In this document: positions 1-64,000 of the stretch, piece by piece
Position numbering within the stretch: position 1 is the stretch's first letter
How the letters are laid out: each line of letters opens with the position of its first letter
Assembly (NCBI RefSeq): GCF_037975245.1
Contig: NC_092565.1
Span: 8,588,999 to 8,652,998, forward strand
DNA: 64,000 nt
Direction of reading: 5' to 3'
DNA from: Apostichopus japonicus
Taxonomy: Eukaryota > Echinodermata > Holothuroidea > Aspidochirotida > Stichopodidae
Notes under the pieces: generated by a model
What the model was told of the DNA's origin: nothing
Databases searched by the model: none
The model's input: only the letters and a program-made list of their open reading frames with translations
Translations under genes and position numbers: made by a program

Positions 1-101
1 GTGGAGTCAGTGAGGTTGAGAAAAATCATAGAAAAGGACGCAAAATACTGCTTTAAATAACTCTCTCCATCGGCCAATTCTGGTCCTCCCGTTATACAAA
101 C

Positions 102-2314
<2,213 letters not shown>

Positions 2315-5150
2315 GACCAAACAAGGTTTCTAAGATTACCAGCAGTTTTATTCTGTCTGAAAACTGGATCTGCTTATCTGTTTGAAAAATATAAAAAAAA
2401 GGAAGTAAGAAATTTTTGCAGTCAAGCAGAGCTACATATTTGATGAGTTTTAATCTATTTTAGGTTTATGCTGATCAAGTTGTGTTTTTTTAAGCTTTTA
2501 TCACCCCTCCCCCCCCATTTTTCACATTTGTTTGGCATTTGGAAATATTACTCCCTAAAAATAACCAAAATTACCTCAGTATGATACCACTACTTTCTGG
2601 GACCTGACCTGTCTGAGCTTAGAAGCTCAGAGCATAGCAAACAGCATCCAAAGTCAATGGATGTACTTAGTCTTACACTACAGTTAGCTTATCGCCAATT
2701 TAGGGGTATGAAAGAAATTGGCAAGGTAGACATTTTGTTGTCAAATTCTGTTCAATTGTACGTTGCGTATAGGCACATAACAATAAATATTTTGAGATCA
2801 TTACATTTCTGAGGAACTACACATATGAAAAGAGCATACAGTTGAGTGATTGCGATTTTTCGTTGATAGATATCATTAATCAAATCCTTAAAGGCATTGA
2901 AGACTCGCTCCAAACCGTGTGCGGCCATCTGAAAAAGTTAAATTTCTGTTGCTTGCAAAGTTACATTTTGTTCGTGTCGCTACAAAATGCAGACAGTAAT
3001 GAAACGTGATACCTTAATTGTTATCTTTAGCTGGACCTGAGATGTCCATCGCTGTATCATTTGTATACTGTGCCGTGGGTATTGACCACAGCTGTATGTA
3101 CTGACTGTACACTAGTGTCTAATTACCGATGGTAGCAAGCTGTGTGTGTATTTTCTGGGATCAATGGTGGTTCTGTTACACCTCATTCAAAACTAGGTCA
3201 AATTACTGGCATTAGACATTTCTTTTTGCGCGAGTCTTCACACCCTTTAAGTGCGTCAATTAAGAGCCCACCATGCTACTACTTTCACTTGTATAGCACT
3301 TTGACCACTTTGCATAGCATTTTGCCATGCGATACCCCTGGCGATACTGGATAAACTATTCCCTGACTATAGCTGAATGTTGCATCTCGTTGTGGATGTG
3401 GTTGATCTCACAGCATTTATTAGTTACCAAGTGTTATGTTGCCACAGTGTAGGAATTTTGAAAGAGGTCTGTTATTCCTATAAGCCTGAGCTAGCAAGCT
3501 GATTAGAGTACTTACTAGGCTATGCTCTTTTAATTAGACCTACAAGTATATATATATCACTATTTTCTGAGCTGTGTATTTTTTGTGCACTAAAGTTAGG
3601 GACTTGGCTGATTTATGTCTAATTTGAAATTCTGAAACATTTCCAAGTCCAAATCCCTAGGCTAGGGGTTAACAGTATTGTTGTCTAAGGCTAGGCCAGT
3701 GTACCACTTATCCAACAAGAAAGTTAAAAGTGGAAACGTTACATACAGCAAGCCTGGGCCTAAGCTGTAGTGTTATGTCAAACTTAGTTAGGCCTAGACT
3801 AACGAGTACTATAAGTACGTTATGATTGGGTACAATAGCAGTAACATTACAAGTTGGACATAGTTATGAAGAACTCTCTGCTTACTTAGCTTAGGCCAAA
3901 AAGGGTTATTGTCAAACCATGCTTAAATGACTCTCGTATTCTGTCATGTCTGGTACATCATGATGTTGTCTGCACACTTCAAGTTAGTCGTAACTCGTCT
4001 ACAACTTACAGGGCCTAAACACGGGTAACGTAGACACAAAGGCAGGTGTATAGTCGCGTAACTGGTGTACGTATAATATTAACACAATCAATTTGTAGTG
4101 TATACTATACTGTGTGTGTAATAGGTACTTCCGGTTTTGAAACCTGACAGGGCTTTACGTTGCCTGGTAACAAGGTCTCCAAGACTTCACTTCTGAATGG
4201 AAATGCGATTCCTGCGAAAATCCCTATACGATTATCCCAGATGATGAAAGGCATGGTATTGACTTTGCTATGCCATGATGCTGAAAAGCATAGGCACATT
4301 TTACCAGCCAAAAAAAGGAAAGGAATAGGAAAGAAGAGTGACGGTCTGATGCTAGTAATATACAATATCCTCCGTACTGCTGGAACGTTAAAGGGATATA
4401 CCGGTTATGAACAATGTAACAATGTAAAACAGCGTTGACAATCTAATTTTAAACATGCACCTCAAGACTATGGCTCTTCTTAACTGGCAAGGATTGCGTA
4501 TTCCAGTCCTTTATATTCCTAGGATAGAAACTATACTGAAAATCACAATGATTATGTGGAATCTGAATATAGCGGCCACGTCTCCCTGGTTTCAAGAAGG
4601 GATTAGTCTCGTTTTGGACTACAACTAGGCCATATATTATTTGATAAAAAAGCAGTAAAAAGAAGTATTTTTCAATCCTGTGTGATACAGGTATGAAATA
4701 ATAATAATAGTAAAACAATCATATACGGAAGCGACTTCAATACCCCAGGGCAGAGCCACCTCCTTTATTAAATACTTCACTCTGGCTCTTCCATAAATGT
4801 TTCGGCCCTCGGCTTACACTGACTTATTATAGGCATGATTGATGTTACAGGAATTTTAAAAGTTACAACAGGAATTTCGAAAGTTATCACCAAATTAATC
4901 AGTCCGTCGTAAAGAAAATACTGTCCCTCCCCCCCCCCCCTCCTCAAAAAAAAAAGAAGAAGAAAGAGTTACAACCGTTTTTTGACAAAACGCGAACCAT
5001 GTTATGAGAAAATTATCAAGACTGAAACAGCGCCGTATATTTACTGCCCTGGAGTGAAATTCGACATAGCGCCCTCACAACTATAGAAAAGTTTCCCCTC
5101 TTACGTCACTTTTGTGCAAAGTTTAGTCTACTGAATCCGTCGTCGATACA
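2315..5150. promoter_or_regulatory. divergent intergenic region between LRP2BP and SH3BP2
   Basis: The two genes point away from each other and their first recognised exons are about 3-5 kb apart, so this stretch should contain both promoters, possibly shared. I see no reliable TATA box or other core element. It holds one MITE (2888-3250), poly-C and poly-A runs near 4925-4960, and small open frames around 4105-4440 with no recognisable product. The promoter role is inferred from position only. Confidence 0.4.
2888..3250 (+). mobile_element. MITE copy 1, TTAAAGG-ended family
   Basis: Begins TTAAAGGCATTGAAGACTCG and ends GTCTTCACACCCTTTAA, so the ends are imperfect inverted repeats (TTAAAGGcatTGAAGAC / TTAAAGGgtgTGAAGAC). 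TTAA at both edges fits a TTAA target. The 363-bp body is shared with 19032-19400 and 40758-41124. There is no coding capacity. The TTAAAGG ends resemble the T2 MITE group described in Xenopus; that link is from memory. Confidence 0.75.
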
Positions 5151-5390
5151 CACCTATGCAGGGTACACAATATTGTATTGTGTTCGGAAGTAGGCTAGGC
5201 TCTAAACAGTGTGCGGAAAGTTCTCACCTCTCGAGCCCAATACTTCGTTACTTGTGTACGAGAAGGCAAAGTTGTAGTGAGTTACGTTTTGTGATGGAGG
5301 AGGTCTAAACCAGATATGAAGGGATTGTTTACAATGGATTAGAAAGCCACCATATTGTGAAACGTGTAGCCCTCAAATTGAATAACGTAG
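5151..5390 (+). other. SH3BP2: probable SH3BP2 5' untranslated first exon
   Basis: Stretch ending in a consensus donor (GTAG/GTAAGA) at 5391, on the right strand and upstream of the first coding exon. It contains two very short open frames (ATG at 5294, four codons; ATG at 5316, eight codons) that would act as upstream ORFs if transcribed. A 60-bp part (5279-5339) recurs at 5706-5766. The left boundary is arbitrary. Transcript data would be needed; the call rests on the donor and position. Confidence 0.35.
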
Positions 5391-5582
5391 GTAAGAATTA
5401 ATTGCTATCAAGAGTTGTTTGTCAAACAATGTTGAATTATGTTCTAACTAACGTTATTCGCCCAGAGCCTAACGTTATTACTAGGCAAGGCCTATCGTCA
5501 GTTTCTAGGCATGCTAGCCATAAATAATAGTTGTTAGCTTACCAAAAAAACGAGCCTGTATGATCTAGACCTATACAGGCTA

Positions 5583-5812
5583 TAGCCTAGTACTAGTAGT
5601 AGTACTTGTAGTAGTCAGTACTAGTAGTAGTACAAGTAATATACATTAGTAGTAGTACTAGAAGAAGTACTACTAGCACTGCAGTAGGCCTAGTACTACT
5701 ACTAGTAGTTACATTTTGTAATGGAGGAGGTCTAAAACATATATGAAGGGATTGTTTACAATGGATACTTCAGTACTACTAGTAGTAGTAGTAGTACTAG
5801 TAGTAGTATGCT
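5583..5812 (+). repeat. degenerate AGT/TAC trinucleotide microsatellite interrupted by exon-1-like duplicate
   Basis: Runs of AGT and TAC triplets (CTAGTAGTAGTAC patterns) occupy 5583-5715 and 5768-5812. Because TACTAGTA is self-complementary, the array can fold back. The 60-bp copy of the putative 5' exon (5706-5766) sits in the middle. Confidence 0.75.
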
Positions 5813-6429
5813 AGTAATTATTATCGTTCTTGTAACTTAGACTAGAAGTTGTAGCAGTATAGGGTTGTTAAATATAATTCAATGGTCATCTAGTAGAGTG
5901 TATTAAGGCTGCAGGACTCGTTGGTAGCATGGAGTGGTTGGAGTGGCCTCTGTAACTTAGTCTATGGTCCAGGCCTAGAATAGAAAGCCATTTCAGAGAC
6001 CTGTTCTACAGTAGGTGCCCAGATCCATAACATTCTGTTAGACCTGTTGCCATCATATTCCATGTCTAAGAGTTAATATTAAGAAGTTATTTGAACTTGA
6101 TGGAGGCCTAGGCCTATTTGGTTACTTAATATTAAGTCCACCCTATTTTTCAAAAGACTATAGCCTAGCCTTACAGACCAAGTTTCAGTTTGCTTATTTT
6201 AATCACACTAGGAGATTCAATATAATGCTAGAGACTAGCCTGTTAAGGCCAAGGCTACTTGGTTGCAGCATTAAATGCAATGGACTACTAGTTAGTCAAA
6301 GCTATGAATATTGCAATGATTCTATGTGTGCACTTATTGAAATGATGTAGGAAAAGTGTGAAAGAGTATGCCCTATCGATAGCTAACATTCATGAGAGAA
6401 TAACTTAGAACTTTATTGTGTATTATACC

Positions 6430-6674
6430 GGTACTCTGGCCAAGTGGATAAAGACAGTGGCATTTGAAACAATGAGGTTTAGCAGTCGGGAGGTCCCAGG
6501 TTCAATACCTGGCCGGTAAGGTAGTAAGGTAGGGTTTTCATCCAAGAGAAATTTACGGTTTTCCCATCCGAAAAGATGCCAAATTTGAGTTAAGATTTTG
6601 AGTTGGATGCCTCATGACGTGTAAGCTGTAATCAATAAACCCTTATAATAATAGTATTAATAATGATATTATTT
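6430..6674 (+). mobile_element. tRNA-derived SINE, copy 1
   Basis: The head resembles a tRNA gene (A-box-like GGCCAAGTGGATAAAG and B-box-like GGTTCAATACC). It continues into a tail with GATGCCAAATTTGAGTTAA and ends in ATA/ATT repeats. The same head and tail recur at about 17092-17370 (+) and 29932-30195 (-). It is not a functional tRNA: the cloverleaf core carries extra sequence and the copy has a long unrelated 3' body. Confidence 0.75.
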
Positions 6675-7473
6675 GAGAAAGTGTAATGCCCATGTCAAAT
6701 ATTCTGAGTAGGCCTACCCAAAGGGATATATCTCAAGTCCGAAACGATTGGTACCACCCATAGTATCATGTTACGTATTGCTGTCTCAGTAACATGCATA
6801 CAATCTAAATGTGTACAGGTTCACCTGTTTATTAATTATATATATACCTAACTGACAAGTATCACACTCACCTGATAGGTATAACAACCAAAACTACCTT
6901 CACCTTTTGTTTTTTCTGTATATACTAATTTAAAAAATAAAAAAAATAAAACTAATCTGGGGCTGAATTAAGTATTTATTTTTTACTTGTGAAAGCATCT
7001 GAGGTAAATGTGAGATTATTTTCACTAAACTATACTGTCTACCAAAATCTCACTTCAACCAGAGAAACAGTTAAATAGGATTTCTGTACAGAAAAGATTT
7101 ATTCAGTTCAGTTCTTACTCCCAATAGTTGAAATTCTTCCTCTCAACTATCAACTATTGTGTTTTAAAGAAACTGTCAGTGCCTAATTGCTATTTAGTAA
7201 ATCCTCAAGTTTTAAATGTCACATTTGACAAATCACATTCCTTTCTGCACGCATATATTCACTGTTAACAAGTCATAACTGCAGACAAAATTGTTCTTTC
7301 AATGACATGTTCTGAAACATTTGGTAATCAATGAATATATTTAATGATAGATCTGTGATCCTTTATGAATTCTTATCTTTTAAACCTTGTATTATTTTTG
7401 TTTACATTTTAAGATTTCTCGCACTCTGTGTGTAGCTCTTTGCATATTTTGCATGGTCATCAGAGCTTTTAGG

Positions 7474-7615
7474 ATGAACAGACCGGGGTTTGATCGGAGT
7501 GCTACAGCAGCGTGTCTTCATGGTTCTTCAGCTGGGATGATTTCACTTCCAGACAGTTTTCAAAGAATACTAACAGATGACCCACACATCAGCCCCTCAG
7601 ACATTGACAGTTATA
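7474..7615 (+). CDS. SH3BP2: SH3BP2 coding exon 1
   Basis: Encodes residues 1-47 plus one base; donor GTAAGT at 7616. The exon probably begins at 7414 after TTTACATTTTAAG, or at 7464 after CATCAG, so part is 5' UTR. The peptide (MNRPGFDRS...) is not conserved with vertebrate 3BP2, as expected for the variable N-terminus. Confidence 0.75.
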
Positions 7616-10600
7616 GTAAGTACTAAATAGCCTAAGCTGTAACAACATTAACAGAACAGGGATGCCAGAATTCCGGCCGAAGCCTGAATTCCGGCTTTTT
7701 CCAGATTTTGAAATACGGTTTCCGCTCCATGCCCTCTTTCAGCCCCAGTTGAAAGTAAACCCGAAGCTGGTTTGTCGGGACTTTCCCCAAGTAAAAATAT
7801 AGAACAGACCATACTATCGTATTTTGTAAGCCATACGTTGTTCATACATGTAAATATAACAGTAAAAGTAAAACCTCTGGTCAGGTAAGTCTAATGCCTG
7901 TTTACCTCGCTAAAATCCATGTGTGGGACAGTTCATTTGCGTGTTGTCTTGTTATATGCACCTGTGCGTAAGAGTTACACAGTGCATACATAGAGTAGCC
8001 TAGCAGTACTGCAATACGTACATTAGCGCTACCGTTTGTCACTTTCGGCGTACTGTTGACTGTAGTGTAGGCCTATAAGTGAGATCATTTTTAGTTCTGT
8101 TTTATAATGGATGTGGAAAAGGAGAAAACGTGAAAGTTATTGACCCAGGAGTCAAAAATTAGATTTAATTGGAAGTGGCTCGAAAACGGATATAATTCCG
8201 AAATTTTCCTCTCGGACTACATACGAAAGATAGATGTCCCCGGAAAAGTTTGATGTGTTGTTTGCAACGTAACGATCAACTACAAGAGTAGTGGATCGAA
8301 GGCCATTCTCAAGCATGGGATTTCTGAAGCGCACAAAAAAAACAAAGCAACTTTTAGATGGCAGTTTTTCAAGCTGTTCGTTCCGTTCAGTCAGGTGAAG
8401 CAGGCAAGCGCACTTCGACTTCCAGTACTGAATCATGTACTGTGCGATATGGAGCGGCTCCAAATGTCCATGAAACAGCCCATTGCTCGGCTAAAAAAGA
8501 TATCCCTCTTCCAAATGTTGCAGGTTCAACAATCTTGCAAATCGAAATATTTTCTAAGCGAGAAAAACAATTAAAGGAAAAAAATTATGACGGGGAATCA
8601 GGATGGGATTTCCTTTGAAGAATGTAGTGTCATCGCTTACGTAGTTACTCGACTGCATACATGCGTGGCAAAGTGTGTGGCTTTGAGACCAAATTACGAA
8701 AAGAAGTTTCAAATATGCTAGACATTGATGGAGACCTTTGCCAACATGTAACACAATGCAGTGAAGACATTTTGTAATGAATTTGATAGGCATGTTGAGA
8801 AGCATGCAGATGACATGTATAATGACTTTCACTACAGTCCAGATCTCCACGAACAACATTTATCCAATATTTGTTCAGCACTACATGTATATTACATGTA
8901 AAATTCCAACTGATAGAGTGGCACACAGGTGGTTATCAGCATACGATGTTACTGTAAGAAATGTGGAAATGATGGATGCCCTGACTATCTTTTACTTCTC
9001 ATTGGTTGGAACTGAAAACCAAAAGGTTCATGAAAAGAACAGTGAACAACATTATCACAGGAGCCAAACAGAAAGCGCATTTGATGACATCTTTGTGAAA
9101 TTGAAACAAAAGCAGTCAATAGCAAGTGGTTTGGAGAGCAAGAAAAGAATTGTAGTGAAGATATTATGTCAAAGGGAGCTGACATTGGCTTACGTGTATT
9201 TGTATTGTAGTGTTTTGCCTCTGTTCGAGAGTTTTGTGCTCACATTGACACAAAAAGGAACCAATGATTCACAGAGCACACGATGAACAGAACTATTAAG
9301 GCATTTCCTGGCATGTTTCTTAAAGCAATGAATAGCTATCTGAATTGAAAGCAAAGCAGCTGGCCGAGCTTGTTATCATTGATGATCACTTGTTGAAATA
9401 CTCTCAAATATTCATTGGGACAAAATGTGAAAAAGTCATTCTTCAGATAGTCTTCAAGGATGCATGCATTCCTAACAAAGGTCAAGAATGCACATGGGCA
9501 ATTCTCTCACTGGTGAATACTTGAAGAAACCTAACAAAAGGCAATGAAAATTGGTTTAACACCTTCTGAAAATGATCAGTGTTATCTTCAAGTTTCAGCT
9601 CTTCAACTGGTTAAATCTTTGCCTGAAGCAGAATAGGGAGGATTGACAAGTGGTTGGCAGGTGTTCTTAAGAAGTATCCAGCTTTGAAGCCTGTTGTTTC
9701 AGCAGCACTTAGTATATTCACAGGGCCATGTATTGAGCAGTCATATAGTATGATGAATAATGTCATCAGCAAAACAACAAGTAGGTTAAACATTGACACA
9801 TTCAGTGCAATTCAAAATGTAAAATTTGACTTATTGTCTACCAAACAAACCTCACTTCAAAGATACCACAGAAAACATAAACTTACATCTCCATTGGACC
9901 AATCAGCTGCTTTTCATGTGCTCACAGCGCACAGCTGGCACCTCAAAAGGAAAATTATCTGCCTTGTCATTGTCAGCCAAAACTGAAGAACCAACAAACA
10001 AGAAGAAACGGCAAGCTAGCAAGCTTACAGTCCATAGACTTGCAAAAAGGATTGTGGACAGAGTACTCTAGCAACACAGAGAAAGCATGCAACCAGAAAA
10101 AAAAATGAAAGAATTAGGTAGTAGAATTCAAATGAGCTGAATTTCACACTTTCTTTTAATTTTATTTTGGTGTGCTTTTGTCTGTGAGTATGTGTGTGTG
10201 TGGGGGGGGGGGGGCGGTAGGGACGATCATGGCTTGCTTCAGTCTTCTTTCATTTTGAAACCACAGACATAGATCCTGGGGTGGGAGAGGGATGGGGGAT
10301 GTCGGAATTATGGATAAAGTTCGACCACACCGCCCTCAATGTCAAAAAGAGATCTGACACTATTGTAGGATTTACAGTTCATGAGATTAATGAATGGAAC
10401 ACATGACCATTATCCAGTAATGTGTGTTCTAATCTTATGGTGTTGTATAGTATTTTCTAATCTACATTTTCGGAAGTGTACATTTATGAAACAAGATATC
10501 TCAAAATAAAGTTCAAATAAAATAACGTTCAGATGCAACGTTACAAGGCCAGGGAAGTGCCATTTCTGGTGATCTGGAAGGTATTTTTTGCCAACATTTT

Positions 10601-13600
10601 CTTGGAACGCTAGCCAACCATGGTGGCGCTCCGCTATATGTCTTTAGAACATTCAAGTTCCTTCAATTTTCAGGCCCTGGAGACAAACCCTACTGGCATC
10701 CTTTACAGTATAAAGAGGAAATCATAGCCCCATTATATCAGTTGATACAGTAAGTGTGATGTACAATAGCTTAGATATCAGTCAATAGTTACAGTAAGTG
10801 TGGTGTACAATAGCATGGATATAGCAGTTGACACAGTAAGTGTGATTGGTGTACAATAGCTATATCAGTTGAGACAGTAAGTGTGGTGTACAATAGCTTA
10901 GATATTGCAGTCAATAGTTACAGTAAGTGTGGTGTACAATAGCATGGATATAGCAGTTGACACAGTAAGTGTGATTGGTGTACAATAGCTATATCAGTTG
11001 ATACAGTAAGTGTGGTGTACAATAGCTTAGATATAGCAGTCAATAGTTACAGTAAGTGTGGTGTACAATAGCATGGATATAGCAGTTGACACAGTAAGTG
11101 TGATTGGTGTACAATAGCTATATCAGTTGAGACAGTAAGTTTGGTGTACAATAGCTTACATATAGCAGTCAATAGTTACAGTAAGTGTGGTGTACAATAG
11201 CATGGATATAGCAGTTGACACAGTAAGTGTGATTGGTGTACAATAGCTATATCAGTTGATACAGTAAGTGTGGTGTACAATAGCTTAGATATAGCAGTCA
11301 ATAGTTACAGTAAGTGTGGTGTACAATAGCATGGATATAGCAGTTGACACAGTAAGTGTGATTGGTGTACAATAGCTATATCAGTTGATAGTTACAGTAA
11401 GTGTGGTGTACAATAGCTTAGATATAGCAGTCAATAGTTACAGTAAGTGTGGTGTACAATAGCATAGATGTAGCAGTTGATACAGTAAGTGTGATTGGTG
11501 TACAATAGCTATATCAGTTGATACAGTAAGTGTGGTGTACAATAGCTTAGATATAGCAGTCAATAGTTACAGTAAGTGTGGTGTACAATAGCATGGATAT
11601 AGCAGTTGACACAGTAAGTGTGATTGGTGTACAATAGCTATATCAGTTGACACAGTAAGTGTGGTGTACAATAGCTTAGATATAGCAGTCAATAGTTACA
11701 GTAAGTGTGGTGTACAATAGCATGGATATAGCAGTTGACACAGTAAGTGTGATTGGTGTACAATAGCTATATCAGTTGATAGTTACAGTAAGTGTGGTGT
11801 ACAATAGCTTAGATATAGCAGTCAATAGTTACAGTAAGCGTGGTGTACAATAGCATGGATATAGCAGTTGACACAGTAAGTGTGATTGGTGTACAATAGC
11901 TATATCAGTTGATAGTTACAGTAAGTGTGGTGTACAGTGGCCTAGATATAGCAGTCAATAGTTACAGTATAAGTGTGATGTACAATAGCATGAATATAGC
12001 AGTTGAAACAAGTGTGGTGTTCAAAAGCCTAGTCATAAACATTTGATACTTATAGTAGGTGTGACCAGTGTACAATAGCTTAGATTTATAGCATCTGAAA
12101 TTCACAGTAGGTGTGGTGTACAATAGCTTAGATATATAGCAGTTGATAGTTACAATAAGTGTGGTGTACAATAGCTTAGACAGCAGTTGAAACTCACAGT
12201 AAGTGTGGTGTACAATAGTTTAGATATAGCATTTGATATATTAAGTGTGGTGTACAATAGCCTAGACATAGCAGTTGAAACTTACAGTAAGTATGGTGTA
12301 CAATATAGTTTAGATATAGCAGTTGATATTTATATTAAGTGTGGTGCACAATAGCTGAGATATAGCAATTGAAAATTCTGTAATCAATAAGCTGAATAAA
12401 TTGTTTGACTCTGTAGCTGACTTTTTGTACCAAGTATGATCACAATCAACGGATTTGTGAGAGCTTTGTTTTCTTTATCCTATCTCTTCCACCACCCACC
12501 CACCCACCCACCACCCACAACTCTCTACACCATAATTGTGTTTATTTCTCAACAGTGCACTTTTACAGTGTTGAGTATTAAAGACCTACTTTATGTGTTC
12601 AGCAACTTGGGCTTTGAAGATACACAGTATACATGCATACATGTGCGACCCTAGTATCAGAGCATCAATCTGTACATGTGCCCTTTGTACCCATACAGTC
12701 TGTTTTCTTTGAAGTGCTTCAGAGGTAAACCCATCAGGAAGTCATATTTCCTCAACATGCTGTAGAGGACTACAATATAAGTCCTCTGAGTAGTAATGGG
12801 AAACCCCAGATGTTGCAAAAATAGATAGTGAAACAGCTTCCTTCATATGATGAGGCTAACACTAGTAGAAGCTCTGGGCTGTGCTTTAGATCTGCTATCA
12901 CTTAAATACATTTATATTAGGTATCTGCATGTGATGCGTTACAATAGATCCTCAGTATGGTACAGTATGTGTACTATACAGTCTGTGATCCAATGACATC
13001 ATTGTTGACTACAGTATGTATATATTTAAGCACAATCCAGGGATAATAAATTGCATTGATTAACTAAAATCTGTTTCTATAAGCCGGTCTTTTTCACAAA
13101 GACAGTGTTTTGTGATAAAATGCCCAGTCATTGTTTATCGATATGTGAGTTGTTGCACAAAATGCCGAAGTCTTTCACAAATTTGGCAATAGGGGAATTG
13201 TCCCCCGAAGAAACCAATCCATGCTTGACTAACTAAATTGTAATAATTTTTTTAACTTGGCAGCTTTTCACACATTGTTGTGTTATGTTTGCATAAAAGG
13301 GTTTGGTTGAATGGCCTATTAGGGCCAGCTCAGACTGTTTCATAAAAATATCTCTCTGGGGTTATATCACTGAAAGAACAAGCTTAGAACCAAATATGCC
13401 TGATCAGTGTCATGATATAACCTACTATTCTACTCAAGAATTAGGAGACTAATTATTGTGCATTCAACATCAAGAGCTATACTGTACTATATCAGTTGGC
13501 AAATGATGCCATTGTTTTAGGATGCCATTGTTTTAGCTGCATCAGTAATAACAATAGAGTATTGTATATTAATGACAGGGTGTGAATATATGAGTAAACC

Positions 13601-16600
13601 ACAATATTTCCAGTTCTGTCCCAACATAGAGCTCTACATGTTAGATGGGTTCAGTTGGTGAAAGTGTTGGAGGAGAACAGGGTACATTGTATTATATTTG
13701 CACCTAATACAAGCTCTACATGTTAGATGGGTTCAGGTTGTGAGAGAGTAGGAGAACAGGGTACACTGTATTATACTTGCACCTAATACTAGTAAGCTCT
13801 ACATGTTAGATGGGTTCAGGTTGTGAGAGAATAGGAGAACAGGGTACATTGTATTATATTTGCACCTAATACAAGCTCTACATGTTAGATGGGTGCAGGT
13901 TGTGAGAGTTTAGGAGGAGAACAGGGTTCATTATATTATATTTGCACCTAATACCTGCTTGTGTATTTTTTGTTAGGTGTCAGCCAGTTCCATGAACAGC
14001 ACGTTCTTCATCAGGGTTTCATCTACAAGAGAGCTGCGGACAAGAAAACAGATATCGTTACGCAATCAGTGGGTGGGGTACTTCCAGTTAAACTGCAGTT
14101 CCTGAACAAATGGCAGCTTCGATATGTGGTAATATACGGTCATTACGTTGTCTACTACAAGGACGACACTAACAAGAGACCAGTCGGCAAATTCTCCTTG
14201 AAAGACTATAATAGGTAAGCAGAACGCGGCATTGTAAATTACTTAAATAGGTTTCATACCTACTGTGCAACAATGTACACTTGAGATAGCAGCTTACCCC
14301 AAAGGTGGATCTCAACACATAGTTTATGCCACTCCCGTGACAAAAAACAAAAAAACTAAAAATAACGGTAGTTGAAAGATCGGTAATTCTACATGCGCAT
14401 TGATTATCTGATATGTTGAAATATCTTACCACAAGTATACATATTCAAACCACCATAATGTCAAAAAGTGCTTAAAAACAGGATTTTGGAATTTTGCAAT
14501 TAATGACAATGCTTGATGATTGTCCTTTAAATGCTGCAAAGAGTTGTTGGAGGGTTAGTTTAGGTTTCACATCAATTGTGTAGTTTCGACTACTAACAGT
14601 AATTGACAATTCAAGTTTTAGTCATTAAGAGCTTTGGTTGTTTCCCCTCTCTTCAATAGCTAATTGTTAAATTTAGGTGTTTGCAGAAACACTGATAGGG
14701 GTTTAACATGACGATGTCCAAGTTATTTCCCAATTGGAAGGCACATGAAAGATGTATATACTTTTTCTGCTCCCCTTCCCTCCCCTCCCCTCCCAACTAC
14801 CCCACTACCACCACCACCACCCCTAATAGTGTTTGCCTGATAACTTAAAGGTCAACCATTTTTACAAAGTTAACTTCCTATTATAAATAACTTGATGTTA
14901 ACAAATGGAATTCATACCTTCTTGCTATAGTTCATCTTATTATTTCAGAAACAGTTTATGTGAACAACTTCCATATAGACTAATTTCATATCACCTTCAT
15001 TTCCTGTTTTCACCCCGTAGGGTGGTCCGAGCAGAAGAAATGTTGTCGGCGGACAGAAAATGGCCGTTCAAAGTGATCGGTATGAGATCGACGGCTAGAA
15101 CCTGGTATTTCTGTGCGGCTTCTGAAAGAGAAATGAAGGTAACGAAGGCAGTGACATTGAAATACGAAAATTGTGTTAACTATGTCTCCGTGCCTGCGTC
15201 TTTGGCAATTGTTCGCAATGATTGTCATACCGACGATAGATTTAAATTATGTTGACATCAAGTATTAATAGTTAATAACGGTGACCTTGTAAATAGTTTT
15301 GTAACGACAGGATGGTGTGTTATGGGGAGTGGATTAAAAGATTAAGAGATGACTGACAGTGTTGAAAAGATTAAGGCCAAATGGCAGGATATAATGTCTT
15401 ACTCTTGATAAACAATACAACAGCGCAATCAAATCCTTTCTGTAGCAGTGACATCTCGTAGTAATTGTCACATTTAAAAAAATATGGTTAAAATGAATGG
15501 AACTAAATTGAACTAAAATGATATTAATGGAAGGAATGCCAGTTTGCCAGAAATTGTCGTTTCATACATCGGTATGTTCCGAGGCATTTTTCCCGTGGCT
15601 TGCTGTCCTTGCCATGAACTCTCTTAAATGTTGAGGACGTGATGACAGCAGAGATTCTGCTTCCTTCCATTGCGTGTCCTAATTAATTATCAAACAGCTG
15701 CTATAATTAAACAATCAGGAATGGCCTTCAGCTAGTTGTATGTGCTCGTTGAACTGGTCAGCTGTAAATGTTAAAATTACTAAAATGAAAATAAACCAGA
15801 TCGGTATTGAGTTCGATACATGATTTGAATGTTCCGTTCACTCTGGTTGGGGGACTCTGGGTGGGGGACGGGTGGAGGGGATTAGATCGTAAAATCGATG
15901 CGAAAAGCACTTTGCTGAAGCTTTTCATGTTTTGCATAATTACTGCTACTGATATATTTCTCTGCTGTACAACAGCTGTGCTTTAACAGTTGAGCTGAGT
16001 AGTTGCTAGCTTCTGCTAATTGTGCAGAACTATTGGCACTCTTTGATCCGGGACAGAATGCGATACTCAACAGGGAGTCATGGATCTTTATCATGAATAT
16101 TCATGTAGTATCAGAACTTCCTGAATCAAATGAATTCGTCATAAACATATATAGATATATATCTGTGTTGTGAACTCTGTATTTTTCTTTAAATCGTGTC
16201 GATATTATTTACTCAGCCTCGATGTTTATATTTGCACTCGGTGTGTTTTACCTTAATAACAACTACATCCTTGCAGGTTTCAGTGATAAACCAACCCGTA
16301 GAATATGTCTGCCAAGGTTGCACAAAGAGGAACTTAAACTTGGTGCTCTACCTTAACTAATAACTACATCCTTTTAGGTTTCAGCAATAGACCAACCCTG
16401 TAGAACTGTCTGCCTGCGAAGGTTGCCACAAGAGGAACTTAAACTTGACAGTAATAATGTTTGGATTGTGACTTGTTGAACATTGCTTTGCCAAGAATAA
16501 GGCAAGGTTGAATTCAATTCATTTGGCACAAGACTGTTACAATGTGAATTACCTCTAAAATTGTAACATGAGGTGCACAACCCATGTTGTTGTACAATAG

Positions 16601-19600
16601 TTAATGTGAATTACTGTGAGGTATAAAGCCTTATTATCTGTATATTTTACTCTAACTTGTCTCCCTATGTAAATCACTAGACCTTTCATGCCAAGTGATA
16701 TGTTCGTGTTTGTCAATTGAACTGTATATTATTAACCTGTTGTAGTGTTACTGATCACGTTAACAATTCCAGGATTGTCACAGTAAATTGCAGTACTTTG
16801 TTATGTCATGTGCATTGTGTACAGTGAGTGGTCCAAATTTGGTTTAGGGTCCCAATGTTGTTCATGTCCCAATGTTGTTCACGTTGTATAATTGCACAAC
16901 ATGTACAAGGGTATTCTCTTCCAAATTATAAAAAAATGAAATTCATTTTCATAAAATTTAATACAGTAATCTCTCAGTTTCAAAGACCTTTCAAACAATT
17001 TGCAACAGTGTTTTCATATTTTCCTTTGCTCTGAATGGCAGTTTGTGCAAGTACGTATCTCAAAACAGGTTCTGTTGGGTGGGGGGGGCAGGGGGGCAGA
17101 GGATATAGGCGGTGGCATTTGAAGCAATGAAGCTTAGCAATCGGGAGGTTCCGGGTTGGACACCCTGTGGGGTCATAGAAATTTGGGTTTTTCATTCAAG
17201 ATTTTTTTTTTAATTGAAAAGATTCCAAATTTGAGTTAAATTGTTGAATTAGAAGCCACCAAGATATGAAAGTTGTCATCCATAAGCCCTTGCGAGCTTC
17301 TCTCACATTCATCGTCAATAAAGCGTCGTAAAAATAGCTGCATTATTATTAGTATATGTTGTTATTATTATAAAACAAAAGTAGTTCACAGGGTGAATGA
17401 AAGTGGAACCATTTGACAGACAAAATGCAGGTTAGACTTACATATTGGAATTTGGCGCTGTATAGAGTTATTTACTGTAGTTGAATTCTCTATTTGGTGA
17501 ATTTTTTGTTGTGAAGTGTTTCCAGACAGTATACAACGATATTATTATGAGTACAATATGACCAAATGTAGTAGCTAATTTTCATGATCAAAACATCATC
17601 TTTCTGAAATTGAAAAGTTTATAAAATTGAACGAATTTGGGACACTCCATGCCACTATAGATTAGCATTACAAACTTGTAGAAGAGAGTATTTGTCAGAA
17701 AATTTTCTTTTGCCATTTTTACCATATCAGTTTGTAATTGAAATATGTAGAGACAATGGTTCTGCCCACTCACTGAAAACCTCAGTCAAAACACCTGATA
17801 CAGAGCTACGTACAATACAGCAACACCTTTGTTACACCATGGAGCTATTTATAGCTCCATGCTTACACCAAGTTTGATCTTTTAACTAGAAGACAAAGTG
17901 AAGTGTGACGCATTGTCCAATACAGGTTAACTGTACAGAACGTCCATTTTGATTTGTCGAAGCATGCAGGCATCTTTACCTTTTAGCTGTACATTAGGAC
18001 CAGCAGCCACTGTTCTTGTGGAATGCATTATAAAGTCACTGTAGTATACAAACTCTTTTAGCTAAACGTGAATTCTTTGTGACATTGACAAAGTAGAGAC
18101 CTTTCTGAGTTAGTAGTAGCATGTTAATGCAACCATGTAGTGGTGTAGGTATCTCAATTAATGCCACAATTATTGATTCAAAATGTATCGAAAAGCTCTG
18201 TTAATACCAACAAACCTGTAGTAAGCAAAAGAGAGGTGCTGGATACAGGCTAGTAGGCTACCTAGTGGAGGTTAAAGACTTTTACAGCCTCTAATGATGA
18301 TAAAATTTTAAAAAATCCACAAACTTTACAAGTTATATTGTGTTCTTTGTTCTACTTTATATCAATTTTGTTTGATTTTTAGAGAAATATTGTTCTTACT
18401 TGAAGCTTGACAAAGTTTTGTAAGCCCGTTATAGTACATGAAGTAATATTTGTACAAAAAACTTCCTCAAAATATGTTGAGAATGTAGGAAAAAGGAAGT
18501 AACAAATTCAAGGTTAAATTCTACTTGAAGTTTTCAGAAAGTAATGTGCATAAATAACATTACACCGGACAGATCATCCTGTGAAGTTGTTGATATAACA
18601 GAGATTGAAGTTAAAGTGTGTTTACACAATGAAGCCAGTTTCCTCTTGTGCGCTTCTCCGATGTAGAACAATCGGCTGTGTTGTCGTTTAGTCAGGGTTG
18701 CGCTATAAAAACCCTCTTGGGAAAGATTTAAGCACTCATTGTTTTAAGAAGCAAACAGTACATGTGCATGTCAACAATACAGTAGATATAAGAATGAGTC
18801 ACAGGACTGACACCTGTCACCATTATAGGCTACTACAGTCAGAAGGTTGTGGAGACTATTGCAGAACTTCATACACTTGCAAGAATTAAAATTTATAAAA
18901 TGAGACTGTATGTTTTAGAACAGTCTTAGCTGCGTTTAATAAACGGCCAAAGATATCAAAAATGTTAGAATTTGCTCATATAGTTGTTGTGTAAGTAGTA
19001 AAGCCAGAGAGTTTTGCAATCTAAACGGAGCTTAAAGGCATTGACGTCTCACCCCAAACCGCGTGCCTCCCACTGAAATAGTTTAATGTCCGTTGCTTGC
19101 AAGTGAAGTTTCCTTGTTGTCGTTACAAAATGCAGACAGTAATGGAACGTGATACCTTGTTATCTTTTATCTATATAGACCTGAGATGTCCATCGCTGCT
19201 ATGTACACAGTGTTGTGGGTATTGAACGTAGCTGTATGTATTGACTGTACACTAGTGTCTAATTACCGATGGTAGCAAGCTGTGTGTGTATTTTCTGGGA
19301 TCGATGGTGGTGTCTAACACATCTGTTACACATCATTCGAAACTAGGTCAGATTACCAGCATGAGACGTTTCTTTGTGCTCTAGTCTTCACACCCTTTAA
19401 TGCTGTCCGTTCCTCCTGTGTGAGTTGATCATAGGCTGGTTTGTTTGGTGCTCTACCATGTGAAGCCAGCTAGTACTAGATTAAAATGTGAAGAAGAGAA
19501 TTTATGATAATACAGTTACAAATCAGTAAATCACGTTGTCCTGATCAAAACAAAGAATGTTGTTCAATTAACATGATCTTCAAGAGTTTACCCGTACTTT

Positions 19601-22600
19601 ATATTGAACTATAGGGTCATAAAGAAAGGAACCACCCAGGGGACACTCTAGGCAGAGAGCTTTACCATCTAGAACAACTGTTCATATGAAATCCATCGAT
19701 TGCGGTCCGGTCATTTTTTAAGTCCAAGGGTAATTTTTTCAAGTCTTCACAGCCAAGAGTATCCGTCAGCAAGGGATATCACATAAAACCATCTATTGGT
19801 GTTGTATTACCTTTGAGCACCTATGAATATTGTATCCTTGATTTAGTATGCTTGTAGCATCTTGTAGAAGTAATAACAGTAGAATTGCAGCATTAGATTG
19901 AGACTAAATGTTGTGAAAAGCATTTGTGTAGATAAATGGAACAAGTGCACCTGATAATGGCCTTTTGAACTAAAAATGTACAGAACGTTTAGTAACTTGC
20001 ATAAAGTATATATGTCCTCTCTGTCTGAGGTTTAATTCTAGAATGATACAAATGGAAGAGAAAACCTTGAAAGTAACACTCAATGATATATGATGGTTTG
20101 TTTGGTGTTTGAACGCATGGAGAGCTGGAATACATCGTCCCGCAGTATTGAAATTACAACTTCCCACCTTATTGCATGGCCGTGAATTAGCCACTAACAT
20201 CGTGCATTAACTCAGCTACAGCCATGAGGGGGGAAGTTATCCTAATGCAAGCTGTTTCCCTCCCATTACCTGTTTATGAGAAGAGTGGTGGGAATTCTGT
20301 ATTTCTGTTAGGTGTGCACAAACTGTACCATCTTCCATTCCACTGACATCAGTGTACAAGTAGCTTTCTAAGATACCCAGTGTGCGGTGGAAGTTTGGAA
20401 TTTTGTAGTCATTTGTAAAGTACGAAATCACTAGATGGGAGCTAGCATGCCATTACACAGTTCTTTTGTTACAAGTTCATGTACTGCTTAAAGAAATAAA
20501 ATTGAACATTTTGATAGTATATTATAGTGTATGGAAAAAGGAAGCACTTTTCTCCAATCCTCATCTTGATAGCACACTCTGTTGCTGAGATTTTGAAATT
20601 TTAAAAATTTTGTCATTCGATTCAGTTTTAAAGTCTCAATATGTGTTTGCCAAATTTAAACTTTGACCTTTTCAGCTTACTGTCCTAAAAGCTCAGTGAA
20701 AATGACACTGTTTTATGCAATTTTCATACAATTTTAGTTATCTGTCATTAAACATTCTCAGCTGAATAAAATTTGCCAGATTTATTAACAAGTCCGTAGA
20801 TTCTACAAACTTCAACCAAAATTTGCAAGCCCCACCCAACAGATCATGCACCAATCAAATCTCTCTGTTTTGTTTACCACAGTCTTTTTCTACTTGTATA
20901 TCTCCCTAGTTATTTTGCTCTACTTGTATATCTCCCTAGTTATTTTGTTCTACTTGTATCTCTCCCTAGTTATTTTGCTCTACTCGTATCTCTCCCTAGT
21001 TATTTTGTTCTGCTCGTATCTCTCCCTAGTTATTTTGTTCTACTGGTATCTCTCCCTAGTTATTTTGTTCTACTCGTATCTCTCCCTAGTTATTTTGTGA
21101 AATACTCGTATCTCTCCCTAGTTATTTTGTTCTACTGGTATCTCTCCCTAGTTATTTTGTTCTACTGGTATCTCTCCCTAGTTATTTTGCTCTACTCGTA
21201 TCTCTCCCTAGTTATTTTGTTCTGCTCGTATCTCTCCCTAGTTATTTTGTTCTACTGGTATCTCTCCCTAGTTATTTTGTTCTACTCGTATCTCTCCCTA
21301 GTTATTTTGTTCTACTTGTATATCTCCCTAGTTATTTTGTTCTACTTGTATATCTCCCTAGTTATTTTGTGAACTACTCGTATCTCTCCCTAGATATTTT
21401 GTTCTACATCGTATCTCTCCCTAGTTATTTTGTTCTACTCGTATCTCTCCCTAGTTATTTTGTTCTACTTGTATATCTCCCTAGTTATTTTGTGAACTAC
21501 TTGTATCTCTCCCTAGTTATTTTGTTCTACTCGTATATCTCCCTAGTTATTTTGTTCTACTCGTATCTCTCCCTAGTTATTTTGTGAACTACTCGTATCT
21601 CTCCCTAGTTATTTTGTGAACTACTCGTATCTCTCCCTAGTTATTTTGTTCTACTTGTATATCTCCCTAGTTATTTTGTTCTACTCGTATCTCTCCCTAG
21701 TTATTTTGTTCTACTTGTATATCTCCCTAGTTATTTTGTTCTAGTCTTTTCTCTCCCTAGTTATTTTGTTCTACTTGTATCTCTCCCTAGTTATTTTGTT
21801 CTACTCGTATCTCTCCCTAGTTATTTTGTGCTGCTTTCACCCTACAGTATAGCTGTAGATTCCTATGCAGTACTGTGGTACATACAAAGATTGATACTTC
21901 CTCTAGCAGTCCATTGCTGACGTCACACAGTATAACTATTACTCCTTGTACATGGCAGGTTGTGAAAGGTTAATTATATCAAATTTAATAGATAAACCTG
22001 TTGATGTGTAACTTCCATACGAGGATGTGCACATATTAATAACCAGGAGCGTGCAATACTATCATGGTAGCATTGTCTTATCACTAAAAAACGTGTAAAC
22101 ACAAAGTACTGGGAGATAGTAGAATACTATCAAATGTTTGATCTGTATCAGAGTCACTTATAAAGACATACAGCTTCAACTATGCATCATTCTTAGCAAA
22201 TGATACGTGTAATTGGACATGTATCTGTCCGTCCGTCTGTAAGTTGATTAGTACACCGACTGTAATTAACAGGCTTAATCCAGAAAACAGAAAAATTCTT
22301 CCAAACACAAAGTCATCATGTAGGAAAAAAGTATTCACTAATTCACTAAACTAAACTGACGCAAATGAAGAATTCTTAAGTTTATAAAAAAAAAAATCAA
22401 AATACAACTGCGACCAAATTGTTTAGTTACCACTTGATGATGTCAGGGAGGTTGCTCATACAAGCATAGTTTTCTGCTGGCAACTGGCAGACAAATAAAG
22501 TTGGAAATATTGAAAGATGTACCCATGTACCTATAATTTTAATAAAACTCAATTAAGTTGCCTTCTGAAGCAGCTTTGTGTGCTAGTGTATGTTTAACAT

Positions 22601-24398
22601 TTAAAGAGGAAAAGATGAGATCTGTTATGCAGACCAACCCTTGAACAGCTCAGCGTAATGGAGTACTATGAAACAGTGGTATATGATGTACGTATATGCA
22701 CAGCTCAGCGTAATGGAGTACTATGAAACAGTGGTATAGGAGGTACATACTGTATGTATATGCACAGCTCAGCGTAATGGAGTACTATGAAACAGTGGTA
22801 TAGGAGGTACATACTGTATGTATATGCACAGCTCAGCGTAATGGAGTACTATGAAACAGTGGTATAGGAGGTACATACTGTATGTATATGCACAGCTCAG
22901 CGTAATGGAGTACTATGAAACAGTGGTATATGATGTACGTATATATGCACAGCTCAGCGCAATGGAGTACTATGAAACAGTGGTATAGGAGGTACCTACT
23001 GTATGTATATGCACAGCTCAGCGTAATGGAGTACTATGAAACAGTGGTATAGGAGGTACCTACTGTATGTATATGCACAGCTCAGCGTAATGGAGTACTA
23101 TGAAACAGTGGTATAGGAGGTACATACTGTATGTATATGCACAGCTCAGCGTAATGGAGTACTATGAAACAGTGGTATATGATGTACGTATATATGCACA
23201 GCTCAGCGCAATGGAATACTATGAAACAGTGGTATAGGAGGTACCTACTGTATGTATATGCACAGCTCAGCATAATGGAGTACTATGAAACAGTGGTATA
23301 GGAGGTACATACTGTATGTATATGCACAGCTCAGTGTAATGGAGTACTATGAAACAGTGGTATATGATGTACGTATATGCACAGCTCAGTGTAATGGAGT
23401 ACTATGAAACAGTGGTATAGGAGGTACATACTGTACGTATATGCACAGCTCAGCGCAATGGAGTACTATGAAACAGTGGTATAGGAGGTACCTACTGTAT
23501 GTATATGCACAGCTCAGCGTAATGGAGTACTATGAAACAGTGGTATAGGAGGTACATACTGTATGTATATGCACAGCTCAGTGTAATGGAGTACTATGAA
23601 ACAGTGGTATATGATGTACGTATATGCACAGCTCAGTGTAATGGAGTACTATGAAACAGTGGTATAGGAGGTACATACTGTATGTACTGTATATGCACAG
23701 CTCAGCGTAATGGAGTACTATGAAACAGTGGTATAGGAGGTACATACTGTACGTATATGCACAGCTCAGCGCAATGGAGTACTATGAAACAGTGGTATAG
23801 GAGGTACCTACTGTATGTATATGGACAGCTCAGCGTAATGGAGTACTATGAAACAGTGGTATAGGAGGTACATACTGTATGTGTATGCACAGCTCAGCGT
23901 AATGGAGTACTATGAAACAGTGGTATAGGAGGTACATACTGTATGTATATGCACAGCTCAGCGTAATGGAGTACTATGAAACAGTGGTATAGGAGGTACC
24001 TACTGTATGTATATGCACAGCTCAGCGTAATGGAGTACTATGAAACAGTGGTATAGGAGGTACCTACTGTATGTATATGCACAGCTCAGCGTAATGGAGT
24101 ACTATGAAACAGTGGTATAGGAGGTACATACTGTATGTATATGCACAGCTCAGCGTAATGGAGTACTATGAAACAGTGGTATAGGAGGTACCTACTGTAT
24201 GTATATGCACAGCTCAGCGTAATGGAGTACTATGAAACAGTGGTATAGGAGGTACATACTGTATGTACTGTATATGCACAGCTCAGCGTAATGGAGTTCT
24301 ATGAAACAGTGGTATAGGAGGTACATACTGTATGTATATGCACAGCTCAGCGTAATGGAGTACTATGAAATAGTGGTATACGATGTACACACGGGTAC

Positions 24399-24436
<38 letters not shown>

Positions 24437-27400
24437 CTCAACGTAATAGAGTACTGTGAAACAGTGGTATAGGTGGTAAATACTGTCACATATATATATA
24501 TATATGTACAGCTTAACGTAATGGAGTACTCTGAAACAGTGGTATAGGAGGTACATACTGTACGTAATGCACAGCGCAGCATAATGGAGTACTATCCAAG
24601 GGTACATGAGGTACATTCTTGACATTAGAATTATTTACAGTCTATTGATAAAATGATCATTGATGAGAATGTATTTCACATCGTGCTTTGGCAGAACAAA
24701 CTTAAGAGTTGTGTTAGCTAGGCTGCACAAAGAGTCTTTTCCAGAATTATCTCGGTCATTCTCGTTAAGATCGGTAAAATCAACTATAACGAAGTAAGTC
24801 AGAGGTTGCGTGCACTGTTTGAGAAGGAAATTTCATTTGTATCGATTGTCCTCAATGTTTAAGATCATAAAGTGTCATAAAATGTTTAAGCTGCATTGTC
24901 AAGGTCGTTTGCCACTATTATGTTTATAAACAGTTTTGGTTTTGTAGGGAAAGAGGAAGAGGGCACCCGGGTGGGGGGGGGGAGGTGGAAGGTTGAAAAT
25001 ATAGAAATTTAATTTAGGTTCTTCTACCATTATTCCAGAGAAATACTTCCTCATTAACAGAATATTTCAGAACATTGATTTTTTTGGCTAAAGTTGTATT
25101 TATGTTGTATAACAATATTTAGCTACATACATAACCGATTCCTAGATGGTGTACATTCCTCTGTGCATAGAATCTTTTACCGATCAGACCCTTTGATTAG
25201 GTGACTTCCTTATATTTTAGTTAATTATGAAATAACTGGACTAATCAGTTCAGGATGTGTTGACATATCAAAGTGTAATCGTTGCAGTTGTACTTACAAC
25301 ATTATGTAGTAGCATCAGAAGGCAGGATGATTATCATAAAGATCATGAGACGAAGGTTTAATTGGATGTCACCATCACTTATTGTTTGACACGTACTTTG
25401 AAGTTATATCTCATGAATGTGCTGCTTTAGTTTAATGTGTTTGTGTTTAATGTACCATCTCCTATATATATTCATCCATCGTTATTGAAAAGTGACCGTG
25501 TAATGTATACATTAGAACGAAGTGAGTGGTGGCTAGGTGCTCTTGAATCATAATGTTAAAACAATGAGTTGCTGAAAACGTACGTAGTAGACTAGTTTCG
25601 TTGAAGAAATAACATAAATTTGACAATCTGGTGTAAAGGTACAGATACAAAATGAGACACATTTGATGTACTGTACCAATACACTAACCATATATGGCTG
25701 AAGTATACTGTACATATAGTGTGACAGTGACTTTGTATGGAGTGTCTGTCACACCATATACACGGTCCAATATGGCTGAGGTATGTATAGTGTGACAGTG
25801 ACTTGTTATGGTGTTTCTGTCACACTGCATGGTTCAATATGGCTGAAGTATGCATATAGTTTGCCAGTGCATGACATGGTATGATGTTTCTGTCACACTA
25901 TATACATCGTTCAATATGGCTGAAGTATATAAATAGTGTGACAGTGACTTGCTATGGTGTGCCTGTGAGTCTGTCACACTATATACATGGTTCAATATGG
26001 CTGAAGTATATATATAGTGTGACAGTGACTTGTTACGGTGTGTCTGTCACTCTGTGCCCTCTGTGGGTGTTATTATATTACTCCAATGACAGGAGAACAG
26101 CTTAGAAGCATTACTGTTACTTACCTCTCTCCTCACAACCTAAGCACTCTTGCACTGCTGTACATAGAGTGATATGGTAAGTTTCTTAGTCCTGTACACC
26201 CTTAGCAATGATATGGCATGTATAGCCTGAGACCAGTAAATATTGTCATTGGTAAATTATACCCTAACCAGTAAGTATTAGGGTAACTGTCCGAGCTTAA
26301 TCAGCCTACTGACATAGTAAAAAAGAAGAACATTTTTATTTTAGCTCACTCCTGTCTTACCTGTCTCTGATACTACACAACTAAACGTTTAGTGTGTATG
26401 CTGATAGTGTACATAATATGTATACCGTACTATGGTGGTACAACTGTAGTATAATCTGAAGACCGTGTAGAACCATATCACTTTGTCTGATTTGACATTT
26501 CAATTTTTTAGCAACAAAAGTTGCCTACTGTAGGTTTGATGAAAAATGTGTCAAGGAGTTTCATAGTTTTATATTGGAATAAAGGTTATTGCAATCAGTT
26601 TGGAACGGTTTGAATTTTGTGGATATTGAGTTCCGTACTTTCCATAGTCTAACTGTACCGTGACCTCATCCAGTCACAGTAAGTCACAATGTTTATGAAT
26701 GTATTCCTGTCAATGAGTGAGTAGTGACGGGTTGCTGGCACTAAATAGCTCCAGAACCTGCCAAAGTTGGCAAGGGCCAAGGGTTGTTTGTTTCAGCCTT
26801 TCATATGGCCAAGTATATGCAATCAACAATGAGAGCCATTAATTGATTGCTAACAGATCTAGAAAAGTATCATTTGTCTCACAAACAATCTATTTTCTTA
26901 CAAATGGTTGATGAATATTCAGTTTGTTCCAACCAATCATTTTTTGTTTATCTGGCATGCATGTATTAAAATGATTTTGCACTAATTTTAAGCAATACAA
27001 CTTGCAAGTATGAAAATCAAACCATCTTTGGTGATGTTGCGAATTCCACCGAACGGAAGAAAACTATATATAGTAGTGGTGATTGGCTAGTTAGTCATAC
27101 AGTAGGTTTGTACAGTTGGTTTTTACATTTCACTATGTCAGCAGTATGTAGAGTGTACTTTACATATCAATAACCTTTGGTTCTATCAAGTACTATCCTC
27201 TGACTTAAAGCCACGAGGGAAGTGGTTTTCATTTTGCTAATTCAGACATTTATCGTAGTGGAAGTGTAAGAATTTGATATGGCCAAGTATATGCAATCAA
27301 CAATGAGAGCCATTAATTGATTGCTAACAGATCTAGAAAAGTATCATTTGTCTCACAAACAATCTATTTTCTTACAAATGGTTGATGAATATTCAGTTTG

Positions 27401-30400
27401 TTCCAACCAATCATTTTTTGTTTATCTGGCATGCATGTATTAAAATGATTTTGCACTAATTTTAAGCAATACAACTTGCAAGTATGAAAATCAAACCATC
27501 TTTGGTGATGTTGCGATTTCCACCGAACGGAAGAAAACTATATATAGTAGTGGTGATTGGCTAGTTAGTCATACAGTAGGTTTGTACAGTTGGTTTTTAC
27601 ATTTCACTATGTCAGCAGTAAGTAGAGTGTACTTTACATATCAATAACCTTTGGTTCTATCAAGTACTATCCTTTGATGTAAAGCCACGAGGGAAGTGGT
27701 TTTCATTTTGCTAATTCAGACATTTATCGTAGTGGAAAGTGTAAGAATTTGAAATTCCCCTCCTTGAAGCATGTTAATCATTAACAGCCATTGAATTTAT
27801 TTAGAAAGTTAAACTCCAAAGATTTGTTTTGCTTTTGGCAAGTACTAGCTTTACTGTTTGATTTATTCATAGCAACAGCTGTCTTTAAGTGCTTACAAAT
27901 GATTTTAAAGGATTTATAAATTGCTTCCTTTCAATTGCACACTGTGCAGTAGAACTTTGTGAGAAAAATGCTACCCAGGAAACCAAAAAGGTTGTTGCTA
28001 GTTCAGACATTCAGATAGTCGGATCAACCTGCTATTATTACTTCGTCATTCAGATTGTGAGTTGCTGGACTGTACATGTGTTATTCACAGATATTAATGT
28101 TGTTACTTAGTCTAACATTAAGGTCTGGTTGCATGAAGTTTACAGAGTGGTACCCACTTATTTTGTGTAGGCTACTGGTTGATAACCAATTGTTTTCAAC
28201 AATGATTAGTTATTGTAAACCTTGTAAATACGATAACTTGGATCATAACAATCAAACTGCATTGTTTGCAACTTTCCACCATTGTCATCAAGTCATGAAC
28301 TGTAATATATCCTACCAGTAAATCAGAGTTCCGAGGTTGCTGATCATTATAAGCCAGTTGTTAACAGCTTTCAAAATCTCTCCTTATTTGTAGCAAATTA
28401 TGAACAATTTTTAATCCAACCTTGAAAACGTTCTCACAAAATCATTGCAATCTTTTGTTATATCATTTATAATTCTTTGAACTGTTTTTTTTTTTTTTTT
28501 TTTAAGTCATTCTTGGTGTGATTTTGGTTAGCTAAAGCTATAGATTCCATTTCTAGTTAACCTTAAATTTACACTTTCTGGTATCTGTGAACTATGGTGC
28601 CAATAGATTATGACAAGTCCATCAGAGAATGCAACAAACATCTTAGGAGTGGGACAGACCTCTCTGTCACTGTTGTTGTCAGTCTTGGCACCGAGTATAC
28701 CAGAAAGTCATATATACCCCCCCCCCCTGTGAAACAAGGGTTTGATAAGCAAAAAACCCATCCTCAAGGCATGCAACATTACTTTAAAACTCTTAAAATG
28801 TCAGAACATCATGGAAAGTACCTTTGAGAACTTTCAGCAATGTTTGGCAGATAGAAATTTTAGAGGTAGTGATAAATACCGACCAGACAGTGGCTCCTAA
28901 CAGACGCTATTACAGCTTTAATATTTCAATTGCTGACTTGTCAACTATTTCATTTCTGGTTGTACTACAGTCGTGTAAGTACTTCATAGAAGATAACTTT
29001 CACTTTCATGAAAAGTGTTAGATAGTTGAAACTGTGTTTAATAGTAGCTCTGCGATTGTCTCATAACAATATACACTTGTATAATCTATGTGAGCTACTT
29101 AGCTGTTTCATGGTTTTAACCCGCAGGTGAGACTGACTAATAAAAAATTTGAGACAGTTACCAAGCATGTAACACGATTCACTGAATAGCTCGCAATCCA
29201 TGAAAAGTGGGATTCGTTTAATCATGATAGTCACCTTATATCATAAATGATATGAAGTGTAATATTGCGTCACACTAATATTTCATGTACTGTTACTAAA
29301 TGTCCTCTGTAATGTTACTATGCCTGTATGTCAGACAGTAAATGAATAAGTGTGATTAATGTTGTAAGTAAACATACATGGCCCGACTCCAAGAGCTACT
29401 ATACAAGTATGAACAGTTTGAGCCATTGTATTCCTGTTTTTTTTTTTATATATATATTTCTTTCATAATATGTTGATGTCTTGAAGTAAAGCGACATTGA
29501 TAGTTTTGAATCACATATCAAATAGTTAAGTAGGCCTCTATTATAAACTTTGGCACACTCAATTTCATTGTGCAAAAGTAAGGGTTAAGTTTGGTATCAA
29601 TCCAAAGTTTATATGGCTCTAGAACATGATGTTAAAATACAGTATTACAGTGGTAGAGTAGTAATTGACCAATTCATATTCTGATATCTATGTTTCCTTG
29701 AGAAGGATCAAACTATTCCTAGGGTCTGCCTTTTCCTGTTCCCCTGTCTATTTTTGGAGTTCCCTAAAGGATGATTGACAAGAGTTCACAGTTTTTGCTA
29801 CTTGGTTATTTTGATTTATCATTTCCTCTTTTGCAGCTATGGATGGCCTGTTTCAAGTTGACAATGGACCACGCAATACATGGCAAAGTGAAGCAGACGT
29901 AAGTCCATAATAATATTCAGCAGTTTCTTTTACGGCGCTTATTAGCGACCGCAAATGTGGGAGATACCCGCAAGGGCTTATGGATTACAACTTACACGTC
30001 GGGTGGCTTCCAATTCAACATTTTAACTCTTTTCAATTTAGAAAGTCATTTCAGATGGGAAAACCATAGATTGCTCGTGGATAAAAAAAAACACCTTACT
30101 ATGACCCGGCCGAGAATCGAACCCCAAACCTCCCGATTGCTAAGCCTCATTGCTTCAAATGCCACCGCCTTTATCCACTCTGCCACAGCACCGGTGGATA
30201 AGTAATTAAAGGAAAGTTTTTGAGTCCTCAGAGGTTATGTCAAACCACTCTTCGAAGAATTAATGCAGAATTTAGTCGAGGTGTCTTTGTAGCTAATCTG
30301 GGTATTTCCCTGTAATTTGGTTATATTCTGGTCAGTTTGACCAGCATATCTAAACATGTCAATGACTTACCAATATCGATGGTGGCAGTGGGCAGGGCCA

Positions 30401-33400
30401 TGTCAAGGTAAAATGCTCGTAGATCCAGGAATTATAAATGCATTCTCAAATTTGACAATTTAAACAGCAGTATTCCTTGTTTATTGGTAGTTCTGTAAAA
30501 GGACCGAAAAGTCAATTAATTTTACTCTTGGAAACTTAATTAAATTGATATACTTTACAATACCTTTGACAATAACATATTAAGAGATACAGTACTTAAA
30601 AATATGACACACAGCATAGATAATTAATTTGTAAAGAATCAGTGATTGCCGTTTGATGTTTTTTACCATAAGAGTAAATCTTGTATGATGTTATATTGTA
30701 ATGTTGTCACAACTTGAATGATACTGCCCAGCAGAAGAAACATAAATTGTGCTATCTGACAACAGTTTCTGCTCTGGTCTATCCTTCAACTTTACATGAA
30801 ATTTATAGCTATTATGTAAAGATAACATTCATCCTTTGTAAGTGGGTCCTGCTTGATAGATCTGATGTCTTTTAGACCAGGGCAAGCATCCTGTTTTTCC
30901 TTTGTTCGTTTGTGATTTAGATGCTTAGACATAATCACCACAGAGCAGGCGAGATGTCCGCCGGTTGGAATGGCACGGGACGATTCCATAACCTCTGCCT
31001 CGAGCACCGGGAGCGGCGGAGATCGTACGTTCCAAGATGACGAGACCTACGAGGACCTGGAATCGCCGACGACAGACATGGAAAATGATGAAAACTACGA
31101 TGATATCGCCCATGAGGAAGAAGATGATGACAGTGGGCACAGTGGTGGAAGCAGTGGAGGCCGAATACATCCCCCGCTCTCAGTGGCACAATCAGGTGGG
31201 TGTACCCCTTTAAACAAGAATACAAGAAAAAAGGGGGGGGGTAGTAGCTAAAGGAGGTGGTGTGTCATTCTAGGTGTGTGGTGGTTTATCCCTGTCTCTT
31301 CAAGATGGTGGTTTTGATGACAACATTGTTTAGGGGGCATCAGGAAGCTGTGGTCGGAGAAAGGGGCGGAGAATGGAATTGCACTTCCATTTTTTAGGGA
31401 ATTCTGGAAGCTGTGATTGGAGAATGGGGGAGGAGAATGGAATTGCACTTCCATTGTTTAGGGGGTTGGAAGCTGTGGTTGGAGAATGGGGGAGGAGAAT
31501 GGAATTGCACTTCCATTGTTTAGGGGGTTGGAAGGTGTGGTTGGAGAATGGGGAGGTGAACGGAATTGCACCCCCATTGTTTAGGGGGTTGGAAGCTGTG
31601 GTTGGAGAATGGGGAGAAGAATGGAATTGCACTTCCATTGTTTAGGGAATTCTGGAAGCTGTGATTGGAGAATGGGGGAGGAGAATGGAATTGCATTTCC
31701 ATTGTTTAGGGGGATCGGGAAGCTGTGGTTGGAGAATGGGGGAGGAGAATGGAATTGCACTACCATTGTTTAGGGGGATCGGGATGCTATGGTTGGAGAA
31801 TGGGGAGGAGAATGGCATTGCACTTCTGGCATTTGATGCACTTTACATGCATAGTGTAAAAAGTGCGACATCTACTACAGAGACATTAGACATTCATGTT
31901 TGTGTTAAAATCATGCAAATTTGTAGAAAGTGGTACACACTAGAGATACATTTTGTTGTTAAAATCAAGCGTAGTGTAGAAAAGTGGTGCATCTGCTAGA
32001 GAGACACTAGACATTCATGTTGGTGTTAAAATCAAGCCATGGTCAGTTGATGGAGGAGCTAGGGAAGTGAAAGCCACAAGCTGTTGAGCCACAAGCTGTT
32101 GAGGCAGCTGTAATAACATATCCGATTTATTTATGTTTTGAACTTTATCCGTTCGTGTTCGTAAGGAAGAGGTAGCTTGAGGCGTGACTCTCTGGTGTCG
32201 TCATAGGAGCGGTTCTGCTCTGTTGATCAGATTCTCTCCCAGAACGACCATGTATAGAGAACATGCATCGCTAACACATACAGTAGGTGGTAAGGATGCT
32301 CAATTCATAGTAGCCTAACTTTTTAGGTATAATCACTGCTTAGAGAGCGCAAGAGAATGCTGTATAAGACACGGTCATGAGGCCTAGCTCAGCAGACATC
32401 ATCAGGAGGAGGCAAGAGTATGTCTCCCTACTATCGACGACATTTGTTTTTATTTGAATGGCAGATTTCTTTCCCAAAGCTTCCAATTTCATATACGAGA
32501 TCCAGTCCGTAAATTTAAGGAAAGAGAGTGCTAGGCCGGACTCTTACTTTGCATCAGGGTGCGAGTATCTGGATATCATACCTGACGTAGAGGATTCAGG
32601 TTTGTGGATAGCTGCTGCAGGCTACTAAATAATTGTACCAAACTTCCATCCTTCATTTTATACTACCATAAAAACAAAGAAGAGAACTTTGTATCATAAA
32701 CTACCTATTTCTTACCTGTCATCATGATCTCATCCCCTGCACTTAGTTTGTCTTTCATTTGGTTTGCACAACATTGGCCAAAATGGCAACGGCCTGGGGT
32801 AATATTAAACAAAAATGATGAAACAAAAGTGTTTCTGTATTTTCCGTATTGCTGGAAAAGGCCTCATTATTTCATGGACTGGGTAAAGAGCGTTTCTTAA
32901 CTTTGTGTTCTTTCCTTTCACCTACTCAAACGGTCTTTGTTTTGAATTTTCCATGTTTCCGTCCGGCCGTTGAACAGCCCTCATGCATCTCATCTGTTTA
33001 CTATCCATCAACCTTGATATTTTTTGACAAATTGTCAGTTGGTATTTAGTTTTCTTTCTGAATCAAAGGGAAAGTTCCATCTTTTGTTCTTCAGAGTTTG
33101 CTTTGCCTGTTTCCCTTCTAGAGCAATTTTTTTGTTTTGGTCAACGTTTTGTTTTCAAACGACGCTTATAGATGCTTTAACATTGTAACTTATTCGTTTC
33201 TCGATGCTGGATTATGGTTGCTAGCAGTGATACAGAGTTCTCCTCTTAGTACGCTGCTCTTGCTCTCAGCTAACTAGTCGAAAAATCTTACCATATACTC
33301 ATAAATAAACAACCTTTTGCAACTCTAAGCTAATAATAAAGAACAATAATGGCTGCAGGCAGATTAATATATAAATAAGATTTTTAAAGACACTCTCCAT

Positions 33401-36400
33401 ATAATATTATCAATAAGCGAGTGTTTAATGAGCAAGCAAATCCATGAACTTCATTCAATTGTCAGGCTCATCAAGTTGATTTGACATATTTCATATTAGC
33501 AGTACAGCAGAATAATAAACTTTCAAAATGATCGACTTAATTTGCAATACTCAGAAATGAAACATGATTATACAGCTAATGTCCTATAGGATATAAGTGC
33601 TGGTTACACTTGAATAAATTGATCAAAAACATCTTAAGTCCCTGGAGGGTTAATGGAATATCCACTGAGGATCGCTCAATGAGTTCTGGCTCTTTGAATT
33701 TGATTATTTCCAGCCTCTCTGACATTTCTCTATTTCTCACTGGGGTATTAACATTCAACAATCTGTCTTTTTTTTTCTCTTTTTTTTGTGTGTGTGTGCA
33801 AACATGGCAATGCAAGCATCTTAGTACCTTTCACAGGTCAGACCTACAGTAGTTCATACTTCCTTTTATTGTTGCAGAGTTGTGTGACCACTGATTATTG
33901 TACATCTATGTGTTCTTGTAGTAATATGTGCAGAGGGGATATGCTGCTTCATAAAGCAATGCTCTTTGGCTCGGTGTACACAAAGACAATAAATGCAGCT
34001 TCTGCGATAACGATGACATTAAGGCATTCAATTTGATATATATATATATGTAATAGATCATCAAAGGCATAAATAAGAAGCATCGTTCATCTAACATCAG
34101 AATATCATTATTGAAAGTGACTGAACCCTGTAGTTTAGCATTCATCTAATTTTAGTCAGCTCCTTGGTAGCACTACAAACAGTCACCACCATATATATCA
34201 TGACACACTTCTGTAATGTAAAGGTTTGTAGAATCTATCAGATAAAATGTTAAATCAACTGTGAATCTCATTGTACTGTGAGAAATCGCATAGGAGAGCT
34301 CAGATATTGTACTGTGGGAGAAGAACATTACAGTATACTGACCACAGTGGGAATTTGGTTTAAACTGTAGTGAAAGCAGCAAACAAAAACCAACATTGAT
34401 AACTCTTTATTTACTGCTCTTACATTTACTGCATTTCTCTTGTTCCTGTGTCTGTTGTGCTATTGTATCATACTTTAGTGTGTGATGTGAAGTGGATTCA
34501 TAGATTTGGGCTTAAATTTTCTAGATGCATTCTGTCAGTTCAATAGCTACAGTACGTAGCTTGCTCTTTGCAATATTCAGATATTCATTTTCTTTAATTC
34601 CCTACTGTAGACAGCTCAAGTTTCTAATTTTAGGTGCAGGCAGTCTGGAGATGCATTTTACCACACTAAATCCTCTCCAACTCCCCCACCCCTGCAGGCA
34701 GTCTGGAGATACTTTTACCTACCACACTAAATCCTCTCCAACTCCCCCACCCCTGCAGGCAGTCTGGAGATACTTTTACCTACCACACTAAACCCTCTCC
34801 AGCTCCCCCCCAACCCCCTCCATCCTCCCACCCAATGTTACCCACCTTCCTCCATATTGTATTTGGTAACTCATACCAGTTCATTCTGATATTGTGTTTT
34901 CTCCTTTAAACTACTTTCCCTCATTGACTCAAGGGCTCCTTTCCCAGATGCAAGTTATTTCATTGAAACCCCCCTCCCCCCTGCCTCCTTGCCTTTGTTA
35001 CCATCACTCTTTTCCTGTCTCTAGGTTTCTCAAGTACCAGTTATAGCCTTGTAGTACAGTTTCCCTGTGTTTGATTCAAGTATCATCTTTTTGCAGATCC
35101 TTGCCTACTAGCTCCTGTTAGTACCTGTTATAGCCTTGTAGTACAGTTTCCCTGTATTTGATTCAAGTATCATCTTTTTACAGATCCTTGCCTACTAGCT
35201 GAGTCTAGCTCCTGTTAGTACCTGTTATAGCCTTGTAGTAGTTTCCCTGTGTTTGATTATTCAAGTATCATCTTTTGCAGATCCTTGCCTACTAGTTCCT
35301 GTTAGTACCTGTTATAGCCTTGTACTAGTTTCCCTGTGTTTGATTCAAGTATCATCTTTTTGCAGATCCTTGCCTACTAGCTCCTGTTAGTACCTGTTAT
35401 AGCCTTGTAGTACATTTTCCCTGTGTTTGATTCAAGTATCATCTTTTGCAGATCCTTGCCTACTAGCTCCTGTTAGTACCTGTTATAGCCTTGTTGTAGT
35501 TTCCCTGTGTTTGATTCAAGTATCATCTTTTGCAGATCCTTGCCTACTAGCTCCTGTTAGTATGTTCTCTCCAGTTCAAAGAAGGAGAGCCGCTAGGAGC
35601 TGTCAAGGTATGCTTCGCTGTAAGTGTAGAACAGCACGAAAAGTTATGTGTTACGCATGTGTGAATGCATTATTGAATGCGTTATTGAATGCTACTGATA
35701 TAAAGCATTATTGAATGCCACCGATATAAATGCATTATTGAATGCCACCGATATAAATGCATTATTGAATGCAATCCATATAAATGCATAATTGAATGCC
35801 ACCGATATAAATGCATTATTGAATGCTACCGAAATATAAAGGCATTATTGAATACCAACGATATAAATGCATTATTGAATGCCACCGATATAAATGGATT
35901 ATTGAATGCCACCGATATAATTCAATCCGGAAAGAATAATTCATAATTTACATCATAGAACTTGTACCAGAATGTCCTTAAACCTGACTCATACGTAAAT
36001 TTCCAGACAACCTCCCCCCTCCCCCTTCGATAGAAACACTAAGCAGCATGATGGATCACACAGAGCTTGTCACCATTATATTATGATCATGGACCTAGGC
36101 TATCAGCTTCCAAAATGGCTTTTCAATTTAATCTTCCCTTTCACTTTCTAAAACTAAAATGTGATACACAGCTCCTATTAAAACATAAAAGATTTTTTTT
36201 TAAAACCATTCAAACTTAAGTAAGCAAGCTCTTAATTTGATAGCTGTGATAATGAATTTATGACAGGCAGGTCTTATGACTTTTTCTTGATCTGCTATGA
36301 GATATCTGTTAAATATGAATGGATAGGAAGCACCGTCTTGCATGAGTCATCAACTAATGTTTTTCTTTTCTTGTCTTCTTTCCTTCAAAGTGTTCACATT

Positions 36401-39400
36401 TTGAAGGCTTTGCACTCTAACACTAGAACACTAAACTATCTGACATATGACGTATATAGGATCCTTTCATCCAATGTCAATGTTTAACTGTGCAAACTTT
36501 TTTTTTTTTCCTTCTCTCTCTCTCGCTTTCAAACCCTCATTTCCTGATGTGGGTGTTTGTATGATGTAAAAGAGGAAGCATTTCATTGTGTATGACTTAG
36601 GTTTGTACAGTAAGCCCGGCAGCTACTATTAGCATACTTGATCATGATAGGGAGGATCAAATATCAAATTAGAGGTATTAAAACCCTTTAGGATGGTCTC
36701 AAAAAACAAAAACCAAAATCTGTAAAATACATCCATAAGTCGTAAAGTGTCCAAAATGTATCCATTCGTGGTTTTATTCCGTCTACTTCCAACAAAGTGT
36801 CCGCTTCTGAATTTCGCTAGCAGAAACTTGAATTTATGAGTTTCATATACCATGTGAAGTTTCTTTCATTTTGTCTGGCATGCCCTTTATTAGTTACTCA
36901 TGTTTCAGGTTTGACTTGTACTTAGAAGGTCAAACACTGTCGTTACTAATTACTCTGTATGTACAGATATTCTCTCTACTCATTAATAACATAAAAACTT
37001 AGGTTTAATTAATTTGCATTGTGTGTCCTTGTTTTCATTCTTTTGCTAGCATGAAACCACAACTGATTAATTACCGTTCAGTGCTTATCAATAATCTGTA
37101 ATCATAATAACTTCAGCCCGAGTTTATATAATAAAGATATAGTACAGTCTCCTAAGCTATCATTTTATCAGGAAGTACCATGTTTTCATTAAGTTTTACC
37201 GGGACACATGTCTAAAAGCTAACTGTTCAAACAAGCATATTGGTAAAATGCTCCCAATGTATGTTTTAACTAATTGAATATAGTTAATATATGGGGAATA
37301 AATCTTGTAGTTTTAGTAATGAAACTGATTTTGGGTAGTGAGAAACAGTTGTCCACTCTAAAACTCCTTGTCATAAATTAAAGTTTTCGATCTCCTCCAC
37401 AAGAGAGCAAACCTTTTTAATGTAAGGCTCTAGGTAAACCAGTGTGTTTATGCAGTATTGTTAGAGTGACGTTAGAATAGTAGAGTAGATAATTAAAGTG
37501 AAAAACATGATATAAACATTGTGTTCTGTAAAATCAATAATAGAAAATTGATTTACTGTACTTCATTAAATTATGTTCTTGATTTGGACATGTATAACTT
37601 CGAGCAAAACAGCTGAAGTTCTCTTCCATTTTTTTCCATCTGTGGTCTGGTCTGTGATTTGAACAGTACACAAATAAGAATGGCTACTGCCCTTCCCTGG
37701 CACAAAATGATTATATAGGGATTTGCTGCCTGATAGTTATTAAACAGCATAACCCTAACCTTGGTTACATAGTTTACCTCCAAATAGCTACTGTATGCAA
37801 CAAAGTCAGCAATACAGTACCATAAAAATACACAGAGCCAGTGTCTTGTGCAGACCATCAAGAGTGTTACTGTCTATGAGGAAGTGATTTTTCTTCTTAG
37901 TTGGAACCACGATAGCATGCAAGAAAAAGAGTGGGAGGATGACGGGGGGGGGGGGGGGGTTGGGTTATTTACCTACATTAACCAGTAATGACTTAACACA
38001 TATAAATCTTTGACAATGTAAATAAAGTATTAATGTAAGACAGTTTGGTGTCATGGCATGGCATCAAACTTGCACGAGTGGCAGCATGATGCCATGGAAG
38101 ACCTCTTTGTTTTAACCACAGATTGTGAGTGTGTAAACTGAACCTATTAAAACATGTGACAACAGTGAGGTCAGTAAATGTCTCATTCATCACTTAAGTA
38201 CCTACATCCGAGGACAGCTTAGTGTGTGTCTCATTCATCACTTAAGTTGCTACATCTGAGAGCAGCTCAGTATGTGTCTCATTCATCACTTAAGTACCTA
38301 CATGAGAGGACAGCTCAGTTTGTGTCTCATTCATCACTTAAGTTGCTACATCTGAGAGCAGCTCAGTATGTGTCTCATTCATCACTCAAGTAGCTACATG
38401 TGAGGACAGCTCAATATGAATCTCATTCATAGCTTAAGTACCCACATGTGGAGTCAGTATATGTCTCATTCAGCACTTAAGTAGCCTACATCTGAGGACC
38501 TTTCAGTACGTGTCTCATTCATCACTCAAGTAGCTACATGTGAGGACAGCTCAATATGAATCTCATTCATCACTTAAGTACCTACATATGTGAGGTCAGT
38601 TTATGTCTCATTCATCACTTAAGTAGCCTACATCTGAGGACAACACAGTATGTGTCTCATTCATCACTTAAGTAGCTACATGTGAGGACAGCTCAATATG
38701 AATCTCATTCATCACTTAAGCAGCTACTTCTGATGAAAACGTGAACCTTACATCTCACTCGCCAACATATGAGGACTTTTTCGCTCCCTTTGATCACATT
38801 TTCTGTCAGTAAATTTACCACTTTCAAAAACCATACTCTCATCAAATAATATACTGCCCAATGCTACATCAAATAATATACTGCTTAAACTGTTGTTCAG
38901 CTCATTGAAAACAAATGTTCTTCATCTTCTTCCGTAAGGAGCATTTCTTGCAATGTACCTTAATTTTGTGTAGCATTTTGTCATATGTACAGTACATCAT
39001 ATGTTATACTGTGACATTTATAATTGCTTATCTTTTGTTTGTTTGAGTGTTATTAAACCCTTTCTTGTCTAGCATGTCTTCTGCTGATTACTGTTTTTCT
39101 TGTGTCAAGTTACTGTAATAATGGATAAATTTAAGATGAAATATCCTTAAAAGCTGAAAAGTGTATATATTCATTTCATTTTTTGAGAAGCAGTGACTGA
39201 TACAAAGTCCCTGTTTTGACTTGTCAAAGCATGGTTTACAAGTTTATGTTAGTTGAAGTTGTATGAGCCAATCGATACAATGGTTATATTTAATATGAGT
39301 TTACGTCAGTTGAAGGAAATATGAGCTGTTACAGTTATCGTTATATTTTGTTACAAGTTTTTGTCAGTTGAAGGTATATGATCTGTTACAGCTATTTTGT

Positions 39401-42400
39401 AATTGATCATTTGTAATTGATCATTGTATATCCATACAAAGTCTCTGAACAGCTCTATCTAGAATATATAAAAAAAAAAATGAGAAATGAAAGCAAATAT
39501 GTAACTAAACTGAAAGAATGCAAAAAGTTGGCACAAAAAAAGAAAATGCAAAAAACAAAAATAGATTAATGCTATGTGTAATCTGAAGCGAATCACTTCA
39601 GCAATGATTGAAATAAACTTCCTTAAAGGAAGCTTGTATTTGTCTCTATGGGATAAATACATAAAATTGATTCTATTATCTAATGAACGAAGAATATGAT
39701 GTAATATTATGTCGAAAATTGATGTTAATGCAGAGAATATTCATGATTTCTATTTATTGTGACTGGTAGGTAAGAGGGTGAACTCTGACCCTCCGTCAAG
39801 ACATTACAGGAACCACTCCCCCGAAAGCCGCACAACTCCTCAAACTAGAAGAAGAATGCTTCCAAATTCCCCGGGAAGCAGGCCTAAGTTTCCAGAGCCC
39901 GGGCGTGTCAGTGAGTGGCATGCATGATATTCTGCATGACATGTTTTACATGACTTGTCATCTAATCATGCTACGGTTTTAACACTGCTTGTAAAAACGT
40001 CAATTGTAAAAATGAAGCTCTCACTCAATTTAGGAGGAATGGTACTACATTCCAAGCAGAGTAACCTCGCTTACTCATACTTGCCACATATCTGCATACA
40101 ACAGCATGTTTTTGTTCTAAATCATCTATCTTCTTTGCCTGTTTATTTAACTTTTTTTCATCCATTTATGTAAGTTACTGCTGTGCTGCTGCACCCTGTC
40201 ACAACTGTTAATTTCAACCTTTCCTAATTAGCCTTAATTAAGAACCTAATAGAGACTAGTCACTACTCTTAACTATAGTTATAGATCAAAATAGGTGTGT
40301 TGAGACAATTATTTCACATTGTGAAAATATTGACATTGTGAAGTAAGGATGTGTTTATATTTTAAACACATGATCTATGTTTGAAATATCGCAGAACAGT
40401 GCCCACCAGCTCCATTTTCAAGATCTTGCACATGTCACATGTGGGTCATAGCTAGGTATTAAAAAGTTTTTTCAAAATTATTCTTCACTTCTTTCTGCGT
40501 TAGTCACAACCACATCTCAATGTCATATTTGATTACAAATGTAATGTGGTTCAAAATCTTCATTTGACTGGATTTAAAATAAAGCTTCCAGTTCTCATCT
40601 GAGTTTTTATGGGGCCAAACTGGTCTTTTACTGTACAGTGAGTGTTGCATCGAGGGTTCAAATTTGTACCTTTGTCTCTTACTTCATTTCCAATCAGTCT
40701 CTCAACTGGAAAAGGTCATACTGTTGAATTTGCATCCTCAAGGAACAGAAAAAAGTCTTAAAGGCATTGAAGACTCGCCTCAACCGCCTACCCCGCTCCG
40801 AAAAAGTTAACTTTCCGTTGCTTGCAAGTGAAGTTTTCTGCTTGTCGCTACAAAATGCAGACAGTAATGAAACGTGATACCTTGTTATCTTTAGCTGGAC
40901 CTGAGATGTTCATCGCTGTATCGTTTGTACACTGTGCTGTGGGTATTAACCGCGGCTGTATTTACTGACTGTACACTAATGTCTAATTACCGACGGTAGC
41001 AAGCTGTGTGTGTATTTTCTGGGATCGATGGTGGTGTCTAACACTTCTGTTACACCTCATTGGAAACTAGGTCAGATTACCGGCATTAGACGTTTCTTTT
41101 TGCGCGGGTCTTCACACCCTTTAAAGAAAAATCTAACCAGTGCAAAATTCAGTCTAACCATAGACAGTGTTGATACTTACATTCTCTGCACAGCTTTCCA
41201 CAAACTAAATTCAATGCAAGCTTCACGACAGCTTTAAACACTTTAAATTTAAGGCAAGTGTAAAGTTGGGATTTGTCTTTACAATCAAGTTAGCATTAAG
41301 ACTCAGTATTGATATCTTTTTTCTTCTTCTGAAAATGAAACCTTGGTTTCAATCTTCAATGATTATGGTAAGATTAGTTTCCTGTGACTCACTTATTAAA
41401 CTCTCTAGAACTCTGTTCTGAGGTAATTACTAATTTATTGACTTTTGAGTATGTCAAATTGAGTATGTCAAACATTGTGTGACTCATTATTAAGCTATCT
41501 ATCACAGACATTTCACTTTCACTAAAGTCTTTTTCTATGAGATAGTCATAAAGAGCTTCATTGTAACCTGCTAACGTCAGTTAAAAAGTGATTTCGTGTT
41601 CAACTTGTTGTATTAATCATCAGTGTATTAAAGTATGAATTGAATTGAAGTTCTGAACTGAAACAACGGCTCCAAATATTACACGTTCCAGAGTGGAGGA
41701 TTTTAAAGTATTTATGACCAATAAAATGTTAAGGTGTTGCAGAGTAAAGCTTCATCAAAGGCCTCATTTCAATCTCAGATTTGTTGGTAACAGATTCAGT
41801 CGCCATGAATTGTTTTAATTTAGGTTACACTTTTATGAGAGTTCAATGAACTACACAGTGCATTGAATGGCACTTTTCTATATATAGTGATATGTATATA
41901 TATAACTTGGCCTTTTATTCATACATTCTTACACAATGATACTATTGGAAAGGACAAAGATTAAAAGTATGAAAGGGTTAACTTGACCTCTCAAAAGTGC
42001 ATTCATTGTTATGTCGTTAGCTGGTTTTTGTCGTGCAGTTTGATGTATGCTTTATATCTCACAGCCCTGTTAACATCAGATAATTGAAGACATCCCCAGA
42101 ACAAGTACTCGTTGCTCCTCAAATTATACAAAATTAGATTTTAATGACATCATGGAATGCCAGGATGTAGGTGTTTAATGAATATTTCAAGGTACAGGTT
42201 TTGTGTTCCTGCTTGCCTGATGGAGTTTGTGTATATTTATCTGTATTATTCACGTTGACTTCAAATAGCTGGCAGGACAGAAATTGGAATTCCAAGGCTT
42301 GAATCATTCATTGTAGTGTATTTGGTACAAACCAGACCCCTCCTAGCATATTTCAAATTCATAGTTTGCTGATATTATAACAAATAGTTAACTGTTTTGA

Positions 42401-45400
42401 CTGACTCCCGCTGACCCCCTTACTTCCAGGTCATTGGCCATTTCCTTTTCCTTTTGAAAACACCAGTATACTTCAATTATCAGTAATTACTGATTTCATT
42501 AAATAATGGTATCAACTTAAATGAAACAAACCATTAATCATCCATTTCACCACTGGTGAATCAACAGCTTTTTTCTTCATTACAACATTTACTGGTTATT
42601 GAATAATCCCCTTAAATTTTTGTCAAAAGTTGTTTATAGTGTGGCAAACTGTTGTTACAGCGTAAGGTAGATTGATAATTGAAGCTCTGCAACCCTTAAA
42701 CTTCAATCGTTGTCTTGTTTGCTATGAAGTGAGTGGTAGATACATCACAGAGGATGTATAAGTCACACAAGACTCTTGTGCTTTAGTTAGCTGTATATTG
42801 AGTTCATGGCTACGTAGTAACTATACTGCCCAAAGAAATGAGCCACCAAGCAATCAAGCACAGTACTGCCTCATCACTTCTTACTATTCTAGTCACTGTC
42901 ACATCATCCTGCGATCCCATCCATCCCACAACCCCATCCATTCTACCCATCCACTGGAATCCCTAACCATCCCACATGCCCTTCTGCCATCCCATATATC
43001 CCACCCACTCAATTGCAATCCTTATCCATCCCCTACACACCCTATCCATCCCATCCACCACCTCCCCGCATTCCCATGTACCCACCCCTTCTCCACCTGC
43101 AAACCCTATCCATCCCACATGCCCTTCTGCTATTGTATCCATCCCACCCACCCCATTGCAACCCTTATCCATCCCATCCATCCCTCCCTGTCCATCCCAT
43201 CCACCCCCTCCCTGCATCTCCATGATTTCACCCCTCCCGTGCACCCACATGCATTCCACCCCTATACCTTATCCTCCACCATTGATCATTAATTTGATGC
43301 AACTCATTGTTGTCCATTTTCAAATTCATAATATTTGATTTTCATTGTGAACAAATGAAAGCAACATGTTGGATATACATTTCTTTCATGGTTTTCTCTT
43401 CATTGAACTTGCTTTGAACATGACACAATATATTGCTAGTGGTTGCATGAATGTTACACCTGCTGCTTAAAAGCAGTGAGAAATAATGTTGAATTAAAAA
43501 TTAGCTTAGAGCTACCACTTTTTAATAGCAGCCAAAACTATCAGAAATAAGAAATAATGCAATTATTATAAAAAATCAATGGATTTTCCAATGAAATATA
43601 TAAACATTGTATTAAATTTGTGGGACACAAAGTTGTCATTATTATAGGAAAGCACATATAACTTTATTTATAAGTGTTATACCTTGTTATAAGTGCCAAA
43701 TGGTTTTATCCTTATAGATGTAGTTATTAGAATGAGGTGTATCCGATTACTGTATGTGTAATATTGAATGTCTAGGTTCGGTATGGAAACTAATGCATAA
43801 AACCAATTGGCTTGTTTGAGAGTGAAAGCATGAGTCTAATCAGAAACTAGTCCGGACCTATAATAATGCCATTAAATAAGCTCTGGTTTAGAATTTCATT
43901 TTCATTGGTTAATTTTGGCTGGTAATAGTCTTTACTATTGCCTGCAGTGCCCTGAAGATGTCTGTATGAAATTTGAATATTAGACTTGACAGAGTATTAA
44001 TGGAAATGATGGGAAACTATCAGAATATGTTAACAGCTCCCCAAAGCCTTAGAAGTAGGTGAATGTTACATAAGCAAGAAGTTGTTGACAGACTTGTTTG
44101 TATCAGCTTGCTTAATAAGATACAAGCAAAGTAGATATAGTCAACATTTACTATGATTGTGAAGTTGACTACTTAAGCTAATGACCTGTATTCCCATTGG
44201 ACTTTAGTATCGATTAGTAAACAAGTACACCAAAATGATCACAAGCCGATGGAAGTTTCGTCATCTTTGAAACTAGTTAGATACTTAATCTTGCAAACCT
44301 GTAAAAGTTGTGAAACCTTCAAAACTTAAACGTAATTTACTACCATTTTCGGTGCCTTGTCGTCATTGAAAATAAATTTTGATATGTTCAGCTGAGTCTG
44401 CGTTTACAATACTCGGTTTTTAAAGAAGATTTCCTTGTCCTGTGTTGACTCTTAATTTAACTGAAACATGTTTAGCGTGTGTCTTAACAACATGTATTAC
44501 ATACACATTTGTTCTTCGGGGACTCTTACATCCACGGTTCCTTTAAACAACTCAATCTGCACTTTGAGTTTGATGGATGCCACTATGAATTAGCTCATTT
44601 AGTGCATTTAACTATAAATCCTCACTGTAGTTAACTCCAAAACTAACTGTTAAAACTGTGAATTACTCTCAATTCTATTTGCTAGTTGCTATGGATACGG
44701 TTGAATATTTGTAGATCAAAATCTCCCTTTTTTTTGTGTGCAGTTTTAGTTGGACAGTCTGTTCATCAGAGAGATTGTTGTTTGAACATTGTGTATGATA
44801 TCATGTCACTATGAGATACACAGTCACTAGATTGCTACAGTATGCAATGTAGTGGGTGATTATCCCATGGCTTCTCAGATCCGCCATTACCCATGCAGAA
44901 TGCAAATAAGATCAGGAAACATTTGTAGTGGGTGATTATCCTATGGCCTCTCAGACCCGCCATTACCCATGCATAATGCAAATAAGATCAGGAAACATTT
45001 GTAGTGGGTGATTATCCCATGGCTTCTCAGACCCGCCATTACCCTGGATGCATGCAGAATGCAAATAAGATCAAGAAACATTTGTAGTGGGTGATTATCC
45101 CATGGCTTCTCAGACCCACCATTACTCATGAATGCAAAATGCAAATAAGATCAGGACACATTTACACATTAAGAAAGCTGTTTTAGAGCGCTGTAGTCAA
45201 ATTTGCTATTCAGCTGACATTTCTCATTAATATTACCTATATATGTATGTATCAAATCACTTAATGGTTCATTTGATGAAACTGAAGATGAAGTTAGCCA
45301 TGTAATGATTAATGACCAACCTCAGCAAGGCTTGAGACTTTAATAAAGCATTCTGGTTCTCTGTAATAGTACTGTAGAGATTCTATGTAACATACTCTAT

Positions 45401-48400
45401 ATGTCTAACCACCTTCCCACAATCCACAATGTTATTCACAAAATGAGGCTTACATTTTCAATCTTTGGTTTTACCCAGAGTTGCAATACAATAAAAGCAT
45501 AAATGGTTCTAACATTTAGGCACAAAGTCAATGTGTGTACTGTGTAGCTGGCAAACTGGTCAATTTTCCTACAAAGAGATGTAGTTGATTTGTCTTCAGG
45601 ATACATGCATGTACATTAAGACATCATTGCTTTAGTCTGCATGTAAGTTACAATTTACATCATCTCGCTGCATGACATTAGCATTCCTGTTTATTTCTTT
45701 CCTTCATTTTTCTGTTTTGGTAATCATCATATTCTGTGCTTAATATTAGGCACAGAATAATGAATTCTCTTAGAGTATTAACTCTGATAAAGTGAGTAAC
45801 ATGATAATAACATCACCATCTTTCTTATTCTGTATCGTGTATTTAGTAATTTGACATCCACTCATTTTCAAAAGAGCATGTATCATTAACAAATATTATA
45901 AGGTAAATTCATCTTTGTTTTTTATTCTCTACCATTAAACATATCTTCGATCGTTAATAGATGGCAGAATGGCTTTCTTATAATGACAGTTGTGGTGTGG
46001 CTCTTGAAAGCTTCAAATTTGTGAGCTTGACATTATTGGGTAAAAGAACGTTGAATGGAATGTACTCTGCATTCTGCATTGTTCCATTGCGAGTGTCCAT
46101 TGTTCCATTTGGTGTGTGTGTGTTGTTACAGTTTCAACAGAACTTATGTCAAATGATATCAACAGTTGATCTCTGGTTCAACATCATCCTCAGTATGTAG
46201 CTGCATTCTGAACATATCCTCACAGGAGCAAGGGGCTCTGAGGGGAGGGGGGGGGATTGGTGCTTTTGATTAACCTTTGGAGTGGAACAGATCAGCTATA
46301 TGACTCTTGTCAGCATAAGGAAGCCATTCTCTGTATTATACTGTTGTAATAATGTAAACGCTTCAAGAAATTTAGCAAACCTTTTACTTGGATGGTGGCA
46401 AATATTGAAATATAAGTTTCTTCATTTATTATCTTGGCAGGGAAATATTTGTATGTGGGTCTTTGGGTGTCCATGCATGCATCCTTGGGTATTAAAATTC
46501 AGCTACAAAAGCATGGAAGTAGCCTTTATATCATGCGTATATGATATTTTGTGATGGACATTTATATGTTTATTTATACAGTGTTCAATCATAATAGCTC
46601 CATGGTTCAATTGACTGAGACTTGAAAGTAGGGTAATAGTAAAGTCCGTCGCATCAGACTGTATGGTTGTTTTAGTCATAGTTCTTGAATATATGGTAAA
46701 ACAAAAGTTCTCAATTGACATCAAAACAATTAATTGTTTCCTTATTACAATCATCAAACAGAGGATAACTATGACAGAACGGACCATGATGCGCCCATCA
46801 GACTACCTCCACCGCCACCTCCTGGACGGCACCCCCAAGAAGCAGCAAAACCAGACATGGCTAATGTTATTCAGACTCTACAGAGAGGACACAGGACAAG
46901 GCAATCTGAAACGGAATCAATACATGAAGACAAACTCAGGTTTGTAGTACCTACATGGGCAGTATATACTCCTTGTAATGTACCTACATGAGCAGTATAT
47001 ACTCCTTGTTACTTCATTAGTATCAGGTTTGTAGTACCTACATGAGCAGTATATACTCCTTGTTACTTCATTAGAATCAGGTTTGTAGTACCTACATGAA
47101 CAGTATATACTACTTGTTACTTTATTTGAATTAGGTTTGTAGTACCTACATGAGCAGTATATACTCCTTGTTACTTCATTAAATCAGGTTTGTAGTACCT
47201 ACATGAGCAGTATATACTCCTTGTTACTTCATTAAATCAGGTTTGTAGTACCTACATGAGCAGTATATACTCCTTGTTACTTCATTAGAATCAGGTTTGT
47301 AGTACCTACATGAGTAGTAAATTCTCTATGTAACTTTATTTGTATCGTGTTTTGTAGTACCTACATGAGCAGTATATACTCCTTGTTACTTCATTAGAAT
47401 CAGGTTTGTAGTACCTACATGAGCAGTTTATACTCCTTGTTAATTTATTTGTATCGTGTTTGTAGTACACACTTGAGCTGTATATACTCCTTGTTACTTC
47501 ATTAGAATCAGGTTTGTAGTACCTACATGAGCAGTAAATTTGCTATGTTACTTTATTTGTATTGTGTTTGTAGTACAAACTTGAGCTGTATTTACTCCTT
47601 GTTACTTCATTAGAATCAGGTTTGTAGTACCTACATGAGCAGTATATACTCCTTGTTACTTCATTAGAATCAGGTTTGTAGTACCTACATGAGCAGTAAA
47701 TTCTCTATGTTACTTTATTTGTATCGTGTTTGTAGTACAAACTTGAGCTGTATTTACTCCTTGTTACTTCATTAGAATCAGGTTTGTAGTACCTACATGA
47801 GCAGTATATACTCCTTGTTACTTCATTAGAATCAGGTTTGTAGTACCTACATGAGCAGTATATACTCCTTGTTACTTCATTAGAATCAGGTTTGTAGTAC
47901 CTACAGTACATGAGCAGTATATACTCCTTGTTACTTCATTAGAATCAGGTTTGTAGTACCTACATGAGCAGTATATACTCCTTGTTACTTCCTTAAAATC
48001 AGGTTAACTTCGTCCTTAATAGATAGAATTGATAGATTCCAGCAAGTGCTAACTCTTTAGGTGTCTATGCATACAGTATTGTTCTTCCATTATCTCTGTG
48101 TTAATTTCCGCTGCAATTTGTATCGCATAACGTTCTGTTGCTATTTTATGCACTTGACATGTTTCAACCCTTTTCTTTTTATAGTCGGCCTGCCCCAGAT
48201 GGCAATAGTTTCAGAGGTAACAAGTTTGTGGAGAGAACAAAGCCTCCTCCAATAGCTGTGAGTATCTCATTATTGGTGATAGGACTTAAATATCAATGTG
48301 TTTATCAATCCCACATTAGGAGTAGCTATCTCATTATTGGTGATAGAACATCACACTACATGTAAATATGTTTATCAACCCGCTGTAGGAGTGGTTATCA

Positions 48401-51400
48401 CAGTATTGGTGATGGGACTTAAACACCAATGTGATTATCAACCCACATTAGGAGTGGTTATCTCATTATTGATGATAGAACTTAAACACCAATGTGTTTA
48501 TCAACCTACAGTAGGAGTGGTTATCTCATTATTGATGATAGAACATCACAATATAGGTAAATATGTTTATCAACCCACAGTAGGGTTATCACAATATTGA
48601 TGATAGAACTTAAACACCAATGTGTTTATCAACCTATTGTAGGAGTGGTTATCTCATTGATGATAGAACTTAAACACCAATGTGATTATCAACCCACATT
48701 AGGAGTGATTATCTCATTATTGATGATAGAACTTAAACACCAATGTGTTTATCAACCTACAGTGGGAGTGGTTATCTCATTATTGATGATAGAACATCAC
48801 AATATAGGTAAATATGTTTATCAACCCACAGTAGGGGTGGTTATCACAATATTGATGATAGAACTTAAACACCAATGTGTTTATCAACCTATTGTAGGAG
48901 TGGTTATCTCATTATTGATGATAGAACTTAAACACCAATGTGTTTATCAACCCACATTATGACTGGTCATCTCATTATTGATGATAGAACTTACACAACA
49001 ATGTGTTTATCAATCTCAAATTAGGAGTAGCTATCTCATTATTGGTGATAGAACATCACAATATAGGTAAATATGTTTACCCACAGTAGGAGTGCATATC
49101 TCATTATTGATGATAGAACTTAAGCATCAATGTGTTTATCAACCTACATTAGGTGTGGCTATCTCATTACTGTTTGTAGAACATCACAATATAGGTAGAG
49201 TAGTTGTGTTTATCAACCTCCAATAGCAGTATCCTTAGGTTCACACAAGTCCAGGGTATGTTCCCAATTTATTTCATCATCTGAAGATATTTGCAAAGAT
49301 AATTCAAATTCCCAAATACATGTACTCTTTAAGTTATGCATTTTGTCTCACAGGTTTGTAGGGTTTGTGAAACCAAGAAGTGAACCATGATAGGCTAAAA
49401 ATGAATTTGTTTCTGCTGGTAGCATACTAGCCACTGCAGCGAAATATCAGATCAGATCTAACATGCAGTCCTTCCTCACCTCAGAACAATGTGTGGCTCA
49501 GCCATTTATCTCCAATAGTGCAATCACTAGTAAATCAGTTTGGACTGACTGACCATCTGGAGGTTCCATTTTTTGCTAAATGTTTCAAGGAATTGATTCC
49601 TCTTAGGTAGATTGTTTGCAGAGGCTAATTGAAGTTTTAATGGGGTTTGGAAAACAGAATCAGTTGAAAAGCAAGTTTTTTTAATGGAATAGAAATGGAA
49701 ATCAGGTGAATCTAATCCTAGTTTTATTTAAAGTGATCCTAGGAGACATCATGATTCTGTTGTTTTCCACCTTTTAAGTTGAATGGACATACTTTGTATA
49801 CAGTGTTATCTTGTAAAAGTACTGGTATAGCTGTTACCCATAGACCTGGCTTTGAAACCAGAAAAAAAAATTCTACAAGCCATAAAGGCAAGTAGCTGTA
49901 TTGAATTGCTAAATTAACATCAACTTTACATATGTATGTATATTTATATTTTTTAAATTGTCGGAGCAAACAGAGTTACAGAGTAAAGTAACCTTTTCGC
50001 ATTTTTGCATCTCGGTAGACGCCAAGACCCCCCCCAAAGCCCATTACCAAGCCCAAGCCAAATGATATCAAACCAATGACATTGCCCAAGGCCACAAAAC
50101 CCCAAGTGCCTGTAAAGGTAAGTGTCATCATTCTGTGACCTGATTTATAGTTTTCTTTTATGTCTCTTTGTTGGAAAATGCTTTGTTCCAGGTTAAGGTG
50201 CATACTAACCCATCATACTGAAGTATGTCTTTGTGAAAGGTTCCCCCTCAGCATAACTTAATATGATGCCATTATGCATTCCTTTGGATTCAAAGTCTAA
50301 GATTTACAATGGACAAATACCAGATTGAATTAAGGTCAAGTAAGGAGAAGTGGTAAATAGTGCAAATAAGGTTTGAATTAGCAAACAACTTTGAGCAGAG
50401 GAAATATAACTTACCATAAAGCTTTGTATATCCAGGCATCAAGATAACTCCAAACCCATTCAACACTACTGTGGTGGTGGCGCTACGTAACAATGATTTA
50501 GCATTGTATATTGTGCAGAGGATTCAGCATTGGGAATATCATCTTTAAATTGTTTCATTTGCTCTAGTTTAGTAGTCCCGGCTTGTGGATATTTTAATTG
50601 GTATTATGACAAATGCCTACAGCAATTACCCTCCCCAATATTAAAAAGGAACCCCAGGGTGTATGTGTCACAGAACATGATTGTAGTGTTCTGTAGTGTG
50701 TATGTGTCACAGCACCTGATTGTACTGTTTTGTAGTGTGTGTGTGTCACAGAATGTGATTGTACTGTTCTGTAATTGGGGTGTGTGTGTGTGTGTCACAG
50801 CATGTGATTGTAGTGTGTGTGTGTCACAGAACATGGTTGTACTGTGCTATATGGAGAGTATGTGTCACAGAACATGATTGCAGTGTTCTGTAGTGTGCAT
50901 TGTGTCACAGAACGTGATTGTACTGTGCTATTGGGTGTATGTGTCACAGAACGTGATTTTAGTGTTCTGTAGTGTGTTTGTGTCATGGAACATGATTGTT
51001 CTGTAGTGTGTGTGTCACAGCAAATGATTGTACTGTTCTGCAGTTTGTGTGTGTGTGTCACAGCAAATGATTGTAGTGTGTATGTGTCACAGAACATGAT
51101 TGTAGTGTTCTGTAGTGTATGTGTCACAGAACATGATTGTAGTGTTTTGTATTGTGAATGTGTCACAGAACATGATTGTAGTGTTCTGTAGTGTGTATGT
51201 GTCACAGAACATGATTGTAGTGTTCTGTAGTGTGTATGTGTAACAGAACATGATTGTAGTGTTCTGTAGTGTGTATGTGTAACAGAACATGATTGTAGTG
51301 TTCTATAGTGTGTATGTGTCACAGAACATGATTGTAGTGTTCTGTAGTGTGTATGTGTCACAGAACATGATTGTAGTGTTCTGTAGTGTGTATGTGTCAC

Positions 51401-54400
51401 AGAACATGATTGTAGTGTTCTGTAGTGTGTATGTGTAACAGAACATGATTGTAGTGTTCTGTAGTGTGTATGTGTAACAGAACATGATTGTAGTGTTCTA
51501 TAGTGTGTATGTGTCACAGAACATGATTGTAGTGTTCTGTAGTGTGTATGTGTAACAGAACATGATTGTAGTGTTCTGTAGTGTGTATGTGCCACAGAAC
51601 ATGATTGTAGTGTTCTGTAGTGTGTATGTGCCACAGAACATGATTGTAATGTTCTGGAGTGTGTTTGTGTCACAGAACCTGATTGTAATGTTCTGTAGTG
51701 TGTATGTGCCACAGAACATGATTGTAATGTTCTGGAGTGTGTGTCACAGAACCTGATTGTAATGTTCTGTAGTGTGTATGTGTCACAGAACATGATTTTA
51801 ATGTTCTGTAGTGTGTTTGTGTCACAGAACATGATTGTAGTGTTCTGTAGAATACTTCATCTATTTTGCAGTTGAAATCATTTTTTGACAGCTGACTGTC
51901 AATGAGCTGTACAAAGTAACATAGATGTACATAAGTTGATGGGTTATGATTGTATGGGATGACTTCATTTTGTAGTACTGTACGCAAAGCATGTAACCGT
52001 ATTGAGATCGTGTCAACAACAGTAGGTTTACAACTTCTACAGGGATTTAGCCATGTCTCAAACTGGACATTGTCCAAAATGAGATGACATGTAATGATGA
52101 GTCACTAGTCATGTGACTATGAGTTTAATTGCCTTATAGCTTACAGCACCTGATTTACTGTTAACCTTTTTTAAATTGTAGGTTGCAACGACCCAGTCAA
52201 GATTCACACATTTTTTATCTGGTGATGGACACATAATACTGTACAGTTTTTCTCAATCTAATTATTTTGTTTTTCTCTTAATTTTAATTTGTTTATAGGC
52301 GAAAAGAAACCTATTGCCAGAGAGTGCTGTTCTGAAAATAAGTGATAAAGTGTATTCTGAAAGGTGAGTCTGTTCATGTGAAGATTTAGTCTTAATATAT
52401 ATATATATATATAAATATATCTATATATATATATATATATATTAATATGTGTGTATGTGTGTGTGTGTGTATGTATGTTTATATATATATATATATATTT
52501 ATATGTAAATATACGTCGAACGTACGTACGTAAGTTTGGTTGATTGTCTATCTTTGCGCAGAGCCAAGTATAGATGAGAATTACTTGAGACTAGTGGAAC
52601 ACTAGTAGTTGTTAGTTTCACGTAATTGAGCGATCATCAGACAACTGTTGTCTGGTGATCGCTCAATTCTTTGAAAGTGTTCCACTAGTCTCAACTAATT
52701 CTCATATCAGATATATGAAGGTTCAACAAGTGTTTAAATAAATTGATTATTAGTGACTGCAGCATTATGTTGGACTTTGTACCCTTTGTACTCCATGGAT
52801 GAAAGATCAATGTCAGCAATGTAAATACACTAACAAAACAATTAAAACATAAATGAAATGTAAGGAAGAGACTGCATTTATTTACTATGCAAATGGCTAT
52901 GCATATTCATATATTTAACAGGTACATTTCTGCCTTTGGTTAAGTCAGAGTGTAATATTTGTGTATCAATGACATCCCCCCTACCCTCCCCCCCCCTCCA
53001 CCCCAACAGATGACTAATTGTTTATTGATCTTTCTTTTGTTTGCAGTCTTCTTCGAAAGCATAACTTGAATGGGATGTACCTACTGAGGGGAAGTGCTAG
53101 GGATATTACAAAGCAGGTACCGGATACTCATCATTTCCTGGTGTATCAATACAAAAACGAATAAATGTTTAGTAGAAAATAGTTTCTGTATTTTATCCAG
53201 ACAATGACCTGGATATATTAATGTAGCTAGCTTAGACTAGCAAGGCTCTGATATTCATCCTTATACAAAATTCTGTTGTCATGGGAAAACCAAAGAGTGC
53301 ATTTCCATGTTAGAATTTTCATGAAAGACTCCCAGAAGGAATAAAGGTCACTAAAATCCAAGGTAAAAATTGTTTTTAATGGCAAATTAGCATTTTTCTT
53401 TTGACTCTTTTTAACTGCCACAATCGTCTAGCTACTAACAAGGCCATTGTCTCCATTCTTGACTATCACAGTCCCCACTAAGAGTGGCCCTCTGTAGATG
53501 TATAAGGAACTCAATTGATGAACCTTTTTGTTTGGTTATTATTTAGAATGATGAAGTTCAATTAATGACTTTATTTTACTAGAGGTAGCCTTGTATTGGT
53601 TTATTATTACTGTTGTACATGTTTGGTTTTTGCAGGTCATTATGGTTTGGGATGAGCAAGCGGATAAGAGTAAGCATTACACAATATTCGGAGACCAGGT
53701 GAGTCGATATTTGGTTGTCAGTCAATGTAGCTAAAATGCCAAAATGTTTATCCTACTTCCACACATTGCAAACATATAGGCTCATTGTGTCTAGAGAACT
53801 CTGATAGGCCATGTTTTGGATCTGTGGTTACCATCGTCAGGTCATCAAAAAAGATTGTTTATTAAGGTCCTTGAAGTGTCCAGTCCAAACCTAATTATAA
53901 CTCTAATGGTACACCTCCAGTTAGTACTCATCATAATCAACTCCATCCAGTCCTCAAACTAGTTAAGACTCAGCCTGGATGCAAACATACATGATATTTT
54001 CATGCACCACCCCCCCCCCACCCCCTCCTCCTGCCACTCCCCCTTTACTTTTTTTGCAAAATCTCATGAAGAGCAGATATCCTTCCCCTGTGTCTTAACG
54101 GAATGTAAAGTGTGGCAAGAAATTAAGAATCCTTGTAAATTTGTGGAAAAAAATGGTCAAGGACCAAAGCATTACCATCTCCCCACCCCCCACACCTCAT
54201 CAGGTCATTGCTTCAAACCAGGGTCCCTACGTGTGTGACAACTTTCATGTTGTTGATATTATTTGTCCAGTGTGTTCCAACACACAATACATAGGTCAAA
54301 CTCATCTTTCACGTTTCATTTACAACATACGTTTTCACCTCATAAAATGCACATTTCCAGTGGCTGAGCTTTTTAAATTTCCTTGCCTAAGGTTAGACTC

Positions 54401-54945
54401 CATGTACTTCATTTTTGTAAGAAATCTTCCTTACCTTAGTCTAGACTCCATCTACTTATCTGCTGTAAGAAATCTTCCTTACCTTAGTCTAGACTCCCTG
54501 TACTTCACTGTTGTAAGAAATCTTCCTTACCTTAGTCTAGACTCCCATCGACTTTACTGTTGTAAGAAACCTTCCTTACCTTAGTCTAGACTCCATCTAC
54601 TTTACTGTTGTAAGAAACCTTCCTTACCTTAGTCTAGACTCCATCTACTTTACTGTCGTAAGAAATCTTGCTTACCTTAGTCTAGACTGCCTATACTTCG
54701 CTGATGGCACGAACAATCCAGCCTGGTGATTTTTTCCTTATTACTACAATTCATTAATGTGCCTAGTCTTGCAGTTTTGTTTCAGTTTAGTTTAACCTTG
54801 AGTGGTTTCTGTTTTCTTTCAGAGTTCTTCTTTTGCATTGGATCAAACTGCTCAATTTGCCAGCCTGGATGAACTTGTTCAATACTATCTTGTTAACTTT
54901 CTACCTAACACTAACTTGAAATTGACCAAACCTTGTCCAGGATGA
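7474..54945 (+). CDS. SH3BP2: SH3 domain-binding protein 2 (3BP2) orthologue, 13 coding exons, 548 aa
   Basis: Adaptor protein that couples Src/Syk/Abl-type tyrosine kinases to downstream effectors in the cytoplasm (family knowledge). Exons at 7474-7615, 13977-14214, 15021-15138, 29837-29898, 30921-31195, 39770-39910, 46762-46939, 48185-48257, 50019-50117, 52299-52363, 53047-53116, 53636-53698 and 54823-54945 join with matching phases to 1647 bp, close in size to human 3BP2 (about 561 aa). Domains: PH at about residues 60-180; acidic linker with YEDL and YDDI; proline-rich stretches (LPPPPPPGR, TPRPPPKP); RPAPDG at 386-391 aligned with the human RSPPDG tankyrase site; SH2 at about 452-545 with the phosphotyrosine Arg at 478 (YLLRGS) and HYTIF at 501-505. 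Start: ATG 7474 has A at -3; an in-frame ATG at 7453 would add seven residues. The introns are loaded with tandem repeats. Confidence 0.9.
8107..10130 (+). pseudogene. decayed hAT-superfamily transposase
   Basis: Intronless broken reading on the plus strand. An N-terminal BED-like zinc finger is visible (CVVCNVTINYK followed by LKH and H spaced as C2H2), interrupted by an in-frame TGA at 8251. The middle region (FCNEFDRHVEKHADDMYNDF; PTDRVAHRWLSAYDVT) and C-terminal dimerisation region (SAALSIFTGP, EQSYSMMNN, RLNIDTFSAIQNVKF) have the order expected for hAT transposases of the SCAND3/ZBED-like type. Several stops and frameshifts separate the blocks, so no product is expected. I could not find matching terminal inverted repeats. 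A CAGGGATGCC at 7657 looks like a possible left end but has no partner. Confidence 0.75.
10735..12360 (+). repeat. 43-bp minisatellite with 129-bp higher-order unit
   Basis: About 38 monomers near 43 bp built around ACAGTAAGTGTGGTGTACAA. Three monomer types alternate to form a 129-bp higher-order unit: CATGGAT landmarks at 10814, 10943, 11072, 11201 and 11330 are exactly 129 apart, then 129-134. The right end (11990-12360) decays into single monomers. Nearly every monomer carries GTAAGT. Confidence 0.93.
13590..13958 (+). repeat. four-unit ~82-bp array ending at the exon 2 branch-site region
   Basis: Units starting AGCTCTACATGTTAGATGGG and ending TTTGCACCTAATAC occur four times, the last ending at 13954, 22 bp before the acceptor AG at 13975-13976. 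The unit's CACCTAATAC contains a branch-site-like CTAAT; in the last unit it sits about 25 nt from the AG. Confidence 0.9.
13977..14214 (+). CDS. SH3BP2: SH3BP2 coding exon 2, N-terminal half of PH domain
   Basis: Residues 48-127. Acceptor TTTTTTGTTAG, donor GTAAGC. It encodes the first strands of the PH domain (HQGFIYKRA, KWQLRYVVIYGHYVVYYKDD, GKFSLKDYNR), matching GYLHKKG / LRFVIIHKRCVYYFK / GAFSLSGYNR of vertebrate 3BP2. Confidence 0.92.
14215..15020 (+). other. SH3BP2 intron between coding exons 2 and 3
   Basis: 0.8-kb intron with a C-rich simple stretch (about 14770-14822). I see nothing else in it. Confidence 0.75.
15021..15138 (+). CDS. SH3BP2: SH3BP2 coding exon 3, second part of PH domain
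   Basis: Residues 127-166. Acceptor CACCCCGTAG, donor GTAACG. Encodes VVRAEEM, WPFKVIGM and ARTWYFCAASEREMK, aligned with VMRAAEE / FPFKIIHI / HRTWFFSASSEEER in vertebrate 3BP2. Confidence 0.92.
16245..16450 (+). repeat. tandem pair of ~100-bp units
   Basis: Two diverged copies run from about 16245 to 16345 and 16346 to 16450. Each has AACTACATCCTT, then an AG followed by GTTTCAG, then ACCAACCC and GAGGAACTTAAACTTG. Confidence 0.8.
17092..17370 (+). mobile_element. tRNA-derived SINE, copy 2 (5' truncated)
   Basis: Shares GGCGGTGGCATTTGAAGCAA, CGGGAGGTTCCGGGTT and the tail GATTCCAAATTTGAGTTAAA with the copies at 6430 and 29932. The first part of the tRNA-like head is missing. A G-rich run precedes it and ATT repeats end it. 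Confidence 0.75.
19032..19400 (+). mobile_element. MITE copy 2, TTAAAGG-ended family
   Basis: Starts TTAAAGGCATTGACGTC and ends CACCCTTTAA. The internal CTACTAGTGTCTAATTACC-type region and the TGTGTGTGTATTTTCTGGGA segment are shared with the copies at 2888 and 40758. Non-coding. Confidence 0.75.
20885..21830 (+). repeat. 30-bp minisatellite, ~31 units
   Basis: Unit consensus is TCTACTCGTATCTCTCCCTA followed by GTTATTTTGT. The period is a multiple of three, so it reads open as a hydrophobic decapeptide repeat (SLVILFYSYL), which I regard as an artefact. Each unit contains a pyrimidine tract followed by CTAG. Confidence 0.95.
22640..24605 (+). repeat. 55/64-bp minisatellite, ~31 units
   Basis: Core is CAGCTCAGCGTAATGGAGTA followed by CTATGAAACAGTGGTATA. 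Two length forms exist: a 64-bp form with GGAGGTACATACTGTATG and a 55-57-bp form with TGATGTACGTATATG. They are interspersed. The right end near 24395-24500 has expanded into (AT)n. Confidence 0.95.
25685..26060 (+). repeat. five-unit array of hairpin-forming ~76-bp repeats
   Basis: Each unit has AATATGGCTGA(A/G)GTAT, then TAGTGTGACAG, an 18-24-nt spacer, and CTGTCACACTA. The 11-bp arms are complementary, so the array is a string of potential stem-loops. Confidence 0.88.
26803..27752 (+). repeat. recent 474-bp tandem duplication
   Basis: ATATGGCCAAGTATATGCAA begins at 26803 and again at 27277. The two halves differ at only a few bases. The second copy ends near 27752 at GTAAGAATTTGA. No coding sequence is seen inside. 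Confidence 0.93.
29837..29898 (+). CDS. SH3BP2: SH3BP2 coding exon 4, last helix of PH domain
   Basis: Residues 167-187. Acceptor CCTCTTTTGCAG, donor GTAAGT. The phase-0 frame gives LWMACFKLTMDHAIHGKVKQ, aligned with the SWMALLRREIG helix that closes the vertebrate 3BP2 PH domain. Another frame is also open, but the phases on both sides fit only this one. Confidence 0.85.
29932..30195 (-). mobile_element. tRNA-derived SINE, copy 3
   Basis: On the minus strand it starts GGTGCTGTGGCAGAGTGGAT and shows a B-box-like GGTTCGATTCTCG, followed by the same tail as the copies at 6430 and 17092. It is the best-preserved of the three. It lies only about 35 bp downstream of coding exon 4, antisense to SH3BP2. 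Confidence 0.8.
30196..30920 (+). other. rest of SH3BP2 intron between coding exons 4 and 5
   Basis: Non-coding intron sequence with no repeat or regulatory element I can support. Confidence 0.6.
30921..31195 (+). CDS. SH3BP2: SH3BP2 coding exon 5, acidic tyrosine-containing linker
   Basis: Residues 187-279. Acceptor TGTGATTTAG, donor GTGGGT. It encodes a serine/threonine-rich segment, then ETYEDL (Tyr 230), ENYDDI (Tyr 246) and a run of Glu/Asp. Vertebrate 3BP2 has an equivalent acidic segment with DYEHDDEDDSYLEPD. The tyrosines are candidate kinase/SH2 docking sites (inference). Confidence 0.88.
31325..31825 (+). repeat. G-rich ~62-bp minisatellite, ~8 units
   Basis: Unit contains GTTGGAGAATGGGGGAGGAG, AATGGAATTGCACTTCCATT and GTTTAGGGGG. 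Multiple G runs per unit make G-quadruplex formation on the sense strand plausible. Confidence 0.93.
34630..34800 (+). repeat. three-unit 61-bp array
   Basis: GCAGGCAGTCTGGAGATAC, TACCACACTAAATCCTCTCC and CAACTCCCCCACCCC repeat three times with 61-bp spacing. C-rich on the plus strand. Confidence 0.9.
35075..35570 (+). repeat. six-unit ~85-96-bp array with acceptor-like motif
   Basis: Each unit has TTCAAGTATCATCTTTTGCA followed by GATCCTTGCCTACTAG and CTCCTGTTAGTACCTG. The TCTTTTTGCAG motif is a strong 3' splice-site look-alike and occurs in all six units. Confidence 0.92.
35650..35935 (+). repeat. 27-bp minisatellite, ~10 units
   Basis: GAATGCCACCGATATAAATG followed by CATTATT, repeated with point changes. 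Confidence 0.92.
38175..38730 (+). repeat. ~47-bp minisatellite, ~12 units
   Basis: GTCTCATTCATCACTTAAGT followed by AGCTACATCTGAGGACAGCT; two or three sub-variants alternate. Confidence 0.92.
39770..39910 (+). CDS. SH3BP2: SH3BP2 coding exon 6, basic/proline linker
   Basis: Residues 279-326. Acceptor GACTGGTAG; donor GTGAGT at 39911. Encodes a Ser/Pro/Arg-rich linker (RVNSDPPSR, SPESRTTPQTRRR, PGSRPKFPEPGR). The alternative AG five bases downstream would hit a stop, so 39770 is the start. Confidence 0.85.
40758..41124 (+). mobile_element. MITE copy 3, TTAAAGG-ended family
   Basis: Starts TTAAAGGCATTGAAGACTCG and ends GCGGGTCTTCACACCCTTTAA (edge bases shared with TTAA target). It is the clearest copy of the family also present at 2888 and 19032. 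Confidence 0.78.
42895..43275 (+). repeat. CCATCC-rich low-complexity tract
   Basis: Strongly C/T/A-biased, built of CCATCCCA-type words. It yields long overlapping Pro/His/Ser-rich open frames in several frames, a composition effect. Confidence 0.85.
44845..45165 (+). repeat. four-unit ~78-bp array
   Basis: GTAGTGGGTGATTATCCCAT, GGCTTCTCAGACCCGCCATT and GCAAATAAGATCAGGAAACA repeat four times with small indels. Confidence 0.93.
46762..46939 (+). CDS. SH3BP2: SH3BP2 coding exon 7, proline-rich segment
   Basis: Residues 326-385. Acceptor TCATCAAACAG; donor CAG/GTTTGT. Contains DNYDRTD and IRLPPPPPPGRHP, a likely SH3-binding stretch. The donor is non-consensus (GTTTGT) and is copied in the tandem array that begins immediately downstream. 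Confidence 0.87.
46940..48005 (+). repeat. ~53-bp minisatellite starting at the exon 7 splice donor, ~20 units
   Basis: Unit is CAGGTTTGTAGTACCTACAT, GAGCAGTATATACTCCTTG, TTACTTCATTAGAAT. The first unit's CAG/GTTTGT is the authentic exon 7 donor; most later units reproduce it exactly. The array takes about 1.07 kb of a 1.25-kb intron. Confidence 0.95.
48185..48257 (+). CDS. SH3BP2: SH3BP2 coding exon 8, tankyrase-motif exon
   Basis: Residues 385-409. Acceptor TTTTTATAG, donor GTGAGT. Encodes SRPAPDGNSFRG and ERTKPPPIA. RPAPDG (48186-48203) matches the RxxPDG tankyrase-binding consensus and aligns with RSPPDGQSFR of human 3BP2. Confidence 0.92.
48258..49210 (+). repeat. ~63-bp minisatellite starting at the exon 8 splice donor, ~15 units
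   Basis: Unit is GGAGTGGTTATCTCATTATT, GATGATAGAACTTAAACACC, AATGTGTTTATCAACCCACA. The first unit begins at the donor itself (GTGAGTATCTCATTATTGG) and later copies read GTAGCTATCTCATTATTGG or GTGGTTATCTCATTATTG. The downstream 49211-50018 is plain intron. Confidence 0.94.
50019..50117 (+). CDS. SH3BP2: SH3BP2 coding exon 9, proline/lysine-rich
   Basis: Residues 410-442. Acceptor GCATCTCGGTAG, donor GTAAGT, phase 0 on both sides. TPRPPPKPITKPKP and later TKPQVPVK offer PxxP-type SH3 ligands. An eight-base C run is inside the exon, a place where sequencing slips could break the frame. Confidence 0.88.
50660..51850 (+). repeat. 39-bp minisatellite, ~30 units
   Basis: Unit is GTGTTCTGTAGTGTGTATGT followed by GTCACAGAACATGATTGTA. 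The 39-bp period is 13 codons, so several frames on both strands stay open; the longest (minus strand, 50795-51832) is a repeat artefact. It lies in the intron between coding exons 9 and 10. Confidence 0.95.
52299..52363 (+). CDS. SH3BP2: SH3BP2 coding exon 10, start of SH2 domain
   Basis: Residues 443-464. Acceptor TTGTTTATAG, donor GTGAGT. Encodes AKRNLLPESAVLKISDKVYS, aligned with LPNSVFVNTTESCEVER at the beginning of the vertebrate SH2 domain. Confidence 0.85.
52364..53046 (+). other. SH3BP2 intron between coding exons 10 and 11
   Basis: Contains (TA)n and (TG)n simple repeats at 52396-52505 and a 132-bp palindrome (52574-52705). The rest is unremarkable apart from a C-rich acceptor tract. 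Confidence 0.8.
52574..52705 (+). repeat. 132-bp near-perfect palindrome (fold-back)
   Basis: Outer arms 52574-52603 and 52676-52705 (ATGAGAATTA.TTGAGACTAG and onward) are complementary with one mismatch in 30. Inner arms, 52624-52645 and its mirror (AATTGAGCGATCA.CAGACAAC), pair with one mismatch in 22 and almost no loop. About 20 and 7 unpaired bases separate the stems. No clear target-site duplication. Confidence 0.92.
53047..53116 (+). CDS. SH3BP2: SH3BP2 coding exon 11, SH2 phosphotyrosine-binding strand
   Basis: Residues 464-487. Acceptor TTTGTTTGCAG, donor GTACCG. GMYLLRGSARDITKQ carries the invariant SH2 arginine (Arg 478), aligned with GLYCIRNSS of vertebrate 3BP2. Confidence 0.92.
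53636..53698 (+). CDS. SH3BP2: SH3BP2 coding exon 12, SH2 core
   Basis: Residues 488-508. Acceptor GTTTTTGCAG, donor GTGAGT, phase 0 on both sides. VIMVWDEQADKSKHYTIF aligns with VLVVWDETSNKVRNYRIF of vertebrate 3BP2. Confidence 0.93.
53699..54822 (+). other. SH3BP2 intron between coding exons 12 and 13
   Basis: 1.1-kb intron with a C-rich stretch near 54008-54045 and the 48-bp array at 54380-54690. Confidence 0.8.
54380..54690 (+). repeat. 48-bp minisatellite, ~7 units
   Basis: Unit is CTTACCTTAGTCTAGACTCC, ATCTACTTTACTGTTGTAAG, AAATCTTC. It ends about 130 bp before coding exon 13. Confidence 0.93.
54823..54945 (+). CDS. SH3BP2: SH3BP2 coding exon 13 with stop codon
   Basis: Residues 509-548 and TGA. 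Acceptor TTTTCTTTCAG. SSSFALDQTAQFASLDELVQ then YYLVNFLP completes the SH2 domain (vertebrate: VSVGSMVEHYHTHVLP). The protein ends shortly after the domain, as in vertebrates. Confidence 0.92.
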   Translation, partial: SSSFALDQTAQFASLDELVQYYLVNFLPNTNLKLTKPCPG

Positions 54946-57900
54946 CAGATCAGAGACAGTATTCCTCTTTCGGTTTATTCAGGGACTCTTTATATCTATG
55001 TTGTATGTATGTTTGTAAGTAGGAGATTTATGGCTATGTTGTATACATTATGCGTGGAAGTAGGAGATATTTACTCAGCTAATAGTGCCATGCACAGTTC
55101 TTGAGACATGCACAAGTTAAAAATTATACCGCCTGATAACTCAGACTTTATTCAGATACTATGGTGTTGGTCATTAGTAGCTTTATATGCTGTACCTGTT
55201 ACATACATTGATATCGATTGCCAAACAATATTTAGTCAGAGAGTGGTATATCCAGAATTATTACTATAATACTGTTATCTGTTGTGTTAGTGATGAACTA
55301 TGACAATAGTGTCAGCCTTATAATATCCCCTGCACAAACTTGCTCATCATACAAACAACTTGGGTGTTTCTGGTGATTGTATTCATTAATTGATCCAGCT
55401 ATTAAAAGCAACTGATCCTAGCTAAGAGTGACAGGGTTTGTTAATTGTTCTTGTAGACATGATACCTTAGTATCATGCCTAAAGCATGATCCCATGATAC
55501 CCTGCTTATAGCATATCTTGATATCCTGTTTATAACATGATCCAATGATATCCTAAACCATGCTGATATCCGTGTTATACTGGAACCCTATCGGGGTATG
55601 ATATCCTCTTGTGGTATGATATTTGCATATCCTGTTTTGAGCATTCCTTTGATACCTTGGTGCTCACCTAATCATGTTATATCAATGTTATGAGGTAATT
55701 AAGCTAGTTGGGTCTGTGTATATGCGATTCCCAAAGCTATACACCGATGGAAATGTATCACTAGTTTGAAAACGAGACAACATATATAATGTAAACAAAG
55801 GAAACCATTTTTGTGCCAAAATAAGTTTTTTGTTAAAAAGTTTTTTTGATGGTGGTCTCTGTTTTGGGATTAAACTATCCCTAGACCTTTCATTTTAATG
55901 TGCTATGAAAATAAGAAGCATTATTAATGTGTGAGTGCTACGTCTTCTCAATGCCTAAAGTTTAATTAATTAATTAATTAGAATGTTTTTCACACTTCAA
56001 AATCATCTGAGTTCTGTGTCAAATCAAATCCTGAAAAGTGTCCCTTATAAATTGCCAAATTGTACAAGTTGTAGTGTTTTGCTACATGTCTGTTTCCAGT
56101 TAATATAACAGTAAAACTACATACATCTCATATCAGAGATGGGTGCAATATTTCTTCTGAGAAATAGACTGACACAATCGCAATGTTTACATCAGGTTGT
56201 TATGGTGATGAGGAGCAGTGGAGCTGTACTGACGCTAAATGATAAGAAAAGACAACGTCAAAAGCTCATCAACGTTGGCCCTAATTATGCTAGGATGTCA
56301 TATAATGGTCAGTCAGTTATATTCCACCGTCAACAGGCATTTTAATTACAACCATCAAAGTCATGTTTCCCATCGAGACATTTTCATCGAGACATTGTCT
56401 GATTTTACGCTTCTTTCTTGATGTGATTTGGAGAATGCAGAACAACAATTTGTTTTAATATGTTCAAGCAAGTTTTAGCATGCTAAAATGTTGGGCCGAT
56501 AACACTAATGACCTTAACATATTCATGAAGAGGTCAGAGGTTAGGGTCGACCTGTCACCGGCTCATGCCATCTTCTCTCTCCACATTTCCGTACGAGTCG
56601 GAAAAACGTAGACAAATTAATTAACGTATCGTTATAATTTGATTTTGTAGTTTTGCCCTGTTTATTCTTCTTGCTGCTTTGTTGGGTTGTATTACTACTT
56701 AAGTGTTTAGTGACATTAGAAGGCTTAATTGATGACTTTATTATTTTTTTATGCTGGCAGTGTGCAATTGGTGAGGGCAGCTTTTCATATCTTTTTAATG
56801 ATTCATAGAAAGTCAGTGGGGATGAGTCCCATTTACACTCTGTAAACAAATAAATTTGGTGCAGCTGGTAAAAATCTCAGAAGGGATTAAGTAAGAAGGT
56901 GTGTGTGTGTGACTTCATTAGACCCAGTGTCATTCAATGTTGAGAACGGTGGTTGTGTAAGGGTTCACATAGAATAGGAAACCTGCATTATAACAAGCTT
57001 ATAGATCATGTTACTTCCGAGCTCTTTAAGTTTGCTTTGAGTTTGTGGCGTACTAGTAGATATTATACTTAGAAACATCGTTTATTGCCCCAAACTGCAG
57101 AAATCACAGTGTCTCTGTGTCTGATGCAAATATCAGACTATTAAGTATGTGTGTGGCATGCTGTCCATAGTACTGGGTCTCAGCTCCAGAAATCACAGTG
57201 TCTCTGTGTCCGATGCACATATCAGACTATTAAGTATGGAATGCTGTCCATAGTACTGGGTCTAAGCTCCAGAAATCACAGCATTTTCTGTGTCTGATGC
57301 AAATATCAGACTATTAAGTATGTGTGTGGAATGCTGTCCATAGTACTGGGTCTCAGCTCCAGAAATCACAGTGTTTTCTGTGTCCGATCCAAATATCAGA
57401 CTGTTAAGTATGGAATGCTGTCCATAGTACTGGGTCTAAGCTCCAGAAATCACAGCGTTTTCTGTGTCTGATGCAAATATCAGACTATTAAGTATGTGTG
57501 TGGAATGCTGTCCATAGTACTGGGTCTCAGCTCCAGAAATCACAGTGTTTTCTGTGTCCGATCCAAATATCAGACTGTTAAGTATGGAATGCTGTCCATA
57601 GTAATGGGTCTAAGCTCCAGAAATCACAGTGTCTCTGTGTCCGATGCAAATATCAGACTATTAAGTATGTGTGTGGCATGCTGTCCATAGTACTGGCACT
57701 CAGCTCCAGAAATCACATTTTGTGTCGGCCTCTGTATTATTTTTCTCAAACTATGCAATGGTCATGATTTGTGTAATATAAATGAGGGAAACTTTTTTGT
57801 TAGTTCTTTACAGGTTTGTCATTTTTACCATCTTCATCAGTAAGATCAATTTCAACTTAATAATTTTAGCTACCGTAAGAGGAATAGCAAGAAACGTGAT

Positions 57901-60589
57901 ATTATACCCAAGAAAAAGCAGAGAATACTCTCCCTTTAAACATCTCAAATTTTAAGAAAATTTTCATACTTTTCCTAAATTATTGTAAACTTGGAAGCTT
58001 ACATGTTGGTCTTTCCCGGTCATTTCGTGTGAAATGAATCTTCACTCAGCAAATTAATCATACAGTGTAAAGTATACAGTAAGTAATTATTTTCCTAATG
58101 TATCATTTTGTTTCCATGAAAGGTTGATATTATTTCATCAACAAGCAGAAGTCACATGAATAATTTCTATTTTATGATAGGTGTATTAAAAAGGTGTGGC
58201 AGTCATTTCAGGGTGTCCGTCTTCTTGAGAATCATTTACTACAATCATTTTGATTCATAAAAATCAAACTTTGATGTTATTTTTTATAACTCTATACTTG
58301 TATGTTGATATGTTAATCACTTTTGATATTCCCTTTGCCATTTTTGAAAGTAAGTTAAGTTTCTGACCCTTTCCTCTGTTTTTATGAATCATCTGTTAAT
58401 ACATGATAACCTTGCTTTAAGACGTTCATCATTTTTGATAATACGTGTTATTTTCTCCCTCGTATGGTATGTCTCTATACTGCCTTAGTCGTGTATTTAA
58501 GATGTGTCGTGTGTGTAAGTATCTCAAGATGCTCAGGTTAGGATAGGGAACAGTTTTTATATCTTGCAACGTATGCTGTATATCCTTATTGCAATCAAAC
58601 CAGGTTTAGGACCTTTTCCATACCTGGTCACCTGGAGCATAGGATTTGAAAGACTACAGAAAGAGAGAGAGAAGGATTAATTTATTCAAAAATATTCAAT
58701 ATGTTTGTCCCTGATTATCGAAAAATTTAGTCTAATATATGAGATAGGGAAATGACCATTTAGTTTTCTTCATTTGTTTGATTGATATGGCTTCCAAAGG
58801 GTGCCTTGTTCCTATAGAATAGGGTAATTTATCGTAACATGATTAGACATTGACTTTGTAGTCGGTACTCGGATAGAAATATGCTTTTTCATCTCTGTTA
58901 TTACATCAAATACAATGGTGTTGTATGTTGTGTAATTCTATCCTTCATGATAATATCAGCCCTGTTGTGAACTAAGGAGACCGACCACACAGGGAAGGAT
59001 GAAACATTATTTTATAAGTTGCTGGTTGCATTTTGTGATGAATGTGTCCTGTTATGTAAACACACTTCATCCATAGGTAACGTTTAGTGGGTATGTATCA
59101 TTAATGTTACAAGGATGTTTAAAACCCCTTATGAAGTCTTATCAACAATTAGGCCTAGCCCCCGACCAGCCGGTATCGTCTCAAGCAAAAAATTGGTTAT
59201 TGTCAGCCGATTAAAACCATTTGGAGCAAACCAAAATACTTTGTATCATTTAGTGGTATCATTTGTAGATATTAACATTGCACTTAGTACATCATTAATG
59301 AAGCAGAGGCTATATGATCATGCTACTTCAGTTGTTTTAAGATCTAGTGTTCTCAAAGTTGACTTATGGTGCAAAATGAAATATTGATTTGTTGGAGTTC
59401 TTATAACAAAACACTGCTATCAGTGCTGGTGGTATTTTTTTAACACTATCAATGTTTGAGAAATGACCTCTTTAAACATCTGAGGTCCAACAAGTAAAGT
59501 GGCTGAATTGCTTAGACTAACCCACAGACCGTTAGGTTAGTTCTTCAGATGCAACACAAAATTTAAAAAAAAAATATGAGACAAATGATTTTTGTGACCT
59601 CAGGTATGGCTATCAAAGGGCACTTTGTTGTTAACGTGAAGTTAAAAGTGATTTGGTTGAGTTATTATAGTTATAATATCATTTTTTTAGGACTGTTTTT
59701 TTTTTTCTCAAAATTTCAAAGTGGTCAAATTTATATTGGGTAATGATGCAATTTTGTATATAATTCTCATGAATCTTCACTTATTGTTCATAAATGCTTT
59801 CATATGGAATATGATATTATTGTATAGATTAATTTTTAATGACATTTGTAAAAAATAGATTGGGAGATTAAATTCATAGTTTCAGAGAACCAGTGTAGTT
59901 GTTTTACTTTATCTTGTTGTGCTGTCTGGAAGTATCCCTTTAACTACAAATTTCTATGGCCGGGAGTGTGTTTTTATTAATTTTTATTTTATATTATTAT
60001 TTAATTATTACATACTTTCTATCTTATCACTCCTATATTGAGGATTAGATACTGTAGTTGATTGAGCAAATTTTCTATAGCATGGTTGTCATGGCAAAAA
60101 TTAATGTTCCTGAAAAGTGAGTCTTGGGGGGGGGGGGCACAGATGGTAGGGTACGTCTGTAATTTTTTGTCAAACACTCCTGGGCCAGTTTTCCTCAACC
60201 TCGGTAGAAAGGTGCCCCATGATGTGAACTTGTATGTGACGATGTTCAATTTCAGAAATAATGGTCAAAAGTCAAATTAAACAAACAGTAAACTCTTTGC
60301 TATTGAACTCACAAGGAGAAGCGCATATATTGAAATAAACTGCTGCTTCAAAAGCATATGATGGCCTGTATACAACTATTATTGACATTTTATTATTCAG
60401 TCTTCATTCATAGGTATTCTGAAAAGTGTAGAAACGTTTAAAAAAAATGAGGTGCCTGCTACTGCTTTTCTCTGGTTAAAGAGTTCGCCATTTTGAAAAC
60501 CGGGACTATAGAACCCGTGACAACCAAGGAGATGAGTTTCAGTTTAACAGCACTTGCCTCTGCTCCTTTGGGAAATCAAGCGACCACTA
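54946..60589 (+). other. SH3BP2 3' UTR/flank and intergenic region
   Basis: SH3BP2 and the lipase converge here. The 3' UTR end cannot be fixed; candidate poly(A) hexamers include ATTAAA near 55398 and AATAAA near 56850. Apart from the array at 57095-57715 and homopolymer runs (for example G10 near 60126), I see no gene. The open frames of 60-102 codons here have no recognisable features. Confidence 0.6.
57095..57715 (+). repeat. ~86-bp minisatellite, 8 units
   Basis: Unit has CTCCAGAAATCACAGTGTCT, GATGCAAATATCAGACTATT, AAGTATGTGTGTGGAATGCT and GTCCATAGTACTGGGTCT. Long and short forms (with and without TGTGTG) alternate, hinting at a dimeric higher-order unit. Confidence 0.93.
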
Positions 60590-60922
60590 TCAGCCCAGGA
60601 AACGGCCCCAAAAGCTTGGGGGAACACCTGAGTCTTGCCGGCAATATGGTTCATTTACGCTGGTGCCAAGCATAAAACTACCTCTAGCCGGTGAAAGGTC
60701 AGCAAAATATCCCATTCTGGAGCAACCTGAATCACCGCATTTTCGGCACTTTCTTTGGAGGAAGCGAAGCCATGAATTACAAGGATACGCACGGAATGAG
60801 CAACTTGAAGTGATGCTCTCGGTGAAGAAGTCCACAACTCGAAGATGATAACAGATGTGATCAAATGGTAAACAACTGACTTGATGTTGGCCTCCGCTCG
60901 GAAAGAAATCTTGATGGCCGAC
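60590..60922 (-). CDS. lipase exon 4, catalytic histidine and C-terminus
   Basis: Acceptor TTTAATTCAG. VGHQDFFPSGG is the family block; the catalytic His lies in CYHLR. A cysteine-rich tail (RKCRKCGDSGC) and MGYFADLSPARG match the end of the lipase N-domain. The stop is at 60592-60590, with no PLAT domain before it. Confidence 0.9.
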   Translation of the reverse strand, partial: VGHQDFFPSGGQHQVSCLPFDHICYHLRVVDFFTESITSSCSFRAYPCNSWLRFLQRKCRKCGDSGCSRMGYFADLSPARGSFMLGTSVNEPYCRQDSGVPPSFWGRFLG

Positions 60923-62820
60923 CTGAATTAAAATATAACATGAAATCGATTGACTATGACTGACTATATATCTTGGTGTTTGACTATACTCCGGGTGTTT
61001 GAGTGAATAAGTATTATGCATTGTAAAATATTTATTGTCCCACGTCCAGCCCCTATATAGTGTAGAAAATACGTTGCCAGAAGCAATTCAAATTAGGGTA
61101 ATCACTTTGAGTCGACTTACCTCTGTATTATAGCCAAAGACGGTGCCTGTGTGAATGACATCCACAAATCGAGCGTCCGATTTCTCAAGCAGACATCCGG
61201 TTTGTGAGAAACCCTCATATCCAGGCCCTGCTGGATCTAATCCTATAACAACGATATGTCAATGAAACAGTCAATCATTCGATTAATTCACCAGTAATGA
61301 TGGAAAACATGCAAGTAAGCCCACATGCTAGCAGGCTTAGCTGGTTATGTAATAAATGAATATCTATCTAATGATCCTCCAGCTTACCTGTTATTCTACC
61401 GTATACACCCGAGAGATATTCGCCTGCATACCCAGCTGTATGAGCGCCCAGGCTATGTCCTATTAGATGCATACTAGAATAAGAAGAGCCAGCCAACGAG
61501 ACCAGTTTCTTAGACAGTTCTCCAATTTGACGACCCACGACCCTCGTATTCTGACGAGCGATGGCATAGCTGTGAGGTACAGACGTCACATCAGCTATTA
61601 TTCTGTGAAGATCGATCAAATCCGCTCCATCGCCCCAATCTACCAGGATGACGTTGAAATTCCCCTACACGGACAGCAGCGAGGTAGAAAAGGTGAGAGA
61701 ATGGAACAAATATTGATATCCTTATTTAAATTGAGCAACTTACCAACGTGCGTGTGATCTGTCATAGATGGTCCCGCCAATACGCCCACCCCCTCGTTCC
61801 TAACACACACACACGCACCCAAACCTGAACAGAATCTCTACTTTGTTCTGATAACAACTCTTGTGACTTCAGACTCTGAAACAGACACAGACTTTGTGAA
61901 GAGTACTCGTCATACAGGTACAGAGAAATGTAGTTTTTACATACTTTTTACATACCTTTTTACATACTGATTAGGACCCGGTACTTTTTAATACAGGTAC
62001 TTTTTAAGAAAAGTCACCAAGGAAAGAACCTGGGCACGAAAACCAAACTACCAAACGACTGATCCGCTCTCAACCCCAGTCCCCTTGCATCGGGACTGTG
62101 ACTGTGTGATCATCGTCGGGTGTGCATCACCATTCCCCTCGAAAGGGAACAGATACTACACATGATCTTAGCCAAAAGGCCGAGAAGCGACCCGTCATTC
62201 AGGTACAGAGAATTGTAGTTTTTACATAGTTTTTTTTTTTTTTATAAATAAAGAGATAATCATATATGTTGTGATCGTAGCGTAGGTTTGATTTTTTCTT
62301 AGTAAAGTCTCTCAGTGGTATAGTATAATCTGGCTAAACGTAACAATGGAACCCAGTTTTTGTACATCTCCAGTGTAATATCCGAAATGTCAGTACCTAT
62401 AATCGTCATATCGATTGTGCACAAAAAATGTAACATCAGATACTGTGTTTTCAACAAGCAATAAGTATTATTACTCACAATAGAGAGCAGCGCGTCCTTC
62501 ATTTCCAAGAATTTACTCTGCATGGCGTTACCATTGAGTCCATGGATGATAAACTTGGTTGGTCTGTTACCTCTGAAGTTAGAGTTGCGGATGCTCGAAA
62601 CGTCCGACAAACTCAACTCTTGACGGGTGTCTGGCAGCTCAGGGGTGTAAAGGAAAAATCTAGTGTTGATCTGCTCGGGTGTCTCTGGCGCGCATCCTTG
62701 GTGGCAAGAAAGTTCATCTGTAAAGCAACCTATAGACGGAAAACACATCGAGATTGCTGTCCCTAAAAAGAAAAAGAAAAAATAAACATTAACCGCAATA
62801 CTAGAATAAGAGGACACCAT
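60590..62820 (-). CDS. secreted lipase, pancreatic-lipase superfamily, 4 exons, 357 aa
   Basis: Extracellular serine ester hydrolase (triglyceride or phospholipid; the exact substrate is not fixed by sequence). Exons 62820-62479, 61664-61388, 61242-61121 and 60922-60590 join in phase to 358 codons including the stop. Residues 1-24 form a signal peptide (polar start, then VNVYFFFFFLGTAIS). The mature part opens CFPSIGCFTDE and continues NTRFFLYTPE, KFIIHGLNGN and NVILVDWGDG. Triad: Ser 185 in GHSLG, Asp 209 in GLDPAGP, His 273 in CYHLR. The segment between Cys 264 and Cys 271 (lid position) has only six residues, and there is no C-terminal PLAT domain, unlike vertebrate pancreatic lipase (about 465 aa). 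A short lid is typical of the phospholipase A1 branch. The ATG at 62820 gives a full signal peptide without a further exon; an alternative is an acceptor at 62763 with an unseen first exon. Confidence 0.87.
61121..61242 (-). CDS. lipase exon 3, catalytic aspartate
   Basis: Acceptor TGTTATAG, donor GTAAGT. Encodes GLDPAGPGYEG, then DARFVDVIHT, the standard post-Asp block of the family. Confidence 0.93.
61388..61664 (-). CDS. lipase exon 2, nucleophile exon
   Basis: Begins GNFNVILVDWGDG after a GTGTAG acceptor and ends YGRIT plus one base at GTAAGC. Contains MHLIGHSLGAHTAGYAG with the nucleophilic serine. Confidence 0.93.
61909..62229 (-). mobile_element. U2-snRNA-headed retroposon (SINE-like) with target-site duplication
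   Basis: On the minus strand the element starts at 62191 with about 45 nt almost identical to the 5' end of U2 snRNA (TCGCTTCTCGGCCTTTTGGC, TAAGATCA, GTGTAGTATCTGTTC). It then switches at 62146 to an unrelated body of about 150 bp and ends in an A-rich tail of TATGTAAAAAG repeats. A roughly 37-bp direct repeat flanks it (61909-61945 and 62193-62229, about three differences), as expected for a target-site duplication. It is not a working U2 gene, because stem II, the Sm site and the 3' half are absent. It lies in lipase intron 1, same strand. Confidence 0.75.
62147..62191 (-). pseudogene. U2 snRNA 5'-domain fragment
   Basis: Covers stem I and the branch-point-recognition region (GTGTAGTA) of U2, with two differences from the consensus I remember. 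The similarity stops abruptly where stem IIa should begin. It forms the head of the SINE-like element. Confidence 0.85.
62479..62820 (-). CDS. lipase exon 1, signal peptide and N-terminal strands
   Basis: 114 codons, donor GTGAGT. The frame stays open from ATG 62820 through a run of five Phe codons into the conserved GCF, NTRFFLYT and KFIIHG motifs. The TTTTTAG before GGACAG at 62762 resembles an acceptor, so the first 19 residues are slightly uncertain. Confidence 0.82.
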
Positions 62821-64000
62821 GCAGATCACATTAAAATGACGGATTGGTATAGGCCTATATGTGTTGTGTTGCTCAGTCGCACAAGTTTTTTGTCATTGAG
62901 GTTGTGTTACCATACATACGCCACCAACTTACGGAGTCCCTTAGGAGCATTCCAATTACAAGTATATGTTATATTACAATTAATATGAAAAGGTTCATCG
63001 ATTGGCTATATGTAGCCACAAATCGGAAGAGACCCCAAAATACTAAATGACAATTACAGTAAGAATGAATAATGAATATACAGAATGAAAAAATACGGTA
63101 CAATATAGAATATAGTCATGACGTCAGCACCCAAAAAGAGTTTAACTTCGTAACTGGGCATGACCTTGAGTTTGACCTTGAAAAGCACAGGTATTATTTA
63201 TGGACATAACATCCCCCTCCCAGGTTTATGTTCTTTGCAGATTGCGGGCGTTGGGGGGGGGGGCGTTTTGCTCAGATTATGTCCCTTGTTCATCTGGGTC
63301 CTACTTTAATAAAACTAATGGTCAAACACAAACAAGAAATCACAATACTTAAACTACTTTTTCAAGTATAGTTAAAAGGCCGTGGGCGCCTATTTTATAT
63401 AGTGACAGACATTTATTGGATAAAGTAACTTAACACTTGTGTGTTTGGTGGAGTCCTGTTTACAGGAAGTACATACATTTAATTCAAATCCAGGTATTAA
63501 CGATTTTATTAAAACATGTTTTTGCAACCTGATATATACTCCTACGGTGTTAGGATAACCAGCATAAATGGTATCGGTGTCTCCCTTTATTGGTGTATTC
63601 TTGTTATCTTTTATAGTTTTTCTTACATCTATATCGGTCTGTCAAGGTTTGTGACAAGTTATTAGCATTCAATCATGCCTGGATCTTTTTTTCTCGAAAA
63701 ATGATACAAACACATGTATAAAAAAACCCAAAATAACGCTAAAAGCAATTTAAAGAAAAATTAACTTGGAACTTGTCAATTTTCGACACTTTTCAACGCT
63801 GGAATTGCCAAAAAATATTGCTGTAAATTTGTGTGAATGGTCAAGTTTAGTTTGAAGTGGTTAAGAAAGAGTATGCGGTACAAAGTTATAAAGATCATAA
63901 TTTTTTAATTTTTTTTTATGTCATTAAATACTGATCTGAAAATTGTCTAACCTAATTTATATACCTATACCTTATATATACCTACTTTATATATGTTTTA
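62821..64000. other. unassigned flank upstream of the lipase
   Basis: Would contain the lipase promoter. AT-rich, with a G run near 63254. No gene, TATA box or repeat array that I can support. Confidence 0.5.

Follow-up and report, generated by a model that had tools for sequence, protein, structure and literature searches.

A SINE with a U2 snRNA head in the Apostichopus japonicus genome, with copies inside U2 genes

The element and the family it belongs to

In a 64,000-nucleotide stretch of the Apostichopus japonicus genome (contig NC_092565.1, hereafter the window), three open-reading frames with lipase domains (Pfam PF00151; 61088-61258, 61368-61664 and 62299-62892) mark a minus-strand gene at 61088-62892, and between them, in an intron and in the orientation of the gene, lies a 192-nt element which reads on the minus strand from 62190 to 61999. 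Its head (62147-62190) is U2 snRNA nt 2-45, identified by Rfam (RF00004, 50.1 bits, E 5.6e-07, minus strand) and 44/44 identical to U2 genes in the tandem array on contig C16 of the same genome, including the AUCAUGUG variant which differs from the Rfam consensus AUCAAGUG. After U2 nt 45 (...GTATCTGTTC followed by CC) the sequence switches to a non-U2 body (61999-62146), shared by the full-length copies compared and ending in CTTAAAAAGT. A possible 3' hairpin, CCCAGG-TTCTTT-CCTTGG, lies at 62017-62034 (CCTGGG in most copies aligned); it was predicted for the 3' end of the family, but only partly (3 pairs) in the fold of a whole copy. The head also contains, at 62153-62154, a copy of the U2 insertion site described below (GTA/TCTG, U2 nt 38/39, where the slash marks the site), which is used for SINE-in-SINE insertion at other loci. 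Elsewhere in the window, at 20800-21587 and 50795-51856, are long minisatellite-like open frames (repeats of LPSYFVLLVS and of HTHYRTLQSCSVT).

The initial annotation had described a U2-headed, SINE-like retroposon at 61909-62229, with a clean U2 5' domain, an abrupt switch to a non-U2 body, an A-rich tail of TATGTAAAAAG units and a flanking direct repeat of ~37 bp, and this observation proved to be real, with three corrections. First, the element reads on the minus strand. Second, the 3' end of the family is CTTAAAAAGT, its tail being AAAAAGT rather than TATGTAAAAAG; the letters at 61950-61998 (ACCTGTATTAAAAAGTACCGGGTCCTAATCA plus TATGTAAAAAG units) are extra in this copy and absent from the 19 others aligned, although a repeated AAAAAGTACC tail also occurs at loci on contig C17. 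Third, the direct repeat is 45 bp at 91% identity, with its upstream copy at 62190-62234 and its downstream copy at 61905-61949, and a genome search with it (which skips simple repeats) found only these two places.

To determine whether the element is one of a family, we searched the genome (671,581,487 bases in 35 contigs) with short patterns, using reversed patterns as controls, which excluded chance for the family. The head-body junction TAAGATCATGTGTAGTATCTGTTCCC (up to 1 mismatch) occurs at 1,098 places (control 0), and the 28-nt tail (up to 1 mismatch) at 319, of which 82 are exact (control 0). We fetched 20 regions holding best-scoring copies and 40 of the 82 exact tail places (fetched loci are numbered with the prefix L). 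Of these 40, 39 carry the SINE body, 28 with a head by a fuzzy match and 11 with none or part of it, so that 5'-truncated copies are present, whilst the fortieth, L040, is a 30-nt tail fragment inside an unrelated repeat; the idea that the whole tail is the 3' end of a LINE was rejected on this evidence, as L040 is not a LINE. Full-length copies start at or within a few bases of U2 +1. The family consists of U2 snRNA nt 1-45, a ~150-nt non-U2 body and the 3' end CTTAAAAAGT. At ~195 nt, with no coding capacity and with many dispersed copies sharing their ends, it has the structure of a SINE. The published A. japonicus genome (PMC10344927) lists 159,644 bp as SINE, less than 1,098 copies of ~195 nt would occupy if full-length, so the family may not be wholly annotated there as SINE.

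An automatic search for target-site duplications (TSDs) on 59 loci found 32 at a score of 9 or more, against 0 of 289 mismatched flank pairs; the other 27 had shorter or no TSD by this measure. L009 (C5:8658000-8660600, about 5-8 kb beyond the end of the window) was left out, as it is a ~950-bp tandem duplication with a SINE copy in each unit and a third SINE between them. Of the 32, three (L047, L048 and L050) have related flanks on contig C11, and the hit in L058 belongs to a neighbouring inverted copy. The SINE copies of L044, L047, L048 and L050 (C11:13.48-14.25 Mb) share flanks which by eye resemble the 3' part of a dispersed LINE family (LINE D, below), perhaps a LINE carrying a SINE that has been copied. 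Among the 10 TSD-bearing loci not chosen by their tail, the duplicated target starts A[C/T] in 8 (in one, L013, one base further in), with p about 8e-06 from flank dinucleotides, an optimistic figure because the search may extend a TSD by chance; the other 40 loci were chosen for a tail ending GTACC and are biased towards AC. The junction is AAAAAGT followed by A[C/T].

The initial annotation had read the element as LINE-mediated retroposition of a chimeric RNA, had remarked that its direct repeat was longer than the usual LINE duplication, and had set as its test that many copies share head, body and tail with different flanking duplications. That reading is supported: the 1,098 junctions and the TSDs satisfy the test, and the 5'-truncated copies and the 3' junctions shared with, or like, those of LINEs (below) are in favour of LINE-mediated retroposition. 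The long direct repeat of the window copy is atypical, and a 45-bp TSD as a rule of the family was rejected, as 30 of the 32 TSDs found are 9-19 bp. It could be an unusually long TSD, which would start AT after AAAAAGT, or the SINE may have entered one half of an older local duplication with a shorter inner TSD (ACCTGAATGACGGGT, partly matched by ACCTGTAT) at CTGT/ACCTG; the letters allow both.

A further possibility, that these are chimeric U2 retropseudogenes made by RNA template switching by LINEs and not a family which propagates itself, is very unlikely. U2 pseudogenes and chimeric insertions occur in other animals, and L015 has a double head, as template switching would give, but this reading is contradicted by the shared subfamily changes in the body, alongside the same head-body junction in 1,098 places and the shared 3' end.

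SINEs and LINEs in the U2 array

Authentic U2 genes form a 645-bp tandem array on C16 (about 30.97-31.17 Mb), and at least four more lie on C15. The uninterrupted stretch of U2 nt 25-53 is found at 57 places in the array, one of which is the left half of a SINE-carrying gene (L078). The interrupted junction AAAAGTATCTGTTCTTTTCAGC (up to 1 mismatch) occurs at 24 places, 23 of them on C16 (control 0). In a further search (control 0), SINE tails precede GTATCTGTTCTT at 8 of 23 places: six in the C16 array, one on C20, and one on C5 inside another SINE. The six array copies come from a search for one junction in U2 (GT/ATCTG, U2 nt 37/38), and insertions at other sites in U2 genes would have escaped it. 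We read all six. L078 has a truncated SINE flanked on both sides by GTATCTGTTCTTTTCAGC and two full SINEs in register, each behind the same upstream sequence as ordinary U2 units; L080 has a third full SINE in register; L061 has an in-register SINE with a second SINE inserted at its own U2-derived site; and L079 has a truncated SINE behind a LINE B-like end, again with the duplication, which in the two truncated copies is 16-18 bp. The U2 upstream region is present in L061, L062, L078, L080 and L086 and was found in none of L001-L060 (up to 6 edits over 29 nt). The initial annotation would have been refuted by a single copy, or by a body belonging to a longer U2-like RNA gene with its own promoter, and the latter is partly true in an unexpected way, as six copies do sit in U2 genes, four of them in register behind the U2 upstream region. 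One in-register copy, at reverse-strand position 2793 of L078, is 190/190 identical to dispersed copies L033 and L060. L081 on C20 holds a SINE followed by U2 nt ~35-200 at 90% identity, as expected of a retrocopy of a read-through U2-SINE RNA, though no clear TSD was seen by eye. New insertions also recreate the target at their 3' junction, which may explain tandem SINE arrays such as L077 (C2:21947600-21949200), where about nine SINE copies or fragments each end in AAAAAGTATCC and successive copies follow TATCC.

Three LINE families in the array share this 3' junction, AAA(A) followed by GTATCTG. LINE A (ORF2 of 1162 aa; RVT_1, PF00078, and Exo_endo_phos, PF03372; best PDB match L1 ORF2p) lies in U2 genes, where upstream U2 ends at nt 25 and downstream U2 resumes at GTATCTG; LINEs B (51% identical to A over most of ORF2) and C (47%) lie in the same array, and five further C16 junctions are by eye LINE ends of these kinds. 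This is the site of the LINEs Keno and Utopia: U2 downstream of Utopia starts at nt 39 and the Keno 3' flank is identical (PMC4640811), whilst here GTA (nt 36-38) could belong to either element or target. Keno is an APE-type, Tx1-clade LINE of U2 genes, named from frogs, fish, lancelet and hydra (PMC4640811), and the insertion site of LINEs A, B and C, with the AP endonuclease and reverse transcriptase of family A, the one family scanned, leads us to call them Keno-like. Utopia, known from sea urchins and a starfish, with reptile families that make 20-bp TSDs (PMC4640811), uses the same U2 site but has a restriction-like endonuclease, and was rejected as the identity of family A, which has an AP-type endonuclease. 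A different LINE (961-aa ORF2 with Exo_endo_phos_2 and RVT_1) sits about 17 bp upstream of the U2 start in the array, in a duplicated 5.3-kb unit (L062, C16:31040200-31049200), and ORFs of the same length and score occur on other contigs.

LINE D (37-38% identical to A) is dispersed, with 3' ends at 99-100% identity in 40 of 42 scored matches. Of 20 D ends fetched, 17 continue AAAAAGC followed by AC, and six loci (L090, L098, L101, L102, L105 and L107) show a clear TSD of 11-19 bp at the 5' break, all starting AC. D resembles the SINE in its last bases and site choice, but the alignment of the two 3' ends is only borderline (p 0.05-0.08; 0.34 without the tail), and the SINE 3' end shows no significant similarity to LINEs A, B, C or a further family, E. 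A related poly(A)-tailed LINE family (47% identical to LINE A) ends just before tandem tRNA genes, tRNA-Gly(tcc) in L066 (C15:7599600-7600900) and tRNA-Leu in L068 (C13:14832400-14833600), with tandem repeats also following the LINE in L067 and L069, and is possibly a tRNA-gene-associated LINE; six same-scoring reverse-transcriptase ORFs (926 aa) at spacings of about 8.5-15 kb (C7:316612-373963) are perhaps LINEs in another tandem gene array.

Proposed transcription and spread of the SINE

A consensus scan of the SINE found no B box within 2 mismatches, an A-box-like stretch with one mismatch in the head (nt 18-28), and internal TTTT at nt 15 and 150 and TTTTT at nt 180; no complete internal Pol III promoter is recognisable. 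The promoter of U2 genes lies upstream of the transcribed region, so dispersed copies have none, and a copy in register in a U2 gene is placed behind it. We favour, with moderate confidence, a model in which the U2-resident copies are the source genes: inserted at the site used by the U2-targeting, Keno-like LINEs, they would be transcribed from the U2 promoter into an RNA which starts at U2 +1 and carries the U2 head, and LINE machinery would then reverse-transcribe it by target-primed reverse transcription, either back into U2 genes, making new sources, or to scattered sites starting A[C/T], where copies are probably silent. The analysis itself demonstrates the family with its structure and copy number, the TSDs and 5' truncation, the shared U2 site, the in-register copies behind the U2 upstream region, the identity of an array copy with dispersed copies, and one dispersed locus with SINE plus the rest of U2; transcription from the U2 promoter, for which there are no expression data, the LINE which acts at each step, and renewal of the head from U2 genes are our inferences. 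The array copies could be sinks rather than sources, as identity alone gives no direction.

Renewal of the head has only weak support. L112 and L115 carry U2 up to TTTTCAG before the body, as a head renewed from U2 would, but they were picked by a U2 pattern among over a thousand copies and may be mutants, and so are only suggestive. A constant head would also fit: among 43 full-length copies (the window copy included, near-duplicate L049 dropped and shorter copies left out), diagnostic sites number 0 of 41 in the head and 16 of 150 in the body (p 0.025). However, one deletion counts as four of these sites and shifts in a T run as several more; counted as 8-11 events, p is 0.12-0.21, and private changes do not differ (20/1763 and 98/5762, p 0.10). 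We therefore rest nothing on head constancy, and its weakening slightly lowered our confidence in the model and in the two-stage cycle described below, and slightly raised that in the conventional alternative.

That alternative is a SINE whose dispersed copies are transcribed from an internal Pol III promoter in the head, the insertions in U2 genes being dead-end by-products of a U2-like target. The small number of array copies (6, against 1,098 junctions) and the A-box-like stretch are in its favour, but it appears unlikely given the lack of a B box, the internal T runs, the external promoter of U2 genes and the array copies standing in register behind the U2 upstream region. It is also possible, though we hold it only tentatively, that one helper does everything, the Keno-like LINEs inserting the SINE both into U2 genes and, off target, elsewhere, without LINE D. 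The dispersed TSDs starting A[C/T], like the U2 site, and the junction shared by the three U2 LINE families fit this; against it, the 11 copies of LINEs A, B and C that were scored lie in the array, so their own RNA is not seen off target, and LINE D matches the SINE better at the very end (AAAAAG[C/T] followed by A), in site choice and in TSD length. A more far-reaching reading, which we consider somewhat less likely than not, is a SINE without its own promoter that lives by a two-stage cycle: it would insert site-specifically into U2 genes, be transcribed there by the Pol II snRNA promoter, renew its head from the gene it lands in, and spread with two different LINEs, a U2-specific one to make sources and a dispersed one to make copies.

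Relation to other snRNA-headed SINEs

SINEs with snRNA-derived heads are known as SINEU from crocodilians (Kojima 2015, doi 10.1093/gbe/evv100; PMC8010984) and are listed as a Repbase class (PMC4455052, PMC5753468). Their heads are reportedly U1 or U2, with a Tx1-clade LINE as the likely helper; the SINE here shares junctions and site choice with LINEs related to an L1-type ORF2, a resemblance that falls short of identifying its helper. The family described here has an snRNA head in an invertebrate host, which, as the initial annotation had anticipated, would extend the SINEU class to an invertebrate, and it has copies inside U2 genes, which are not known to have been described for SINEU. Literature searches showed no U2-headed SINE in an invertebrate and no SINE copies in U2 genes, in a collection without most subscription papers. 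Families with tRNA, 7SL and 5S heads are likewise short, non-autonomous, TSD-flanked and high in copy number, but carry an internal Pol III promoter.

SINEs are normally thought to need such a promoter. A U2 head brings none, so how snRNA-headed SINEs arise and are transcribed is a puzzle. Here the same element is found both dispersed and inside U2 transcription units that keep their upstream region, next to U2-inserted LINEs that use the same site. This gives a concrete, testable route to an snRNA head and would mean that a mobile element can use the U2 array as a promoter bank, at the cost of disrupting splicing-RNA genes.
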